The translations under genes and the position numbers were made by a program. Below are positions 1 through 64,000 of a stretch of DNA of 64,000 bases, in pieces (position 1 is the stretch's first letter; the number at the start of each line of letters is the position of its first letter). The stretch is from Komagataeibacter swingsii (GTDB lineage: Bacteria; Pseudomonadota; Alphaproteobacteria; Acetobacterales; Acetobacteraceae): positions 1-64,000 of the forward strand of contig NZ_NKUB01000010.1 of NCBI RefSeq assembly GCF_003207895.1, in the 5' to 3' direction. The notes below the pieces were generated by a model that saw nothing but the letters and a program-made list of their open reading frames with translations, was not told the origin of the DNA and made no database searches.

Positions 1-107
1 CCTGCCATGCCTGGAACCAGCTCGTCAATCAACCATGGCGCATCATGTCAATCGGACTGCGCAATTGGGCTCATGGGTTATAGCAATCAACGGTTGGTAT
101 CAGGCAC

Positions 108-1589
108 TTGAAAAATGATGAAACGGACCTGTCGTCGCTATCTGCCGGGATCGACAGCATCCCCCGACGGGTCCATACGGCGCGTACGGAGGATGACAGC
201 TTCGCCTACCGTCATCCCGTCCTGACACAGGTCGTGGTCGTGTCGGACGCCATGTCCGTGTGCCTTGCCATCATGGCATGTATTACGTGGCAACGTATCT
301 ATGATACGCCCGATGAACTGTCTGGCGCCCTTCTGCTGGCCAATATCATGGCGGCGGGGGCGTTTTTTCTGTTCCCCAGGAACATCCCGCTGCTGGATAT
401 TCCCGCCCTGACGCGGGTTTCGTGCCAGGTCCGCTACCTGCTGCCGCCTGTCGTCTTTGGCGAGGTCATCTTCTGCACTGTCCTGCTCACGTTGTCATGG
501 CCGCCTGGCGTCACGTTGCGCATGGGGGCGGAATGGCTGGCGTTCGTAATGATCGCTCTGCTGCTGGAACGGTGCGTGGGCACGTATGTCGTGCAGACGC
601 GCGCGGTCACCCATCGCCTGGCGCGCAAGGTGGCGATCATCGGTTCGGGCGGGGAGGCGGTGCAGATGGCCACCCGCATCAATACCCGCATGCAGCGCAT
701 GTTCCGCCTTGTCGGGATTTTTGACGATCAGGGCAGCAATGTTGACGGCACGATAGAACATCTGGTCGCGCATGCGCGGGAGGATGACATTGATGCGGTC
801 ATCATATGCCTTCCCCCCGGCGAGGGCGGGCAGCCGCATGTCATGGACATATTGTGGCGCCTGCGTGGTGTGCTGGCCGATGTATATGTCGTGCCGTCGC
901 TCATGACGGAGGACTGCCACGGCTGGCCGGTTGAACGTTTCGGCCCGTTTTCCCTGACCGTATTGCAGCGCCGTCCGTTAAGTGAATGGGACATGCTGGA
1001 AAAACGCGCCTTCGACCTGACCGCCAGCATGCTGCTGCTTGTGGCGCTGGCCCCCGTGCTGGCGCTTGTCGCACTGGCGATCAGGCTGGATTCCCGTGGT
1101 CCCGTGCTGTTTCGCCAGCCCCGGCAGGGCTTCAACAACCGTTACTTCAACGTATTCAAGTTCCGCTCTATGTACACGGACATGTCGGATCTGGAAGCCG
1201 CGCGCCAGACATCGCGCACTGACCCGCGCGTAACCCGTGTCGGCAAATGGATACGGCGGCTGAGCATCGATGAGCTGCCGCAGCTTTTCAATGTGCTGCG
1301 TGGCGAGATGTCACTGGTCGGCCCACGCCCCCATGCGCCGCAGACGCGCGCGGGCGGGCAACTGCTGCATGAGGCGATGGAGGAATATGTCGCCCGCCAT
1401 CGCGTGCAGCCCGGCATTACCGGCTGGGCGCAGATCAATGGATCAAGGGGCGAGCTGGTTACGCGTGATGACCTGCGCCGCCGCGTGGTGCTGGACCTGG
1501 AATACATACGCGCATGGTCGATCTGGCTGGATATCAAGATCATTTTCCTGACCATAAAACGTGAGATCTTCAGTCGGAATGCGTTCTGA
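108..1589 (+). CDS. Undecaprenyl-phosphate sugar-1-phosphate transferase (WcaJ/GumD type)
   Basis: Likely transfers a hexose-1-phosphate from a UDP-sugar to undecaprenyl phosphate, the priming step of exopolysaccharide repeat assembly at the inner membrane. The 493-residue protein has the full family layout: hydrophobic N-terminal helices (about residues 40-165), a Rossmann-like middle domain (KVAIIGSGGE, then DAVIICLPP) and a C-terminal bacterial sugar transferase domain beginning near residue 298 (KRAFDLTASMLLL) with FKFRSMYTDM, SIDELPQLFNVLRGEMSLVG and QPGITGWAQINGSRGE. The only reasonable start is a TTG at 108, because the next in-frame Met is residue 49. First gene of the first polysaccharide operon. 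The sugar is not readable from sequence; glucose is the usual GumD/AceA substrate. Confidence 0.93.
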   Translation: MKNDETDLSSLSAGIDSIPRRVHTARTEDDSFAYRHPVLTQVVVVSDAMSVCLAIMACITWQRIYDTPDELSGALLLANIMAAGAFFLFPRNIPLLDIPALTRVSCQVRYLLPPVVFGEVIFCTVLLTLSWPPGVTLRMGAEWLAFVMIALLLERCVGTYVVQTRAVTHRLARKVAIIGSGGEAVQMATRINTRMQRMFRLVGIFDDQGSNVDGTIEHLVAHAREDDIDAVIICLPPGEGGQPHVMDILWRLRGVLADVYVVPSLMTEDCHGWPVERFGPFSLTVLQRRPLSEWDMLEKRAFDLTASMLLLVALAPVLALVALAIRLDSRGPVLFRQPRQGFNNRYFNVFKFRSMYTDMSDLEAARQTSRTDPRVTRVGKWIRRLSIDELPQLFNVLRGEMSLVGPRPHAPQTRAGGQLLHEAMEEYVARHRVQPGITGWAQINGSRGELVTRDDLRRRVVLDLEYIRAWSIWLDIKIIFLTIKREIFSRNAF

Positions 1590-1624
1590 ATTCTTCAATT
1601 TCCTGACATGAATGGTGTATTCAC

Positions 1625-2440
1625 ATGAACGCAGATACGCAAATTACAGTCAAAAGTCCGGTTGTCGATGTCATGAACCTGCCGTTGCATGACATATCGC
1701 GGGCGGATATTGCCCGGCGCGTCGTGAATGCGGTCCGGACGGGACAGAAGATGACAGTCGTCAACGCCAACGCCCATATGGCGGTGGTCTCGCAGAAACA
1801 GCCATGGCTGCGCACGCTGTTCCGGCGCGCTGACATTGCATTCTGTGACGGGGCGGGCGTGCAGCTTGCGGGCATTGTGCTTACGGGGCGGCACCTGCCG
1901 CGCACCACGCCGCCGGAATGGATCGGGCCGGTCCTGTCGCATCTGGGGCGGGACGCATCGGTGTTCTGGATCGGGGGCAGGCCGGACGTGGTGGACAGGG
2001 CGGCGAAAGCCTTTTCCGACAGGTATGGCGTGCGCACGGTGGGCACGCAGCATGGCTTCTTCGACCCGACCCCCGGATCGCGTGAGTCCACGCTGCTGCT
2101 GGAACGCCTGCGCACGACGCGGCCAGACATCATCCTGCTGACCATGGGCATGCCACGCCAGGAACGCTGGCTGTATGACAACATGGACCACCTTTCCAGC
2201 GGTGTCATCATTACGGCGGGCGCGCTGGTTGACCATGCGGCCGGACGTGTGCACCGCCCGCCCCGATGGGTCGCGAACATGGGGCTGGAATGGCTTGTGC
2301 GGCTGGTGCGCGAACCGCGCAGGCTGTGGCGGCGTTACCTGCTGGGACTGCCTGTATTCGGGTTTCATGTCCTCGTTTATTTGCGGCGCAGGCTTTTCGA
2401 TCGGCCCTCGTCGTCCATTTCGCGGAAACTTGCCGGATAA
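1625..2440 (+). CDS. WecG/TagA/CpsF-family glycosyltransferase
   Basis: Family GT26 enzymes add a sugar (ManNAcA, ManNAc or GlcA) to a lipid-linked intermediate on the cytoplasmic face; GumM of xanthan synthesis is a member. The protein has 271 residues. Visible hallmarks are an N-terminal VNANAHMAVV followed by RADIAFCDGAGVQLAG, a central DIILLTMGMPRQERWL and the C-terminal RPPRWVANMGLEWLVRLVREPRRLWRRY. It follows the priming transferase by 35 bases, so it most likely extends that lipid-linked sugar. A second, divergent member occurs at 19907. Confidence 0.92.
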   Translation: MNADTQITVKSPVVDVMNLPLHDISRADIARRVVNAVRTGQKMTVVNANAHMAVVSQKQPWLRTLFRRADIAFCDGAGVQLAGIVLTGRHLPRTTPPEWIGPVLSHLGRDASVFWIGGRPDVVDRAAKAFSDRYGVRTVGTQHGFFDPTPGSRESTLLLERLRTTRPDIILLTMGMPRQERWLYDNMDHLSSGVIITAGALVDHAAGRVHRPPRWVANMGLEWLVRLVREPRRLWRRYLLGLPVFGFHVLVYLRRRLFDRPSSSISRKLAG

Positions 2441-2445
2441 ACAGC

Positions 2446-4656
2446 ATGAATTACGTTTCCATACACGGGCGGGCCACTTCAATGTCATGGACAGCGCACG
2501 ATGTGGGCCTTGTCATCCGTCAGACAGTACGGGCGTTCCTGCGGCACAGGATGCTGTTTGCGCTGACCGTGCTGGGGGTAGCGGTCACGGGCGGGGCGGT
2601 CATGCTTACGCTCAAGCCGCGTTATACCGCGACCACGACCGTCGTGGTGTCGGGACGCGCGCAGCAGGACCCGCTGGCCCCCAACGGGCAGCAGCAGAAC
2701 CTGGCCCCGCCGGATGATGAGCTGGTGTCGACCGAAGCTGCGATGATCCATTCGCGTGATGTCGCCGCCGCCGTCCTGGCGGAACTGCCGCCACCGGCCG
2801 CCCCGCCCCATGTGGGCGTGCGCGACCGGCTGTGCCACATGGGGCTGGGGGTGCTGTGCCATGCCAGCGCGCCGGTTGACCCGCAGGTGCAGCGCGAGCA
2901 TGAGGAAGACGCCTTCCTCAATAACCTGACCATAACACCGGAACCCCGCACGCAGATCCTTGATATCAACGTGGTTGATGGCGATGCCCAGCGCGCGGCG
3001 GCCCTGGCCAATGCCGTGGTCACGAATTACCAGCGCATTGCGCTGGCGCGGCAGACGGCGGATATCAATCATGTGGCGACATGGCTGGACAACCGTACGG
3101 CCGCCCTGCGGCAGCGCTGGCTGGATGCGGTGCAGAAGGCCAATGCCTTCGATAACGCCCACGGCCTGACCAACACCACCGAAGGCAGCACCAGCACGCC
3201 GCTTATCGAACGCCAGATTGCCGATACCTCCGCCAACCTCAGCCAGGCGGAAGGGCGGCTGGCGGCGGCGCAGGCCCGTGCCGACGCGCTGCGTGACGCG
3301 GCGGCGCGCGGGGACGCGCGTGCCGCGGTCGCCCTGTCACAGGAACCCATTCTGGTGGCGACCGCCAATGCGCTCATGCAGTTGCAGAGCACGCGGCAGG
3401 AGGAAGCGGCGACCTATGGCCCGCAGCACCCGCGCCTGCGCGCGCTGGACCAGCAGATCGCGACAACCCGCGCCAGCCTGGAGGCCGAAACGCAGGCCGC
3501 CCTGAGCACAATCCGCGAAGACCAGATTTCCGCCCGCGCCGAAGTCCAGCGCCTGAATGAAAACCTGGACCTGCTGCGCCAGAAGGCAGGCGGGCAGAGT
3601 GCCCCGCAGGCGGAATACCGCACGCTGGACCAGGAAGCGCAGAGCGCGCGCACCGTGTACGAGACCTTTCTGGAGCACGCCAAGGAAGTCGTGGACCGCG
3701 CCGCCCTGCTGCAGCCGCCCATCGCCGTCGTCTCCCACGCCTCCGCGCCCGACGTGCCCAGCTTCCCCAACCGCAAGAAAATCGGCCTGGGGCTGATGGC
3801 CGTGGCGCTGGCGGCCGGGGCGGGGGCGGTCCTGCTGCGGGATTATTTTGCCGCCGGCTTTACCGAAATCGAACGCCTCCGCGCCGCCGTTCCGCTGCCG
3901 CTGCTGGCGGTTGTGCCCAAGGTGGGCGGCCGGACGGAACAGGCCGTGCGGCGGCATGTGATCGACCACCCGTATTCGCGCGCGACCGAGGCGGTGCGCA
4001 GCCTTGTCATGCAGTTGTCCATGCGGGTGCATGAAGGCGGGCAGCCGATGTGCCTGGCCATTACGTCGGCCGGGCCGGAGGAAGGCAAGAGCACGCTGGC
4101 GTTGTGGATGGCGACCGTGGCGCGCCGGGGCGGGCAGAAGGTGCTGGTGATCGATGCCGACCACCGGCGGGGCATGCTGGACCATTATCTGGCCGATGCC
4201 ACGACGGGCCTGCCCTCGCTGGGCGTGAGCGACCTGGTGACGACGGGCGTGCCGGTGGCCGATATCATCCGCACGGACCCTGATACCGGGTTTGACTACA
4301 TTCCCGCGGGCCGCACGATGCAGCATGCCTTCAGCCCCGTTGAAATCCGTCGTCTGCGCGCGATCCTGACGGAACTGAAGCGGTCATATGAACTGATCAT
4401 CATCGACTGCCCGCCGCTGCTGGGACTGAGTGATGCGCTGGTACACGCCAACATGGCCGATCAGGTTATTTTTGTCTGCCGCTGGAAAAGCACCGCCCAG
4501 CGCGCCGTCATGGCCTGCCTGGAACGGCTGGAGGGATATGGCGCGCCGGTGGCGGGGGTAGTGGCCACCATGGTGGAAGACAACGCCATGGACGTGATGG
4601 GCTACAGCTACGGCAACCGGGACATCAAGATCCTGAGCCGTTTTGACGAGAAATGA
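2446..4656 (+). CDS. Wzc/GumC-type polysaccharide copolymerase with fused BY-kinase domain
   Basis: Inner-membrane copolymerase that sets chain length and couples polymerisation to export through the Wza-type protein. From ATG 2446 it has about 736 residues: a Wzz-like N-terminal part with TM1 (about residues 33-57), a long periplasmic coiled-coil rich in Gln/Ala, TM2 just after FPNRKKIGLG, and a C-terminal bacterial tyrosine kinase domain. Walker A (SAGPEEGKST, about residue 540), Walker A' (VLVIDADHRRG, about 565) and Walker B (LIIIDCPPLLG, about 650) all look intact. The C-terminal tail has few tyrosines (GYSYGN) rather than a clear Y-rich cluster. An in-frame open stretch reaches back to 2266 but overlaps the preceding gene; ATG 2446 lies 5 bases after its stop. 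ATG 2482 is an alternative. Confidence 0.9.
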   Translation: MNYVSIHGRATSMSWTAHDVGLVIRQTVRAFLRHRMLFALTVLGVAVTGGAVMLTLKPRYTATTTVVVSGRAQQDPLAPNGQQQNLAPPDDELVSTEAAMIHSRDVAAAVLAELPPPAAPPHVGVRDRLCHMGLGVLCHASAPVDPQVQREHEEDAFLNNLTITPEPRTQILDINVVDGDAQRAAALANAVVTNYQRIALARQTADINHVATWLDNRTAALRQRWLDAVQKANAFDNAHGLTNTTEGSTSTPLIERQIADTSANLSQAEGRLAAAQARADALRDAAARGDARAAVALSQEPILVATANALMQLQSTRQEEAATYGPQHPRLRALDQQIATTRASLEAETQAALSTIREDQISARAEVQRLNENLDLLRQKAGGQSAPQAEYRTLDQEAQSARTVYETFLEHAKEVVDRAALLQPPIAVVSHASAPDVPSFPNRKKIGLGLMAVALAAGAGAVLLRDYFAAGFTEIERLRAAVPLPLLAVVPKVGGRTEQAVRRHVIDHPYSRATEAVRSLVMQLSMRVHEGGQPMCLAITSAGPEEGKSTLALWMATVARRGGQKVLVIDADHRRGMLDHYLADATTGLPSLGVSDLVTTGVPVADIIRTDPDTGFDYIPAGRTMQHAFSPVEIRRLRAILTELKRSYELIIIDCPPLLGLSDALVHANMADQVIFVCRWKSTAQRAVMACLERLEGYGAPVAGVVATMVEDNAMDVMGYSYGNRDIKILSRFDEK

Positions 4657-5828
4657 GAAGCAGGGGGGACGAAATATTGAAAGTTCTGCATATCTGTCGC
4701 CAGTTCAGCCCCTCTGTCGGCGGGCTGGAGGATTCACTGCTCAACCTTGCCCGCAGCCAGAGACAGGACAGGGGCATTGATGCGCAGGTCCTGACGCTCG
4801 ACAGTGTATTCGGGCGTCCGGGCCGGCTTGCGCATCGTGACATGGTCGATGGCATACCGGTCATCCGCATCCCGTGGCGGGGGTCGAGCCGTTATCCGCT
4901 GGCGCCACAGGTGCTACGGCATATCGGGGCGTTCGACCTGCTGCATGTCCATGCGATCGATTTCTTCTTCGATTTCCTGGCATGGACATGGCCGTTCCAC
5001 CGCAAGACCATGATCGCGTCCACCCATGGCGGCTTTTTCCATACCGGCGCGTTGCGGCGGATCAAGGAAATATGGTTCCGCACCATCACGCCGGTATCCG
5101 TGCGGGCGTACAAACGTATTGTCGCGTGCAGCTACAGCGATGCCGACCTGTTCTGCACGGTGGCCGCGGGGCGGTTGGTGACGATTGAAAACGGCATCAA
5201 CCAGGCGCGCTTCCGTGACGCGGCATCCCGCAAGCCGGGGCGCACCATCCTGGCCTTCGGGCGCTTTGCCGTGCACAAGCGGCTCAGGCTGCTGTTCCAG
5301 CTTGTCGCCCTGCTGCGGCGCGAAAACCCGGGGTGGAGGCTGATCGTGGCAGGGCAGGATTCCAACCTGACGGTGGCTGACCTGCGGCAGCAGGCGCAGG
5401 CATGCGGCATTACGGACGCCCTGCGTATCGTATCCGGCCCGTCGGACGCCGCCCTGCGCGACCTGATGGGGGAGGCAGGCTTCTTTGGCTGCCTGTCCGC
5501 GCATGAGGGCTTTGGCCTTGCGGCGGTGGAGGCGATGTCCGCGGGACTGGTCCCCATCCTGAGCAACATCACCCCCTTTGCCCGGCTCATGCAGCAGGGG
5601 GCGGCAGGCGTCATGGTCGATCCCGACAACCTTGCCCCCGCCGCGCGGGAGGTGGAGGCGCTGGCCGCATCCCTGCCCGATACGGCGGATGCATTGCGGG
5701 CGCGGAATATGGAAGTGGCCAGTCATTACGACTGGAACAGTGTCGCGCAGGACTATGTGCGCCTCTATCAACAGGTTCTGGGTCAGGCGGGGTCTCGACC
5801 CGTCATGGCGGCGGCAGGGGCGGAGTGA
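4653..5828 (+). CDS. GT4-family glycosyltransferase
   Basis: Retaining GT-B glycosyltransferase of about 391 residues that probably adds one sugar of the repeat unit in the cytoplasm. The N-terminal HICRQFSPSVGGLEDSLLNLA loop is typical of GT4, followed by ENGINQARF and FGRFAVHKRLRLL. The C-terminal nucleotide-sugar site reads HEGFGLAAVEAMSAGLVPI, the E-x7-E pattern. ATG 4653 overlaps the previous stop (ATGA), suggesting translational coupling. An in-frame TTG at 4677 sits just after a GGGGGG stretch and could be the true start. Donor and acceptor cannot be read from sequence. Confidence 0.9.
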   Translation: MRSRGDEILKVLHICRQFSPSVGGLEDSLLNLARSQRQDRGIDAQVLTLDSVFGRPGRLAHRDMVDGIPVIRIPWRGSSRYPLAPQVLRHIGAFDLLHVHAIDFFFDFLAWTWPFHRKTMIASTHGGFFHTGALRRIKEIWFRTITPVSVRAYKRIVACSYSDADLFCTVAAGRLVTIENGINQARFRDAASRKPGRTILAFGRFAVHKRLRLLFQLVALLRRENPGWRLIVAGQDSNLTVADLRQQAQACGITDALRIVSGPSDAALRDLMGEAGFFGCLSAHEGFGLAAVEAMSAGLVPILSNITPFARLMQQGAAGVMVDPDNLAPAAREVEALAASLPDTADALRARNMEVASHYDWNSVAQDYVRLYQQVLGQAGSRPVMAAAGAE

Positions 5829-7306
5829 TGGCGCAAAGCAAATTTTCCACCAATTTCCTGTTCAACGTATTCGGTTCCATTTTCCCGATTGTCGTCTCGC
5901 TGGGCACCGTGCCGTTCTACCTCCAGCTCATTGGCACGGACCGTTACGGCATTGTTGCGATTTCGTGGATTCTTCTGGGGTACCTGGGGTTTCTGGACTT
6001 CGGGCTGTCACGCGCATCGGCCAATGCGCTGGCGCAGCTGGGGCACGCCACGGCGCGCGAGCGTTCGCCCGTGCTGATGACGGCGTTCTACAGCAACCTT
6101 GCCCTGGGTGCGCTGGGGGGGCTGATCCTGTATCCGATCGGGGATATGGTGCTGCTGCATTTCGTGCGCATCCCGCCCGACCTGCTGGCGGAAACGCGCC
6201 ATGCCTATCCGTGGATGGCGGTCATGCTGCCGCTGGGCATGGTCAATGGCGTGGCGACGGGGGCGCTGGAATCGCGCGAACGATTCCTGCTGTCCAACAT
6301 GCTCAATTCCAGCACCACCATGGCGGGTCAGATCATTCCGCTGATCTGCATCCATTTTTTCGGTCCACAACTTACGGTTGTCCTTCCGTCCATCGTGCTG
6401 TCGCGGCTGGCCATGATCGGGCTGGCCTATTGCGTGGTCATGGTGCTGGAATGGCCGATCCGCCCGATGGATTTTGACGTAAAATGGCTCAAGCGCCTGC
6501 TGGGCTACGGGTCGTGGGTCAGTATTTCCAGCCTGATCAACCCGCTGCTGGATACGTCCAACCAGCTTATCATCGGTGCGACGCTGGGGGTGACGTCGGT
6601 GGGGCAGTACACCGTGCCGATGAACCTTGCCATGCGCTCGCAGGTCGTGGCGACGGCGCTGGCGCGCACGCTGTTCCCGCGCCTGTCGCGCGCCGGCAGG
6701 GGGGAGGCGGTCGACCTGACCCGGCGGGCCACCGCGTCGCTGACCTACGGGTTCGGCATGATCTGCGCGCCGGGCATCCTGTTTTCGGGGGCGTTCCTGC
6801 ATATGTGGGTTGGCGGCAGCTTTGCCGAAGTCTCGCGCCCCGTGGCTGAAATCCTGATGTTCGGGGCCTGGACCAACGGCATTGCCTTCCTGCCGTATGG
6901 ATTGCTGCAGGGGCAGGGACGGCCCCATATCACGGCCAAGGTCTCGATGGTGGAGATCCTGCCCTTCTTCTGTGTGTTGTGGGTCATGATAAAATGGTGG
7001 GGCCTGCCGGGGGCGGCAGCGGCCTGGACGCTGCGGGTCACGATTAATTTAGTTGCTCTTTACCTGTTGTCAGATTGCCTGTCACGGCAGACTTGGCGGC
7101 TTGTGCCGGGAATGTTGATAATGACAGGAGCGCTGATTGTGAGTCTGTTGATTCCCATGAATCTGGTAGCTTCCGCATGCGCCGCCGCCATGGCGGGGCT
7201 GGCGATGGCTATTGCCGCATACCGGCTGGACCCGGGACTGCGTGACATGGCGCACCGGTGTGTTCAGCGCGCGGGGGGCAATCCCCGTCTTACGATTACA
7301 GGTTAG
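5828..7306 (+). CDS. Wzx-like oligosaccharide flippase
   Basis: Polytopic membrane protein of about 492 residues, largely hydrophobic throughout, of the polysaccharide-flippase (PST/MOP) type. It would move the undecaprenyl-diphosphate repeat unit to the periplasmic face. The N-terminus (FSTNFLFNVFGSIFPIVVSL) and the YGIVAISWILLGYLGFLDFGLS segment fit the family. An in-frame GTG at 5825 precedes ATG 5828, which overlaps the upstream stop by one base. No Wzy polymerase lies in this first operon; the only one in the window is at 25838-27256. Confidence 0.9.
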   Translation: MAQSKFSTNFLFNVFGSIFPIVVSLGTVPFYLQLIGTDRYGIVAISWILLGYLGFLDFGLSRASANALAQLGHATARERSPVLMTAFYSNLALGALGGLILYPIGDMVLLHFVRIPPDLLAETRHAYPWMAVMLPLGMVNGVATGALESRERFLLSNMLNSSTTMAGQIIPLICIHFFGPQLTVVLPSIVLSRLAMIGLAYCVVMVLEWPIRPMDFDVKWLKRLLGYGSWVSISSLINPLLDTSNQLIIGATLGVTSVGQYTVPMNLAMRSQVVATALARTLFPRLSRAGRGEAVDLTRRATASLTYGFGMICAPGILFSGAFLHMWVGGSFAEVSRPVAEILMFGAWTNGIAFLPYGLLQGQGRPHITAKVSMVEILPFFCVLWVMIKWWGLPGAAAAWTLRVTINLVALYLLSDCLSRQTWRLVPGMLIMTGALIVSLLIPMNLVASACAAAMAGLAMAIAAYRLDPGLRDMAHRCVQRAGGNPRLTITG

Positions 7307-7314
7307 GGTAAGGT

Positions 7315-8691
7315 ATGAAGGTAGGGCGGTTGCAGGACAGCGCCAGTGTGTGGCGCTGCCTGTCGCGGGGACCGGTCGGGATGGTGATGCTGGGGATCGG
7401 GCTGCATGCGCACAGCGCGCATGCGCAGTTGATCCAGCAGCTTTTCCCGGCTGACATTCCCGGCTATTCGACGGACATGACCGGGTCGGTCGTGACCCGG
7501 CAGATGATGGGCCAGCAGACGGATGGCATTGGCCTGGGCAGTTGGCTGCTACGGCCCAGCGCGTCGGAAAATGTGGGCTACAATTCCAATACGCTGGGTA
7601 TCCCGGGGTCGGGCAGCCCCGTGGTGCAGACCTCGGCCAATGTCAGCCTCAATTCACGCTGGCGGCGCCACGCGCTGGGGGCATCGGTGGGAATGGACGA
7701 CCATCGTTACCCGACGCAGTCGATCGCCAGTTACACCAACTGGCACGGCAGTATCGGCGGGACGCTCAACCTGGGCCACGATACGCTCAGCATGGCCTAT
7801 TCCCATTACCAGTACCACCTGTCCGCGACCAACCTGGGCGTGTATGGCGTGGTCTATCCCGTGCCTTACCAGGTCAATGACGGGCGGCTGACCTATACCA
7901 AGATGTTCGGCCGTTTCAGCCTGATCCCGGCATTCGATTATCAGGATTTTTCCTTCGGGACGGCGCCGGGGCCGATTTCAATTGATTACGGCACCATCAG
8001 CCACAAGACCGAGACCGGGTCCCTGACCTCGCGCTACGAATTCTCGCGCGGGAATGCGGCCGTCATCGTTTTCCGTGGCTCCGCGGCACAGTATGATTCC
8101 GCGCCGGAGGCATCGGTCAACAACTATGCCGATGGGGCGGGCTTCGGTGGCGTGGATTTCCGCAGCGGGCAGGTGTGGCAGTACCGCCTGCTGGTTGGCG
8201 GGGAAACGCGCAGCTTCAGCAGCGGTCGCAGCCCTTCCGTCACGACGCCTACGTTCGAGGTCAATGTGACATGGATGCCGCGCCGCATCGACACCGTCAA
8301 CCTGACGGCGGCGCGCCACCTGAGCGACCCTGAAACGCCCTTTGCCCGCAATCAGGTCGTAACCGATGTGCGGCTGCAATGGGATCATGAACTGCGGCAT
8401 AACGTGTTCCTGCGCGCCTATGCCGAATATGGGGAAAGCGCGTCGCAGTCCAGCATGACGGTTGTCACGGGTACCGCCACGTCCGGCCTGGAGGGAAGCC
8501 GCCTGCAGAAACAGATCCACTTTGGCGGGTCGGTTTTCTGGAACATCGACCGTCACGTAAGGGCGTCCCTTACCTACAACTATGTCAATAACGCCACATC
8601 GGGCGGGAACGTGAATTATTTGAACATCCCGGGGCGTCTTTCAACGTTTACGAGCAATACGATACTGTTGGGCTTTTCCTTCTCTGGCTGA
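7315..8691 (+). CDS. Outer-membrane beta-barrel protein of the exopolysaccharide operon
   Basis: Secreted protein of 458 residues with a signal peptide (hydrophobic GMVMLGIGLHAHS, probable cleavage after AHSAHA before QLIQQ). The mature part is rich in alternating polar/aromatic residues and short repeated strands and ends in an aromatic-hydrophobic strand (NTILLGFSFSG), as in outer-membrane barrels. It lies between the flippase and the Wza-type exporter, so an export or outer-membrane assembly role is likely. Barrel proteins are common in acetic acid bacterial polysaccharide clusters; no enzymatic motif is visible. Confidence 0.75.
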   Translation: MKVGRLQDSASVWRCLSRGPVGMVMLGIGLHAHSAHAQLIQQLFPADIPGYSTDMTGSVVTRQMMGQQTDGIGLGSWLLRPSASENVGYNSNTLGIPGSGSPVVQTSANVSLNSRWRRHALGASVGMDDHRYPTQSIASYTNWHGSIGGTLNLGHDTLSMAYSHYQYHLSATNLGVYGVVYPVPYQVNDGRLTYTKMFGRFSLIPAFDYQDFSFGTAPGPISIDYGTISHKTETGSLTSRYEFSRGNAAVIVFRGSAAQYDSAPEASVNNYADGAGFGGVDFRSGQVWQYRLLVGGETRSFSSGRSPSVTTPTFEVNVTWMPRRIDTVNLTAARHLSDPETPFARNQVVTDVRLQWDHELRHNVFLRAYAEYGESASQSSMTVVTGTATSGLEGSRLQKQIHFGGSVFWNIDRHVRASLTYNYVNNATSGGNVNYLNIPGRLSTFTSNTILLGFSFSG

Positions 8692-8752
8692 TGGCGGCTG
8701 GCCGCGCGGGCGGATACGGAGGAAAACCACATTGAATGATTTGGGAGTGACC

Positions 8753-9343
8753 ATGTTTGCAATGATACGGAACACGTGTCGGCCCATGATGATGCAGGCA
8801 GCCGGTGTCACGGCCCTGCTTGCCCTGAGCTGCTGCGCCTCGGCGCGGGAGCAGTCCTTTGAAGCGGTCGATACCCGGGCCTACCATCTTGGCCCGGGCG
8901 ATCAGGTGCGCGTCATTACCTATAACGACCCGCAGTTGAGCAACACGTTTACCGTAAGTGACAATGGTAATATCGATTTCCCGTTGCTGGGCACGGTCCG
9001 TGCGGCGGGTTTTGAGCCACGTGACCTGGCCCGGCATATTTCCACCAGCCTTGAAAGCAAGGGTATCCTGACCCAGCCCAGCGTATCGGTGGAGGTCGCG
9101 CAGTACAGGCCGATCTATATCCTGGGCGAGGTCAACCATCCCGGCCAGTATCCCTACCAGCCGGGCATGACCATGCTGACCGCTGTCGCACTGGCGGGTG
9201 GCTTTACCTATCGCGCCGTGACCAGCCATGCGACCGATGTGCGGCATGAAGACCTCAATACCCCCGCGCATGAGGGGCGCATATCCCGTGCGACCGCCCT
9301 GCTGCCGGGTGATGTGGTGACGATTGACGAGCGGTTTTTCTGA
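8753..9343 (+). CDS. Wza/GumB-type polysaccharide export protein
   Basis: Periplasmic/outer-membrane export component of about 196 residues. After a signal sequence (AAGVTALLALSCCASA) comes the Poly_export domain (YHLGPGDQVRVITYNDPQLSNTF, SDNGNIDFPLLGTVRAAGFEP) and one SLBB domain (RPIYILGEVNHPGQYPYQPGMT, VALAGGFTYRA). The size matches GumB rather than the longer E. coli Wza. ATG 8753 has GGGAG five bases upstream; a TTG at 8732 behind GGAGG is an alternative start. The cognate copolymerase is probably the one at 2446. Confidence 0.92.
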   Translation: MFAMIRNTCRPMMMQAAGVTALLALSCCASAREQSFEAVDTRAYHLGPGDQVRVITYNDPQLSNTFTVSDNGNIDFPLLGTVRAAGFEPRDLARHISTSLESKGILTQPSVSVEVAQYRPIYILGEVNHPGQYPYQPGMTMLTAVALAGGFTYRAVTSHATDVRHEDLNTPAHEGRISRATALLPGDVVTIDERFF

Positions 9344-9377
9344 AACCTGACAAGACAGATGCATCCAGGGGGATAAC

Positions 9378-10529
9378 ATGCCCAAGGCCCGTTCCATCCC
9401 CAGCCTGACCGGCGTCCGTGGTGTTGCGGCGCTATGGGTTTTCATGACCCATTTCTACGGTCTGGCTGCCGATATCCTGCACCAGCCATGGATGTTGCAG
9501 TCGCTGTTCCTGTTCAACGGATTCCGGGGCGTGGACCTGTTTTTCGTGCTGTCGGGCTTTATCCTGATGCATGTGCATGAAGGGCAGTTTGCCGTGCTGC
9601 GGTGGCATGTGATCCGGGATTTTTTCATTGTCCGCTTTTTCCGGGTCTATCCGCTCAATACATTCGTGCTGCTGGCCATGGTGCCGCTGGTGCTGCTTGC
9701 GCCCGGTTACGTGGCCATGCAGCGTTATTATACGGACCCGGCCTTCGCCTATCGCGCCCATAACCTGTCCCTGCCGGGGTTCGTGCAGACCCTGCTGCTG
9801 GTCCAGAGCTGGACCGTGCTGAAGCTGGGGGAATGGAACATCGTATCATGGACCCTGAGTGCGGAGGTACTGGGTTACCTGCTGTTCCCACTGCTGGCCA
9901 TGGGGGCGATGCGCATCGCATCCCCGCGCCATGCGCTGGCATTGTGCGCGGCAAGCCTTGGGGTGCTGGTTGCGGTGCTGTTTGCCTGCCACCATGCCAA
10001 TAACAACCCGACGGGCACATTTGGGGCCATTCGCATGTTCTTCTGCTTTTCAGCGGGGATATTGCTGTACCGTGCCTATCACATGCTGCCTGACAGCATG
10101 GAACGGCATGCTGCGTCCATTACATTCGGGGCTGTCGCGTTTATTGTGGCGACACTGTTCTTTCCGGTCGTGCCGGTTCTGGATGTATTCGGGTTCACGG
10201 CACTTATTTTCGGGCTGGCCTACCAGCGCGGCGGGGTGGACGCGCTGTTGCGTTCGGGGCCGGTCATCTGGCTGGGGCGCATATCGTTTTCGTTCTACCT
10301 GACGCATTACCTGATTATCGGCATCATATCATGGGGCATGGGTGCATGGCTGCGTCATCTTGGTTTCGTGCCGGGGCTTTTGGTGACGTTTGCAATATTC
10401 GGGGTATGCCTGCTTGTGGGCGTGGCCTGTTACCATCTGGTCGAACGGCCTTCGCAGCGTTTTGGCCGCAGGGTCATGCAGCGGGTCGAAGCGCGTGACG
10501 CCATGATTGCGGTGCGCAATGCGGCCTGA
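9378..10529 (+). CDS. Acyltransferase family 3 (OafA/ExoZ-like)
   Basis: Multi-pass inner-membrane acyltransferase of 383 residues that most likely O-acetylates the polysaccharide. The N-terminus shows the family signature PSLTGVRGVAALWVFMTHF, with Arg and His of the R-x10-H type motif, and RGVDLFFVLSGFIL. About ten hydrophobic segments follow and the protein ends with HLVERPSQRFGRR. ATG 9378 follows an AGGGGG ribosome site. Last gene of the contiguous assembly block before rfbB. Confidence 0.9.
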   Translation: MPKARSIPSLTGVRGVAALWVFMTHFYGLAADILHQPWMLQSLFLFNGFRGVDLFFVLSGFILMHVHEGQFAVLRWHVIRDFFIVRFFRVYPLNTFVLLAMVPLVLLAPGYVAMQRYYTDPAFAYRAHNLSLPGFVQTLLLVQSWTVLKLGEWNIVSWTLSAEVLGYLLFPLLAMGAMRIASPRHALALCAASLGVLVAVLFACHHANNNPTGTFGAIRMFFCFSAGILLYRAYHMLPDSMERHAASITFGAVAFIVATLFFPVVPVLDVFGFTALIFGLAYQRGGVDALLRSGPVIWLGRISFSFYLTHYLIIGIISWGMGAWLRHLGFVPGLLVTFAIFGVCLLVGVACYHLVERPSQRFGRRVMQRVEARDAMIAVRNAA

Positions 10530-10765
10530 ATGGCTGTGCCCGGGGCAACGGGTTATTCTGCCGCAATACTGTTTTTTATCGCATCAAGGTAGCGTTCTCC
10601 ATATTTATGACACAGACAGTCCATTAGACTATCGTAATCTGTTTGTGGTTATACATGGCTGTTGCAATATTCCTGTCCGGCTTCAATGCGCGGAACGATC
10701 GGTTTTCCCCTATTGTGGAAAGCAACCGGGGCGTACGGCCATGTTACGGGGAAAGGAGGTTGGAA

Positions 10766-11842
10766 ATGCGCATACTGATAACGGGCGGCTGCGGGTTCAT
10801 CGGTTCCGCGGTGGTGCGGCACCTTATGGCCCAGACCGCGCATGATGTCCTCAATGTCGATGCCCTGACCTATGCCGCAAGTATAAAGGCAACGGAAGAT
10901 GCCGCGGCAAGCGGGCGCTACAGGCTGGAAGTGGCGAATATTACGGATGCTGCCGCCATGGCGCGGGTATTTGACGATTTCGCCCCCGATGCGGTCATGC
11001 ACCTGGCGGCGGAAAGCCATGTGGACCGGTCCATTGATGGACCCGGCACGTTTGTCAGCACAAATATAGTTGGCACCTATACATTGCTTGAGGCCGCGCG
11101 GGCGTGGTGGATGCGACAGGATGCGGGGCGGCGCAAGTCATTCCGTTTCCATCATATCTCGACCGATGAGGTCTTTGGCGCATTACGCCCCGGTGACCCG
11201 CCCTTTACCGAACAGACCCCCTATGATCCGCGCAGCCCGTATTCGGCCAGCAAGGCATCGTCCGACCATCTGGTGCGGGCATGGTACCATACCTATGGCC
11301 TGCCAGCATTTGTCACCAACACCACCAATAATTACGGGCCATGGCATTTTCCTGAAAAACTGATCCCGCTGGTCACGATCAACGCGATCGGGGGGCGTGA
11401 ACTGCCGGTTTACGGCACGGGACAGAATGTGCGCGACTGGCTGTTTGTCGAGGATCATGCCGAAGCCCTGGTCCGCGCGGTGGAACAGGGGCAGCCCGGC
11501 GAAACCTACGCCATCGGCGCGCGACAGCCGCGCACCAACATGCAGGTGGTGGAAGCGATCTGCACGATACTGGATGAACTGCATCCCGACCCGGCAGGCC
11601 CGCATGCGCGCCTGATCCGGCACGTGACCGACCGGCCGGGGCATGACTTCCGTTACGAAATCGACCCGACCCACGCGGAACAGGCGCTGGGCTGGCGTGC
11701 CCGCCATGATTTTGAACATGGCATCCGGCGCACGGTGCAGTGGTATCTGGATAACCGGGAATGGTGGGAAAGCATTCGGGCCGCCCGTTATGGTGGGGAA
11801 CGCCTTGGCCACGCGGGTGACAAGATGGGAACAGCAGCATGA
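10766..11842 (+). CDS. rfbB: dTDP-glucose 4,6-dehydratase
   Basis: Converts dTDP-glucose to dTDP-4-keto-6-deoxyglucose, the precursor of rhamnose and other deoxysugars. From ATG 10766 the protein has 358 residues with TGGCGFIGS for NAD binding, the HLAAESHVDRSIDGP segment, STDEVFG with the Thr-Asp-Glu catalytic set and YSASKASSD with the Tyr-x3-Lys pair. A near-perfect ribosome site (AAAGGAGGT, 10752-10760) selects this start over in-frame Met codons further upstream. Its stop overlaps the start of rfbA. Confidence 0.95.
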   Translation: MRILITGGCGFIGSAVVRHLMAQTAHDVLNVDALTYAASIKATEDAAASGRYRLEVANITDAAAMARVFDDFAPDAVMHLAAESHVDRSIDGPGTFVSTNIVGTYTLLEAARAWWMRQDAGRRKSFRFHHISTDEVFGALRPGDPPFTEQTPYDPRSPYSASKASSDHLVRAWYHTYGLPAFVTNTTNNYGPWHFPEKLIPLVTINAIGGRELPVYGTGQNVRDWLFVEDHAEALVRAVEQGQPGETYAIGARQPRTNMQVVEAICTILDELHPDPAGPHARLIRHVTDRPGHDFRYEIDPTHAEQALGWRARHDFEHGIRRTVQWYLDNREWWESIRAARYGGERLGHAGDKMGTAA

Positions 11843-12759
11843 GCGAGAACACCGCAACGAAACCGACCAAGGGTATTCTTCTGGCTGGCGGCTCGGGCAC
11901 GCGCCTGCATCCCATGACGCAGGCGGTCAGCAAGCAGTTGCTGCCGGTTTACGACAAGCCGATGATTTTCTATCCGCTATCCACGCTCATGCTGGCGGGA
12001 ATACGCGATATCATGATCATATCGACGCCTGCGGACCTGCCGCTGTTCCGCAGGCTTCTGGGGGATGGGGCGGATCTGGGCGTGACCTTCACCTATCGCG
12101 AGCAGCCTTCGCCCGATGGGATCGCGCAGGCCTTCATCATTGCCGATGACTGGCTGGATGATTCGCCGTGTGGCCTGATACTGGGTGATAACCTGATTTT
12201 TGCCGACCATCTGGGCAAGCAGCTGCGCACGGCGGCCAGCCGGCCAACGGGGGCTACGGTCTTTGCCTATGAGGTAAGTGATCCCGAACGTTATGGCGTG
12301 GTCAGTTTCGCCGCCGACGGGCATGCGCTGGATATTGTGGAAAAACCCACGCGCCCGCTGTCGAACTGGGCGGTAACGGGGCTGTATTTCTATGACGGGC
12401 GGGTGCGCGAATATGCCCGCAGCCTGAAGCCTTCGCCACGTGGGGAACTGGAAATTACCGATCTGAACCGGCTTTACCTGCAAAATGGCGACCTGCATGT
12501 GCAGCGCCTGGGGCGTGGCTGCGCATGGCTTGACGCGGGCATGCCCGACAGCCTGATGCAGGCGGGACAGTTCGTACAGACCATCCAGTCCCGTCAGGGG
12601 CTATTGGTTGGTTCCCCGCATGAAGTGGCCTTCCGCCGTGGCTTTATTGATGCGGCAGGGCTGGAATCCTATGCACGGCGCATGATAAAGACCGAGCTTG
12701 GGCGCGCGCTTATGGGCATTGCCAATGCGGTTCCCGAAAACGATGCCGAAGCGGCTTAG
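11839..12759 (+). CDS. rfbA: Glucose-1-phosphate thymidylyltransferase
   Basis: Makes dTDP-glucose from dTTP and glucose-1-phosphate. The 306-residue protein starts with the nucleotidyltransferase signature GILLAGGSGTRLHPMTQAVS and keeps LLPVYDKPMIFYPLSTLM, GLILGDNLIF and IVEKPTRPLSNWAVTGLYFYD, all characteristic of RmlA. The ATG overlaps the rfbB stop (ATGA). No rfbC or rfbD lies nearby in the window. A MITE-like repeat begins directly at the stop codon. Confidence 0.95.
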   Translation: MSENTATKPTKGILLAGGSGTRLHPMTQAVSKQLLPVYDKPMIFYPLSTLMLAGIRDIMIISTPADLPLFRRLLGDGADLGVTFTYREQPSPDGIAQAFIIADDWLDDSPCGLILGDNLIFADHLGKQLRTAASRPTGATVFAYEVSDPERYGVVSFAADGHALDIVEKPTRPLSNWAVTGLYFYDGRVREYARSLKPSPRGELEITDLNRLYLQNGDLHVQRLGRGCAWLDAGMPDSLMQAGQFVQTIQSRQGLLVGSPHEVAFRRGFIDAAGLESYARRMIKTELGRALMGIANAVPENDAEAA

Positions 12760-12888
12760 GAATTATTTGAAAATAAATAAAAGTTTTTGGGTGCCGCCTT
12801 TTTTCAAAAAGGCGGCATTCTTTTACGCTTTTTGAAAAAAGCTTCGCCAAGGACTTTCTTATGATCGCAGGCTGTTGACTGGCCTGAG
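12759..12888 (+). repeat. MITE-like palindromic repeat, copy A (partial)
   Basis: AT-rich element beginning at the rfbA stop codon. It contains the inverted repeat GCCGCCTTTTTT / AAAAAGGCGGC and a second pair near CTTTTTGAAAAAAGC. Core and left end match copy C at 35076 in the same orientation; the right end has decayed. A TTA triplet at 12756-12758 precedes the element. The GC-rich hairpin could end rfbA transcription. Confidence 0.75.
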
Positions 12889-12953
12889 AGCTGGGTCATG
12901 ATATCACAAAAACGTGTTGTTAAATTGTGGATGTGTTGTGTCCCATCAATGTG

Positions 12954-12998
12954 CTGAATAAGAATTTTCTTATATTTTAAGGGGAGTTACTTATTCAG
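12954..12998 (+). promoter_or_regulatory. Inverted repeat overlapping the ribosome site of the dehydrogenase gene
   Basis: Perfect 9-base arms CTGAATAAG (12954-12962) and CTTATTCAG (12990-12998) with a 27-base AT-rich spacer. The right arm runs into the AGGAG ribosome site of the gene starting at 13011. It could be an operator or an RNA stem that hides the ribosome site. Seen directly; function is inferred. Confidence 0.4.
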
Positions 12999-13010
12999 GA
13001 GTAAAAAGAC

Positions 13011-13781
13011 GTGGGACGTGTATCGGGAAAGGTGGCGCTTGTTACGGGCGCATCGCGTGGGATTGGCAAGGCGACGGCCCTGCTGCTGGCGCGCGAAGGC
13101 GCGAAGGTGGTCGTGGCCGACCTGAAGGCGGATGAAGGTCAGGCCGTCGTCGCCGAAATTACGAACGTAGGGGGCGAAGCGCTGTTCATCCCGCTCAACG
13201 TCGCGGCTGAAGACGACTGGAAACAGGCGATGGCCACCATTGCCACGCAGTTCGGGCGGCTAGATGTAGCGGTCAATAATGCGGGTATCCTCTATTCCGG
13301 CTCTGTCGAGACAACCAGCCTGGCCGACTGGCGGCGTGTGCAGTCGGTCAACCTGGACGGGGTTTTCCTGGGCACGCGGTACGCCGTGGAGGCCATGAAG
13401 CCGCAGGGTGGGGGATCGATCATCAACCTGTCCTCCATCGAGGGACTGGTCGGTGACCCCACCCTTGCCGCCTATAACGCCAGCAAGGGTGGGGTCAGGC
13501 TGTTCACCAAGTCAGCCGCACTGCACTGCGCGAAACAGGGTTACAAAATCCGGGTCAATTCCATCCATCCCGGTTATATCTGGACCCCGATGGTGCAGGG
13601 TTTCACCAAGGAAACCCCGGATCAGGCCGCAGCCCGGCAGAAACTGGTTGACCTGCACCCGCTGGGCCACCTGGGTGAGCCGGATGACATTGCCTATGGC
13701 ATCGTGTTCCTGGCGTCTGACGAATCAAAGTTCATGACCGGCAGCGAACTGGTCATTGATGGTGGTTATACCGCACAGTAA
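13011..13781 (+). CDS. Short-chain dehydrogenase, (R)-alcohol dehydrogenase-like
   Basis: NAD(P)-dependent classical SDR of 256 residues, probably cytoplasmic. It shows TGASRGIG at residues 13-20, the NNAG motif, the catalytic Ser in NLSSIEG and Tyr-x3-Lys in YNASKGG. The segments VNLDGVFLGTR, IEGLVGDP, HPGYIWTP and the end DGGYTAQ strongly resemble Lactobacillus (R)-specific alcohol dehydrogenase, whose C-terminal Gln helps bind magnesium. Asp37 at the end of strand beta-2 suggests NAD rather than NADP. The start is GTG 13011, nine bases after AGGAG. The substrate is probably a secondary alcohol or ketone. Not obviously part of the polysaccharide operon. Confidence 0.88.
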   Translation: MGRVSGKVALVTGASRGIGKATALLLAREGAKVVVADLKADEGQAVVAEITNVGGEALFIPLNVAAEDDWKQAMATIATQFGRLDVAVNNAGILYSGSVETTSLADWRRVQSVNLDGVFLGTRYAVEAMKPQGGGSIINLSSIEGLVGDPTLAAYNASKGGVRLFTKSAALHCAKQGYKIRVNSIHPGYIWTPMVQGFTKETPDQAAARQKLVDLHPLGHLGEPDDIAYGIVFLASDESKFMTGSELVIDGGYTAQ

Positions 13782-13815
13782 TACGGAGTGTATTTGTATA
13801 AAGGAAACAGGTATC

Positions 13816-13843
13816 CGCGCCCCGTGGTCCACGCCGGGGCGCG
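13816..13843. terminator. GC-rich hairpin between convergent genes
   Basis: Perfect 9-base arms CGCGCCCCG and CGGGGCGCG around a 10-base loop, between the dehydrogenase stop (13781) and the stop of the minus-strand gene (13850). A strong U-run is missing on either side, but the convergent position fits a bidirectional terminator. Confidence 0.6.
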
Positions 13844-13849
13844 GCGTGT

Positions 13850-14836
13850 TTACGGGCAGTGGCGCGGGACATAGGATACGACCCGGTCCAGCAGCGCATC
13901 CATTTCAGGCCGGGCAACCGGGTCGATGCAGGTCGCCACATAGGCGCGCGCACGCTGCTTGATGGTGTTGGCCGAACGGAGGCTGATGGAGAGCGCGTCA
14001 CTTTCCTCAATCAGGTCCGCAACCGTCATGTGCCGCTGGAATGCCGTGCGGGCAATGTCAAAGGCGATACGTTCCACGACCGTTTTCATTTCAGCGCGGC
14101 CAAAGGCGGACTGGCAGTTCATCATCTGGGCATTGGCCTGCGCATACTGGCGGATGACCGGCAGATTGCCGCTGCGATGGAAATGCCGGTGATGCCACGA
14201 CCGTGCCCATATATGTTCGCGGTGGGCGGTTTCATATTCATGTATGTCAGCGCTGTCATCGCGGATCAGCGCATGCACGGCATGCGCGGCAAGCCATGCG
14301 GATGCGAAATCGGGATGTGGCTGCCTGTTCCATAGCGGTTCGACACCACGGGAGCCGGTGGCGAAGCGGAAATTACGCTGCCCGTCCACACCATACAGGA
14401 TGGAGACGGATGGATCCGTTAGCAGATCCTGCCCCACGACAAGGATATGTCCCCCGTCACCCGCATGCATGTGGCGCTGCAGGGTGAACAGGTCGAACAG
14501 GGCATCATCGTCAGCCGAGCGTTCAGCATGCGTCTTCACATAGGTCAGGAAAAGCGGATTGCGCACGCCGGTCACGCCATGGGGGCAGAAATCAAACCGC
14601 CACCACCGTGACATCCTGACCATGTGGAACGCCAGCGCATTGCGCAGCCGGGCCAGGGCAGGGGAACCAGCGCCGTCGTTGCACAGGGCCTGTATGCCAC
14701 GGAACCGGGCTGCCAGCATATTGACCTGCCGGGCGAACGGGCGCCGGGGATCAAGATAATGCAGAAGCAGGCCGGGTGAGGAATGTTCAAGGTGCCAGTC
14801 GGCCGTGCGTCCTGTGGTTTCACTCATGATTGGCAT
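13850..14836 (-). CDS. Conserved-looking hypothetical protein behind a Fur-like box
   Basis: I do not recognise this protein. From ATG 14836 it has 328 residues, is rich in His, Arg and Trp, lacks a clear signal peptide or membrane helix and looks cytoplasmic. Histidine-rich stretches such as REHIWARSWHHRHFHRSG and HMHAGDGGHILVVG could bind metal, but no known motif is clear. ATG 14836 follows CAGGGA; ATG 14827 is an alternative. Codon use is ordinary for this genome and no competing gene lies on the other strand. A Fur-like sequence about 125 bases upstream suggests iron control. It converges on the dehydrogenase gene across a hairpin. Confidence 0.65.
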   Translation of the reverse strand: MPIMSETTGRTADWHLEHSSPGLLLHYLDPRRPFARQVNMLAARFRGIQALCNDGAGSPALARLRNALAFHMVRMSRWWRFDFCPHGVTGVRNPLFLTYVKTHAERSADDDALFDLFTLQRHMHAGDGGHILVVGQDLLTDPSVSILYGVDGQRNFRFATGSRGVEPLWNRQPHPDFASAWLAAHAVHALIRDDSADIHEYETAHREHIWARSWHHRHFHRSGNLPVIRQYAQANAQMMNCQSAFGRAEMKTVVERIAFDIARTAFQRHMTVADLIEESDALSISLRSANTIKQRARAYVATCIDPVARPEMDALLDRVVSYVPRHCP

Positions 14837-14959
14837 GGTCCCTGCATGAAAAAAAGGAGTGCGGCATCGCGATGCCGCAGGAGTTTTCACGGCGGTGTGC
14901 TGGGAAATCGACGGTTGGGAAAACTGCCTGATCGTGCCGTGAGTGCCTTCGCTTATAAT

Positions 14960-14978
14960 GAAAACGAATATCATTCGC
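14960..14978. promoter_or_regulatory. Putative Fur box
   Basis: GAAAACGAATATCATTCGC matches the 19-base Fur consensus GATAATGATAATCATTATC at 13 of 19 positions by eye, and its centre CGAATATCATTCG is nearly palindromic. It lies upstream of the minus-strand gene starting at 14836 in an AT-rich promoter-like stretch. Assignment is by pattern only. Confidence 0.45.
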
Positions 14979-14980
14979 AA

Positions 14981-15646
14981 TAAGAAAATGCAGATTATGA
15001 ACAGGAATCCTCTGCCCCATTTTTTCTGCGTTGATCAGGCGGAGGAACAGGCAGGTGTGACTGGCTTGATGTTTGCAGGTGTGGACCATCACCAGCATCT
15101 GCTCCGGGATTGTCAGGCAGCATGTCAGATGGGTCCGTTATGTAATACGATTGGAAATATCTGCGCACAGTGCTGTATTGAAGGTTCGGTTTTGAATTTT
15201 ATACCAGGAAACATAATCCATTTACGGACAGGATGGTAGACATGGTTGACCCTGAAAGTCGCCTGTATGGCGGTCGGCACCCCGATCTGATCAGAGTAGG
15301 GCGGGTTCGTATCCCGAAAGAAACAGGACGGCCGCATTGCATGCCATTTCCTGATTTAACGGGCTGGAGTGAGTGTGGTGTGCTATTGTGTCGGGCTATA
15401 TGCTGTCGGCTTGAAACGCAGGATTTTATGGGTAAAATATTATGTAAATATATGGAATGTGATGGTAATATTTTGTCGTTATCATTGGTATGCATGTTGC
15501 GGTAGCCGCCGTGTGGAATAAGAAAGCTGTTGGGCAGGAGATGAAAAAATCTGTATGCCTACATATCAATTTCTTGAGGATAACTGTATATTATGGAAAT
15601 TTTTATATAAATAATAGTTTTTTATTATTTTTTTGGATGAGTTGAT
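14981..15646. other. AT-rich stretch without a supported gene
   Basis: GC falls clearly here relative to the flanks. Short open frames (for example 90 codons at 15233-15505, starting MVDMVDPESRLYGG) lack a good ribosome site and recognisable domains. I see no RNA gene. The stretch forms the left part of an AT-rich island reaching to about 17690. Confidence 0.5.
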
Positions 15647-16456
15647 ATGAAACGTATTGTTTATGAAGATGATGAATTGAAATGTTTTTTTCGATCAGAT
15701 AGCAGTCGTTTCCTGTTGATAACGTTTAATGACATGATATTCGATAGTAGAGGAGATAGATTTTTTGCGGACACTGTTGCAATAAATGCAAATATTTCTG
15801 CTTTGGGCATTGTATCAAAAAAAGCAAACTGGTTCCCGAAAAATAGTATGGATTTGTGCTATGAAAGCGCGGAAAAAATAATAAGCGCGTTTGATAAGAT
15901 AGTTATATACGGCGCCTCAATGGGAGGGTATGCCGCCATAAAATATTCGAAGCTTTTTGGAGCGGATACAGTAATATCATTATGTCCGCAGTGGTCTATA
16001 GATGCAGAAGAATGTAATCTTGTTGATGATTACTGGAAGTGTCATTTCAGATCCGATATGAAAAATATGGGCATTCAATCCGACGATATGCAGGGTAGCA
16101 TTTTTATATTTGTTGATAATCTACATAAGACAGACATGTTTCATGCGCTTCGGATAAAAAAAGAATCCGGGAATGTACAGATAGTCAATGTTCCATTAGT
16201 GGGACATGACATTACACCGGTAATGTCTGGAACGGAGTCCATGAAGAAGATCATAGAATGCTGCATAAACCGGGATATTGGAGCGTTGAAAAATATCAGT
16301 AGGGAAAGGCGGAGGAAGAGTTTTTATTATAAGGAAGCAATAATAAAAAGAAAATACAGGAATAAAAAAATAAAAAATCTTGTTGTATTTTTATTTAAAA
16401 AAACCAGAAATATAAATCATAGATATCGTCAGTTCCTGAAAAAAATCCGCATATAA
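15647..16456 (+). CDS. Serine-hydrolase-like protein (alpha/beta-hydrolase fold) on an AT-rich island
   Basis: Protein of 269 residues with the nucleophile elbow GASMGGY (IVIYGASMGGYAAIKYSK), a probable acid region IFVFVDNLH-like (IFIFVDNLHKTD) and a late VPLVGHDI that fits the catalytic His. The 40 residues after that are very basic (RRRKS, IKRKYRNKKIKN), suggesting membrane or polyanion association. No signal peptide is visible. The gene is strikingly AT-rich (long A and T runs) compared with all neighbours, a mark of recent transfer. Its place between two polysaccharide loci suggests a deacylase or similar polymer-modifying role; this is inference. Confidence 0.7.
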   Translation: MKRIVYEDDELKCFFRSDSSRFLLITFNDMIFDSRGDRFFADTVAINANISALGIVSKKANWFPKNSMDLCYESAEKIISAFDKIVIYGASMGGYAAIKYSKLFGADTVISLCPQWSIDAEECNLVDDYWKCHFRSDMKNMGIQSDDMQGSIFIFVDNLHKTDMFHALRIKKESGNVQIVNVPLVGHDITPVMSGTESMKKIIECCINRDIGALKNISRERRRKSFYYKEAIIKRKYRNKKIKNLVVFLFKKTRNINHRYRQFLKKIRI

Positions 16457-17690
16457 TGAAATCGTAATGCAGTATGGTGTTCATTTTCGATGTGGAGTGG
16501 ACAACTTACCAACGCCAGCCTGCTGGCGGGCATTGTCTAGTAAGTAAGGCTTGACAGGTCTGTATGTAATAAGCGTAACAGTGAAACTGACTACATACTT
16601 GTGATTTGTATATAATTTTTATAGTAAAGTTATTAAATAAATAAAATATTTTTGTTCATTCTCTGTTATTTATTAATTAAGTAATGAGCAGAAATATAAC
16701 TATTATATAATTTTTCTCCGGTCATTTGCAGAAATTTTTACAAAAAATGTTTGTCATTCAAAAGTAATTTCATGATATAATATTACAGTAAGTCTCTCAG
16801 TTTGTGTCAGTATATCTTAGAGACTATTTGAAAAGTCAACTTGTGATAGCGCTTTAAAATTAAAGGAAGTTTTTGGTGAAGCTTTTTGCAAAAGCTTCGA
16901 AAGAACGCCGCCTTTTTAAGAAAAAGGCGATACCCAAAACTTTTATTGTTTTTTATCAATGGGTTGGTTTCAAATAACTTCTTATGGTCTACACCATATA
17001 TTCCAAAGTCGTATCATGCGATGACTTCATTGTTTAAATGGAGTTTGGTATCTTTCTTTGTCGCATGGACGTGCGCTGTGACCGGCTGCGATGATATCGC
17101 GCGTATCATCGTCATGCTTCTGGCGCCGGGTTGGACTGCGGTGCTCATATCCTGTTGCCTGTTGCACGAAGGCGGAAAGGAGCGACTGTCTTGTGACAGG
17201 TCATCATGGTGGATGATGACGGAGGGACCAGGTGGATTCGCATCATATCCCGCACGATAGTAATGGACGGCATGGCAAACGATGGCCGATGGCTATTCGG
17301 CATCCGGTTTTGTGGAAAGAGTGATAATTGGGGCGGCGCTCCCGGTAAAGCATGGCTGGAAAAAATTCAATGCCAGCAAGCGGCAGGGGTATCATATCGT
17401 ATATATTTTGAAAAACATAGTGCTGTAGTGGAAGGGCGTATTACCTGACTGACTATGGATGAGGGTAGGAACATATTCTTAAACCAACGGTATTTAGGCA
17501 AAATGTAGCATATATATGAAAAATAATGTTTACCGTTCAGATACCATCTTGCAGACTTTAGATACATATCATATGTAGCTTAACAATGTGGCAATCAAAA
17601 GGCATCTTTATGTCTTTGCGTTGAAATTTGCAGTAATTAAAAATAAACAAAAAATATAACTAATTAAATGATGATAAGGTAAGAGCCTAA
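16457..17690. other. AT-rich intergenic region with a MITE and possible small ORF
   Basis: Besides the MITE at 16820-16981 there is a hairpin CGCCAGC-CT-GCTGGCG near 16514-16529. A possible small ORF from ATG 17021 to 17260 (79 codons) encodes two hydrophobic segments (WSLVSFFVAWTCAVTGC and IIVMLLAPGWTAVLISCCLL); support is weak. The last 250 bases before 17691 are very AT-rich and probably contain the promoter of the second polysaccharide operon. Confidence 0.45.
16820..16981 (-). mobile_element. MITE-like element, copy B (full length, 162 bp)
   Basis: Ends are GAGACTATTTGAAAA on the left and the near-complement TTTCAAATAACTTC on the right, flanked by TTA on both sides (16817-16819 and 16982-16984), a TNA target duplication. 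Inside are AAGCTTTTTGCAAAAGCTT and a GCCGCCTTTTT / AAAAAGGCG pair. Orientation is opposite to copies A and C. There is no transposase gene. TNA duplications are typical of the IS1031 group of IS5-family elements. Confidence 0.85.
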
Positions 17691-19232
17691 ATGAAGAAAG
17701 CGGAAGCAACATTGCCGACGTTTTCAGCAATGGATTATGTGCGCGATGCCGCGGTGGGCTTGTTTTATTATAAGCGTTCCGTAGCTTTTGCGTTTGCAAT
17801 TCCTGTTGCTTTTGGTGTCCTGTTCGCGCTTAAGGCGCATACCTCTTATGTCGCCCAGGCCAAATTGCTGGTTCTATACAGTAATGATTACGTTTTTCAC
17901 CCCGGTGCGCGGGATACGGGTAACGACATTGCGCTTGACCGTAATGAAATCATGCAGGGCGAACTGGAGATCCTGAACAGCCAGTCCCTGATCGAGCATA
18001 CCCTGGAAAAGTTGGGCGTGCGGGTGGTTTACCCGTCATTCCGGGGCAAGGACAGGAAAGAACTGCCGTTTGCGGCCCAGCGCCTGCTGCGGGACTTTTC
18101 CATTGCCGCGGTGCCGCAGGCTAACGTGATCGAACTGAAACTGCGCAATAATGACCGCCAGGTAGCGCTTGATACGTTATCCGCCATTATTGACGAATAC
18201 CTGGCCGATCGTGCTGAAATTTTCCAGCGCCATGTGACATTTGGCAGTGAAAAGGCGCGTCAGGACATCACGAACGAACTGAAGGCGGCAGAAGACAATC
18301 TCGTTGCCTTCCAGGAAGCGCACCAGATCAGCGACCTGAAGGAACAGACTGTCCTGTTGCTTCACCGCATCAGCGAAATCGCCGATGAAAAGGAAGGCGT
18401 GGCAGGTGAAATCGGGAACCTGAAGGCGCAGAGCGCGACACTGGTCCAGGCGTTGCAGGATCTTCCGGCGCAGTCGCTGATCTATCAGGAAACCGATATT
18501 TCGCAGGAACACAAGATGCTGACGGACCGGTTGACGCAGCTTCAGATCCAGCAGGCGGATCTGAAGGGGCGTTACCAGAATGACTATGCGCTCGTCCGCA
18601 ATGTGCAGCGCCAGATCAACATGGTGCAGGGCAGCCTGCACCGCACGCCTGCGCGCGAAACCGTGGTGCAGCGTACGGGTATCAACACGGTTTATAACGA
18701 ACTGTTCCAGCAGAATCTTCTGCTGACATCCCGCCTGCGTGGCCTTCAGGCCAAGCTTGATGGCCTGAGCGACGAACTCAATGGGCTGCAGGGACGTTCG
18801 GACGAACTCGTCTCGCTGTCAGGGCAGTATCATGCCCTGCAACGGACCCGCGATGTGCTGGAGCAGAGCTATCGCGTCATTGCCCAGAATGCGGAAGAAA
18901 CCCGTCTGGCGGCCGAACTTAATCCGGAAAATGACGCCAATATCCGCATTATTCAATCACCGGCTTCCCCGGCAGGTGGGCGAAGCTTGCGGTTTGTCAT
19001 CCTGGTTCTTGGCCTGATCGTAGGCTTCGGTTCAGCCGTGATCATGCTGGCGGCCCGCCTGCTGACGCAGCAGGTTTTCCTGACCCCGTTCGATGTCGAG
19101 CGCCGTACCGGCATGCCGGTCATTGCCAGCGTGATGGATGCCGGTGCGCCTGCGCCCACATGGATATCGCCGCACACGGATGCGCTGGTTAAACAATGGG
19201 CTGGATGGCTGCTGGTGAGGCTGCGGAAATGA
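17691..19232 (+). CDS. Wzz/GumC-like polysaccharide copolymerase (no kinase domain)
   Basis: Chain-length determinant of 513 residues. TM1 lies near residues 30-47 (VAFAFAIPVAFGVLFALKA), a long coiled-coil-rich periplasmic part follows (many Gln/Leu/Glu heptads, about residues 190-400), then the proline-rich SPASPAGGRSLRF directly before TM2 (FVILVLGLIVGFGSAVIML). The protein ends about 65 residues later without Walker motifs. The kinase-like part is a separate gene that starts on its stop codon. First gene of the second polysaccharide operon, after a long AT-rich leader. Confidence 0.9.
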   Translation: MKKAEATLPTFSAMDYVRDAAVGLFYYKRSVAFAFAIPVAFGVLFALKAHTSYVAQAKLLVLYSNDYVFHPGARDTGNDIALDRNEIMQGELEILNSQSLIEHTLEKLGVRVVYPSFRGKDRKELPFAAQRLLRDFSIAAVPQANVIELKLRNNDRQVALDTLSAIIDEYLADRAEIFQRHVTFGSEKARQDITNELKAAEDNLVAFQEAHQISDLKEQTVLLLHRISEIADEKEGVAGEIGNLKAQSATLVQALQDLPAQSLIYQETDISQEHKMLTDRLTQLQIQQADLKGRYQNDYALVRNVQRQINMVQGSLHRTPARETVVQRTGINTVYNELFQQNLLLTSRLRGLQAKLDGLSDELNGLQGRSDELVSLSGQYHALQRTRDVLEQSYRVIAQNAEETRLAAELNPENDANIRIIQSPASPAGGRSLRFVILVLGLIVGFGSAVIMLAARLLTQQVFLTPFDVERRTGMPVIASVMDAGAPAPTWISPHTDALVKQWAGWLLVRLRK

Positions 19233-19870
19233 GCAACCAGACCCGGCCCGTTGTCCTGCTGCCGCGTTTCATGCTGGAAGAAGTTGCCGCGCAGGTGACG
19301 CATCTCATACCGGTTGCCAGTGGCAAAAGTTGCATTCTGCAGATGGTGGGGCCTCACGGTGGTGAGGGTGTCTCCTCCATGGCGCAGGATCTCTCCATTA
19401 TCACGTCGTTCGGTCAGGGCATGAAGACGCTACTGCTGTGCGTGGGGGCGCTGGATGATGAACAGCAGGCCGTATTCCCGGGCATGGATGATCCGGCCCA
19501 GTGGGAACAGAGCAAGGACTTCCCGCCATGGTTCCGCTTCAAGCGGTATCACGACGACAGGCTGTGTGTGGGCTTTGCCGATTCGTCGGTCATTGTCCAG
19601 ACAGTGGACTGGGTGATGCTGCTGCAGGCCGCGCGGAAAAAATTCGACCTGGTCGTCTGTGATACCCCGACACCCCGGGTTTCGCCCATTGCGCTCAACT
19701 TCGTTCCCTACGCCGATATCTGCCTGATTGTTATTTCGGCGGAACATACCCTTCAGCACGAAGTCGCGGTCCTGCAGCGCAAGATTGCCGAAATAGGGGG
19801 CAATGTGGATGGTGCGATCCTGAACCGTCGCCGTTTCCATGTCCCCAAGATTGTTTATGACAGAATGTAA
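19229..19870 (+). CDS. CpsD/BY-kinase-like P-loop partner with degenerate Walker A
   Basis: Cytoplasmic protein of about 213 residues in the place where Gram-positive-style CpsD kinases follow their membrane adaptor. The fold-defining order is visible: a P-loop position reading VGPHGGEGVSSMAQDL, a later KTLLLCVGAL at the A' position and KFDLVVCDTPTPRVSP at the Walker B position. The canonical G-K-S/T is replaced by G-V-S, so the phosphate-binding lysine is missing, and A' lacks the usual DxD. It is therefore probably a non-catalytic partner of the copolymerase. No tyrosine cluster at the C-terminus. ATG 19229 overlaps the upstream stop. Confidence 0.72.
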   Translation: MSNQTRPVVLLPRFMLEEVAAQVTHLIPVASGKSCILQMVGPHGGEGVSSMAQDLSIITSFGQGMKTLLLCVGALDDEQQAVFPGMDDPAQWEQSKDFPPWFRFKRYHDDRLCVGFADSSVIVQTVDWVMLLQAARKKFDLVVCDTPTPRVSPIALNFVPYADICLIVISAEHTLQHEVAVLQRKIAEIGGNVDGAILNRRRFHVPKIVYDRM

Positions 19871-19906
19871 ATAAAACACAAAAAATTATATAGCGAAGAT
19901 AATAAA

Positions 19907-20671
19907 ATGATAAATATTGATAAAAAAGTATTTGGTCTGCATTTTGATATGCTGACGGAACGGGGTGTTGCATCCATGGTGCTTTCAACCGTCTGCAAAC
20001 CGGACGATGGCGTGCAGCTTGTTGTTACGCCCAATATCCAGCATATTTCATTACTTGAAAAAAATGAAGATTTCCGCCGTGCTTATGCTTCGGCCCGTAT
20101 CGTGACGTGCGATGGTTTCCCACTGTACTATTATGCGCGCATGCGGCGGGTTCCCATAATCGGGCGGGTAACCGGACGGGGTATCGTGGAAGCCCTGCTT
20201 GCTGATCCCGCCCGTCTGGCCAGCCAGCGGCTTTTTCTTGTCGTGCCGGATCAGGAAACCCAGAATGCCGTGGTATCATGGGCCGGGCGCAATGGTCTGA
20301 CGCATGCGGTCAGGACCATTATCCCGTCCTGTGGCTTTGTCGATAATGACGCGGAATGCCGCCAATTGGCGCACGAGATTACACAATTCGCCCCCACCAT
20401 ACTGCTGTTGTGCGTTGGCGCGCCGCAAAGCGAGGTATTCGTGGGGCGCTACCGTGCCCTGCTGCCGGCGTGCTGGGCCTTGTGCATTGGCCAGGGTGTC
20501 AAGGTGGCGCTGGGGCTGGTGCGGGGTGCGCCGCGCTGGGTGCAGGCCGCCAATCTGGAATGGCTGTGGCGCATATTGCAGGAACCGCGTCGCCTGGCAT
20601 GGCGGTACGCGGTATCTGCCGCAGGGTTCCTGCGCGCCATGTGCAAGGATATAGCGCAGGGCAGGACATGA
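19907..20671 (+). CDS. WecG/TagA/CpsF-family glycosyltransferase (second copy)
   Basis: GT26-type enzyme of 254 residues. Family marks are VVTPNIQHISLLEKN with RIVTCDGFPLYYYARM, the central ILLLCVGAPQSEVFV and the C-terminal APRWVQAANLEWLWRILQEPRRLAWRY. It differs widely from the first copy at 1625, so it is not a recent duplication and may use another sugar. Its stop overlaps the start of the sugar-phosphate transferase (ATGA). Confidence 0.9.
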   Translation: MINIDKKVFGLHFDMLTERGVASMVLSTVCKPDDGVQLVVTPNIQHISLLEKNEDFRRAYASARIVTCDGFPLYYYARMRRVPIIGRVTGRGIVEALLADPARLASQRLFLVVPDQETQNAVVSWAGRNGLTHAVRTIIPSCGFVDNDAECRQLAHEITQFAPTILLLCVGAPQSEVFVGRYRALLPACWALCIGQGVKVALGLVRGAPRWVQAANLEWLWRILQEPRRLAWRYAVSAAGFLRAMCKDIAQGRT

Positions 20672-21819
20672 CGGACCGTTCTGCTCCCCCACCATATGAC
20701 CCGGGCTGCCCCCTTCCGGTATCGGGAGGCGCGGGGCGCGTGCCCTGCATGCCCGTAGCCGATGCCGATGGCGCCGCACGGGCAAACGCGCCGGGGCGGG
20801 GTGTCGCCGCCTGGGTGTCCCGCCGGCGCCTGTTCCATAATCGTCCCCGGCGGATTGTGCTGGTTGGCGATATGGAAATGGTCACCCGGCTTGTCGCCCG
20901 TCTGCGGGCACGGGCTGACAGATACAGGGTCGTGGGCCAGTTCTCATGCCAGCAGGGGGCCGGCGAGTGGCGATGTGATGGTGATGTCAGCGACCTGCTG
21001 GCCTTCTGCCATGCCAGCCTGCCCGACATGATCGTTCTTGCCCTGGAAGACATGGAACGCCAGCGCATGCGCGACCTGCTGGCCCGCCTTATCATCCTGC
21101 CGACCGAACTGCGGCTGGCGATGGATATCCTGCCGCCCGGTTTTATAGGCGATGATTTCAATGCCGATTTTGGCATGTGCCTGCTGCCCGTATGCCAACG
21201 CCCCCTTGATGGCTGGCGTGACATCGTCAAGCTGGCGGAAGACAAGATCATCTCCCTGCTGGCGCTGGTCATGCTGGCCCCGCTGTTCCTTGTCATCGCG
21301 CTGCTGATCAGGATTGACAGTCATGGCCCGGTATTTTTCCGGCAGAAACGCTATGGCTTCAATAACGAGATCATAAATGTCCTGAAATTCAGGACGATGT
21401 ACACCGATCAGGAAGACCTGAGTGGCCGGCAGATGACAGTGCGTGGGGACCAGCGCGTGACGCGGGTGGGACGCTACCTGCGTAATCTCAGCCTTGATGA
21501 ACTGCCGCAGCTCGTCAATGTGCTGATGGGGCAGATGTCGATCGTCGGTCCGCGCGCCCATGCCGTCGCCATGGAGGTATGTGGCCGGCCGTATGAACAT
21601 GTGGTGGAGGGCTATTCCGCCCGGCACCGCGTAAGGCCCGGCATTACCGGCCTTGCGCAGGTCAATGGCAGCCGGGGGCCGCTGACCACGGTGGAAGCGG
21701 CACGGCGCAGGGTGGAATACGACCTGACTTATGTCGCGCACTGGTCCTTATGGCTGGATATCCGGATTATTATCAAAAGTGTCTGGATCGTTTTCTTCCG
21801 CAGGGAAAATGCGTTTTGA
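20668..21819 (+). CDS. Polyprenyl sugar-phosphate transferase lacking the N-terminal membrane bundle
   Basis: Priming sugar transferase of about 383 residues. After a Pro/Ala-rich leader it begins with the Rossmann-like domain (RRIVLVGDMEMVTRLV), then the catalytic domain from about residue 190 with one long hydrophobic helix (IISLLALVMLAPLFLVIALLI), FRQKRYGFNN, LKFRTMYTDQEDL, SLDELPQLVNVLMGQMSIVG and RPGITGLAQVNGSRG. Unlike the 493-residue enzyme at 108 it lacks the four to five N-terminal helices. ATG 20668 overlaps the previous stop; an upstream extension would run inside that gene and is unlikely. Confidence 0.88.
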   Translation: MTDRSAPPPYDPGCPLPVSGGAGRVPCMPVADADGAARANAPGRGVAAWVSRRRLFHNRPRRIVLVGDMEMVTRLVARLRARADRYRVVGQFSCQQGAGEWRCDGDVSDLLAFCHASLPDMIVLALEDMERQRMRDLLARLIILPTELRLAMDILPPGFIGDDFNADFGMCLLPVCQRPLDGWRDIVKLAEDKIISLLALVMLAPLFLVIALLIRIDSHGPVFFRQKRYGFNNEIINVLKFRTMYTDQEDLSGRQMTVRGDQRVTRVGRYLRNLSLDELPQLVNVLMGQMSIVGPRAHAVAMEVCGRPYEHVVEGYSARHRVRPGITGLAQVNGSRGPLTTVEAARRRVEYDLTYVAHWSLWLDIRIIIKSVWIVFFRRENAF

Positions 21820-21867
21820 TCGGGCGTCATGATTCTGGTCGTGCCGCCTGGTCCATGATATGTGGCT

Positions 21868-22470
21868 ATGGAACAAGATGGGGCCATCCTTTCCATTATG
21901 ATCGATTACGTCACCGATTTTGCAGATCAGGCCGATATTCTGCCGGTGGTGCTGACGGTTGCCTGCATCATGGGTCTGCGGGGATGGTGGCAGGGCATGT
22001 ATGTATGGAGCGTAGTGGTCGGCCTGACGCTGGGGACCATGCTGCTGCTCAAGATCGCGGGGCTGTACTATGCCTGGCTGACACAGGGCGTGGTCGTAAG
22101 CCCCAGCGGGCATGTCGCGTCGGCATGCGTGGCGTATGGGGGGCTGCTGGTCCTGCTGTTGCGCCGGCAACTGGTGCGTTATCCCGTCGCCATGCTGGTG
22201 CCCCTGCTGGTCGTGGCGCTGGTCATTGGGTACACCCGGTTGCAGTTGCAGGCCCATACCATGGGCGAGGTTATCGTCGGCGCCCTGGTCGGGTGTATCG
22301 GGGGAATGGCGCTGGGCATGAAATGCGGGCCGGTGCCGCCGTCGTTATGGGGCTACCTGTTGCCGTGCGTCCTGTGCATCGCCATGCTGTTTCATGGTTT
22401 TCACATGGGGGCGGAAGTAACGATACGACACGTCTTTTCCCCCGAAGAGCTGTTTCCAACACATCTGTAA
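21868..22470 (+). CDS. PAP2-superfamily membrane phosphatase
   Basis: Membrane protein of about 200 residues with six hydrophobic segments. Motif 2 reads SPSGHVAS (PSGH) and motif 3 reads TRLQLQAHTMGEVIVG, where the usual SRx5HxxxD has Glu instead of Asp; motif 1 is not clear. In this place the likely role is dephosphorylation of undecaprenyl diphosphate released by polymerisation, or of a lipid intermediate. GTG 21862 is an alternative start. It follows the priming transferase by 48 bases. Confidence 0.72.
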   Translation: MEQDGAILSIMIDYVTDFADQADILPVVLTVACIMGLRGWWQGMYVWSVVVGLTLGTMLLLKIAGLYYAWLTQGVVVSPSGHVASACVAYGGLLVLLLRRQLVRYPVAMLVPLLVVALVIGYTRLQLQAHTMGEVIVGALVGCIGGMALGMKCGPVPPSLWGYLLPCVLCIAMLFHGFHMGAEVTIRHVFSPEELFPTHL

Positions 22471-22520
22471 TGCACATGGGGCTGAATTTTTGACTGGCTG
22501 TCCCTGCATTGTTGCTCGCG

Positions 22521-22541
22521 GGCAGGAGATGTCCTCCTGCC
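22521..22541. terminator. Hairpin between PAP2 and export gene
   Basis: Perfect 8-base arms GGCAGGAG and CTCCTGCC with a 5-base loop, in the 128-base gap. There is no U-run, so it may be an attenuator, an RNA-processing stem or a weak terminator. Confidence 0.35.
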
Positions 22542-22598
22542 TTACCCCAGCGGGGCGGCGTACTGCCTCTTCGCCTTTCATGGTCATGTAAAAATCTG

Positions 22599-23315
22599 AT
22601 GTCTATTTTCCATCGGCCTGTGGCTTTCTGTATTTGCCTGCTGCTGGCAGGTTGTGTGCAGCATATCCCCATCCATCCGCAGCGGGCCGCGGAATTCGTG
22701 CCATGGGTCGATGAGCCGCCAGTGCATCCGCTCGAAGCGGGGGACAACCTGGCGCTGCGGTACATGCTTAACCCCGAACTCAACAACAACAGCCTGCCAA
22801 TCGGGCCGGACGGACGCATCAGCCTGCCGTTGCTGGGGCCGGTCATGGCGGCGGGACAGACGGTCGAGGAATTCGACGCCCGCATCCGCCTGCGTTATGC
22901 CAGCATCCTGCGTGACCCGCAGGTTGACGTGCTGGTCAACAGCTATGGTTCGGCACGGGTCTATGTCGGTGGTGAAGTCAAGACGCAGAGTGTGATCGAC
23001 CTCAAGGGACCGACCAATGTGCTGCAGGCCGTGCTGGCCGCGGGCGGCGTCATTGAAACCGGCAGCCTGGAGCGCGTCGTGCTGATCCGCCATCGTTCAG
23101 ATGGCAAGCCGATGCTGCGGCGGATCAACCTCAAGCGCTATATCGGTTATGCCGATGCCAAGGATAACGTGCTGCTCCAGCCCAATGACATGATATACGT
23201 GACAAAATCCGATATTGCGTCGTTTGACCTGTTTATCGACCAGTATCTGAACAAGGCCATCCCGATGAACAGGACGCTTAACCTTAATACCGGTGCCAAC
23301 GGGATGTTTTACTGA
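22599..23315 (+). CDS. Wza-type polysaccharide export lipoprotein
   Basis: Export protein of about 238 residues with a lipoprotein signal (FCICLLLAGC, lipobox LAGC). The Poly_export domain (LEAGDNLALRYMLNPELNNN, GPDGRISLPLLGPVMAAGQT) is followed by an SLBB-like domain (ARVYVGGEVKTQSVIDLKG, VLAAGGVIETGSLERVVLI). ATG 22599 fits the lipoprotein signal best. Longer than the first copy at 8753 and clearly distinct from it. It most likely works with the copolymerase at 17691. Confidence 0.9.
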   Translation: MSIFHRPVAFCICLLLAGCVQHIPIHPQRAAEFVPWVDEPPVHPLEAGDNLALRYMLNPELNNNSLPIGPDGRISLPLLGPVMAAGQTVEEFDARIRLRYASILRDPQVDVLVNSYGSARVYVGGEVKTQSVIDLKGPTNVLQAVLAAGGVIETGSLERVVLIRHRSDGKPMLRRINLKRYIGYADAKDNVLLQPNDMIYVTKSDIASFDLFIDQYLNKAIPMNRTLNLNTGANGMFY

Positions 23316-24661
23316 TGGGCGGGGCAGGGTCATTCAGGCCGCGTGTCCTGATCATTGCGGAATCGTGTAACCCGGAATGGGAAAGCATTCCACTGGTGGG
23401 CTGGTCGCATTACGAGGCCCTGTCCCGCATTGCCGATACGTATCTTGTCACCCGCTCGCGCAACCGTCCCGCGCTGGACCGTGCCGGACTGGTGGAAGGG
23501 CGGGACTATACCGCGATCGATACCGAGGCGCTGGTGCGGCCCATGGCCCGTGCCGTCGAATGGATCAGTGGTCCCAACAAGGGATGGGCCATGCTGACCG
23601 CCTTGAGCATCCCGTCCTACCTGTTGCTGGAACATGAGGCATGGCGGCGCTTTGGCCGTGGCCGGCAGGCCGGGCGTTTTGACATAATCCATCGCCTGAC
23701 CCCGCTCAGTCCCGCGGTACCCAGCCTGATCGCGGCACGGTGCCGGCGGGCGGGCATTCCGTTCGTGCTGGGGCCGATCAATGGCGGCCTGCCATGGCCG
23801 AAGGAATATCCCTCCCTGCAGACGCGCGAAGGGGAATGGATATCGCGTTTTCGCGGTCTGTACAAATACATGCCATGGGCACGCTCCACCCGCAGGGATG
23901 CCGCCGCGATCATGGTGGGCGGGCGTTCGGCATTGCGCGATCTGGACCGTAAATGGCGCGACCGGGCCGTCTATGTTCCTGAAAACGGGATTGACCCGAC
24001 GCGTTTTCCCGATGCGCCGACACGGACAGCGCAATCATATGCCGCCCGCCCGCTGCATGTCGTCTTTCTGGGGCGTCTGGTGCCGTACAAGGGCTGCAAC
24101 ATGCTGATCGAGGCCATTGCGCCCCTGTTGCGGGCCGGACGCATGACGCTGGAAATCATCGGGTTCGGCCCGGAGGAAGCGCGCCTGCGGGCCATGGTGG
24201 CGGACGAAGGGTGCGCGGGCATGGTGCGCTTTGCTGGCAAGACCCCGCATCCGGAACTGGCGGGGCATCTGCGGCAGGCGGATATACTGGCTTTCCCGTC
24301 CGTGCATGAATTTGGTGGCACAGTCGTGCTGGAGGCCATGGCGATGGGTGTGGTGCCCATCGTGGTGGATTATGGCGGACCGGCGGAACTGACATCCCCG
24401 CAGACCGGCTACCTGCTGCCCCTGTTGCCGCAGCAGGCGCTTGTTGAGGCCCTGCGGCAGGTGCTGGACGCCATAGTGGCTGATCCGGGCCAGCTCGGTG
24501 CCCGTTCACAGGCCGCCATGCAACGGGTGAAGACCCTGTTTACCTGGGATCACAAGGCCCGGCAGACGCTGGAGGTCTATCGGTGGGTGATGGGGCTGCG
24601 CCCGACCCGCCCGGACTGGGGGATGCCCCTGCGTGATGTCCAGCCCGAGCAGGGTGCATGA
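23315..24661 (+). CDS. GT4-family glycosyltransferase
   Basis: GT-B transferase of 448 residues. The N-terminus reads ESCNPEWESIPLVGWSHYEAL, the acceptor side has FDIIHRLTPLSPAVPS and GPINGGLPWP, and the donor side has PENGIDPTRFP, FLGRLVPYKGCNMLIEAI and PSVHEFGGTVVLEAMAMGVVPIV with the E-x7-E pattern. ATG 23315 shares a base with the previous stop. The long acceptor domain (over 200 residues) suggests a branching or late-acting sugar transfer, but the linkage cannot be read. Confidence 0.9.
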   Translation: MGGAGSFRPRVLIIAESCNPEWESIPLVGWSHYEALSRIADTYLVTRSRNRPALDRAGLVEGRDYTAIDTEALVRPMARAVEWISGPNKGWAMLTALSIPSYLLLEHEAWRRFGRGRQAGRFDIIHRLTPLSPAVPSLIAARCRRAGIPFVLGPINGGLPWPKEYPSLQTREGEWISRFRGLYKYMPWARSTRRDAAAIMVGGRSALRDLDRKWRDRAVYVPENGIDPTRFPDAPTRTAQSYAARPLHVVFLGRLVPYKGCNMLIEAIAPLLRAGRMTLEIIGFGPEEARLRAMVADEGCAGMVRFAGKTPHPELAGHLRQADILAFPSVHEFGGTVVLEAMAMGVVPIVVDYGGPAELTSPQTGYLLPLLPQQALVEALRQVLDAIVADPGQLGARSQAAMQRVKTLFTWDHKARQTLEVYRWVMGLRPTRPDWGMPLRDVQPEQGA

Positions 24662-25923
24662 ACTTCCTGCTGTCTTTTGCCGAGCAGGCGTTTGGTTCCC
24701 TGCTGACCTTTTTCATCAATATGTGGATGGCCCGCAACGGGGCGCAGACAGCGTATGGTGTCTATGCCTTCTGGCTTGCCATTGCGTGGATACTGGGGTC
24801 GGCGCAAGCCACGCTTGTTACATCCCATCTGCTGACCATACCGCATAAAGACGGCCCGGAACGTACGCAGGTGGAACGGCTGTTCCTGAGCGTGCAGATC
24901 CTGTTTCTCCTGTTGACCATGGCCGGCATCTACGGGCTGAGCTGTGGCATGCGGGCATATGGGTCACCGTTTTATGCCAGTGCGGCGGCGGTGTTCATTC
25001 CATCGTTTCTCCTGTTCCAGTATGTCCGCGCGTTTGCGTTTTCACGCCAGCGTACCCGCCTGGCCATGTTTCTGACGGGTGGGATACTGCTGCTGGCTGT
25101 CTGCCTGCTGGGGGCGGACCATGCCGCCGGACATCCTGTAACGGTCGATCGCAGCCTGCTGCTTACCGCGCTGGCCTATGGCGGCGTATCGACTGGCATG
25201 CTGCTGTATCTGGCGGGGGGAATGACGCCATTGTGGCGCTGGGCCGCAATCAGGCCCAACCTGCATTACCTGCACAGTTCGGGCTGGCTGCTGCTGGGCG
25301 CGGGGTCTGCGGAACTGATCAACCGGCTGTACAGCTTCGTCGTGGCGGGCTGGTATGGCACGGCGGCGCTGGCCCTGCTGACTGCGGTGCAGGTTGCCAT
25401 CCGTCCGGCATGGATGCTGAGTGCCGCATGGATGTCCGTGGGCCTGCCGCGCCTGTCGCAGATGTGGGACAGGGGCGAGGCGCACAGGATCGTGCGCATG
25501 ACGACACTTGGCACGCTGGGCTGCGCCGCTGGCAGCATGATCTGGTCCTTCATGGTGATTGGCGGATGGCACTGGATTGCGCATACGCTGTACCATGACC
25601 GTTACGACAGCGTGGGGATCGTGCCGTATCTGTGGATGGGCAATGTCATGCTGGGTGGCGCGGTAACCGCACTGAACTGTACCATGCTGGCCATGCGTAA
25701 ATACAGGATACTGGCGCTGGTTGACCTGGGCGGCGCTGTGGTGACATGCATGGCCATGGGGGGGGTGATCGTGGCGCATCTGTCTTTTCCATGGGTGGTC
25801 TCGGCAACCATGGCGGGGCAGTTGGCGCAGTGCCTCCTTATGTTGCCGCTGGCACTGCGTGCGCTGGGTGTGGCGACGGCCCCCGCGCGGGCACCGCATA
25901 CCGATGGGCGCGCGGGCAACTGA
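24658..25923 (+). CDS. Wzx-like flippase (second copy)
   Basis: Polytopic membrane protein of 421 residues with about 11-12 hydrophobic segments and a flippase-like N-terminus (FAEQAFGSLLTFFINMWMARNG, YGVYAFWLAIAW). It probably flips the lipid-linked repeat unit made by the second set. ATG 24658 overlaps the GT4 stop (ATGA). The last 86 bases overlap the 3' end of the oppositely coded polymerase gene. Confidence 0.82.
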   Translation: MNFLLSFAEQAFGSLLTFFINMWMARNGAQTAYGVYAFWLAIAWILGSAQATLVTSHLLTIPHKDGPERTQVERLFLSVQILFLLLTMAGIYGLSCGMRAYGSPFYASAAAVFIPSFLLFQYVRAFAFSRQRTRLAMFLTGGILLLAVCLLGADHAAGHPVTVDRSLLLTALAYGGVSTGMLLYLAGGMTPLWRWAAIRPNLHYLHSSGWLLLGAGSAELINRLYSFVVAGWYGTAALALLTAVQVAIRPAWMLSAAWMSVGLPRLSQMWDRGEAHRIVRMTTLGTLGCAAGSMIWSFMVIGGWHWIAHTLYHDRYDSVGIVPYLWMGNVMLGGAVTALNCTMLAMRKYRILALVDLGGAVVTCMAMGGVIVAHLSFPWVVSATMAGQLAQCLLMLPLALRALGVATAPARAPHTDGRAGN

Positions 25924-27256
25924 TCCGCCATTTTTCCATGTCGATGATGGCGATGAACAGGGCGACCGCAAGCAGGGAATTATTGGAAAACAGGTTGGAT
26001 TCCGTGAAATTGTGGATAACAAGCGCCACAAGGAAACACAGGTAGAAAAAGGCGGTCGGCGCGCTGAGCAGTCCCGTCCGCCATGCCTGGCTGCCGGGCT
26101 GCATGTATTTCTGGATGCGGATCGCCATCAACAGGTAGTACAGCAGCGTGCTGATCCCCAGCACGAATCCGATGATTCCCCCCGTCGCCAGCAGGTCCAG
26201 ATAGCCTTCATGCGCTTCGTTGATGTGCGCTTCCTCACCAAACCACATATCGGTTTTCAGGCTGGGCTGAATGGCGGGATCAATGGACCAGAAGGAGGAA
26301 AAGCCGGCCCCCAGCCATGGGCGGCGGGCAATTTCGCCCAGCATGAAGGACCACAGGTCCGTACGGCTGGTAAATGTCATGCCCCGTAGCGGCAGAAACG
26401 GATCGATACCGGTCGCACCACACCACGCCAGATAGCTCAGCATGCTTCCCAGCATGATTGTCAAGATGGCCGTATAGACAAGCAGCTGGACAAGAAAGCG
26501 CTGCATGGACACCCAGCGCAAGCCATAGGTTATGCAGGGTACGACCACGACAATGGCTTCACTGGTCTTGGATTTGGAGGCGACGAGCAGCAGCAGCATC
26601 AACCCGATCGCCCCCACCGCCAGGCTTTTCTGCCACCGCGTGCGCAGCAGCCACATGCCACTTATGGTTGCAAGCAGGCCATACATCATCAGCAGGCCCG
26701 TCTGGTTTTTCTGGAGTTGCAGGCCCGCCAGCCCTTCCGGCGTCATGGCGTAACCGGGCATGATGATCCAGACCGCCATGTCAGCGGCGGCGGCAAGGAT
26801 GCAGGAAATGGCGATGACGACATGCAGTGTCGCCGCCTTGCGCAGCCCTGCCAGCAGGATCATGGTCAGGGCCAGTTGCACGAAAGCGAACATGATGCGG
26901 CGGCCTGCAATGGGCGGGTCCAGCGCCCATGTCACACTCAGGATGAAATAAACGTAGACCAGCATGAGCGGCCATGATGCAAGGGCCAGTCGCGCGATGA
27001 GCCGCCAGCGCATGATGGCCACGGGCATGCTGCCCGCCAGCAGGATCAGCCAGATGAATCGGTTGAGGGGGCTGACATGATCCGAGGCGGCGGCAATCGT
27101 GGCATCACGATTGAAATCGGGAATGCCGATGATCGTGTACAGCAGCATGGCCGAGAGCAGCACGAGCGAAAGATTGTTGATCCATGGCGCGGGCGTGGGA
27201 AAAACATTGCCGGCATGGGGGGTCGATACCGCTATTTTTTTTTGCGGGGCTTGCAT
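25838..27256 (-). CDS. Wzy-like polymerase / O-antigen ligase family protein
   Basis: Membrane protein of 472 residues with about ten helices and a large late periplasmic loop. The Wzy_C signature is visible as EAHEGYLDLLATGGIIGFVLGI after RRPWLGAGFSSFWS. It would join repeat units on the periplasmic face. The gene runs against the operon and overlaps the flippase 3' end by 86 bases; the last 25 or so residues (AHRYAVPARGPSPHPAHAVP) look like low-complexity read-through caused by that overlap. It is divergent from the GT2 gene at 27311 with a 54-base gap that must hold both promoters, if it has its own. Confidence 0.85.
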   Translation of the reverse strand: MQAPQKKIAVSTPHAGNVFPTPAPWINNLSLVLLSAMLLYTIIGIPDFNRDATIAAASDHVSPLNRFIWLILLAGSMPVAIMRWRLIARLALASWPLMLVYVYFILSVTWALDPPIAGRRIMFAFVQLALTMILLAGLRKAATLHVVIAISCILAAAADMAVWIIMPGYAMTPEGLAGLQLQKNQTGLLMMYGLLATISGMWLLRTRWQKSLAVGAIGLMLLLLVASKSKTSEAIVVVVPCITYGLRWVSMQRFLVQLLVYTAILTIMLGSMLSYLAWCGATGIDPFLPLRGMTFTSRTDLWSFMLGEIARRPWLGAGFSSFWSIDPAIQPSLKTDMWFGEEAHINEAHEGYLDLLATGGIIGFVLGISTLLYYLLMAIRIQKYMQPGSQAWRTGLLSAPTAFFYLCFLVALVIHNFTESNLFSNNSLLAVALFIAIIDMEKWRISCPRAHRYAVPARGPSPHPAHAVPAAT

Positions 27257-27310
27257 TGTATATCACCAGCCAGTCATCTTGTTGGCAGATCATAGAGGCA
27301 GGAGTTGGGT

Positions 27311-28237
27311 TTGCCCACGCCGGAAATCAGCATTGTCATTCCCTGTTATGACAGGATCGCCCTGCTGGAACGCACGCTTGCGGCGTGCCTGCGGCAACAG
27401 GCGCCCGACGGGGTTGTATGGGAAATCATCGTCGCCGACAATCACCCCGACCAGCTTGCCGCCCCCATGGTGGCGCGCCTGGCGGGGGGGGCGGTTCCCG
27501 TAAGGCATGTCATCGCTGGCGAACGCAATATCGCCGCGGCGCGCAATGCCGGCGTTGCCGCGGCCCGCGGGCGGCTGGTGGCGTTTGTCGATGATGATGA
27601 AGCCCCGGAACCCGGCTGGCTTGCCGCGCATTACACGTGCCACCAGCGTACGGGCGCGGATGCCACGTTCGGCCCCAAATATCCTGTATTCGAAGGGGGG
27701 CATGCCCCGTCATGGGACCCGGCGGGCGCGTTCTACACCACGGATTTCCGTCTGCCGCCCGATACACGCATCCATCCCCTGCGCTGGTGGCCGCCACAGC
27801 CCCGTGGCCTGGGAACCGGCAATTCGATGCTGCGCCGTGATACCTGCCTGGCGGGCGACCATCCTTTCGACGAAGTGCGTGGCGCCAGCGGGGGTGAAGA
27901 TACGCTGCTGCTGCTCAGGCTGGCGCTTGAAGGGCGTAGCCTTGTATGGTGCCCGGATGCGCGCGTGCTGGAATTCAATGAAGCCGGCCGCCTGAATCCC
28001 GACTACATGGCCCGTCGCGTGCGGCGTAGCGGGCGGCATTCACTGCAGGGACGCATGTCCATCAGCAGGCATCCGCTGCTTGCCGCGGTGCAGGCAGGCG
28101 TGGTCGGGCTGGGGCAGGCTGTCGTCTATGGCATCTTGTGGCGATTGACCGGACGGATGAAATACCGGATGCAGATGAACAAGGGCATCGGCAAGATCGG
28201 CCTGTCCGGCCTCGATTTCATTCCCGAGGGACGATAG
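27311..28237 (+). CDS. GT2-family glycosyltransferase
   Basis: GT-A transferase of about 308 residues. It opens with PEISIVIPCYDRIALLERTL, has GERNIAAARNAGVAAARG and the DxD-like FVDDDEAPEPGWL, then GTGNSMLRRDTC and GASGGEDTLLLLRL with the ED pair. A TTG at 27311 lies six bases after GCAGGAG and is preferred over the TTG at 27305. Its 3' end overlaps the oppositely coded oxidoreductase by 20 bases. It resembles the GT2 enzyme at 30458 in architecture (GGEDT/GGEDL motif). Confidence 0.88.
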   Translation: MPTPEISIVIPCYDRIALLERTLAACLRQQAPDGVVWEIIVADNHPDQLAAPMVARLAGGAVPVRHVIAGERNIAAARNAGVAAARGRLVAFVDDDEAPEPGWLAAHYTCHQRTGADATFGPKYPVFEGGHAPSWDPAGAFYTTDFRLPPDTRIHPLRWWPPQPRGLGTGNSMLRRDTCLAGDHPFDEVRGASGGEDTLLLLRLALEGRSLVWCPDARVLEFNEAGRLNPDYMARRVRRSGRHSLQGRMSISRHPLLAAVQAGVVGLGQAVVYGILWRLTGRMKYRMQMNKGIGKIGLSGLDFIPEGR

Positions 28238-29396
28238 GCGCCGCCATGCGATCATGTGGCAGGTCGGTCTGCATCGTGACCCCGCCTGCCGAGCGTGCCC
28301 CGTCCTGCAGCGCGAGGGTGACTTCCGTCACATGCAGCGCCAGTGCCGCATCCATGCGGACCGTGGCCTGACGCGCCACCTGTGCCGCCAGTTGTGCGAC
28401 GCCACGGCTGAAATCCATATGATGCCCGCCCTGCGTGCGCGGGACGCGGCGGCCGTGGCGCACGGGCAGCCGACGGCCCAGCAGCAGGCCGGGCAGGATG
28501 GGCGAGAGGTATTTTTCCACCTTGCGTGTCAGGCGCGCGGGCAATGTCATGCCGGTGGGGGAAAAGCGCAGGGGCGTATGGTATTCCCATACATCCGCCA
28601 TGGACAGCACGCCATGCTCGCACACGACCCGTAGCGTGCGGCTGGACGGGGCGATAATGCTGTTGGTGATGCGCGCGACGACATTGCCATCGAATTCCAG
28701 CATGCCGACCGACAGGTCCGGGCTTATGACACTGCCCCCCACCTTTCGTACCTTATCGGGCAGGAGGCAGGTGCTGTAGGCCGTGACCCGGCGCACGGGG
28801 CCAAACAGGCTGACCAGTGGCGTGATCTGGTATCCCGCATGTTCCAGCGTGCAGCCGACTTCGAATTCGTCACGCGCGGGCCATGGCGCGCCGGATATGC
28901 TGCGCCAGGTTTCAGGACGCAGGAATGGGACAAGCCCGTCATCCATTTCCGCCTGCGCCATGAGCGGCCGCCCGAAACGCGCGCTGTCCGTGCGCAGGAG
29001 GTGGCCCATGGCCTGCACCACATCGCTCAGGTGATTGCACGGCGCTGCCGCCAGCCACAGCCCCTTTGCCCGCGCCAGGTCCACCAGGTCGCGGGCCTCA
29101 TCCATGGTCATGCCCAGGGGCTTTTCGGAATAGACATGGCGGCCTGCTTCCAGCGCCCGGCGGCTGACGGCATGGTGGGAGCGCGGATTGGTCAGGTTGA
29201 CGACCATCTGCACGCTGTCATCAGCCAGCAGGGCCTCCATGCTGGCATAGGCGGGAATGGCATGGAATTCGCAAAATGCCCGCAGGCGGTCGGGGTTGTG
29301 GTCATAGGCGCCAGCAAGCGACAGGCCGGACAGGCCGGGCAGCGTCTGCATGTACATATCCGCGACGTAACCGCAGCCAACCAGTGCAATCCTCAT
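28218..29396 (-). CDS. Gfo/Idh/MocA-family oxidoreductase
   Basis: NAD(P)-dependent oxidoreductase of 392 residues. The N-terminal Rossmann fold shows IALVGCGYVADMYMQTL, followed by VVNLTNPRSHHAVSRRALEAGRH and the family motif YSEKPLGM with catalytic Lys. The C-terminal domain has the usual mixed sheet. In a polysaccharide locus such enzymes oxidise or reduce nucleotide-sugar intermediates. The gene is on the opposite strand, convergent with GT2 (20-base overlap) and divergent from the epimerase gene across 105 bases. Confidence 0.88.
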   Translation of the reverse strand: MRIALVGCGYVADMYMQTLPGLSGLSLAGAYDHNPDRLRAFCEFHAIPAYASMEALLADDSVQMVVNLTNPRSHHAVSRRALEAGRHVYSEKPLGMTMDEARDLVDLARAKGLWLAAAPCNHLSDVVQAMGHLLRTDSARFGRPLMAQAEMDDGLVPFLRPETWRSISGAPWPARDEFEVGCTLEHAGYQITPLVSLFGPVRRVTAYSTCLLPDKVRKVGGSVISPDLSVGMLEFDGNVVARITNSIIAPSSRTLRVVCEHGVLSMADVWEYHTPLRFSPTGMTLPARLTRKVEKYLSPILPGLLLGRRLPVRHGRRVPRTQGGHHMDFSRGVAQLAAQVARQATVRMDAALALHVTEVTLALQDGARSAGGVTMQTDLPHDRMAAPIVPRE

Positions 29397-29501
29397 GGGC
29401 GCCTTACCATTTCCATACCGTGTTTAATTGATTGTCGACTATACCCGTTTGGCGGTATTGAAACAGGGTCTCCAACATTCTGGCTGCATGTTTTTTATCC
29501 C

Positions 29502-30461
29502 ATGAAAATACTTGTTACAGGTGCCAGTGGTTTTGTGGGCGGCCATATCGCGCATATGGCGCGCCAGTTGCCGGACACGACCGTTCTGTGCGGCCGACGT
29601 GATGGTGCGGCGGGCAGTGTCCATCTTGACCTGCTGGACCGCTCATCCGTGATGCAGGCCCTGCAGGGGGTCGAGGCGGTCATCCATTGCGCGGTTGGCG
29701 ACCGGCGCGTAACGGTGGGGGGGACACGCATGCTGCTGGAATGCGCGCGGCAGTGCGGCGTGCGGCGCGTGGTCCATATCAGTTCCATCGCGGTTTATGG
29801 CGCGGCACAGGGCAGCGTGACGGAGGCGACACCCTGTATCGCCATCACGGGAAACGGGTATGCCGCATGGAAGGCCGCGGCGGAAGCCGAGTGCCTGCAG
29901 GCGCAGGGCGTGGAGGTGGTGCGCCTGCGTCCCACGATTGTATATGCCCCCGACAGTCCATTGTGGGTTGAAAGCCTGGTCCGTCGCATCCGCTCAGGAT
30001 GGTGGGGCACATTTGGCGTGGCAGGCGAGGGCACATGCAATCCCGTGCATGTCGCGGATGTGGCGCGCGCGGCGATTGCCGCCATGCATGTTCCACAGGC
30101 GGCTGGCATGGCGTTCAACATCAATGGCGCGGATACCCTGTCATGGAATGACTGGTTCCGCCACATGGCCTTGGCCGCGGGCGAACCCCCGCTGGTTCCC
30201 GTATCCGCCACGCGGTTGAAAATATGGCGGCTGGCAGCGCTTCCTTTCCGTGTGATCCGGCGGGTTGCGCCGCGTTACTGCCCGGCATGGGTGGATATGG
30301 TGCCCGCCGATAGTGAAATGGTGCTGTTTGGCCTGCGCGCGACCTATCCCGCCACGCTTGCCCGCACGGTGCTGGGGTGGGCGCCACAGGTCGGTCTGGA
30401 TGAGGGAATGCGCGCCATTACGGCTACCTATGCCCGGTCTTCCCATGGGATTATGGCATGA
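29502..30461 (+). CDS. NAD-dependent epimerase/dehydratase (extended SDR)
   Basis: Nucleotide-sugar enzyme of about 319 residues. It begins KILVTGASGFVGGHIAHMA (TGASGFVG), has VIHCAVGD, VHISSIAVYG and a catalytic-type NGYAAWKAAAE with Tyr-x3-Lys, then VVRLRPTIVYAP. ATG 29502 begins exactly at the Rossmann strand; the in-frame open region upstream is antisense to the oxidoreductase and is not coding. It pairs functionally with the neighbouring oxidoreductase for making a modified NDP-sugar, by inference. Its stop overlaps the next start. Confidence 0.9.
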   Translation: MKILVTGASGFVGGHIAHMARQLPDTTVLCGRRDGAAGSVHLDLLDRSSVMQALQGVEAVIHCAVGDRRVTVGGTRMLLECARQCGVRRVVHISSIAVYGAAQGSVTEATPCIAITGNGYAAWKAAAEAECLQAQGVEVVRLRPTIVYAPDSPLWVESLVRRIRSGWWGTFGVAGEGTCNPVHVADVARAAIAAMHVPQAAGMAFNINGADTLSWNDWFRHMALAAGEPPLVPVSATRLKIWRLAALPFRVIRRVAPRYCPAWVDMVPADSEMVLFGLRATYPATLARTVLGWAPQVGLDEGMRAITATYARSSHGIMA

Positions 30462-31480
30462 TGACGACAGGCATCCCCACAGTTTCCATTGTGATCTGCA
30501 CCTATAACCGGCCCCGCCTGCTTGAACGTGCTGTAGGCACCTGTGCTGACAGTATCAGGGAAAGCGGCCTGGTGGCGGAAATCGTGATTTCGGATAACGG
30601 CACGGGTGGTTATGCCCCACGGCTTGCCGAACGGTATGCGCAGGCCCCGTTTGCGGTGCGGTGCGTGACATCCGCGCCTGGGAATATCTCGGTTGCGCGC
30701 AACACGGGCATCGCCGCGGCACAGGCGGAAATCGTGGCGTTTCTGGATGATGACATGGAAGTTGGCCTGACATGGCTGCGCCATCTGCATGAAACCCTGC
30801 AGGCCAGTGGGGCGGATGTGGCGATTGGCCCGGTGCGGCCGCGTTTCGCCGGGGGAAGCCCCCCGGCATGGGACCCGGAAGGCGCGCGCTATACCCGTGT
30901 GCTGGACCGCCCTGATGGCACGCCGCTGGGTCTTGATGGCCGGCGGCGCATACGGGGGTTTGTGGTCAGCACGGCCTCGTCCATCTGGCGGCGGGCAACC
31001 TGCTTTACCGACAGGGAACCCTTCGATCCTGCCTTTGGCGCGTGCGGGGGGGAAGACCTCGACCTTTTCCTGCGTGTGGCGCGGCGTGGCGGACGGCTGG
31101 TATGGTGCGGGTGTGCGCAGGCATGGGAAAGCATACCACCCGCGCGCATGCAGCTATCATATCAGGTCATGCGGGCCTATAGCGGGGGGCAGGTCTATGC
31201 GGGCATTTACGTCCGGCATGCCGCCCGTCCGGTCGTGCGCGCGGCGGATATCATGCTGCGTGGGGCGGTGCAGATCATCATGGCGCTGGTCCGGATCGTG
31301 ATCCTGTTGCCGCGCTTCGTGTCGGGCCGCCTGCGGCCGGACCCCGCCATGGCGAATGCCGTCCTGCTGCTGGCGGGGGCGGCAGGAAAGGTCATGTGGC
31401 GCAACAGGATACCATTGTACCACATGGAACAGGCCCGGCCAGCCGATCAGTTACAGCCGGATATGCTGTCGCATACATAG
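30458..31480 (+). CDS. GT2-family glycosyltransferase
   Basis: GT-A transferase of 340 residues: VSIVICTYNRPRLLERAV, SVARNTGIAAAQAEIVAFLDDDMEVG with the DxD-like DDD, WDPEGARYTR, and GACGGEDLDLFLRVARRGG. A C-terminal hydrophobic segment (GAVQIIMALVRIVILLPRFVSG) suggests membrane attachment. ATG 30458 overlaps the previous stop; ATG 30461 is also possible. Its last 34 bases overlap the 3' end of the minus-strand gene at 31447. Confidence 0.9.
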   Translation: MMTTGIPTVSIVICTYNRPRLLERAVGTCADSIRESGLVAEIVISDNGTGGYAPRLAERYAQAPFAVRCVTSAPGNISVARNTGIAAAQAEIVAFLDDDMEVGLTWLRHLHETLQASGADVAIGPVRPRFAGGSPPAWDPEGARYTRVLDRPDGTPLGLDGRRRIRGFVVSTASSIWRRATCFTDREPFDPAFGACGGEDLDLFLRVARRGGRLVWCGCAQAWESIPPARMQLSYQVMRAYSGGQVYAGIYVRHAARPVVRAADIMLRGAVQIIMALVRIVILLPRFVSGRLRPDPAMANAVLLLAGAAGKVMWRNRIPLYHMEQARPADQLQPDMLSHT

Positions 31481-31842
31481 GAAAACGGCTTGTCGATCGG
31501 GTCCGTCCCTTCAATGGTATAGGAATGCGCGGTAAAATCATGCCGCGTCTCGAACCACGGGCGCGCATGTGCATCCAGCCCGTCGGTATAGGTCGTATGG
31601 CCGATGACAAGGGAATGCTGTGTATAGGGCTGCCCCGTTGCCGCCTTGATCCCTTCGATATCGATCATCTTGCCCAGGCGGGTCACATTGTAGGTATCGC
31701 CCGTGGATGTGCTGGTACACATCTGGAAACGGGGGGAACCAATACATCCGGCATGGGCTGCCACGGGCGCGACCAGGGTCCATCCCGCGATGCCCAGCAC
31801 CGGGAGGGCGGCGCGTATCAGCATTTTGTGTACCATGAACAT
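31447..31842 (-). CDS. Small secreted protein, unknown function
   Basis: About 131 residues with a clear signal peptide (LIRAALPVLGIAGWTLVAPVAAHA, cleavage before GCIG). The mature part of roughly 100 residues has four cysteines (GCIG, QMCTS, YVCDS, SGCN) that could make two disulfides, and no recognised domain. It overlaps the end of the upstream small secreted gene, so the two are probably co-transcribed. The other strand is also open here but encodes no signal peptide or known motif. Confidence 0.55.
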   Translation of the reverse strand: MFMVHKMLIRAALPVLGIAGWTLVAPVAAHAGCIGSPRFQMCTSTSTGDTYNVTRLGKMIDIEGIKAATGQPYTQHSLVIGHTTYTDGLDAHARPWFETRHDFTAHSYTIEGTDPIDKPFSYVCDSISGCN

Positions 31843-32135
31843 TGACCGCTCTGGCTGCATATCCGCCGTGAAACACACTGTGTCGTCTTGAAGGGCAGGA
31901 TATTGGGGGGAAGGGGGTTGTCGGTGGAAAGCGGCGCGTTGGGCGTTACTTCCAGTGGTTCATTGGGCACGGTGTCATAGCTATTGTCGCATTGCGGGAT
32001 GTGGCGGCACGCGCCTTCGGTGCAGTCCCATACCCACCGACATACCGCGTGCGCCGGGGCAGGGGAAAGCGCCAGTCCGGCCACCATGCCCGCTGCCACC
32101 ATCGCACGCAGGGCCGGGCGTGTGTGCCGTATCAT
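31818..32135 (-). CDS. Small cysteine-rich secreted protein, unknown function
   Basis: From ATG 32135 the protein has about 105 residues. Signal peptide: RAMVAAGMVAGLALSPAPAHA, cleavage before VCRW. The mature part of about 75 residues has nine cysteines in two clusters (CRWVWDCTEGACRHIPQC and QCVSRRICSQSGQCSWYTKC) separated by a proline-rich linker (PNEPLEVTPNAPLSTDNPLPP). This looks like a disulfide-stabilised periplasmic or surface protein. Divergent from the GH5 gene at 32253 and overlapping the downstream small secreted gene. Confidence 0.55.
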   Translation of the reverse strand: MIRHTRPALRAMVAAGMVAGLALSPAPAHAVCRWVWDCTEGACRHIPQCDNSYDTVPNEPLEVTPNAPLSTDNPLPPNILPFKTTQCVSRRICSQSGQCSWYTKC

Positions 32136-32252
32136 ACGAAGGCAGGCAAGAAAGGGTATGGAGTGCACAGAGGACCTGACGGGCTGTTGACCATGAAACC
32201 ACATTAGGCAAAGGAATGGGAAGCATATGGTCGATTGTCAAAGGGAAATTGC

Positions 32253-33317
32253 ATGCACCAGTTCAGCCGCCGACTGTTTCTTGGGGGAATGGGGGCCGCG
32301 CTGCTTGCCGCTCCGGCCAGGGCGACGACAGGGCATGAATTCTACTGCGGCCTGAACTGTTCGGGCCTGGAAGACAATCCCCCCAATGCGCCGACCCGGG
32401 CCATGCTGGCGACCTACGCCGCGCAGGGCGTGCGTCATATCCGCCTGCCCGGCCTGTGGGAACATTTTCAGGACCGGCCCATGGGGCCGTTGAACGATGC
32501 GGCAGTCGCCCAGTACCGTAACGTGGTCACGACGGCCCATGCGCTTGGCATTTCGGTCCTGTGCGAGCCATGTCATAATTACGGTGGCCGGATGATATTC
32601 GGCACGGCGCAGAAATTCGGTGGCGGTATCCTGACGGCGCAGATGTTTGCGGATTTCTGGATGAAATTTGTAACCGCCATGCATGATGCACCAGGCGTTG
32701 CCGGGTGGGACCTGATGAATGAGCCTTCCGACCTGGACGGGGACACCTTGCGGGCCAAGGCCGCGGCATGGGTCGACGCCGCGCAGAATGCCATTCATGC
32801 AATCCGTAACGCCGGCAATCATCTGCCGGTGCATGTCGAGGGGTACGGGCATTCCAGCGCACAGGCATGGGCGATCAATAATCCGGACCTGCATACGCTC
32901 CATGATCCGCTGGACCGCCTGGTGTTTTCCGCCCATTGCTACCTGGATCGTGACAATTCCGGCCAGCATTATTTCTGGGATGAGGAGGTCGCGGCGGGCG
33001 ACCAGGTGAGCAATGGCAGGATGTCGGACAATACGGGTGTGGAAAGGTTGCAGCCCTTTATCCGTTGGCTGCGGCAGTACGGCAGACAGGGCAATATCGG
33101 CGAATGTGGCGCAGGGCAGCGAGACACGCCCGACCGCGCGGGCGATGCTGGCTGGCTGGCCGTGCTTGGTAAGACCATAGCCTGCTGCAAGGCGGAAAAA
33201 CTGCCTTTTTACTATTGGGGCACGGGACCGGATCTGGGTGTAGGCTACCCTTACGGGCTTGAACCGCGCGATGGCGTCATGCCACCACAATGGACAGTAT
33301 TGAAACACTATCTGTAA
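32253..33317 (+). CDS. Secreted glycoside hydrolase family 5 (cellulase-like)
   Basis: Endoglycosidase-like protein of about 354 residues. The N-terminus (SRRLFLGGMGAALLAAPARA) is a Tat- or Sec-type signal. GH5 features are HIRLPGLWEHF, WDLMNEPSD carrying the acid/base Glu, VFSAHCYLD and GNIGECGAG carrying the nucleophile Glu near the C-terminus. ATG 32253 follows AAGGGAAA. In this position it likely trims or releases the exopolysaccharide, or cellulose. Divergent from the small cysteine-rich secreted gene. Confidence 0.88.
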   Translation: MHQFSRRLFLGGMGAALLAAPARATTGHEFYCGLNCSGLEDNPPNAPTRAMLATYAAQGVRHIRLPGLWEHFQDRPMGPLNDAAVAQYRNVVTTAHALGISVLCEPCHNYGGRMIFGTAQKFGGGILTAQMFADFWMKFVTAMHDAPGVAGWDLMNEPSDLDGDTLRAKAAAWVDAAQNAIHAIRNAGNHLPVHVEGYGHSSAQAWAINNPDLHTLHDPLDRLVFSAHCYLDRDNSGQHYFWDEEVAAGDQVSNGRMSDNTGVERLQPFIRWLRQYGRQGNIGECGAGQRDTPDRAGDAGWLAVLGKTIACCKAEKLPFYYWGTGPDLGVGYPYGLEPRDGVMPPQWTVLKHYL

Positions 33318-33842
33318 CGTGCGTTCATGCTGATCCGCTAACCTGCGGGGTCAATGAAATCCGGCTTCCGTCCGCGTTGGGTGCACGGAGTGCCACAGCC
33401 GGATCAGAGGCGCAGGGACCGGGCGCCAGGCAACGTGTGGCGTCGCACGGCCAGGGCGATGTCGGAAAGGAACTTAGCATTGCGCGGCAGTATTTCCGTC
33501 GCCCTCCGGGTTTTCGGGCGGCCGCTCCGGTAGCTGGCAGGCCCGTTTCGGGCATGGCCGTGATTTCCCGGCCCGGCCCGGCCAGTCAGGAAACCCTGAC
33601 CCGGCGTCGTGGCGATGTCCCGGTCCATGTGAGGTACCCGCCTTGCAGGGGAAGTGTTTCCCCTGCGCACGGGCCGGCACGCGGAGATAGGCAGGAGGGG
33701 CGGGTTGGTGTTATTCATGCCCCATGAAGTGCAGGGACAGGAGTGACACGGATAAGGGAATGGGACGCCGCTATGTGTATCGGCGCGATCCGGTGCGGGT
33801 TCCGTTCGCGTTGGCGGCCCGCCAGCAACGGGGCGGCAGGGG
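33318..33842. other. Intergenic region without a supported gene
   Basis: About 525 bases between GH5 and the AraC-type gene. GC-rich open frames exist on both strands (145 codons plus, 184 codons minus) but they overlap each other, lack ribosome sites and have biased Arg/Pro/Ala composition. It presumably contains the promoter of the AraC-type regulator. Confidence 0.5.
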
Positions 33843-33848
33843 ATGCGG

Positions 33849-34943
33849 ATGATGCCAGCCGGTCCTGATATGGCCGCCCCCCCGGTTGATGGTCCGCCCG
33901 CGGGCAGCCCGGAACTGGGGCAGTTCGCGTTACGGATACCAGGCATGCACCTGAACAAGCTGTTGCAGGTGCTGGAATCACGCGGGGTTTCCGTTACCCA
34001 TATCCTGGCCCGTTTCGGGCTTGACCGCTCCGGCCTGCGGCAGGGGGGATCGCATATCCTGTACGGGGATTATGTGCGCCTGCTGGACAGCATCCTGACG
34101 GAAGTCACGCTGCCGGGGCTGGGTTTTCTGGCCGGGCGGCATATCAATGCAGCCGATTTCGGGGTGGTGGGCTATGCCTGCATCAGTGCACCGACATGGC
34201 GGGAAGCCATAAGTCGCTTCATCCGGTACCAGGCCCTGCTGGGCTATGGCATCCGCATCCGGCAGAACCTGGTGGAAAATGCCAGCCATGCCGTGATCGG
34301 CGCGCACGTCCTGCCTGAACTGCCCGCGCGCACCCTGCTGTACCTGGTGGAAGAATGGCTGGGCAACTGGAGCGCATGGCTGGAAACCAGCGGGCTGGAA
34401 CTGGCGGAAATCTGCCTGGTGGTGCCACGACCGGATCATGCGGCGTTATACATGCGGTATTTTTCCTGTCCGGTACGGTTTTCATGCACGGAAAATGCAA
34501 TTCGCATCTGTCGCAGCCATCTGGGCAGCATGCCCGAAATGGCGAATGACATCGCGGCCAACATGATGGCGGATTACTGCGAAAACATGCTGGCGCGGAT
34601 CAACCACAGCCTGAGCATGGTCGAACGGGTCCGACAGAGCATAAGTGCGCAGTTCCGCACCCCGCCAAATGCCGCGCGCCCCACGCTGGAGGTCGTCGCC
34701 GCCGATCTGGGCATGGGCGCGCGGACCCTGCGCCGCATGCTGGCGCTGGAGGGCATGCGCTTTCAGGACCTGGTCAACGAACACATGGCCCGCCTGGCGC
34801 AGGCCATGCTGCGCGACAGTGACCGTTCCATCAAGGAAATCGGCTTTTCGCTTGGCTATACCGAAGTATCCGGCTTTCACCGCGCCTTCCGCTCATGGAC
34901 CGGCGTGACCCCCGGCGCCTATCGTGAGGGCCGGGACGGATAG
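33849..34943 (+). CDS. AraC-family transcriptional regulator (OruR type)
   Basis: About 364 residues. The N-terminal ligand-binding part (residues about 40-220, ARFGLDRSGLRQGGSHILYGDYVRLLD, then FGVVGYACISAPTWREAI) matches the Arabinose_bd type seen in OruR/ArgR-like regulators. The C-terminal double helix-turn-helix is clear: VVAADLGMGARTLRRML and RSIKEIGFSLGYTEVSGFHRAFRSWTGVTPGAYRE. ATG codons at 33843, 33849 and 33852 compete; the GGCAGGGG site at 33835-33842 fits the latter two better. Target genes are unknown; it may control the GhrA-like reductase downstream. Confidence 0.88.
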   Translation: MMPAGPDMAAPPVDGPPAGSPELGQFALRIPGMHLNKLLQVLESRGVSVTHILARFGLDRSGLRQGGSHILYGDYVRLLDSILTEVTLPGLGFLAGRHINAADFGVVGYACISAPTWREAISRFIRYQALLGYGIRIRQNLVENASHAVIGAHVLPELPARTLLYLVEEWLGNWSAWLETSGLELAEICLVVPRPDHAALYMRYFSCPVRFSCTENAIRICRSHLGSMPEMANDIAANMMADYCENMLARINHSLSMVERVRQSISAQFRTPPNAARPTLEVVAADLGMGARTLRRMLALEGMRFQDLVNEHMARLAQAMLRDSDRSIKEIGFSLGYTEVSGFHRAFRSWTGVTPGAYREGRDG

Positions 34944-35482
34944 GCATGGTTTGCACGCATATAAAGTAAACTACGCATTATTGATATCTTGCAGGAATAT
35001 GCCCATCCCCTATCGTAACGGTCCCGCTGTCGTACATGACCATGTCGGTATCATGAATGGAAACCGTATTTCTAAGAGGCTGTTTGAAAACAAATCATTG
35101 ATAAAAAATAATAAAAGTTTTTGGGTGCCGCCTTTTTCTCAAAAAGGCGGCGTTCTTTCGAAGCTTTTGCAAAAAGCTTCACCAAAAACTTTCTTTAATT
35201 TTAAAGCGCTATCATGATCTGACTGTTTCAAACAGTCTCTAATGACAGGATGAGTTTCAACTTGCTGGAATATTGAATTTTTATTTGTGGTTATGACAAC
35301 GCTCGGATGCATGGCACGCCGGTCGTGCATGGACTGGTGGTTTTCCTGGCCCGCTGGCTGCAAATGGACGCGGCAGGCATAAGGCGCTCAGGCGTACACG
35401 GCGGGCACGGCGGTATGCCTGCCGCAATCAGGCGGGCAGGCCATGGCGCGGGAACGGTCCGTTAACAAGGGAGATGGAGTGG
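34944..35482. other. Intergenic region with MITE copy C
   Basis: Apart from the MITE at 35076-35239, no gene or RNA is visible. The AT-rich stretch just after the MITE (35243-35310) may supply a promoter for the reductase gene at 35483. Confidence 0.5.
35076..35239 (+). mobile_element. MITE-like element, copy C (full length, 164 bp)
   Basis: The best preserved copy. Its left end GAGGCTGTTTGAAAAC and the complement of the right end GAGACTGTTTGAAAC form terminal inverted repeats. TAA flanks both sides (35073-35075 and 35240-35242), a TNA target duplication. Internal palindromes are GCCGCCTTTTT/AAAAAGGCGGC and AAGCTTTTGCAAAAAGCTT. It carries no ORF of its own. Its size and ends fit a non-autonomous derivative of an IS5-family (IS1031-group) element. 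Confidence 0.88.
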
Positions 35483-36424
35483 ATGGCACGGCTTATTATC
35501 AGCGCGGATGGGGCCGATAACGTGGCGGGATGGCGCGCAGCCTTCCATCATGTCGCCCCGGATCTGGAAACCTGTTCGTGGTATGATCCAGATCTGGAAT
35601 TGCGGGCGGATGATTACGCGCTGGTCTGGACGCCGTCCTCCGCTGATCTGGCCCGCATGAAGGGATTGCGGGCCATCATCTGCACCGGGGCCGGGGTCAA
35701 CCATCTGCTTGATGATCCTGCTTTTCCCGCCCATGTCCCGCTGGTTCGCATGGGGGGGGACCAGACGGCGGCCCTGATGGCCGATTATGTCCTGTGGGCG
35801 GCGCTGGGACTGCTGCGGGACGCCCGCACATGGGCGCTGCAGCAGGCGGCGGAGGTCTGGCGTAACAACCGCGTGTCACGCACCTGCGCTGAAACGCGGG
35901 TGGGGGTCATGGGCATGGGGCATCTGGGCGCTTATGTGGCGCGTCACCTGCGCCATGTCGGTTTCGTGGTGTCAGGCTGGCGGCGTTCGGCGCGGGACGT
36001 GCCGGGTATCCGCGTCTTTGCCGGTGACGCCGCATTGCCCGATTTCCTGCGTGACGTGGATATTCTGGTCAATCTGCTGCCCAGCACGACGCAGACGCGC
36101 GGCATGATTGATTACGACCTGCTGAAGCAGTTGCCGCGCAAGGCGGGCCTGATTAACGTGGGGCGGGGCAACCATGTGGTGCAGGCCGATCTTGTCCGCG
36201 CGCTGGACGACGGGGTGCTGGGCGGCGCGGTGCTGGACGTGACCGTGCCCGAACCCCTGCCGGCGGGGGATCCGTTATGGCGTCATGAACGGATCACGGT
36301 TACGCCGCATGTGGCATCCGAAGCCTCGCGGGAGGCACAGGTGCGTTATGTCGTGGATGTCATTGGCCAGATGGAACGCAACGAACGTCCCGCGCTGCTG
36401 TGCGATCCCGGCCGCGGGTACTGA
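35483..36424 (+). CDS. 2-hydroxyacid dehydrogenase, glyoxylate/hydroxypyruvate reductase A-like
   Basis: NAD(P)-dependent D-2-hydroxyacid dehydrogenase of about 313 residues. It has VGVMGMGHLGAYVARHL for the cofactor, LVNLLPSTTQTRGMI, INVGRGNHVVQ with the catalytic Arg, DVTVPEPLPAGDPLW with Glu and TPHVASEA with His. These fit GhrA. ATG 35483 lies nine bases after AAGGGAG and is preferred over ATG 35474. It probably reduces glyoxylate or hydroxypyruvate in the cytoplasm. A riboswitch-led transcription unit follows on the same strand. Confidence 0.88.
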   Translation: MARLIISADGADNVAGWRAAFHHVAPDLETCSWYDPDLELRADDYALVWTPSSADLARMKGLRAIICTGAGVNHLLDDPAFPAHVPLVRMGGDQTAALMADYVLWAALGLLRDARTWALQQAAEVWRNNRVSRTCAETRVGVMGMGHLGAYVARHLRHVGFVVSGWRRSARDVPGIRVFAGDAALPDFLRDVDILVNLLPSTTQTRGMIDYDLLKQLPRKAGLINVGRGNHVVQADLVRALDDGVLGGAVLDVTVPEPLPAGDPLWRHERITVTPHVASEASREAQVRYVVDVIGQMERNERPALLCDPGRGY

Positions 36425-36564
36425 AACTATCACGCATCCGTTCGCGACGCGGCACCATCATGTGCCCGGTTGGTCGGGGTGGATGCGTGACCGCAGGCCG
36501 GACAGGGAAAGCGCAGGCGGTCGCGCCATCATGCTTGACCGTGGCCACGATCCGGGCTTTCAAG
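36425..36564. other. Leader region upstream of the fluoride riboswitch
   Basis: No gene is visible between the reductase stop and the riboswitch at about 36565. The promoter of the fluoride unit must lie here, but I cannot pick out a convincing -35/-10 pair. Confidence 0.4.
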
Positions 36565-36638
36565 GATGGACGGCAATGGACTCTGCCGGACCATGATGGT
36601 CGAACCGTCCCCTGCATGGGGGCTGATGATTCCTACCC
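36565..36638 (+). promoter_or_regulatory. Fluoride riboswitch (crcB motif)
   Basis: The 5' part GGCAATGGACTCTGCC (36572-36587) fits the crcB P1 half, with GGCA/TGCC pairing in place of GGCG/CGCC of the Thermotoga riboswitch. An optional hairpin GACC-ATGAT-GGTC follows, then AACCGTCCCC-TGCA-TGGGGG and the invariant 3' element GGCTGATGATTCCTAC (36621-36636). GGA of the first loop can pair with TCC of the last for the pseudoknot. It lies about 115 bases before a CLC-F type antiporter gene, the classic target, and is expected to raise expression when fluoride is bound. Confidence 0.82.
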
Positions 36639-36754
36639 AATGCCATTGCGGCAACAAGGGAGGAATCCGTGTAGGGTCATAGATATCATGTCCGCATGCA
36701 GGCCCGGGGCGTGGCCTGTTGTTCCATGAAAAAAGCCGGGTCTGGCGAATATCA

Positions 36755-38137
36755 ATGAATATTGACGTAATCATGCGCGATGGCTGCCGTGTGGCGGCCG
36801 TGTTGCTGAAATGGGCGTGTATCCTGGCCGGGCTGTCGGCATGTGTTGGCAGTGCGTGCGCGGTGTTCCTGTGGCTGCTGGATCAGGCGGCGGGGACGCG
36901 GCTGTCCCATCCATGGCTGCTCTATGGCCTGCCGGTGGCGGGCGTGGCGGTCGGCCTGCTCTATCACTGGTTTGGCCGCACGGCGGAGGGGGGCAATAAC
37001 CTGATCGTGGACCAGATTCACGAACCCGGCGGTGGCGTGCCCCTGCGCATGGCGCCACTGGTGCTGGTGGGGACGGTTGTCAGCCACCTGTTCGGCGCAT
37101 CGGTCGGGCGTGAGGGCACGGCCGTGCAGATGGGCGGCAGTATCGCCAGTGCGATCGGGCGGCTGTGCCGCCTGCGCGACCCGCATGAAATCCGCATCCT
37201 GCTGATATCCGGCATTGCCGCGGGCTTTGCCGCCGTATTCGGCACGCCGGTTGCGGGGGCTGTGTTCGGCATGGAGGTGTTGCGGGTAGGGCGTATTGAA
37301 TATGGCGCGCTGGTTCCCGTCATCCTTGCCGCCACGGTGGCGGACTGGGTCTGCCATGCATGGGGGATCGAGCATGTGCCCTATACCCTTGGCTTCCATG
37401 GTTATGCCGGGCGGGATGGGCGTTTTTTCCATGCCGACATCATCCTGCTGGCCAAGGTGGTGGTGGCGGGCGTGGCCTTTGGCCTGGCCAGCCTGCTGTT
37501 TGCGGAATCCGTGCACCGGGTTGCGGCGGTGTTGCGGCGGACCTGCCCCACGCCGTGGCTGCGCCCCGCCATTGGTGGGGCCGTGACCATTGCGCTGGTA
37601 TGGGTATGCGGGTCACGGGATTATCTGGGGCTGGGGATTGTCGCCCCGGAGGATGGGGGCGCGTCGATCCTCGATTTCTTCGGTCCGGCGCACTATCCGC
37701 TGGCATGGGCGTGGAAGCTGGTCTTTACCGTTGCGGTACTGGCGGCGGGCTTCAAGGGTGGGGAGGTTACGCCCCTGTTCTTTATCGGCGCCGGTCTGGG
37801 CAATGCGCTGTCCGGTGTCCTGCATGCGCCGGTGGACCTGCTGGCGGCGGTGGGATTCGTGGCCGTGTTCGCCGGTGCGGCCAATACGCCGCTGGCCTGT
37901 ACGCTTATGGCGGTTGAACTGTTTGGCGCGGCGGATATTGTCTATTTCGCTACGGGCTGTTTCGTGGCCTATGTCTGTTCGGGGCATTCAGGGATCTATC
38001 TGGCGCAGCGTATCGCGGTGCCCAAGCGGTACGCGGCCCGTACGCTTGCGGGCGTGACGCTGCGGCAGGCGCGTGCGGGATATCGGCCGGATCCGTCCAC
38101 CACATCCGCCCCATCGGGCGAAAAGGCATCACCATGA
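36755..38137 (+). CDS. CLC-F type fluoride/proton antiporter
   Basis: Membrane antiporter of the CLC family, about 460 residues with roughly 12 helices. Instead of the chloride-type GSGIP it has GGNNLIVDQIHEP; the gating motif is GREGTAVQMGGS rather than GREGP; the later part reads GFKGGEVTPLFFIGAG and GAANTPLACTLMAVELFG. This combination is that of the fluoride-exporting CLC-F clade (Asn type). The fluoride riboswitch upstream supports this strongly. ATG 36755 fits the N-terminus; a TTG at 36719 is also in frame. Its stop overlaps the next start (ATGA). Confidence 0.9.
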   Translation: MNIDVIMRDGCRVAAVLLKWACILAGLSACVGSACAVFLWLLDQAAGTRLSHPWLLYGLPVAGVAVGLLYHWFGRTAEGGNNLIVDQIHEPGGGVPLRMAPLVLVGTVVSHLFGASVGREGTAVQMGGSIASAIGRLCRLRDPHEIRILLISGIAAGFAAVFGTPVAGAVFGMEVLRVGRIEYGALVPVILAATVADWVCHAWGIEHVPYTLGFHGYAGRDGRFFHADIILLAKVVVAGVAFGLASLLFAESVHRVAAVLRRTCPTPWLRPAIGGAVTIALVWVCGSRDYLGLGIVAPEDGGASILDFFGPAHYPLAWAWKLVFTVAVLAAGFKGGEVTPLFFIGAGLGNALSGVLHAPVDLLAAVGFVAVFAGAANTPLACTLMAVELFGAADIVYFATGCFVAYVCSGHSGIYLAQRIAVPKRYAARTLAGVTLRQARAGYRPDPSTTSAPSGEKASP

Positions 38138-38622
38138 CCCTGTCCCACGCAACAATCACATCGGGTCGCATGGGCCGCGCCTTGGCCATGGGCGGCCTGT
38201 GGCTGGCGATGCTGTGCATCGGGCCGGTTCCTGGCGCATGGGCGACGGAAGCCGCGCATCCTTCGCCTGCGGAACAGCGGATCATGACGCAGCGCATCAC
38301 AGCGCTGCCCGCGCGGGAGCGCCCCGGTGTCATGGGGCAGGACATGGCATGGCGGATGACCACCTTCCTGTGCCAGGACGCAGCCCGTTTGGTGCTGGTG
38401 CGCAGGGGCGCGCTGCCACACCGCTTCTTCCTGCAGGATGATCGCCCCGCCAGTCAGGTCGTGGTCAGTCCGGCCCTGATAGAAGGGCGCGGCCAGTACA
38501 TGCCGGCCACAGGCCCCATGCGCTGGGTGGCGTTTGCATGGGCCTGCCACCTTGACCCCGCGACCGGCCATGTCGTGCATTTTGACGTAAATCCCGCGAC
38601 ACGGCAGGGCGACGGGCCATGA
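38134..38622 (+). CDS. Secreted protein of unknown function, coupled to the fluoride antiporter
   Basis: Protein of 162 residues with a signal peptide (MGGLWLAMLCIGPVPGAWA, cleavage before TEAAH). The mature part has only two cysteines (TTFLCQDAA and FAWACHLDP) and no family I recognise. It starts on the antiporter stop codon and ends on the start of the next gene, so all three are read together and probably respond to the fluoride riboswitch. A direct role in fluoride tolerance is not shown. Confidence 0.6.
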   Translation: MTLSHATITSGRMGRALAMGGLWLAMLCIGPVPGAWATEAAHPSPAEQRIMTQRITALPARERPGVMGQDMAWRMTTFLCQDAARLVLVRRGALPHRFFLQDDRPASQVVVSPALIEGRGQYMPATGPMRWVAFAWACHLDPATGHVVHFDVNPATRQGDGP

Positions 38623-39116
38623 TGCGGTGGCTGGCGGCAGGTATCAGCCTCGGCCTGTCCTGCCTTCCGGCCTGTGGTCATGCCCGTGTGCCGCGGGATT
38701 GCGCGCCCCGTCATATGGCCATGGTGCTGGATGATGGACAGGGTGCGTTTGATGGCATGATGCACGGCGGAATGTGGCTTGTGTTGCGCAATACGGGTCC
38801 GGGGGCCTGTTCGCTGGCTTTATCCGGCCCGCTGTCATTCGAGGATGCGCATCATCACGCCATCCCGGTCCAGTGGCGGCGGACCGTGGCCGCGCCAGGC
38901 GGCGTACTGTATCCGGGCGGGCAGGTCAGGACAGCCCTGCGCTGGGTGTCGGGCAATGCGTTCGATCCGGGTTACTGCATCACCCCGGCAACATTGGTGC
39001 TGCCATTGCGCAAGGGCGCGCTGCGACAGCCTTTTGGTCGCAGCCTGTGCGCCCCGTCCGGCGCGCCGCCCACGCTGGAACAGCAGCCGTGGCAGGCAGG
39101 GCCAGCACGGCAATAG
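38619..39116 (+). CDS. Secreted DUF4232-like protein
   Basis: Protein of 165 residues with a signal peptide (GISLGLSCLPACGHARV; the CG after LPA gives a possible lipobox). The mature part has the DUF4232-like pattern of a Met/Gly-rich GAFDGMMHGGMWLVLRNTGPGACSL, a central PGGQVRTALRWVSG and a later DPGYCITPATLVLPL with a conserved Cys pair. Likely a periplasmic or surface beta-sandwich protein. It overlaps the upstream stop (ATGATG) and is followed by MITE copy D. Confidence 0.6.
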   Translation: MMRWLAAGISLGLSCLPACGHARVPRDCAPRHMAMVLDDGQGAFDGMMHGGMWLVLRNTGPGACSLALSGPLSFEDAHHHAIPVQWRRTVAAPGGVLYPGGQVRTALRWVSGNAFDPGYCITPATLVLPLRKGALRQPFGRSLCAPSGAPPTLEQQPWQAGPARQ

Positions 39117-39132
39117 ACTGAAGACCATGTAG

Positions 39133-39212
39133 AGGTTTTTGGTGAAGCTTTTTGCGAAAAGCTTCGAAGAACGCCGCCTTTTTGAAAAAAGGCGGTTCCC
39201 AGAACCTTTTGG
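39133..39212 (-). repeat. MITE-like palindromic repeat, copy D (core only)
   Basis: Contains AAGCTTTTTGCGAAAAGCTT and GCCGCCTTTTTGAAAAAAGGCGG but both terminal inverted repeats are gone. It sits between two convergent genes, where its hairpins can act as a bidirectional terminator. Same orientation as copy B. Confidence 0.75.
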
Positions 39213-39228
39213 TAATTTGAAATCCGGC

Positions 39229-40059
39229 TTACCGGGTCAGGGCTTTGAAGGTGCGGGTCTGTTCGGTCAGGGCGACCTCAACCGGCAGGCGTTCCATGCT
39301 GGATGCGCCATAAAAGCCATGGCAGTCCGGGCAGGCGGACAGGATTTTCTGCGCATCGGGCGGCATGGCGATCGGGCCGCCATGGCACAGGGCGATGATG
39401 TCGGGCCGCACGCTGCGCGCGGCTTCGGTAATGGCATTGATGCGTTCGATGCAGTCATCCAGCGTAAACGCGGTTTCCGCCCCGATCGCGCCGCCAGTGG
39501 TCAGCCCCATATGGGCCACCAGCACGTCAGCGCCCGCTTTGGCCATGTCCACGGCGTTGGCCGGGTCAAAGACATAGGGCGTGGTCAGCAGGTCCTTGTG
39601 GTGGGCGCGGGCGATTACGTCCACTTCCATGCTGTAGCTCATGCCGGTTTCCTCAAGGTTCTTGCGGAAATTGCCGTCAATCAGCCCCACGGTGGGGAAG
39701 TTCTGGATGCCGGAAAAGCCGATGCGCCTGATGTCATCAAGGAACACATCGAAATCCACGAACGGGTCGGTGCCATTCACCCCCGCCAGCACCGGCGTAT
39801 TCGGCACGACGGGCAGGACCTCGCGCGCCATTTCCATGACGATTTGGTTGGCGTTGCCATAGGCCAGCAGCCCCGCAAGCGACCCCCGGCCCGCCATGCG
39901 GTACCGGCCGGAATTATAGATCACGATCAGGTCGATGCCGCCCGCCGCCTCGCACTTGGCGGACAGGCCGGTGCCCGCACCACCACCCACGATGGGCTTG
40001 CGTGCGGCGATCATGGTGCGGAACCTGGCAAGGATCTCACTGCGGGGAATGCTGGGCAT
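39229..40059 (-). CDS. TIM-barrel PEP-hydrolase-like protein (Tm-1 C-terminal half)
   Basis: Protein of 276 residues of the phosphoenolpyruvate hydrolase-like TIM-barrel family. Visible blocks are [83 protein letters not shown] and [11 protein letters not shown]. In plants the same domain forms the C-terminal half of the tomato Tm-1 resistance protein. Here it is a separate gene whose start overlaps the 3' end of the Tm-1-like gene by 23 bases. The true reaction is not established. Confidence 0.85.
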
Positions 40060-41266
40060 TGTCTGTGTCCTTCATGAAAATACGGGAAAATTCATGCGCC
40101 AGCGCATCGGCGAAGGCCGGGTCGTTGATCGCATGGGGCAGGCGGATCAGCCTGCGGCGCGGGGTCTGGTCCAGTGTTTCGGACAGGGCGGCATAAAAGG
40201 CTTCGTCCGCCACCGGGTCGTGAAACGGCGCGCCGGGCTGGTCCAGCATGGAAAAGCCGCCCTCGGGGTAGAGGAAGCGGACCTCCCCTTCGCAGCGGTT
40301 CAGTCTGTGGCCGATCATGTGGCCCATGGCGCGACATTCGGCAGCACTGGTGCGCATGAGGGTGATCTGGGGATTATGTTCGACAAGCACGCGGCCGCGA
40401 TAGCGTTCGGGCACCGTGGCGCGCGCGCCGAAATTGACCATATCCAGCCCGCCGCAACTGCCCACATACGGGTACTGCGTGCGGATGACGGCCCCCAGGC
40501 GGTCCGTATCGCACGGGAAAATGCCGCCAGCCACCAAGTCGCAGAACTCGGTCAGCGTCGCGTCAATGAAGCCGCGTATGACCCCGTCATCCGCCAGCCG
40601 TTCCATCGCCCGTCCGCCGGTGCCGGTGGCATGGAACACCAGGCAGTCAAACCGTCCCGACAGGTCATGGACGACATGATCGACACACGGCGTGGTCACG
40701 CCAAACATGGTCAGGCCGATGGCGGGGCGGGGGTCAGGGGGGATATGGCAGGGTGTGCGCACCATGCCCGCCATGGCGTTGGCGGCGTTGCACAGGATGA
40801 CGCGTGACAGGCGGTTCAGTCCCTCCATGTCGGTGACCGAATACAGCATGGCGATGTCCGCCCCCCCGACATAGGGCGCGGTATTGCCCGACGCCACGGT
40901 GGAGACCACAAGCTTGGGCAGCCCCAGCGGCAGCGCCTGCAACGCTGGCGTCACCAGCGCCGTGCCACCGGACCCGCCAATGGCGATCACGCCCGCCATG
41001 TCGGCGCGCGCCAGCAGGTAATGGCGCAGGGCGACCGCCATCGCCCCGATGGAACGCCCGCGTTCACCACGGAATACGGCGTTTTCCCCATCGGGGTGGC
41101 AGGCGGCGACCGTGCGTGCGCTGATATCCGCATCCGCAGGCGTGTCGCGCGTGCTGACATCCACGATCAGTCCCGTAACCCCGCGCGCATGCAGGCACTG
41201 GCGGATATAGGCCAGTTCCGCATGCTTGGTGTCACAGGTGCCAAGGATATAGACGGTATCCGTCAT
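40037..41266 (-). CDS. Tm-1-like ATP-binding domain protein (UPF0261)
   Basis: About 409 residues. The start [22 protein letters not shown] is the UPF0261 signature, followed by [55 protein letters not shown] and [16 protein letters not shown]. This family forms the N-terminal half of tomato Tm-1. ATG 41266 overlaps the MFS stop at 41263. With the TIM-barrel gene it forms a conserved two-gene module. Longer in-frame extension to 41332 would run inside the MFS gene and is unlikely. Confidence 0.88.
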
Positions 41267-42456
41267 GCGGCCGCCCTCCCATACCGGGCATTGAGCAGGG
41301 CCAGGATGATGATGGCCGCCCCCGTGGCGCACAGGCCGCCGACCAGAAACACGACCCCATATCCGTAACGGTCCGCCAGCAGTCCGGCCAGCGGCCCGGT
41401 CGCGCCATAGGCCAGGTCCTGGAACGCGGCAAACCCGCCCAGCGCCGTGCCGCGCATGTGTGGGGCGACCAGTCGCACGACCTCAACCCCCAGCGCGGGA
41501 TAGACCATGGAACACCCCGCCCCGGTCAGCACCGCCCCCGCCAGCGCCAGCAGCGGCGTGGGCGCGTACCACAGCAGGTATTGCCCGGTCGCCTCGATCA
41601 ACAGGGAGCATAGTGCGACCTTCAGCCCGCCAATCCGGTCCGGCAGGTGCCCGCACACCACGCGCCCTGCCACGAAGGCCCCCCCGAAACAGGTCAGCCC
41701 CAGCCCGGCGTAAGGCCAGTGCGCATGCAAAAAGCGCAGCGGCAGGAAGGCCCCAAGGGCGGCAAATCCCACCCCCTGCAACGCCACCGCGATACCCTGC
41801 CAGCGGATGGTGCCCAGGATGCGCCAGAACGGCGGCCGGCCCCCGGCATGTGGCTGCGAAGGCGGTACATTGTGCACCAGCGCCAGCCCCGCCAGCGGCA
41901 GCAGGGCGGATACCAGCATGAGGACACCCAGCCCCCAGTGTTCGTATAGTGCAAGCCCGACCGGACCACCCACGGCAAAGGCGCCATACATGGCCGCCCC
42001 CGTCCATGCCAGCACCCGGCCCGCGCGCTGCTGGCCCATAAGGCCGATCCCCCAGCCCAGCATGCCCACGATGGTCAGGCTTTCCCCGATCCCCAGCAGC
42101 AGCCGCCCCACGATCAGGATGACGTAGCGCACGCCATGGGACAGGCTGCCTATCCCCGCCAGCATGCAGGCCAGGCTGGCCGCCACATACAGCACCAGCC
42201 CCGCGCGCATGCACGGCCGCCCGCCCCGGATATCGGCAAAGGCCCCGGCATGGTTGCGGCTGAGGATGGTGGAAAAGAACGCGATGCCCACCGCCAGCCC
42301 GGCCAGCCCATTGCCGTAACCCGGCCAGCGCAGGATGGCGACCGGCAGCGCCGCCAGCGGGAGTGCGACCGCCATGTAGGACAGGAACAGCGCGATGGCG
42401 AGGCGCGCCAGCAGCCCCAGCGGCCCGCTATCAGATTTCACGTGTGATGCGCACAT
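41263..42456 (-). CDS. MFS transporter
   Basis: Polytopic transporter of about 397 residues with 12 predicted helices. The loop between helices 2 and 3 reads NHAGAFADIRGGRPCMRAG (the MFS GxxxDxxGRR-type motif), and the second half repeats GRVVCGHLPDRIGGLK. The gene lies between a small monooxygenase and the Tm-1-like gene, overlapping both, so it probably moves the substrate or product of that pathway. ATG 42456 gives a 26-base overlap with the upstream gene; GTG 42441 is an alternative. Confidence 0.85.
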   Translation of the reverse strand: MCASHVKSDSGPLGLLARLAIALFLSYMAVALPLAALPVAILRWPGYGNGLAGLAVGIAFFSTILSRNHAGAFADIRGGRPCMRAGLVLYVAASLACMLAGIGSLSHGVRYVILIVGRLLLGIGESLTIVGMLGWGIGLMGQQRAGRVLAWTGAAMYGAFAVGGPVGLALYEHWGLGVLMLVSALLPLAGLALVHNVPPSQPHAGGRPPFWRILGTIRWQGIAVALQGVGFAALGAFLPLRFLHAHWPYAGLGLTCFGGAFVAGRVVCGHLPDRIGGLKVALCSLLIEATGQYLLWYAPTPLLALAGAVLTGAGCSMVYPALGVEVVRLVAPHMRGTALGGFAAFQDLAYGATGPLAGLLADRYGYGVVFLVGGLCATGAAIIILALLNARYGRAAA

Positions 42457-42727
42457 GCAGCGGTTCGGCCAGCGCAGTCTTGAACACATCCGCCATCGCG
42501 CGGAAATGGGGCGTGGTTTCATGTTCGGCCAGCGCGTCGGGACTGGCCCAGCGTTCCACGAACACGAAAACCTCCGGGTCCGACACGTCACGATGGCATT
42601 GGTAGGAGATGTTGGTTTTTTCCAGCCGGGATGCCTTCACGCAGTCATGGATGGCCGCAAGTGCCGCTTTTTCATGGCCGGGACGGACACGTATGGTGGC
42701 GATGACCGTAATGGGCTGCTCTGTCAT
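42431..42727 (-). CDS. Antibiotic-biosynthesis-monooxygenase (ABM) domain protein, YgiN-like
   Basis: Small dimeric alpha/beta-barrel protein of about 98 residues: ITVIATIRVRPGHEKAALAAI, YQCHRDVSDPEVFVFVERWAS, then LAEHETTPHFRAM, which are the usual ABM blocks. Such proteins act as cofactor-free monooxygenases or as detoxifying quinol oxidases. ATG 42727 follows GAGGAC. First gene of the coupled operon that also contains the MFS, Tm-1-like and TIM-barrel genes. Confidence 0.85.
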   Translation of the reverse strand: MTEQPITVIATIRVRPGHEKAALAAIHDCVKASRLEKTNISYQCHRDVSDPEVFVFVERWASPDALAEHETTPHFRAMADVFKTALAEPLHVRITREI

Positions 42728-42771
42728 GGACTGTCCTCGGCTTGCGTCTGGTCCACGGATGATAGGATGCT

Positions 42772-42810
42772 GTGACACTTTCCATCCACGAAGAAAGTGT
42801 CACGTGACAC
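42772..42810. promoter_or_regulatory. Operator-like palindromes between MocR gene and ABM operon
   Basis: GTGACACTTTC (42772-42782) and its perfect complement GAAAGTGTCAC (42793-42803) flank 10 bases; the right arm is also part of the 14-base perfect palindrome GTGTCACGTGACAC (42797-42810), which touches the MocR stop codon. There is no U-run, so this looks more like a regulator site than a terminator. Function is inferred. Confidence 0.5.
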
Positions 42811-44210
42811 TATTGTTGCATTCCCTCCCGCACGTGGTGCAGGTGGCGCAGGCGGCGCAGGGCTTCCGTCAGGTCGGGCAGGGTCGCCGGGCCAAGGCAC
42901 AACCGTACGCCGCCCTGTATGCAGCTTTCGGGATCCGCCATGAAGGACTGCGGCGGTGTCACCCACACGTCTTCGCGTGCTGCGGCGGAGACAAACGCCA
43001 CGGCCTGCGCCACCGGCATGGGCATCCATGCGTGAAAAGCGTCATAGGCTGGCGGCGTCAGGTCGGGGCCAAGAATACGCTGGGCGAGTTCGCGCCGCCG
43101 TCCCGCCTCGCCCCGCAATGCGCGCCGGACGGCGGTCGCGGTGCCATCAAGCATCCACTGCGCCATCATGGCATAGGATAGCGGCGCGATCATGAGGGAT
43201 GAATTCAGCAGGGCTTCCTGTGCCGCCGCCATGAAGCGGGCAGGGGGCGCAAGGGTTCCGATACGCAGTCCGGGGCTGAGGGTCTTGGACAGGCTGTTGA
43301 CATAAAACGTCCGCTCCGGCGCCAGTGTCACCAGCGGCGGCAACTGGTCATCACGGGCGCAGTCATAGACATCGTCCTCGATAATCAGGGCGTCATGCGC
43401 CCGGCATATCCGCGCGATGTCGTGCCTGCGGGCATGGTCCATGGTGGCGGTGGTGGGGTTGTGCATGGTGGGGGTGACATACAGCACGCACCGGCCGGCC
43501 CCGTGGGCATGCAGCATGTCTTCCAGCGGGCCGGGCAGCAGGCCGTGCCGGTCCATGGGCAGGCCACGGGGCGGCAGCCCCGCCTGCTGCAGCAGCGACA
43601 GCATGCCGGGATAGGCCAGTTCTTCCGTTATGGCGACGGCGCGGGCCTTGCGGCATGCGCTTACGGCCACGCCAAGGGCCTGCTGCGCCCCGCTGGTCAG
43701 CAGCAGGCGCTCTGGCGGCATGTCCACCCCCAGTTCCGCCAGCCAGTGGCCCATGATCCGGCGGTGTTCGATATGGCCGGCGATGGGGGGATAGACATTG
43801 AACAGCGCCGGATCGACCGTATGGGCAAGCCGGCCCAGCGTGCGGGCCAGCGCGCGATTGCCGAACATGGGCGGCGGCATGTTGGCCGACAGGTCGATCA
43901 CATGCCCCGCCCCGCCGGGACGGGAGGCTACGAATGTGCCGCGCCCGCGCACGCTGCGCACCAGCCCGCGCCGTTCCAGCATGGCATAGGCGCGGGTTAC
44001 GCTGCCCACCCCTATGCCCAACCGCCACGCAAGATCACGGTGCGCGGGCAGGCGGTCCCCCGCATCCAGCTTTTCCCCCAGTATGTCACCGGCCAGCGCA
44101 TCCGCCAGGCGTTCGGCGGGTGAGGCGTCACCGGGGGGCAGGTGCGGGTGCCATGGGGAATGCAGGCGCATGTGGGGCCAAGCCTGTCCTGTTGTGGGGG
44201 CGCCCGGCAT
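42810..44210 (-). CDS. MocR-type regulator (GntR HTH + aminotransferase-like domain)
   Basis: Regulator of 466 residues. The N-terminal winged helix shows ERLADALAGDILGEKLDAGDRLPAHRDLA, GSVTRAYAMLERRGLVRSVRGRGTFVA, the GntR pattern. The remainder is an aminotransferase fold with YVTPTMHNPTTATMD, IIEDDVYDC and NSLSKTLSPGLRIG with the PLP-binding Lys. A start at ATG 44171 is also possible. It lies upstream of the ABM operon on the same strand and is divergent from the FucP-like transporter gene, so it may control either. Confidence 0.9.
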   Translation of the reverse strand: MPGAPTTGQAWPHMRLHSPWHPHLPPGDASPAERLADALAGDILGEKLDAGDRLPAHRDLAWRLGIGVGSVTRAYAMLERRGLVRSVRGRGTFVASRPGGAGHVIDLSANMPPPMFGNRALARTLGRLAHTVDPALFNVYPPIAGHIEHRRIMGHWLAELGVDMPPERLLLTSGAQQALGVAVSACRKARAVAITEELAYPGMLSLLQQAGLPPRGLPMDRHGLLPGPLEDMLHAHGAGRCVLYVTPTMHNPTTATMDHARRHDIARICRAHDALIIEDDVYDCARDDQLPPLVTLAPERTFYVNSLSKTLSPGLRIGTLAPPARFMAAAQEALLNSSLMIAPLSYAMMAQWMLDGTATAVRRALRGEAGRRRELAQRILGPDLTPPAYDAFHAWMPMPVAQAVAFVSAAAREDVWVTPPQSFMADPESCIQGGVRLCLGPATLPDLTEALRRLRHLHHVREGMQQ

Positions 44211-44331
44211 AGCAGGTCATGCCCGGGCACGGAATATGCGGGTTTGCGGCGGGCATTTCCATGTATCATGTTGCGTATCCATTACAATCAGGGCGCGGTA
44301 CCGGGCGCGCCCCGACGGAAGGGAAAACGAC

Positions 44332-45621
44332 TTGGCCCAGCATCGTATGGCGGCAATCGACAGCGCCCATGGCATGCGTCCACTGGCCGTCATGGCCGGG
44401 CTGTTTTTCATCATCGGCTTTGTCACGTGGCTGAACGGGCCATTGATTACCTTCGTGCAGGTGGCTTTCGGGCTTGGCCCGGTGGGGGCGTTTCTGGTGC
44501 CGATGTGTTTCTACCTGTCCTATCTGGCCTGCGCCTTTCCCGCGATGGGGCTGGCGCGGCGGATGGGGCTGCGTGACGGGATCGTGCTGGCCCTGGCCGT
44601 CATGGCGGCAGGCACGGCCGTATTCGGGGAATGCGTGGGCAGGCGCTGGTATCCCGGTGCGCTGGCGGGACTGTCCGTGCTGGGGGCGGGGCTGACGCTG
44701 CTGCAGGTCACCGTCAATCCGTATGTCACCATGCTGGGGCCACCACAGGGGGCGGCGCGACGCATCGCGGTCATGGGGATCGCCAATAAGACATCCGGTA
44801 TTATCGCACCAATAATATTTTCCATTGTGGTCATGCACGATATTGGCGGCGTCATGGCCCATCTGGCCAATGCGGTGGACGGGGTACAGCGCGAGGCCGT
44901 GCTGGCCGCGTTCGCCCATGCCGTGGTGGCGCCCTATCGCTGCATGGCGGCTGTCCTGCTGCTGGCCGCCCTTGGGCCGCGCCATGCGGGCCTGCCTGAT
45001 ATCCGGCTGGTTGATACCGGCGGCCCCGCGCCGCATTCCGGGCGCATGCCCGCGCGAGCATGGGTGGGGATCGCCGTGGTGTTCCTGTATGTGGGCGTGG
45101 AAGTCATGGCGGGGGACGCCATTGGCGTGTATGGGCGCGGGATGGGCATTTCGCTGGGGCAGGCGCGGTTCCTGACCTCGCTTACGCTGGGGGCCATGCT
45201 GGCGGGGTATGTGGCCGGGACGGTCATGGTGCCTGTCCGGTACGGGGCAGCCCGCTACCTGCTGTTATCCGCCATTTTGGGGATGGTGCTCTGCCTTGCC
45301 GCAGCCATGGCGCCGGGTGTCGGGTCGGTCCTGTGCGTGGCGCTGCTGGGGCTGGCCAATGCCATGATGATGCCGATCCTGTTTCCCCTTGTCCTGCAGG
45401 CGGCGGGCAATGGGCAGCATCGCGCCACGGCGCTGCTGGTCATGGCGTTTTCAGGCGGGGCGTTCATGCCGCAGCTTTTTGCTGTCCTGATCCCGGTTAT
45501 CGGCATGAAACCCGCCTTTGTGGGGATCATGCTGTCCGCTTATGGCCTGATCGGGGCATATGCGCTGTGGATGGGGCGCGCAGGCCGGTCGGATCCGGGC
45601 GTAGGGAAAATCGGAACCTGA
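44332..45621 (+). CDS. FucP-like sugar/proton symporter (MFS)
   Basis: About 429 residues and 12 helices. LFFIIGFVTWLNGPLITFVQVAF in helix 1 and LLQVTVNPYVTMLGPPQGAARRIAVMGIANKTSGIIAPIIF are characteristic of the fucose/glucose-galactose permease group. A TTG at 44332 lies eight bases after GGAAGGG; ATG 44347 is farther from it. The GH20 gene follows 62 bases downstream, which suggests that this protein imports N-acetylglucosamine or a related hexose released by it. Confidence 0.85.
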   Translation: MAQHRMAAIDSAHGMRPLAVMAGLFFIIGFVTWLNGPLITFVQVAFGLGPVGAFLVPMCFYLSYLACAFPAMGLARRMGLRDGIVLALAVMAAGTAVFGECVGRRWYPGALAGLSVLGAGLTLLQVTVNPYVTMLGPPQGAARRIAVMGIANKTSGIIAPIIFSIVVMHDIGGVMAHLANAVDGVQREAVLAAFAHAVVAPYRCMAAVLLLAALGPRHAGLPDIRLVDTGGPAPHSGRMPARAWVGIAVVFLYVGVEVMAGDAIGVYGRGMGISLGQARFLTSLTLGAMLAGYVAGTVMVPVRYGAARYLLLSAILGMVLCLAAAMAPGVGSVLCVALLGLANAMMMPILFPLVLQAAGNGQHRATALLVMAFSGGAFMPQLFAVLIPVIGMKPAFVGIMLSAYGLIGAYALWMGRAGRSDPGVGKIGT

Positions 45622-45683
45622 AAATTTCAAATGCTTATCAATATGTTATTCTGAAACGCTCTTTTACGGGAAATAATGCCGCC

Positions 45684-47861
45684 ATGCCTGATATCCGCTG
45701 TTTCCGGTCTGGCCTGCCGTTTATGTTCATGGCGGGACTATGTGCGCATATGTCCGTGGCAGTGGCGGAACCTGCGCTTATGCCGCAGCCGCGGACCTGC
45801 CACATCCAGTCCGGCGCGGTACCGCTGAGCGGCGGGGTGGCGGTGGAATGGCAGGGGATGCGATCCGCCATGCTGGACCATGCGGCGGAACGTTTCACGC
45901 AGCGCCTTGCCGCCCTGTCCGCGCGTGACGCCGCGCCGGGGGCGCGACTGGGGCTGACCTTGCGCATCCATTGCCTGGCGCCAGATGCGGATATGCTGTC
46001 CATCCATATGCGTGAACACTACAGCCTGCATACTGATGCACAGGGCGCGACGCTGGAGGCGGATGGCCCGGCGGGCGTGCTGCGTGGCCTGGCGACGCTG
46101 CTGCAACTGGTGGAACGGCGGGATGGCGGCCCGGTGCTGGATGCGGCCGAAATCGATGACGCCCCGCGCTTTGCATGGCGCGGCCTGCTGGTGGATGTCA
46201 GCCGGCATTTCATGTCCCTTGCCGCGCTGAAACGCCAGTTGGACATGATGGAGCTGACAAAACTGAACGTGCTGCACCTGCATCTGTCGGACGGGCAGGG
46301 GTTCCGGGTGGAAAGCAGGCTGTATCCCCGCCTGCAGCAGGTGGCGTCCCACGGGCAGTACTATACGCAGCAGCAGGTGCGTGAACTGGTAGCATACGCG
46401 GCCCAGCGGGGCATCCGCATCGTGCCGGAATTCGATACGCCGGGCCATAGCTACGCATTGCTGCTGGCCTATCCACAATACGCGGCCCAGCCCGTGGCGG
46501 CCCCCATGGACCCCAAGCGGGTGGTCCGGGCCGCGATCGACCCCACCAGCCCGCAGGCCCGTGATTTTATCGCCCGGCTGTACCATGAAATGGCCGGACT
46601 GTTCCCCGATGCCTATTTCCATGTGGGTGGGGATGAGGTCCGGCCCGATGAATGGATGCGAAACCCACGCATAAACGCCTGGATGCAGCAGCATGGCTAT
46701 ACCACCGCCGCCCTGCAGGCCATGTATACGCAGCGTGTGCATGACATGCTGGCGCGCGATGGCAAGACCATGATGGGCTGGGACGAACTGCTGGACGCCC
46801 CGGTGCCCGCCAGCATCGTGATCGAGCCGTGGCGCGGGTCACGCTATACGGCGGCGGCCACGCAGGCGGGGCATCCGGTCGTGGTGTCGTCGGGGTATTA
46901 CCTTGACCTGCTGTTGCCTGCGGCCGAGCATTACCGGGTTGACCCGCTGGACCCGCAGGGCAATGGCCTGCCGCCCGATCAGGTGGCGCAGGCCCATGCG
47001 CCTTTCCTTGAACCCTTTGCACTGGATCCCGCAGCGCGCATGACGCCCGCGCAGGATGCCCGCGTCATGGGGGCGGAGACCGCCCTGTGGACAGAAATCG
47101 TGACGGAGGAAATGCTCGACAACCGCCTGTGGCCACGGGCGGCCGCACTGGCGGAACGGTTCTGGTCACCCGCCAGCGTGCGTGATGCGGCCAGCCTTGC
47201 CACGCGCCTGCCAGTGGTTCAGGCGGAACTGGAACTGCTGGGCAACCGCGCGACAGCCGACCGGGCGCGCATGATGGCGCGACTGGCCCCCGATGACGTA
47301 ACGCCGCTGGCAACCCTGCTGTCCGTTACCAGCCCGGTGCGTCATTACGCCCATAACCATGTATTTGGCCCCAGCCGTGTCGCCCCGACCGCCGATCCGC
47401 GTCCGCTGGACCGTGCCGCCGATATCGCGGCGACGGACAGTACGCAGGCCGCGGTTTTTTATCGTGATGTGCTGTCTTGCCTTGCGGGGCGTAAGGATCT
47501 GGCGCCAAGCCTGCGCGCCCGGCTGGAAAACTGGCGCGATAATGACGCCCGCCTGCGGCTGCTGGCGCAACGTGATCCCTCTGTCACCGAAGTGCTGCCC
47601 GCATCCGCCCTGCTGGCGCAACTGGCGCAGGCGGGGCTGGATGCCATGAGCGCACCGCCCACCGGCTGGCGTGAACAGGCCGAAGCGGCCCTTGCCACGG
47701 CACGGGGCCAGTTTGCCGCCTCCGCTTCCATGCTGGCGGTCAGGACCAGCCCCCAGCCCGCGGGCGACCTGCTGCCTGATATCACGCCCGGCATCGTGGC
47801 ATTGGTGCAGGCTGCGCGATCGTCAGACAGGGTGGTGCAGCAGGGTGCAGGGACCCGATAG
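45684..47861 (+). CDS. Glycoside hydrolase family 20 beta-N-acetylhexosaminidase
   Basis: Secreted enzyme of about 725 residues. The signal peptide (FMFMAGLCAHMSVAVA) is followed by a GH20b domain, then the barrel with FAWRGLLVDVSRHFM, NVLHLHLSDGQGFRVES, RIVPEFDTPGHSYA and the catalytic HVGGDEV (Asp-Glu). Later blocks are WDELLDAP and GAETALWTEIVTEEMLDNRLWPRAAALAERFWS. A C-terminal region of about 180 residues has no clear domain. ATG 45684 fits the signal peptide. It probably releases GlcNAc from chitin- or peptidoglycan-derived oligosaccharides. Confidence 0.92.
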   Translation: MPDIRCFRSGLPFMFMAGLCAHMSVAVAEPALMPQPRTCHIQSGAVPLSGGVAVEWQGMRSAMLDHAAERFTQRLAALSARDAAPGARLGLTLRIHCLAPDADMLSIHMREHYSLHTDAQGATLEADGPAGVLRGLATLLQLVERRDGGPVLDAAEIDDAPRFAWRGLLVDVSRHFMSLAALKRQLDMMELTKLNVLHLHLSDGQGFRVESRLYPRLQQVASHGQYYTQQQVRELVAYAAQRGIRIVPEFDTPGHSYALLLAYPQYAAQPVAAPMDPKRVVRAAIDPTSPQARDFIARLYHEMAGLFPDAYFHVGGDEVRPDEWMRNPRINAWMQQHGYTTAALQAMYTQRVHDMLARDGKTMMGWDELLDAPVPASIVIEPWRGSRYTAAATQAGHPVVVSSGYYLDLLLPAAEHYRVDPLDPQGNGLPPDQVAQAHAPFLEPFALDPAARMTPAQDARVMGAETALWTEIVTEEMLDNRLWPRAAALAERFWSPASVRDAASLATRLPVVQAELELLGNRATADRARMMARLAPDDVTPLATLLSVTSPVRHYAHNHVFGPSRVAPTADPRPLDRAADIAATDSTQAAVFYRDVLSCLAGRKDLAPSLRARLENWRDNDARLRLLAQRDPSVTEVLPASALLAQLAQAGLDAMSAPPTGWREQAEAALATARGQFAASASMLAVRTSPQPAGDLLPDITPGIVALVQAARSSDRVVQQGAGTR

Positions 47862-47916
47862 GGGGATTCATGCACTGGCAGGGTCAGGACAGGGATATGG
47901 TGAAGAAGATGGCAGG

Positions 47917-49023
47917 ATGAAAAACTGGCCTGGCATACTGGTGGCGCTAGCGTTGTGCGTCGGTCCTGCATGGGGGGCTGAGCCGTCTTACGATACCTTT
48001 GGTGCATGGTCTGTTGTCTGTGATAACGGGCTGGCCTGCGATGCCAGAGGTTTTGCTGACGATGGCGGGGAAGCGCCCGAACTGACCTTCCATCGTGATG
48101 CCGGACCAGAGGCGCAGGCCACCGTCACCATCTATGCCCCCTTGTCTTTCGATCGTAAGGCAGTGGGGGTGGATGGCCACAGGCTTGAACTTTTCGCTAC
48201 GGAATGGGTCAGTGGGGACGAAGGTTCGTCGCTGACAGCCCATCAGCCTGCGGTTGTTTCCGCCTTTGTGGACCGCATCCGTCATGCTGCGTTCCTTGAT
48301 ATCGGTCGCAACGTCGTACCGCTGAAGGGACTTGTCGTCGCCCTGTCGCGTATGGATGCGCGACAGGGCCGCACGAATGGCCAGACAGCCTTGATACGAA
48401 GGGGCATGCGCCCGGCCAGCGTCGTTCCTGCGCGGCCATGGTTGCCTTACATACCGGTCTATCATCGGCATATCGTGTTTGATCCGGGCGAACAGGATCG
48501 CCTGATGGCAGTGGCGTGGAAAGGACAGGCGCATTTCATCAGGAGCGGGGCCTGCGACCCACCTACAGATAATATGCGGAAATTTCTGAAAAATGGTGTG
48601 TACGGGCTGGATCAGGGCACGGCCCTTGTCATGATCGGGTGTCAGATGGGACCATATCAGGGGAATTCCGTCCTGTTCGTGGTGTCGCGCGGCAGGGCGG
48701 ATGTGCCGGAGCCTGTCCGGTTACCCATGCCCCGTCTGCATCATGGTGATACGGGAGATTATGGGCCTGTACTGACATGCCCGGATTTCGATACAGCCAC
48801 CAGCACCCTGACAACAGTAGTCGCGGGGCGCGCGCGGAACGATTGCGGCATGGGCGCCCAATGGCGGTGGGATGGCACACATTTCGTGCTGACCGGCATG
48901 ACCCTGCAGGAAGCCTGTGGGGGCAGCGCACCATTGGGCAACTGGCCTACCGTCTATCGTTCAACATCATCCAGCGGGAAGGAGCAGGGGGATGCCGCAT
49001 CTGTTCCATATCCCGGCCCATAG
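47917..49023 (+). CDS. DUF1176 family secreted protein
   Basis: Protein of about 368 residues with a signal peptide (GILVALALCVGPAWG, cleavage before AEPSY). The mature part begins YDTFGAWSVVCDNGLACDARGF, the DUF1176 hallmark, with further Cys pairs (SGACDPP, GCQMG, LTCPDF, NDCGMG, EACGG). Periplasmic and of unknown function. It lies after the GH20 gene and ahead of the convergent DUF523 gene. Confidence 0.82.
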   Translation: MKNWPGILVALALCVGPAWGAEPSYDTFGAWSVVCDNGLACDARGFADDGGEAPELTFHRDAGPEAQATVTIYAPLSFDRKAVGVDGHRLELFATEWVSGDEGSSLTAHQPAVVSAFVDRIRHAAFLDIGRNVVPLKGLVVALSRMDARQGRTNGQTALIRRGMRPASVVPARPWLPYIPVYHRHIVFDPGEQDRLMAVAWKGQAHFIRSGACDPPTDNMRKFLKNGVYGLDQGTALVMIGCQMGPYQGNSVLFVVSRGRADVPEPVRLPMPRLHHGDTGDYGPVLTCPDFDTATSTLTTVVAGRARNDCGMGAQWRWDGTHFVLTGMTLQEACGGSAPLGNWPTVYRSTSSSGKEQGDAASVPYPGP

Positions 49024-49073
49024 TCAGGGAAATAGTGTTTCTGTGGGAAATCCCTGTCGGGGTATGGTGTCGT

Positions 49074-49559
49074 TCAGCCCATCACGGCTTCAAGGCAGGA
49101 AAATTGGATGGGCGCATAGACAGCAATGCCATTGCGGCGCAGCAATGCCGCCGTCACGCCCTGTCCTGCATGCCGTGTGCCTGTGAACTGGCCATCATAA
49201 ATGAAGCTGCTGCCGCATGAAGGGCTGCCATCCATCAATAGCGCAAAGCGGCAGCCATGCCGTCGTGCCAGATCCAGCGCCTGGTAAGCACCGACCAGAA
49301 AGGGGGCGGACACATCACGGCCGCCTGCTTCACATACGCGACCTGACCCGTCCAGGACCGCGGCGCCATCCCGGCCATGGATGATTTCGGCGGGTGGCCG
49401 GGGTGTCGGCAGGCCAGCAGCGGTTTCGGGGCAGAAGGCGATGACCCGTCCCTCCGCCTGCCAGCGCGTCAGGCTGTCCTGCAACAGGGTCCGCGCGGTG
49501 CCATCATACCGGACGGGCTGGCCGGACAGGCAGCCGCTAATGAGCAGGGTTGGTTTCAT
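49074..49559 (-). CDS. DUF523 family protein
   Basis: Protein of 161 residues with the DUF523 layout: LLISGCLSGQPVRYDG at the N-terminus, VIAFCPETAAGLPTPRPPAEI, then ALLMDGSPSCGSSFIYDG. The three conserved Cys (SGC, FCPE, SCG) could bind an iron-sulfur cluster. Function is unknown. It stands just outside the prophage remnant and is probably the first core gene on that side. Confidence 0.85.
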   Translation of the reverse strand: MKPTLLISGCLSGQPVRYDGTARTLLQDSLTRWQAEGRVIAFCPETAAGLPTPRPPAEIIHGRDGAAVLDGSGRVCEAGGRDVSAPFLVGAYQALDLARRHGCRFALLMDGSPSCGSSFIYDGQFTGTRHAGQGVTAALLRRNGIAVYAPIQFSCLEAVMG

Positions 49560-49644
49560 GCCCAGACCATGGCATGGCCAGGCGCGGGAAGGAACCGGGC
49601 GATGATGGTGCAGGCGGATATGATGCCAGCCATGGCGTCAGGCC

Positions 49645-49713
49645 ACCCGGATCTATCGGCCTGTAAGGGGTTTACCGGAGCATGGCGCGCCGGATCGCAG
49701 CGTCGGTCGGCAT
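49645..49713 (-). pseudogene. N-terminal remnant of a P4-type integrase
   Basis: From ATG 49713 the minus strand reads MPTDAAIRRAMLR, a stop, then TPYRPIDPGGL, matching the P4-family start LTDxAIRxAKPxxKPYKLxDGGGLYL. Upstream are three GGGGTAT-type repeats (49715-49760), as often found before such genes. Only the first 20-30 codons remain, with an internal TAA. Confidence 0.55.
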
Positions 49714-49979
49714 CGATACCCCCAGCGTCTTGCCGATACCCCCAAAAATACCCCAATCACGTCTGTTATTCGGCGTCCCTCACTGTCATCGGCTGTCACA
49801 GCCACGGGCGGCAGGTTGCCGTCCTGATCCTCCCACATATCTGCCGTAGCCAGCCGCACGTCCAGATAGGCGGCGGACAGGCCTGCGGTGATGTTGCGGA
49901 TCCCGTTCAGGTCGGCCGGATCGGCGCTGCCCCAGATCGGGAACAGGGTCTGGTCTACCAGCGCATAGCCATCGCGCAT
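49653..49979 (-). CDS. Phage-associated ORF, 3' end probably replaced
   Basis: About 108 residues, starting inside the end of the tail fusion gene. The first 75 residues (DGYALVDQTLFPIWGSADPA, DVRLATADMWEDQDGNLPPV) look protein-like but I do not recognise them. From about 49765 the reading enters the leader of the integrase remnant and becomes Arg-rich, so the original 3' end is probably lost. Confidence 0.4.
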   Translation of the reverse strand: MRDGYALVDQTLFPIWGSADPADLNGIRNITAGLSAAYLDVRLATADMWEDQDGNLPPVAVTADDSEGRRITDVIGVFLGVSARRWGYRCRPTLRSGAPCSGKPLTGR

Positions 49980-50836
49980 CCCCAGGTATTCCCACCCCAG
50001 ACGGCCGTGCCCCACGTTCCCACCGACAGGTCGCCGGTATAGGCGAACAGCAGGATGGTGTGGGCAGGCCTGATACGGTTGAACTCGCATTGCAGGACCG
50101 CGCTGCCCCAGCTGGTCAGCGGTTCCTCAACGTATGATTCATCGACAGTGAATTCCGCGATCGCGGTGCCGGGCGTGTTGATGGTCCAGGCATAGGCCCA
50201 GTCCGGGTCATACAGCGGCTGTTCGACACGCAGCAGGTCAGCGCGCGCGGGCGCGTATTCGGTAATGGTGATGTCGAAGCCAAGGGCTGCGGCAAAGGCC
50301 ACATAACAGGCAACCGACCCGCCGCCATTGTCAGTCAGCCGCGCCACCACCTGTGCGCGGCGCTGCTGGATGGTGGGGGACGTGCCGGCACATGGATCGG
50401 GCAGCCCGAGCGTTGCTTCCCACTCCGTCAGCAGTTCCAGCGTGGTGGAGGGGAATGCATCGGTGATCAGGTTTGCAGCGCGCGTGCTGTTGCGCTCATA
50501 GGTCGGGGACCACACGGACGCCAGCTGATAGGGCATGGCCCTTGTGCCCACCTTGATGGCGCGCCGGAGCTGCCACAGGCGGGAGCCGATCGGGATGTCG
50601 CTGAACCCGTCGCCCCACCAGCCGCGTGGATCTGCATCGACCGTGCCAGGTGCGCCGGTGGGAGACTGGATGCCGGCGGCCACGTCATTGGCTGTTGGCT
50701 GCACAGGTGCCACCCGGTCTGTGAACAGGGAGACCATGACGGCCGAGCGCAGCGGGTTGTCCAGTCCCAGATCACTGGACACGACGGGCCAGTCGCCGCG
50801 TGCCTCGCGGACGTTCCAGACGATTGCGATATCCAT
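49955..50836 (-). pseudogene. Fusion of phage GP46 (N-part) and YmfQ/DUF2313 tail protein (C-part)
   Basis: The 293-residue reading frame begins as Mu-like GP46: MDIAIVWNVREARGDWPV, NPLRSAVMVSLFTDRVAP and RGWWGDGFSDIPIGSRLWQLRRA. It then switches near residue 95 to a YmfQ-type tail protein: LASVWSPTYERN, LITDAFPSTTLELLTEWEATLGLPDPC, QQRRAQVVARLTDNGG and FDITITEYAP. In intact phages a baseplate J gene lies between these two. Its absence and the in-frame junction indicate a deletion of more than 1 kb. Confidence 0.75.
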
Positions 50837-50914
50837 TATGTTTCCGTGGGGTTGGGTGCGCGTTGACTCGCGGCACCATGATCGCCTGTGCTATCGTGCC
50901 GCCAGGAGGCCATC

Positions 50915-51073
50915 ATGACCGTAGATACCAACAGCCTGATTCTTGAGCAGCTGCGTCTGATCCGTAAGGAGATAGCGGTTCTGCGCAAGACGGTGGAATC
51001 TGCTGATAACCAGATGCGTGAGCTTGAATACCGCATGATCCAGACACAGGCTGCAGCCAGACCGTGTTATTGA
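50915..51073 (+). CDS. Small coiled-coil protein upstream of the DUF4258/DUF2283 pair
   Basis: 52 residues, charged and helical (LILEQLRLIRKEIAVLRKTV, then QMRELEYRMIQTQ). AGGAGG lies five bases before ATG 50915, a strong ribosome site. It overlaps the GTG start of the DUF4258 gene by 10 bases, so it is coupled to it. Proteins of this type, named only by composition, often sit beside such pairs. Confidence 0.65.
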   Translation: MTVDTNSLILEQLRLIRKEIAVLRKTVESADNQMRELEYRMIQTQAAARPCY

Positions 51074-51324
51074 TTTTCAGGCCCCATGCGCAGGAGGCAA
51101 TGCAACGTCGCGGCATTTTGCCAGAATGGGTTAAGGAAACAGTCCTGAAACCCGAATGGAGCGAAGTCGATCCCGTTCATGCCGGGCGAATGCGCTCGTA
51201 CCGCACGATTGCGGAACTGGGTAATCGCATCCTTCGGGTTGTCCATTGGACTGAGGGTTCTGATATAGTTGTTCTCACTGTCTTCCCCGATCGGGATGCT
51301 GAAAAGCGGAGACCAAAATCATGA
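51064..51324 (+). CDS. DUF4258 domain protein (toxin-like)
   Basis: 86 residues from GTG 51064. The DUF4258 pattern is visible as FRPHAQEAMQRRGILPEWVKETVLKP, with a later RTIAELGNRILRVVHW and IVVLTVFPDRDAEKR, which recall RelE-like beta-strands. It is translationally coupled to the DUF2283 gene (ATG in the stop codon). These two families are predicted as toxin and antitoxin in many genomes; activity here is inferred. Confidence 0.75.
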   Translation: MLLIFRPHAQEAMQRRGILPEWVKETVLKPEWSEVDPVHAGRMRSYRTIAELGNRILRVVHWTEGSDIVVLTVFPDRDAEKRRPKS

Positions 51325-51521
51325 TAAAGACCAGCTATGATCCAGAAGCCGATGCCATGTTCATCTGGGTTGGTCCGGAAGGGGCAAAATCCGTGGAAAC
51401 CCGTGAGGTCTCTCCCGGTGTCATGCTGGATTACGATGCCAATGGGGCGCTGATCGGCATTGAAGTTCTGGACGTGCGTGAACGTACATCCCGCCCCACG
51501 CACGAGATGGCGGCGGAATAG
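51321..51521 (+). CDS. DUF2283 domain protein (antitoxin-like)
   Basis: 66 residues: KTSYDPEADAMFIWVGPEGAKSVETREVSPGVMLDYDANGALIGIEVLDV, the entire DUF2283 fold (YDxExDxxY/F, DYDxxGxxIGIEVL). It overlaps the DUF4258 gene by four bases. It ends three bases before the convergent phage baseplate gene. Confidence 0.85.
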   Translation: MIKTSYDPEADAMFIWVGPEGAKSVETREVSPGVMLDYDANGALIGIEVLDVRERTSRPTHEMAAE

Positions 51522-51524
51522 GCT

Positions 51525-51995
51525 TCAGACTGGCGGCCCGGTATCCGCCCCGTTATTGCCGTTTGAATGCTCATGGCTGGACAGTTTGATGCCCTGCGCC
51601 ACGACCTCATTGCCGGTGATCGTGCCGCTGGCGGTCAGATCGCCAGCGATCGTGGTCTTTCCATTGGCCGGGTTCAGGGCGATGGACCCATCTTCCTTGA
51701 GCCATATCCGGCTGCCGGTCTGGGGGTGGTAGAGGCAGACCTCGCCGGGTTGCAGATCCTTTGGCCTGCCGCGCTGGTCGCCCGTGGCGATGACCACGCC
51801 CCGGGTGCGGTCGTCACCGATGAACGCCACGACCAGGTCGGACCCCGGCACCGGTCTGCTGGCCAGACCGTATTCCTGCACGATCGGTACGTCCGCGCGC
51901 AGTTCACCTGCGGCCAGCGCGATCTGGGTGGTCGGGGTATTGGGGCTTTCGTTCGTGTCCGCCGTCTGGCGGCCGATGCCCAGCGCCATCATCAC
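51525..51995 (-). CDS. Phage baseplate assembly protein V (Mu gp45-like)
   Basis: 156 residues: VQEYGLASRPVPGSDLVVAFIG, TRGVVIATGDQRGRPKDLQPGEVCLYHPQTGSRIWL, then GKTTIAGDLTASGTITGNEV. This is the spike-protein layout of Mu gp45. The frame opens at a GTG; the first 15 or so residues of a normal homologue may be lost or out of frame. A phage relic without its neighbours. Confidence 0.78.
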   Translation of the reverse strand: MMMALGIGRQTADTNESPNTPTTQIALAAGELRADVPIVQEYGLASRPVPGSDLVVAFIGDDRTRGVVIATGDQRGRPKDLQPGEVCLYHPQTGSRIWLKEDGSIALNPANGKTTIAGDLTASGTITGNEVVAQGIKLSSHEHSNGNNGADTGPPV

Positions 51996-52019
51996 GCGGC
52001 GTGCGGAGCGGGAGCACGG

Positions 52020-52470
52020 TCATGACGTGGACTCCTGCTGCGGGGCCTGGTCTTCGGTCTGGATGGAACTGCCGCCATCGTTCTGGGAGGCGGTCAGTGC
52101 CTGAATGAATTTGTCTGCCAGCACCGGATTGAGCAGCAGTTCGGGGGAAAATGCCGAGGGTGGCATGAGCACGACGTCAGCATGCGTGCCATCATCCACC
52201 GTCTGGCGCAGGGTGACCTCACCGATCAGCAGGTCCGACACCGTGCCGTTCCGGGCCGTGACAGGGGCGAGGGTATTGGGCAGCCACAACTGGCCGGCAA
52301 GATCACGCCAGCTATCCGCCGTGAGTGTGACGGGATAGGCGCGGCCGATGCGCCGGTTATGTGGGCATCACCTGCGAGGATGACAGCCCGTGCCGCATCG
52401 TCTTCCGGGACACTCTCGTAACTGAAAATGGCCGCAAGCTGATCCGTGCACGCGGCACGCAGGCCTGGAC
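52020..52470 (-). pseudogene. Baseplate hub protein remnant (Mu gp44-like), frameshifted
   Basis: The C-terminal part reads IGRAYPVTLTADSWRDLAGQ, LWLPNTLAPVTARNGT, LLIGEVTLRQ and VLMPPSAF, typical of the Mu-like hub protein end. Upstream, DDAARAVILAGDAHIT continues in another frame; the two are joined by a frameshift near 52360. The N-terminal two thirds of the gene are missing. Confidence 0.65.
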
Positions 52471-52500
52471 AAAACAGCAGGGAGAGAAGGAGGGATAGCG

Positions 52501-52632
52501 ATGGCACGCACAAGCTCTTTGCCATTCAGCCTGCCGCCGCGCGGGCTGTGCCGGGTCATGTCGGCCCAGTATGTGGGCGTGTCAGCCACGCTATTTGATG
52601 AGATGGTCAGCGATGGCCGGATGACTGGGTAA
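52501..52632 (+). pseudogene. Truncated excisionase-like HTH gene
   Basis: 43 codons from ATG 52501: SSLPFSLPPRGLCRVMSAQY, then VGVSATLFDEMVSDGRM. This is the start of the small DNA-binding protein usually encoded directly before alphaproteobacterial site-specific integrases. After DGRM the normal continuation (PKPKRIN type) is lost and the frame stops at TAA 52630. Confidence 0.6.
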
Positions 52633-53234
52633 AGGTGGACCCCACCCGTGACGTCAGGCGCATCCGGTCAAAAACTGATGGCTTCCACACCTGGACCGAG
52701 GCCGAGATTGCCCAGTTTGAAAACCGCTGGCCGATAGGTAGCAAGCCCCGGCTTGCACTGGCCTTGCTGCTATACACCGGGCAGCGCCCGGGCGACGTGC
52801 GACAGATGGGCTGGTACCAGATCCATGACGGGGTGATGGATCTAAGGCAGAGCAAGACTGGCACCCACCTGACCATTCCCATCCACGCCCAGCTGGCCCG
52901 CGTGCTGGAACTGATACCCCGCCAGCAGCAGACATTCCTGATGACAGGGCAGGGGAAGCCATTCACGGCTGGCGGCTTCAATAACTGGTTTCGCGATCAG
53001 CGCCGCGAGGCCGGCCTGCCGGAGAAAATCAGCGCCCACGGCCTGCGCAAAGCATCGGCCCGTCGCCTGACAGAAGCTGGATGCACGGCGCACCAGATCA
53101 AGGCAGTGGGCGGCTGGTCCACATTGAAGGAGGTCGAGCGGTACACACGGGCTGCGAATCAGGCCAGTCTGGCGCGCTCGGCAATCGCTTCAATCAAGGT
53201 CAGAAATGCAGTGCAGGATAGGGAGGAAGTGTAA
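52612..53234 (+). pseudogene. Tyrosine recombinase (integrase), N-terminally truncated
   Basis: The catalytic half is intact: TGQRPGDVRQM with the first Arg, HGLRKASARRL with His and Arg, GGWSTLKEVERYTRAA with Trp in the last His position and the Tyr nucleophile. The N-terminal about 150 residues are missing; the frame is open back to about 52612 and has a GTG at 52635. It ends 68 bases from the 3' end of tRNA-Cys, the likely original attachment site. Confidence 0.8.
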
Positions 53235-53302
53235 AACATTCCGGGAGTTTTACACTTTGTCCGCTCTTAAATCCTCGTTATCTGGGGATTTAAGGATGTA
53301 GT

Positions 53303-53376
53303 TGGAGGTCTGGGCGGGAATCGAACCCACGTACGCGGATTTGCAGTCCGCTGCATCACCATTCTGCCACCAGACC
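53303..53376 (-). tRNA. tRNA-Cys (GCA)
   Basis: 74-base cloverleaf on the minus strand: acceptor GGTCTGG pairs with CCAGACC, the discriminator is U, and CCA is encoded. The anticodon loop is CTGCAAA, giving GCA. The T-loop GGTTCGATTCC is standard. It borders the integrase remnant. Confidence 0.97.
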
Positions 53377-53557
53377 TCAGCGGCTCTGGCGCTATATCCG
53401 CTGAAATGTGCCTCAGGTCAAGCCGTTGTGTGCAGTTAGGGCGTTGTTTCGGTGCGAAAGCGGCGCATAAATAGAAAAAAAAGCCGGGAAAATGTTGCCC
53501 GTCCGGCCGGGTGGCCGAAATCTTTCCCGTCAGGGCATTGTGTTTCAAGGAAACGTT

Positions 53558-54244
53558 ATGGACAAGACAGACCCCGATTATGTGCCTCTTGATTTTGCCG
53601 CGGCCCGCCAGCGCATGGTGGATGCCCAGATCCGTCCCGCGCAGGTCAGCAATCCCGATGTGATCGCGGCCATGCGCGCGCTGCCGCGTGAACTGGCGGT
53701 GCCTGATGCCCTGCGCGCCTTTGCCTATGCCGACCAGAACCTGCCGTTGGGGGAAGGGCGCTACCTGACCGAACCGCGCGTGACGGGGCGCATGCTTCAG
53801 GTGGCGGAGGCCGTCAGGGGGCAACGCGTGCTGGTGGTGGGCGCGGGTACCGGATACCTCGCGGCATTGCTGTCCACCATGGGGGAGGCGCTGGAGGTAT
53901 TCGCCCTCGAGTCGGAGCGGCGGCTGGCGGATATCGGTCGCGCGCTGTGTTTTACATGGGCGCCCGACGTGCACTGGCGTGATGGCGCGCTGGTGCATGG
54001 CGCGCCGGATGACGGGCCGTATGACCTTGTCATGATTGACGGGGCGGTGCGCGAGGTGCCCCCGGCGGTGCTGGGGCAACTGGCGCAGGACGGGCGCGTT
54101 ATCGCGCCGGTCTGCGCCGGGGACGGGGTGACATCCGTCAGTCGCATCGTGCGCACGGCACAGGGCAGCGCGGTTCAGCCGCTGTTTGACGTCGCGGTGC
54201 CGCTGCTGCCGGAACTGGAACCGGCCCCCGCCTTCGTATTCTGA
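53558..54244 (+). CDS. Protein-L-isoaspartate O-methyltransferase family protein
   Basis: SAM-dependent methyltransferase of about 228 residues. It has the PCMT-type start (ARQRMVDAQIRPAQVSNPDVIAAMRALPRELAVP), then LVVGAGTGYLAALLS as the SAM site and PYDLVMIDGAV. It is the shorter alphaproteobacterial paralogue that typically sits before tolC, and here tolC follows 104 bases downstream. ATG 53558 agrees with homologues in starting shortly before the conserved DFAAARQRM. Confidence 0.88.
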   Translation: MDKTDPDYVPLDFAAARQRMVDAQIRPAQVSNPDVIAAMRALPRELAVPDALRAFAYADQNLPLGEGRYLTEPRVTGRMLQVAEAVRGQRVLVVGAGTGYLAALLSTMGEALEVFALESERRLADIGRALCFTWAPDVHWRDGALVHGAPDDGPYDLVMIDGAVREVPPAVLGQLAQDGRVIAPVCAGDGVTSVSRIVRTAQGSAVQPLFDVAVPLLPELEPAPAFVF

Positions 54245-54348
54245 TGGCGCGGCGGCCCGGCCCAGGTTAACGCCTGCGCAATATCCTGTCCGTAAACAGG
54301 CCATGCGGGCGACGTGTTCCCGCATGGCAGATCAGGGCGGGGACGGAA

Positions 54349-55788
54349 ATGCGGGGAAACTGGGCAATCGGGGCGGGCAGTGCGGCAATCCTGTGCTGTG
54401 GCACGGCGCTGGCGCGCGTGCCGATGCCCCAGTCGGGAGGGGCGCAGGATATTCCCCATACCCTCAAGGCGGCGCTGGCCATGGCTTACCTGACCAATCC
54501 CGTACTGCGGCAGGAACGCGCCACCCTGCGGGCGACGGATGAACAGGTGCCGCAGGCACTGGGCGGGTGGCGTCCCACCATTACCGGCAGCGCCAACATG
54601 TCCTATTATTCGGGACTGATACGCATGTCCCCGGCCGCGGGCGAACCCGGGGGGTATGACCGCAGTTACGACAGCCCCGGTTATTCCGGCGGGGTCAGCA
54701 TCTCGCAGCCGATCTATAGCGGGGGCAGGACAACGGCGAATACGCACAAGGCGCGGCATGCCGTCATGGCCGAGCGCGCGCGCCTGATCGCGGCGGAACA
54801 GCAGGTCTTTTCCGATGTGGTCAGCGCCTATGTCAGCGTGGTGGAAGACGAACAGATCCTGCGCATCGACATCAATAACGAGCAGGTCTATGCCGCCCAG
54901 TTGCATGCAACCGAACTGCGCGCGCATGAAGGCGAAATCACCCATACCGACGTGGCGCAGGCGCAGGGCGCGCTGGCCAATGCGCGCGCGGTCCGGCAAC
55001 TGGCCGAAGGCACGTTGCAGGCGGATTGCGCGACCTACCGGCAGGTGGTCGGCAGCGACGCGCCCGATGACCTGACGCCGCCCCAGCCACTGGTGCTGCC
55101 GCTGCATACGGAACAGGACGCCATGACGCAGGCGGTGCAGAACAATCCCGAAGTCATCGGCGCGCTGTTTGACGAGGCCACGAAAAAGGACGCCGTGGGC
55201 GTGGCCTTCGCCGCGCTGATGCCCACGGTCAATGCCGAGGCCTCCTACTCCCACGCCATCAACCAGGAGGAGGGCCGTTCGCTGAGCAATGACAAATACG
55301 CGCTCGTCAGCGCCTCCATGCCGCTTTATCAGGGTGGGGGTGAATATGCCGCCGTGCGCATGGCCCGCCAGCAGGCGGCCGAGGCCGCGCGCATCGTGGA
55401 CGTGCGCCGCCGCGCCGCGATCCAGATGGCGGCGGCAAGCTGGCAGCGCATGCAGGCCAATCGCGAGGCGATCGGCAGCAACCGCGAAGCCGTTGCCGCC
55501 GATGCCGAGGCCCTGCACGGCATGCAGCGCCAGGTCATTGTGGGCACCACCACCACCCTTGCGGTGCTGCAGCAGCAGGAAACCCTGCTTCAGGCGCAGA
55601 TCGCGCTGGTGCGTAGCGCGGGCAACCTTGTGCAGTCCTCCTATCAGGTCACGGCGGCCATCGGGCGGCTGACCGCGCGCGACCTCAGCCTTGATGTCCC
55701 GCTTTATGATGAACAGGCCTATTACCGCGCCGTGCATGACCGGCTGTGGGGTATCAGCGATTACGCCACCAGCCAGCCGGGACGCTGA
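54349..55788 (+). CDS. tolC: TolC-family outer-membrane efflux protein
   Basis: Outer-membrane channel of 479 residues for type I secretion and RND or MFS efflux. The signal peptide ends near ALA. The first repeat has TLKAALAMAYLTNPVLRQERATLRATDEQVPQALGGWRP, and the second repeat begins AMTQAVQNNPEVIGALFDEATKKDAVGVAFAALMPTVN, the TolC internal duplication. YSGGRTTANTHKARH and YQGGGEYAAVRMARQQ are the matching strand-turn motifs. Follows the PCMT-type gene as in many alphaproteobacteria. Confidence 0.93.
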   Translation: MRGNWAIGAGSAAILCCGTALARVPMPQSGGAQDIPHTLKAALAMAYLTNPVLRQERATLRATDEQVPQALGGWRPTITGSANMSYYSGLIRMSPAAGEPGGYDRSYDSPGYSGGVSISQPIYSGGRTTANTHKARHAVMAERARLIAAEQQVFSDVVSAYVSVVEDEQILRIDINNEQVYAAQLHATELRAHEGEITHTDVAQAQGALANARAVRQLAEGTLQADCATYRQVVGSDAPDDLTPPQPLVLPLHTEQDAMTQAVQNNPEVIGALFDEATKKDAVGVAFAALMPTVNAEASYSHAINQEEGRSLSNDKYALVSASMPLYQGGGEYAAVRMARQQAAEAARIVDVRRRAAIQMAAASWQRMQANREAIGSNREAVAADAEALHGMQRQVIVGTTTTLAVLQQQETLLQAQIALVRSAGNLVQSSYQVTAAIGRLTARDLSLDVPLYDEQAYYRAVHDRLWGISDYATSQPGR

Positions 55789-55835
55789 GGCTATAGGCCT
55801 GCATCGTCGACCATGTCCGGCAGTGGATGGCGTGG

Positions 55836-55853
55836 CCTGCGCGTGATCGCAGG
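55836..55853. terminator. Hairpin after tolC
   Basis: CCTGCG and CGCAGG around a 6-base loop, extended by flanking GGCC, about 50 bases after the tolC stop. No U-run is present, so this is only a possible terminator. Confidence 0.3.
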
Positions 55854-55997
55854 TGGCCCCGGTCGGGGTGGGGGACGCACGGGCCGATAAAGATTGCATG
55901 CGCGGCGTTCCCTTCGCGCCGGATTGGGGTATATCTGCCCTTGGCCGGGCGCGTTGTCCTGCCCTGCGTCTGATTATGGTGGATCTGGTTTTTCGTG

Positions 55998-58721
55998 ATG
56001 CTTGACAAGTCGTTCTCCCCCGACGGGACAGAAACTTCCCTCTATGCCCTGTGGGAGGCCAGTGGTGCGTTCAGCGCACAGCCGGACAGTGCGGCCAGGC
56101 CCTACACCATCATGATCCCGCCACCCAATGTCACGGGCACGCTGCATATTGGCCATGCCCTGACCATGACCCTGCAGGACACGCTGATCCGCTGGCGGCG
56201 CATGCAGGGGCGCGATACGCTGTGGCAGCCGGGCACCGACCACGCAGGCATCGCGACCCAGCTTGTGGTCGAGCGGATGTTGCAAAAGGAAGGCACGTCG
56301 CGGCAGGAAATGGGCCGTGACGCCTTTATCGAACGTGTGTGGGAATGGAAGGCCGAATCCGGCGGTGGCATTACAAGGCAGTTGCGCCGCCTTGGCGGGT
56401 CACTGGACTGGCCGCGTGAACGCTTCACCATGGATGATGGCCTGTCCGACGCGGTGAAGGAGGTGTTCGTCACCCTTTACCGCGAGGGGCTGATCTACCG
56501 TGACCGCCGTCTGGTCAACTGGGACCCCGCCTTCCGTTCCGCCATTTCGGATCTGGAAGTCGATAACCGGGAGATGCGCGGCAGCCTGTGGTATATCCGC
56601 TACCCTGTCGAAGGGCAGCCGGGCCGCACCATCACGGTCGCCACCACCCGGCCCGAAACCATGCTGGGTGACATGGCCGTGGCCGTGCATCCCGACGATG
56701 AACGTTTTGCCGACCTGGTGGGCGGGAACGTCATCCTGCCGCTGACCGGCCGCCGCATTCCCATCGTGGCGGATGAACATTCCGACCCGACCAAGGGCAG
56801 TGGCGCCGTCAAGATCACGCCCGCCCATGACTTCAACGATTTCGAGGTCGGTCGCCGCCACAAGCTGGACATGCCCAGCGTGCTGGATGAGGAAGCCCGC
56901 ATTACCCTTGCCGAAATCGGGGATGAACTGCGTGCCGAGGACGGCCTGGCCGATCCCGCCTTCGTCCGCACGCTCGAAGGCATGCCGCGTGACGAGGCGC
57001 GCAAGGTGATGGTGGCCGAGCTTGAACGCCTTGAATGGCTGGAAAAGATCGAGCCGCACACCAATCAGGTGCCCCATGCCGAACGGAGCGGTGCGGTGGT
57101 CGAGCCGCGCCTGACCACGCAGTGGTACTGCGACGCCAAGACCCTTGCCGGCCCCGCGATTGACGCGGTGGAAAGCGGGAAGATCGAATTCGTGCCCCGA
57201 CAGTGGGAGAATACCTTCTACGCCTGGATGCGCGACATCCAGCCATGGTGCATCAGCCGCCAGTTGTGGTGGGGCCACCGCATCCCGGCATGGTACGGCC
57301 CGGACGGGCATGTATTCGTCGCCCATGACGAGGCCGATGCCGCCTTACAGGCCCGGACCCATTACGGGCAGGATACCGCCCTGACGCGGGACGAGGACGT
57401 GCTGGATACGTGGTTCTCCTCCGCGCTGTGGCCGTTCTCCACGCTGGGCTGGCCGCAGCAGACGCCGGAACTGGCCCGCTATTACCCGACCGACGTGCTG
57501 GTCACGGGGTTTGACATCATCTTCTTCTGGGTTGCGCGGATGATGATGATGGGCCTGCACTTCATGAAGGACGTGCCCTTCCGCACGGTATTCATCCACG
57601 GGCTGGTGCGTGACGAACGCGGGCAGAAAATGTCCAAGTCCAAGGGCAACGGCATCGACCCGCTGGAAATGATCGACAGCTACGGCGCGGACGCCATGCG
57701 TTTTTGCATCTGCTCGCTGACCGGGCTGGGCCGTGATGTGAAGCTGGGCCGCAGGAAGGTGGAGGAATACCGCTCCTTCATCACCAAGATATGGAATGCC
57801 GCGCGCTTCTGCGAAATGAATGGCGTGGCCCCGGTGGAAGGTTTCAGTCCCGCCAGCGTGCAGTCCCCGCTGGGCCGCTGGATTCTGGCGGAACTGGCAC
57901 ACGCGGTGGAGGACGCGACAAAGGCGCTGGAAGCCTTCCGTTTCGATGAATACGCCGCCGTGTGCTACCGCTTCGTCTGGAACTGCTTCTGTGACTGGTT
58001 CCTTGAACTGGCCAAGCCGGTCCTTGCAGCAGGTGACACGGCCGAAGCGGTCGAGACCCGTGCGGTGGCCGCCCACGTGCTGGGCACCATCATGCGCCTG
58101 CTGCAGCCCGTCACCCCGTTCGTGACCGACAGCCTGTGGCGGCAGTTCGGCTTCGGGCCGGAAGGGTCGCTGATTACCGCACCATGGCCGCAGCCCGAGC
58201 ATCTGGAAGGGGCCAGCGAGGCACGTGCGGAAATGGAGTGGCTGATCCGCTTCATTAGCGCAATCCGCACCGTGCGTTCGGAAATGAACGTGCCGCCGTC
58301 CCGCCTTGCCCCCGTGCTGCTGCGCGATGCATCGCCCGTGACTGTGGCGCGGGCCGCCAAATGGTCGGAAGCGATCGGGCGCATGGCGCGTGTGTCCGAA
58401 GTACAGCCGCTGGAAGGCGACATGCCGCAGGGGGCCGCGCAGCTGGTGGTGGACGAGGCAACGCTGGTCATTCCCCTTGCCGGGATCATTGACCTTGCGG
58501 TTGAACGCCAGCGGCTGGAAAAGGAATGCGCCAAGGTCGATGCTGAGATCACCAAGGTCGAGCGCAAGCTGGGCAATGCCGATTTCGTGGCCCGCGCCAA
58601 GCCTGAAGTAGTAGCCGAAAACCATGAACGGATTTACACGTTCCGATTTGAACGCAAACGCTTGGAGGAAGCTTTGAAGCGTATTCGTCCTAACAAGAAA
58701 AAACTGCCTGATGTAATATGA
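55998..58721 (+). CDS. valS: Valyl-tRNA synthetase
   Basis: Charges tRNA-Val. The protein has 907 residues, close to the family norm, with PPPNVTGTLHIGHAL (HIGH motif, about residue 50), the editing domain in the middle (TTRPETMLGDMAVAVHP), ISRQLWWGHRIPAWY, the KMSKSKGN motif near residue 545, an anticodon-binding domain, and a C-terminal coiled coil (RQRLEKECAKVDAEITKVERKL). GTG 55995 precedes ATG 55998. Confidence 0.97.
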   Translation: MLDKSFSPDGTETSLYALWEASGAFSAQPDSAARPYTIMIPPPNVTGTLHIGHALTMTLQDTLIRWRRMQGRDTLWQPGTDHAGIATQLVVERMLQKEGTSRQEMGRDAFIERVWEWKAESGGGITRQLRRLGGSLDWPRERFTMDDGLSDAVKEVFVTLYREGLIYRDRRLVNWDPAFRSAISDLEVDNREMRGSLWYIRYPVEGQPGRTITVATTRPETMLGDMAVAVHPDDERFADLVGGNVILPLTGRRIPIVADEHSDPTKGSGAVKITPAHDFNDFEVGRRHKLDMPSVLDEEARITLAEIGDELRAEDGLADPAFVRTLEGMPRDEARKVMVAELERLEWLEKIEPHTNQVPHAERSGAVVEPRLTTQWYCDAKTLAGPAIDAVESGKIEFVPRQWENTFYAWMRDIQPWCISRQLWWGHRIPAWYGPDGHVFVAHDEADAALQARTHYGQDTALTRDEDVLDTWFSSALWPFSTLGWPQQTPELARYYPTDVLVTGFDIIFFWVARMMMMGLHFMKDVPFRTVFIHGLVRDERGQKMSKSKGNGIDPLEMIDSYGADAMRFCICSLTGLGRDVKLGRRKVEEYRSFITKIWNAARFCEMNGVAPVEGFSPASVQSPLGRWILAELAHAVEDATKALEAFRFDEYAAVCYRFVWNCFCDWFLELAKPVLAAGDTAEAVETRAVAAHVLGTIMRLLQPVTPFVTDSLWRQFGFGPEGSLITAPWPQPEHLEGASEARAEMEWLIRFISAIRTVRSEMNVPPSRLAPVLLRDASPVTVARAAKWSEAIGRMARVSEVQPLEGDMPQGAAQLVVDEATLVIPLAGIIDLAVERQRLEKECAKVDAEITKVERKLGNADFVARAKPEVVAENHERIYTFRFERKRLEEALKRIRPNKKKLPDVI

Positions 58722-58753
58722 GCTTGAACTAGAACTACTAGGGGGAAGCACGC

Positions 58754-59308
58754 ATGACCGAAAACGCATTGGAAACACTGGTGCTGGGCGGGGGCTGCTT
58801 CTGGTGCCTTGAAGCACCGCTGAAGGAACTGCGCGGCGTGCTGGGGCTGGAACCCGGCTATGCTGGCGGCCATACCGCCAACCCCACCTATGAACAGGTC
58901 TGTTCGGGCCGCACCGGCCATGCGGAGGTCGTGCGGGTTACGTTCGACCCTGCCGAGCTGTCATGCGCCGACCTGCTGCGGATCTTCTTTGTCATGCATG
59001 ATCCCACCACGCTCAACCGGCAGGGCAATGACGTAGGGACGCAGTATCGCTCCGCCATCTTCTGGCAGGGACCGGAACAGGAAATGACGGCCTATGCCAT
59101 CCGCAATGAAATTGCGCAGGCCAAGGTATGGCCCGACCCGCTGGTGACCGAAATCGCGCCGTTGACGCATTTCTGGCCAGCCGAGGACTATCATCGGGAT
59201 TATTTCGCCCGTAATCCCGGCAATCCCTATTGCAGTGCGGTGATCCCGCCCAAGATTGCCAAGATGCGCCGCCTGTTTCGCGACCGGCTGGTGGATACGG
59301 CGGGCTAG
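58754..59308 (+). CDS. msrA: Peptide methionine sulfoxide reductase A
   Basis: Reduces methionine-S-sulfoxide in proteins. The protein has 184 residues, with the active-site GGGCFWCLEA (catalytic first Cys), GYAGGHTANPTYEQVCSGRTGHAEVV, FFVMHDPTTLNRQGNDVGTQYRS and FWPAEDYHRDYFARN. GGGGGA lies just before ATG 58754. It converges on the ABC transporter operon with a 6-base gap. Confidence 0.95.
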   Translation: MTENALETLVLGGGCFWCLEAPLKELRGVLGLEPGYAGGHTANPTYEQVCSGRTGHAEVVRVTFDPAELSCADLLRIFFVMHDPTTLNRQGNDVGTQYRSAIFWQGPEQEMTAYAIRNEIAQAKVWPDPLVTEIAPLTHFWPAEDYHRDYFARNPGNPYCSAVIPPKIAKMRRLFRDRLVDTAG

Positions 59309-59314
59309 GGCCGG

Positions 59315-60673
59315 TTATTCCGTTTCGTCATCCAGGAAAAGCTGGTCGGCTTCTTCATCAAAATCGAACAGTTCGGCATAGCGTGCCCAGCCGATCAGCG
59401 TCTGTAGTGTCTGGCGGGCGTAATCGGGGGACATGCTGTCTTCGAGTTCATCACGGAAGCGTTCGGCGCTGGCGCGGTGATTGGGGCGTTCATCCAGCAC
59501 GGCGCGGATGGTGCGCACCATGGGGATGTTATGCAGCATGCTGTGCCACAGGATGTTCTTGCGGATGTCATGCTCGCTCTGGACAAAGCGCATGCCCTCG
59601 GGGGTCAGCATGATGTCGCCGTCCTCCAGTTCGGCAAAGCCCAGCAGTTGCAGCGACTCGCCTAACGGGAACAGGTCATCCAGCTCAAGCTGCAACCGGC
59701 TGGCCAGTAGCGGCAGGTCCGCGCGGCCATGCAGCGGGTCGGCGGCCAGCGTTTCCATCATGCCCACGATGGTATTGATCGGCAGCGCCGGCAGGGCCAC
59801 GGCATCGGCCGTGATCTGCACATGCTTCATGTCCGGGTCGGTCATGTCCGCTTCCGACACCACGGGCGCGCGACGGGTCATGAGCGCGTAAATCCGGTCC
59901 ACGAACTGCCGGAAGGCCGCGTCCTCCCGGTTGCGGGGGTGTTCAAAGGGCACCTGCAGTTCATGGGCGACCCGGCCGGGGTTGGAGGAAAAGATCAGGA
60001 TGCGGTCGCACATCAGCACCGCTTCCTCGATATTATGCGTCACCAGCAGGATGGACTTGATGGGCAGCTTCTTTTCCGCCCACAGTTCCACAAGGTCGGT
60101 GCGCAGGTTTTCCGCCGTCAGCACGTCCAGCGCCGAAAAAGGCTCATCCATCAGCAGCAGGTCAGGATGCACCACCAGCGCCCGCGCCAGCCCCACGCGC
60201 TGGCGCATGCCGCCCGACAGTTCCTTGGGGTAGGCGTTTTCATACCCGCCCAGCCCGATCAGCCCGATCGCGTCCTCGGCCAGCTTGTGGCGCTCGGCCA
60301 CGGGCACGCCCTTCGCCTCCAGCCCCAGTTCCACGTTTTTCTGTACCGTCAGCCACGGGAACAGCGCGAATGACTGGAACACCATGGAAATGCCGTCGGC
60401 GGGGCCTTCCAGTTTCCTGCCTTCCCATATCACCTCGCCCGCCGTGGGCGGCAGCAGCCCCGCGATAATGCGCAGCAGCGTGGACTTGCCCGACCCCGAA
60501 CGGCCCAGCAGCCCCACGATTTCCCCGCTGCGGATGGACAGGTTCACCCCATCCAGCACCACCAGGTCGGTCGCACTTTCCTTGTGATAGGCCTGCCGGC
60601 AGTTGATGATCCGGACAAGCTCTGTCCCGGGCTTGGGGGCAGGTGGGGCGGTGTCGGACGGCTGCTGCATCAT
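59315..60673 (-). CDS. NitT/TauT-type ABC transporter ATP-binding protein with AAA-associated C-terminal domain
   Basis: 452 residues. The ATPase domain has GLLGRSGSGKSTLLRIIAG (Walker A), SGGMRQRVGLARAL (signature) and LLLMDEPFSALD (Walker B). The C-terminal about 170 residues (MMETLAADPLHGRADLPLLAS, LLGFAELEDGDIMLTPEG) match the AAA-associated domain attached to some nitrate/sulfonate-type ATPases. It follows the fused permease by six bases. No substrate-binding protein is encoded in the window. Confidence 0.92.
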   Translation of the reverse strand: MMQQPSDTAPPAPKPGTELVRIINCRQAYHKESATDLVVLDGVNLSIRSGEIVGLLGRSGSGKSTLLRIIAGLLPPTAGEVIWEGRKLEGPADGISMVFQSFALFPWLTVQKNVELGLEAKGVPVAERHKLAEDAIGLIGLGGYENAYPKELSGGMRQRVGLARALVVHPDLLLMDEPFSALDVLTAENLRTDLVELWAEKKLPIKSILLVTHNIEEAVLMCDRILIFSSNPGRVAHELQVPFEHPRNREDAAFRQFVDRIYALMTRRAPVVSEADMTDPDMKHVQITADAVALPALPINTIVGMMETLAADPLHGRADLPLLASRLQLELDDLFPLGESLQLLGFAELEDGDIMLTPEGMRFVQSEHDIRKNILWHSMLHNIPMVRTIRAVLDERPNHRASAERFRDELEDSMSPDYARQTLQTLIGWARYAELFDFDEEADQLFLDDETE

Positions 60674-60679
60674 GAACTC

Positions 60680-62398
60680 TCAGTCAAAGGTGTAATGCCG
60701 CGCGGCATAATTGGATAACGGGCGCCACAGGGCGCGATTGAGCAGCAGCACGAACGCCGCCATGACCACCATGCCCAGGCCCACCTGGTCGGTCGCGCCC
60801 GCCACGGTGGCATGGGCGATATAGGCGCCCAGCCCGTCCGCATTCAGCGTCGTGTCGCCCCAGCTTGCGACCTCGGTCGCGATGGCGGCGTTCCATGCGC
60901 CCCCCGACGCGGTCAGCGCGCCGGTAATGAAATAGGGCGTGATGCCCGGCAGCATCACGCGCCGCCACCACAGCCAGCCCCGGACATGGAAATTCTTGGC
61001 CGCTTCGAGCAGGTCACCGGGATAGGACGACGCCCCCGCCACGATGTTGAACAGGATATACCACTGCGTGCCCAGCAGCATGAGCGGCGTCAGCCAGATA
61101 TTGCTGTTCAGGTGCCAGCGCACGATCACCACGACCACCAGCGGGAAGAACAGGTTGGCGGGGAAGGCTGCCATGAACTGCGCCGCCATCTGCGCGCGTC
61201 GCGCCCGCCGTGGCGACAGGCCCAGCCATATGCCCAGCGGCACCCATATCAGTGACGCGACAACGACCGTTATCATGACGCGCGCCAGCGTGATGCTGCC
61301 CAGCATGGTGACATGCAGCATCTGCCCCGCTGTGTAATGGGTGCTGGCATACGCCCATGTCTTCCACCCGATGGTGACGGCGCAGACGGCCAGCGCCGCG
61401 ATCCATGCGCCATCCAGCAGGCGGGAGGGAACCAGCCGCCGCCGGGGGGCGGATGGGCGCGGCCCCAGTGGCAGCCAGCCGATGCGGGTCATCATGTCAC
61501 CCAGCTTCAGGCAGGCCTGCCGCAGCAGGTGCGTGCGCCGCAGCAGGGTCAGCACCCATGGGTCGGGTGCCGCAAGCGTCGTGCCCTCATCGGTCTGGAA
61601 ACGTGCCGACCACGCCACCAGCGGGCGGAACAAAAGCTGGTCATAGGCCAGGATGACCGCCAGCATGGCGGCGATGGCGTAGAAGATCGCCCATATGTTG
61701 CGCTGTTCGATCGCAACGCCCACATACGACCCGATTCCCGGCAGCACGATATCGGTATTCCCCACCGTGATCGTTTCGGAATAGACAACCATGAACCACC
61801 CGCCGGACATGGAGATCATGGTGTTCCAGACCAGTGAGGGGATGGCGAACGGCACTTCCAGCCGCCAGAAACGCTGCCATGGCGTCAGGCCGAAGCACAG
61901 GGCTGCTTCCTCCAGGTCAGGCGGCACGGTGCGCAGCGCCTGATACATGGCAAAGGCCATGTTCCATGCCTGGCTGGTGAAAATGGTGAAGATGGCGGCC
62001 AGTTCCGCCCCCATCATCCGCCCGGGGAACAGGCCAAGGAAAAAGACCACCGTAAAGGTCAGGAAGCCAAGGATCGGCACCGATTGCAGGATATCCAGCA
62101 ACGGGATCAGCACCTGCCCCGCGCGCCGGCTCTTGGCGGCCCAGACGGCATAGGTGAAGGTGAACACCAGCGACGCGGCAAGGGCTGCGAACATGCGCAG
62201 CGTGGTCCGCACGGCATAGGCGGGCAGCCATGCGGGGTTGAGGTGGATGGTCCCCGCCTCGCTGGCGGGAATGGGCACCAGCATGTGACGCCCGGCGGTG
62301 GCGACGACAACAGCCCCGGCCATGATCGCCAGCAGGCCCAGCAGGTCCGGAACATTGGGGCGGACCCGCAGGTTCCCCGGCAGGCTGGCGTCTGTCAC
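60680..62398 (-). CDS. Fused ABC transporter permease (two BPD_transp_1 domains)
   Basis: 572 residues with two permease domains in one chain: the first around residues 75-270 with [28 protein letters not shown] (EAA loop), the second around 370-560 with [31 protein letters not shown] (EAA loop). Such fusions occur in NitT/TauT-type importers. The start overlaps the dut stop (ATGA), tying it to the dut/coaBC unit. Its substrate is unknown. Confidence 0.92.
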
Positions 62399-62856
62399 CC
62401 TGCGGTGCCCGTACTGCCAAAGCCGCCCGCGCCACGATCCGTTTCCTCCAGTTGTGCATATTCAACCCATGTCCCGCGCACCACCGGGGCCAGCACCGCC
62501 TGCGCAATGCGCATGCCGCGCTCGACCACAAAGGGTTCGCTGCCCGTATTCATGACGATGATGCCGATTTCACCCCGGTAATCCTCATCAATCGTGCCGG
62601 GGGCGTTGGGCAGGGTGATGCCGTGTTTCAGGGCAAGGCCCGAACGCGGGCGGATCTGCATTTCATATCCGCGCGGCAGCGCCACGCACAGTCCCGTGGG
62701 CACCAGCGCGCGGCTTCCGGCCGCAATGGTTACCGGCTCGGTCACGGCGGCCAGCAGGTCCATGCCGGCCGCGCCATCGGTGGCGTAGCCGGGCAGCGGC
62801 AGCCCGTGGGCATGGGGCAGGCGGCGGACTTGTATGGGCAGGGGGGAGGAAATCAT
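62395..62856 (-). CDS. dut: dUTP diphosphatase
   Basis: Hydrolyses dUTP to dUMP, keeping uracil out of DNA. About 153 residues with the five trimeric dUTPase motifs: [40 protein letters not shown] and [13 protein letters not shown] 62856 lies 17 bases after the coaBC stop. dut next to coaBC is a common bacterial arrangement. Confidence 0.96.
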
Positions 62857-62872
62857 GGTCTGGTCCGTCGGG

Positions 62873-64000
62873 TTATTCTGGGTTGGGGGGCGTCTGCAGG
62901 AAAGTGGCGATCCGCGCAACCAGCCTGTGGGCGACCTGCGCCTTGTCCAGCCTGGGCCAGTGTTCGCAGCCCGTGGCGTCGATCACGGTGACCTCGTTTT
63001 CCGCGCCGCCCATGATGCCGGTGCCGGGGCTGACGTCATTGGCCACGATCCAGTCACAGCCCTTGCGTGCGCGCTTGGTGGTGGCGTGCGCCAGCACATG
63101 CTCGGTTTCCGCGGCAAACCCGATCACCAGTCCGGGCCGTGCAGGGCCGGGCCTGCCCAGTATTGCAAGGATATCGGGATTGGGCACCAGGTGCAGCGCG
63201 GGCGGGGGCGCATCTGCCGTTTTCTTGATCTTCTGGGCCGCCGGGGCCACATGCCAGTCGGCCACGGCGGCGGTGCATACGGCAATGTCACACGGGAGCG
63301 CATGGCGACAGGCCTCCAGCATGTCGCGGGCCGTTTCCACCCTTATGGTGTGGACGCCCGCCGGGTCGGGCAGGGTGGTGGGACCACTGACCAGCGTTAC
63401 ATCCGCGCCAGCTGCCGCAAGGGCTTCGGCAATGGCGTATCCCTGGGTGCCGGAGGAGCGGTTGGCGATGTAGCGCACGGGGTCGATCGGTTCATGCGTG
63501 GGGCCTGCGGTCACCAGCGCGCGGCGGCCAGCCAGTGGCCGGTCGGGTGACAGCGCGCGCAGGATGGCGGCAAGGATCGTCCCCGTTTGGGCAAGGCGCC
63601 CCGGCCCGGATTCGTTGCATGCCATGAGACCGGATTCCGGCCCCACGCAATTCACGCCACGCGCGCGTAGTGTTGCGACATTGGCCTGTGTCGCGGCGTG
63701 GGTCCACATGCGCACGTTCATGGCCGGGGCCACCAACACAGGCGTATCGGTGGCCAGCAGCACGGTGGTGGCCAGGTCATCGGCCAGCCCGGTGGCCATG
63801 CGGGCCAGCAGGTCGGCGGTGGCGGGGCAGACCACGATCAGGTCACTGCCGCGTGACAGGGCGATATGCCCCATCTCGCTTTCATCGGTCAGGGAAAACA
63901 GGTCGCTGAAGACGCGTTCACCACTCAGCGCCTGGATGGACATGGGGGTGACGAATCGTGCCCCCGCATCCGTCAGCACCGTACGTACGCGCACGCCGTG
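62873..64000 (-). CDS. coaBC: Phosphopantothenoylcysteine decarboxylase/phosphopantothenate-cysteine ligase (5' end outside window)
   Basis: Bifunctional coenzyme A enzyme. The window holds the last 375 codons; the frame is open through the right edge. CoaC part: [40 protein letters not shown] and [13 protein letters not shown]. CoaB part: [36 protein letters not shown] and [12 protein letters not shown], with VIGFAAETE. The flavodecarboxylase substrate-flap motif has CNES in place of the usual CGE, which is unusual but conservative. Confidence 0.95.

Follow-up and report, generated by a model that had tools for sequence, protein, structure and literature searches.

Introduction

The fluoride riboswitches (Rfam family RF01734) of Bacillus cereus and Thermotoga petrophila consist of two helices, P1 and P2, and a pseudoknot between the P1 loop and the 3' tail. 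They carry the core letters AUG, CUGAUG and CCUAC, and their 3' strand is common to aptamer and expression platform. According to the available part of PMC11077080, in B. cereus the wobble U17-G42 occupies position 1 of the pseudoknot, which has six pairs, and the strength of a single pseudoknot pair, above all of this wobble, decides switching under the conditions used there. Fluoride riboswitches upstream of CLC-F genes are established as well: the accessible text of PMC11139923 puts about 30% of CLC-F genes under riboswitches, describes the two fluoride exporters as usually mutually exclusive, and gives as CLC-F signatures GNNLI or GMGLI (both types are listed), GREGT/V and GEVTP. Since such pairs of riboswitch and CLC-F gene are established, the sensor, the exporter and their logic are already known. 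The fluoride operon of Enterobacter cloacae FRM, as far as described in the available part of PMC5533749, has its riboswitch over exporter and Usp genes, like the CrcB-type relatives reported below.

Here we analyse a leader and its downstream genes in a window of 64,000 nucleotides (the whole stretch of DNA studied) from Komagataeibacter swingsii. The leader shares with the riboswitches of B. cereus and T. petrophila all the elements named above. Unlike them, it has a pyrimidine mismatch at pseudoknot position 3, a hairpin after P1 and an A-U fourth P1 pair, and its competing stem holds a Shine-Dalgarno-like element, with no recognisable terminator. In contrast to the six-gene CrcB operon of E. 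cloacae FRM (PMC5533749, available part), the window combines CLC-F with two small, probably exported proteins. Sequence comparison indicates that the leader is very probably a fluoride-sensing ON riboswitch and the gene a CLC-F type F-/H+ antiporter exporting fluoride. What is added here is a subtype with a conserved mismatch and an accessory hairpin, found in front of both families of exporters, and an apparent exchange of the cassette.

Results and discussion

Identification of the aptamer and the transporter

A covariance search with RF01734 gave a match at 36563-36642 on the forward strand, at 40.1 bits against a gathering score of 34 (E 1.2e-7 in the 64 kb window, full model 1-64 covered); a scan of the 3.73 Mb genome at E <= 0.001 returned this aptamer as the single match. 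The original prediction had claimed a crcB-type RNA from GGCAATGGACTCTGCC and GGCTGATGATTCCTAC; both motifs are present, at 36572-36587 and 36621-36636, and the covariance score above the curated threshold agrees with it. A subtype model built from 31 relatives, including the window, scores the aptamer at 74.1 bits and the next place in the window at 14.8 bits. The features of the leader and the transporter gene are as follows.

36535..36563, + strand: promoter-like TTGACC-N17-TTTCAA (by eye, weak)
36563..36642, + strand: probable fluoride riboswitch aptamer (RF01734; 40.1 bits, 74.1 bits with the subtype model)
36572..36587, + strand: P1 hairpin GGCA/TGCC, fourth pair A36575-T36584 (100% of cells paired in 29 sequences)
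36578..36583, + strand: pseudoknot 5' strand GGACTC, C36581 opposite T36630 (alignment)
36588..36602, + strand: inserted hairpin after P1 (P1b), stem 36589-36593/36597-36601 (fold -5.7 kcal/mol, covariation)
36607..36623, + strand: P2 hairpin (fold, alignment)
36628..36633, + strand: pseudoknot 3' strand GATTCC, which is also the 5' strand of the competing stem P4 (alignment)
36755..38137, + strand: putative CLC-F type F-/H+ antiporter gene, 460 aa from the ATG at 36755 (motifs, PDB match, tree)

Both helices, P1 and P2, and the core letters AUG, AACCG, CUGAUG and CCUAC are present, as is the pseudoknot between P1 loop and 3' tail, with 5/6 positions paired in the window. An uninterrupted six-pair pseudoknot, which is usual in the studied examples and whose pairs are absent from the structure line of the Rfam model, was not found: position 3 is C x U, and because of this mismatch we class the RNA as a variant. 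The original prediction had singled out an A in place of G in P1, compensated by a T. The exchange is real (36575-36584) but typical of the subtype, with A-U in 80/83 and G-C in 3/83 aptamers, and the larger departures, the mismatch 36581 x 36630 and the hairpin 36588-36602, had been overlooked. The promoter-like element would place the transcription start at about 36569-36571, the 5' edge of the aptamer. By eye, some relatives' leaders have similar boxes; a consensus promoter scan found no site reaching threshold.

The open reading frame 36755-38137 encodes a voltage-CLC protein (PF00654, E 4e-68) that carries all three CLC-F signatures, GNNLI, GREGT and GEVTP. GREGT and GGNN, predicted to stand in place of the chloride-type GREGP and GSGIP, are both found. 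The same genome encodes three more CLC proteins with the chloride-type set GSGIP, GREGP and GxFxP, and a fourth (L006) with GREVAP. The best PDB matches are three CLC-F antiporter entries (6D0J, E 1.2e-53), with ClcA next at 1e-4; the one chloride-type paralogue that was compared with PDB prefers Sll0855 and ClcA over 6D0J. The window protein shares GREG and GEVTP, including the additional glutamate and threonine, with the CLC-F protein of Enterococcus casseliflavus (6D0J; match over residues 42-421 of the window protein). It differs in having GNN and not GMN in the selectivity segment.

A maximum-likelihood tree of 40 rows separates 36 (the window protein, its riboswitch-linked relatives and 6D0J) from 4 (the three own chloride-type CLCs and Sll0855) with support 100/100, and groups the window protein with Komagataeibacter sequences of up to 93% identity. 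In this tree 6D0J sits on a very long branch and its place is unsure, and the bootstrap is not settled; the signatures and E-values carry much of the argument. When the window protein alone was forced to the chloride side, the AU test did not reject the placement (p 0.352), which we attribute to the long outgroup branches. With the caveats of this p value and the long 6D0J branch, the tree sets the protein apart from the chloride CLCs, and on sequence grounds it is closer to CLC-F. Both lines of the original prediction, the RNA (RF01734 over threshold) and the protein (CLC-F motifs and tree), thus point to fluoride export.

A mismatched pseudoknot accompanied by an extra hairpin

The pseudoknot of the window reads C-G, U-A, C x U, A-U, G-C and G-C at positions 1-6. 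Relatives of the CLC gene were fetched with flanking DNA (79 loci), and position 3 is mismatched in 77/77 of the CLC-linked aptamers recognised there, a count less prone to selection than the others in that the pattern let the missing pair fall anywhere. A pattern survey returned 83 distinct aptamers with the position-3 mismatch, 82 of them pyrimidine-pyrimidine (U x C 41, U x U 25, C x U 10, C x C 6; the remaining one is A x C), and 84 distinct aptamers with a standard pair at this position; the two groups stem from pattern matches requiring most P1 and pseudoknot pairs, in one survey also 3'-strand patterns, and the survey loci were fetched partly for length. Sixteen survey matches that had dropped out of the pattern or called for a check were read by eye: L203 is mismatched at position 3 and 15 are standard there, some of these being mismatched at position 2 or 4.

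In the alignments of the mismatch group (29 and 31 sequences) the remaining five pseudoknot positions are always paired; the values of 0/29 and 0/31 paired at position 3 are not independent tests, because the group is defined by the mismatch. For relatives with a 9-nt loop the alignment omits one U, and the other register gives U-G at position 1. Position 1 is C-G in 59/83 mismatch aptamers, compared with 26/84 of those paired at position 3. In 31 diverse relatives, drawn from aptamers keeping most pairs, P1, the core letters and the five other pseudoknot positions show little or no variation.

A hairpin after P1 is present in 83/83 distinct mismatch aptamers, each insert folding with at least 3 pairs. 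Counted by rows (duplicates included), inserts of at least 11 nt after P1 occur in 107/107 mismatch rows and in 10/89 other rows. A first count (84/84 against 0/34, the window copy entering thrice) had suggested that insert and mismatch are inseparable. This idea was dropped in view of ten aptamers that combine an insert of at least 11 nt with pairing at position 3 (nine of the ten lie outside the taxonomic class), with more seen by eye; hence mismatch implies insert, and the reverse is untrue in these data. In 29 Acetobacteraceae sequences, 95.2% of the P1b cells are paired and both-side changes occur in 4/5 pairs; all aptamer helices together show 51 both-side cells versus 17.8 in shuffles. 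The P1b and P2 helices covary.

The predicted pseudoknot energy is -2.1 kcal/mol in the window, compared with a mean of -6.9 for the 84 distinct aptamers paired at position 3 (ranges -2.8 to -0.5 in the mismatch group and -8.7 to -4.5 kcal/mol in the others), a contrast that partly follows from how the groups are defined. Rfam scores of the CLC-linked copies lie near threshold (34.4-49.2 bits), and the dedicated subtype model scores well where Rfam stays there. The available text passages of PMC11077080, PMC13273304 and PMC2864571 do not mention a mismatch-and-hairpin subtype, and our literature searches, at the level of such passages, returned no paper on one.

As a tentative proposal, on balance somewhat doubtful in its entirety, the RNA may represent a separate, undescribed alphaproteobacterial subtype in which a pseudoknot broken at position 3 by a pyrimidine-pyrimidine pair, at a cost of about 5 kcal/mol, is rescued by the hairpin and tunes the fluoride threshold of a translational switch serving either of two unrelated exporters that substitute for one another inside a single genus. 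If this is true, the tuned threshold would let the competing stem with the ribosome-binding site win easily without fluoride. In nature the subtype offers an experiment on how fluoride is retained, provided that it is, by an aptamer whose pseudoknot is much weaker; the pair lost differs from the position 1 studied in PMC11077080.

Expression platform and proposed mechanism

The 3' strand of the aptamer, GATTCCTACCC, is complementary to GGGAGGAATC at 36658-36667, and the two are predicted to form a stem, P4, over a small hairpin. The features of this part of the leader are as follows.

36628..36667, + strand: candidate competing stem P4, 36628-36638/36658-36667, A36635 bulged, cap hairpin 36642-36652 (fold, covariation)
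36658..36664, + strand: Shine-Dalgarno-like GGGAGGA within the P4 3' strand (by eye)
36669..36674, + strand: GTG-TAG start-stop, 5 nt downstream of GGAGG (GTGTAG/GTGTAA in 12/12 CLC loci of the genus)
36688..36729, + strand: short open reading frame of 13 codons over hairpin 36699-36718 (frame and length vary within the genus)

The P4 region (36625-36675) has a fold z of -3.45. Its main stem is paired in 95.2% of cells (29 sequences), with 5/10 main pairs invariant. Covariation is modest: on two of five measures, 120 and 180 of 500 shuffles do as well, and two slid controls equal or surpass the proposed register on single measures (-1 with 10 both-side cells versus 9; +1 with a score of 0.166 versus 0.148). 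The clearest change, U-A to C-G or U-G, falls in the column that is also pseudoknot position 3.

Without fluoride, GATTCCTACCC would pair with GGGAGGAATC and hide the Shine-Dalgarno-like element in P4. Once Mg-fluoride is bound, the pseudoknot would retain the 3' strand, P4 would be blocked and the ribosome-binding region set free. We infer fluoride as the ligand of the subtype, the ON direction, P4 as competitor, translational output and F-/H+ exchange. Since the 3' aptamer strand can pair with the Shine-Dalgarno-like strand, a translational ON switch is likely; the gap before the CLC start remains outside this model in the genus of the window. By eye, many Rhizobiales leaders show AAGGAGTAGAGTC followed by GTG or ATG at ordinary spacing to the CLC start, and in Acetobacter-type leaders the ATG lies 15 nt downstream of GGAGG. 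In the window 91 nt separate GGAGG from the CLC start (90-92 nt in 12 loci of the genus), with about 75 nt inserted that contain a hairpin and short open reading frames of varying frame.

Three further elements of the leader were considered and set aside. A leader peptide at 36688-36729 coupled to CLC translation is not conserved as a peptide across the 12 genus loci: the reading frame has 7, 12, 13 or 22 codons or in one case runs into the CLC frame, and it stands in varying frame to CLC. The hairpin 36699-36718 as a terminator folds no better than shuffles and lacks a terminator consensus. A second anti-aptamer helix, P5 (36579-36586/36671-36678), is present in the minimum-energy fold and pairs well in some Acetobacteraceae; it has 72% of cells paired and no measure above shuffles (29 sequences). 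As a separate observation by eye, the leader of Novacetimonas hansenii (L023) has a reading frame of about 34 codons from an ATG close behind the P4 strand; its stop codon and the first codon of the matched CLC frame share the letters ATGA.

Apparent cassette and exporter exchange in the genus

Two small genes follow CLC-F in the window.

38134..38622, + strand: 162 aa protein with a signal-peptide-like start (by eye), its start overlapping the CLC stop (ATGA)
38619..39116, + strand: 165 aa DUF4232 protein with lipobox-like LPAC (by eye), its start overlapping the previous stop

A family search with the 162 aa protein found no family; its gene accompanies CLC in all loci of the genus that were examined (21 locus records, with some species represented more than once). 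The DUF4232 gene and CLC-F share one set of 12 out of 19 genus genomes, and the DUF4232 gene is found in 0/7 others. Across these 19 genomes, CLC-F (E <= 1e-60) is found in 12 and CrcB/Fluc in 8, both in one (G379) and neither in none. The overlap is the least possible, with p 1.6e-4 if the genomes were independent, which their kinship violates. In G379 a second CLC-F gene, 65-68% identical, lies behind a subtype aptamer about 1.4 kb before CrcB (L200, L220 and L221; G379:C34:7389-10459); two overlapping frames match, and it looks frame-shifted.

All of the best CLC-F loci of the genus (12/12) have a subtype aptamer, at 60.2-75.9 bits. In three CrcB-only genomes (G303, G281, G367) a subtype aptamer of 67.7-69.6 bits is followed by a Usp-like gene and then CrcB; the Usp family PF00582 was confirmed in the two of these that were tested. 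No subtype aptamer was found around CrcB in G340, G184 and G060, and G791 has two weaker matches near CrcB (39.8 and 27.5 bits), one with an ordinary paired pseudoknot. The cassette of the window is flanked by a dehydrogenase gene and a PEP-hydrolase-like gene. Three CLC-less genomes (G281, G060, G184) have the dehydrogenase neighbour. In G281 (L277, 2439-2610) the two flanking genes lie about 170 bases apart without the cassette; in G060 and G184 there is no PEP-hydrolase-like gene within the flank examined. Co-occurrence and the empty site together suggest that riboswitch, CLC-F and the two small genes come and go together, and from these comparisons they seem to be exchanged as one cassette. 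Elsewhere in the window, a glycosyl hydrolase family 5 cellulase gene (PF00150, 32235-33317) adjoins that of an AraC-type regulator (33843-34943).

Alternative explanations

At the level of sequence, the reading as a translational fluoride switch in front of a fluoride exporter is backed by the aptamer with its conserved core, by covariation in P1b and P2, by the CLC-F signatures and by distributions of CLC-F and Fluc that complement each other; counting against it are the far start codon in the genus, the share of only about 30% of CLC-F genes that riboswitches control (PMC11139923), the weak predicted pseudoknot, the modest covariation of P4 and the four CrcB genomes without a subtype aptamer. 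The strongest competitor keeps the same sensor and exporter and changes the output: transcription would end, intrinsically at 36699-36718 or through Rho, unless fluoride is bound. Other fluoride riboswitches do overlap intrinsic terminators, according to the available parts of PMC11077080 and PMC2864571. By eye, in 12/12 leaders of the genus the interval from the P4 strand to the CLC start includes a stretch able to form a hairpin, often with a few T's after it, and the distance from GGAGG to CLC is near-constant (90-92 nt) despite the varying frame, and too long for simple occlusion. Yet a search for an intrinsic terminator, a G+C-rich hairpin with a T run, found no such site in 36400-36850, the stretch 36680-36725 folds at shuffle level (z -0.27), and in many relatives outside the genus CLC begins shortly after the P4 strand (by eye). 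We consider transcriptional output unlikely, if still a serious contender to the translational switch.

Two other explanations would remove either the sensor or the exporter. The RNA could be a relative of the fluoride riboswitch that is decaying or has been put to another use and has lost fluoride sensing; its mismatch would then reflect this decay or a different ligand. Such a reading would suit the pseudoknot energy of -2.1 kcal/mol, against the mean of -6.9 in the 84 paired aptamers, and the near-threshold Rfam scores of the CLC-linked copies (34.4-49.2 bits). It is hard to reconcile with the near-invariance of the other five pseudoknot positions, P1 and core in the 31 relatives, which were chosen for kept pairs, and with downstream genes that include fluoride exporters of two unrelated families; we think it quite improbable. 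That the transporter is a chloride/proton exchanger standing behind the RNA by chance is more improbable still. The Pfam name is 'Voltage gated chloride channel', the ClcA- and ClcB-type models of NCBIfam match, all far below their cut-offs, and the AU test with its long outgroup allows a place on the chloride side (p 0.352). Against these stand the presence of all three CLC-F signatures, a PDB match to CLC-F whose E-value lies about 49 orders of magnitude below that for ClcA, the position of the genome's own chloride-type paralogues across a 100/100 branch, and the alternation with Fluc within the genus.

Distribution of the subtype

The aptamer lies directly upstream of CLC in 78 of the 79 related loci, 77 being recognised by pattern and one (L071) by eye, with 66.6 bits in the subtype model; in L029, a metagenome-assembled fragment, neither Rfam nor the subtype model found an aptamer. 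RF01734 reached the gathering score in 30 of the 31 loci, a subset of the 79, that were searched with Rfam. Larger scans used stricter filters and the subtype model, which was trained on relatives of the window and has scores favouring those. Among 385 genomes drawn from the taxonomic class, three reach at least 64 bits (G000, G424, G828), all with the mismatch, followed by a match of 43.8 bits. In a scan of 398 genomes of the phylum, the highest-scoring match outside the class lies in G725, with 54.1 bits and position 3 paired (L152). In G066 (Acetobacteraceae) the mismatch occurs with a long insert at 34.9 bits. Carriers of the subtype include Komagataeibacter, Gluconobacter, Acetobacter, Rhizobium and Agrobacterium, as well as Methylobacterium, Labrys, Nitrospirillum and Sphingomonas, and in further Acetobacteraceae Usp-like genes lie downstream of the subtype aptamer.

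Four loci from other Pseudomonadota (L145, L146, L147, L166) resemble the window in having a fluoride riboswitch with a CLC-F gene downstream, and two of them, L147 and L166, also have an insert after P1 (13 and 39 nt). Unlike the window, all four have GGCAT/ATGCC and a paired position 3, L166 having G x G at position 1.

Several Acetobacteraceae genomes contain divergent fluoride aptamers in pairs, with about 100-250 bases between the two (e.g. G169:C4:472-775 and G022:C2:5570-5873). In L187 and L192 an aptamer of the mismatch subtype faces an ordinary one, which by eye precedes an enolase-like gene. Two genomes, G094 and G183, have 12 fluoride aptamer matches each.
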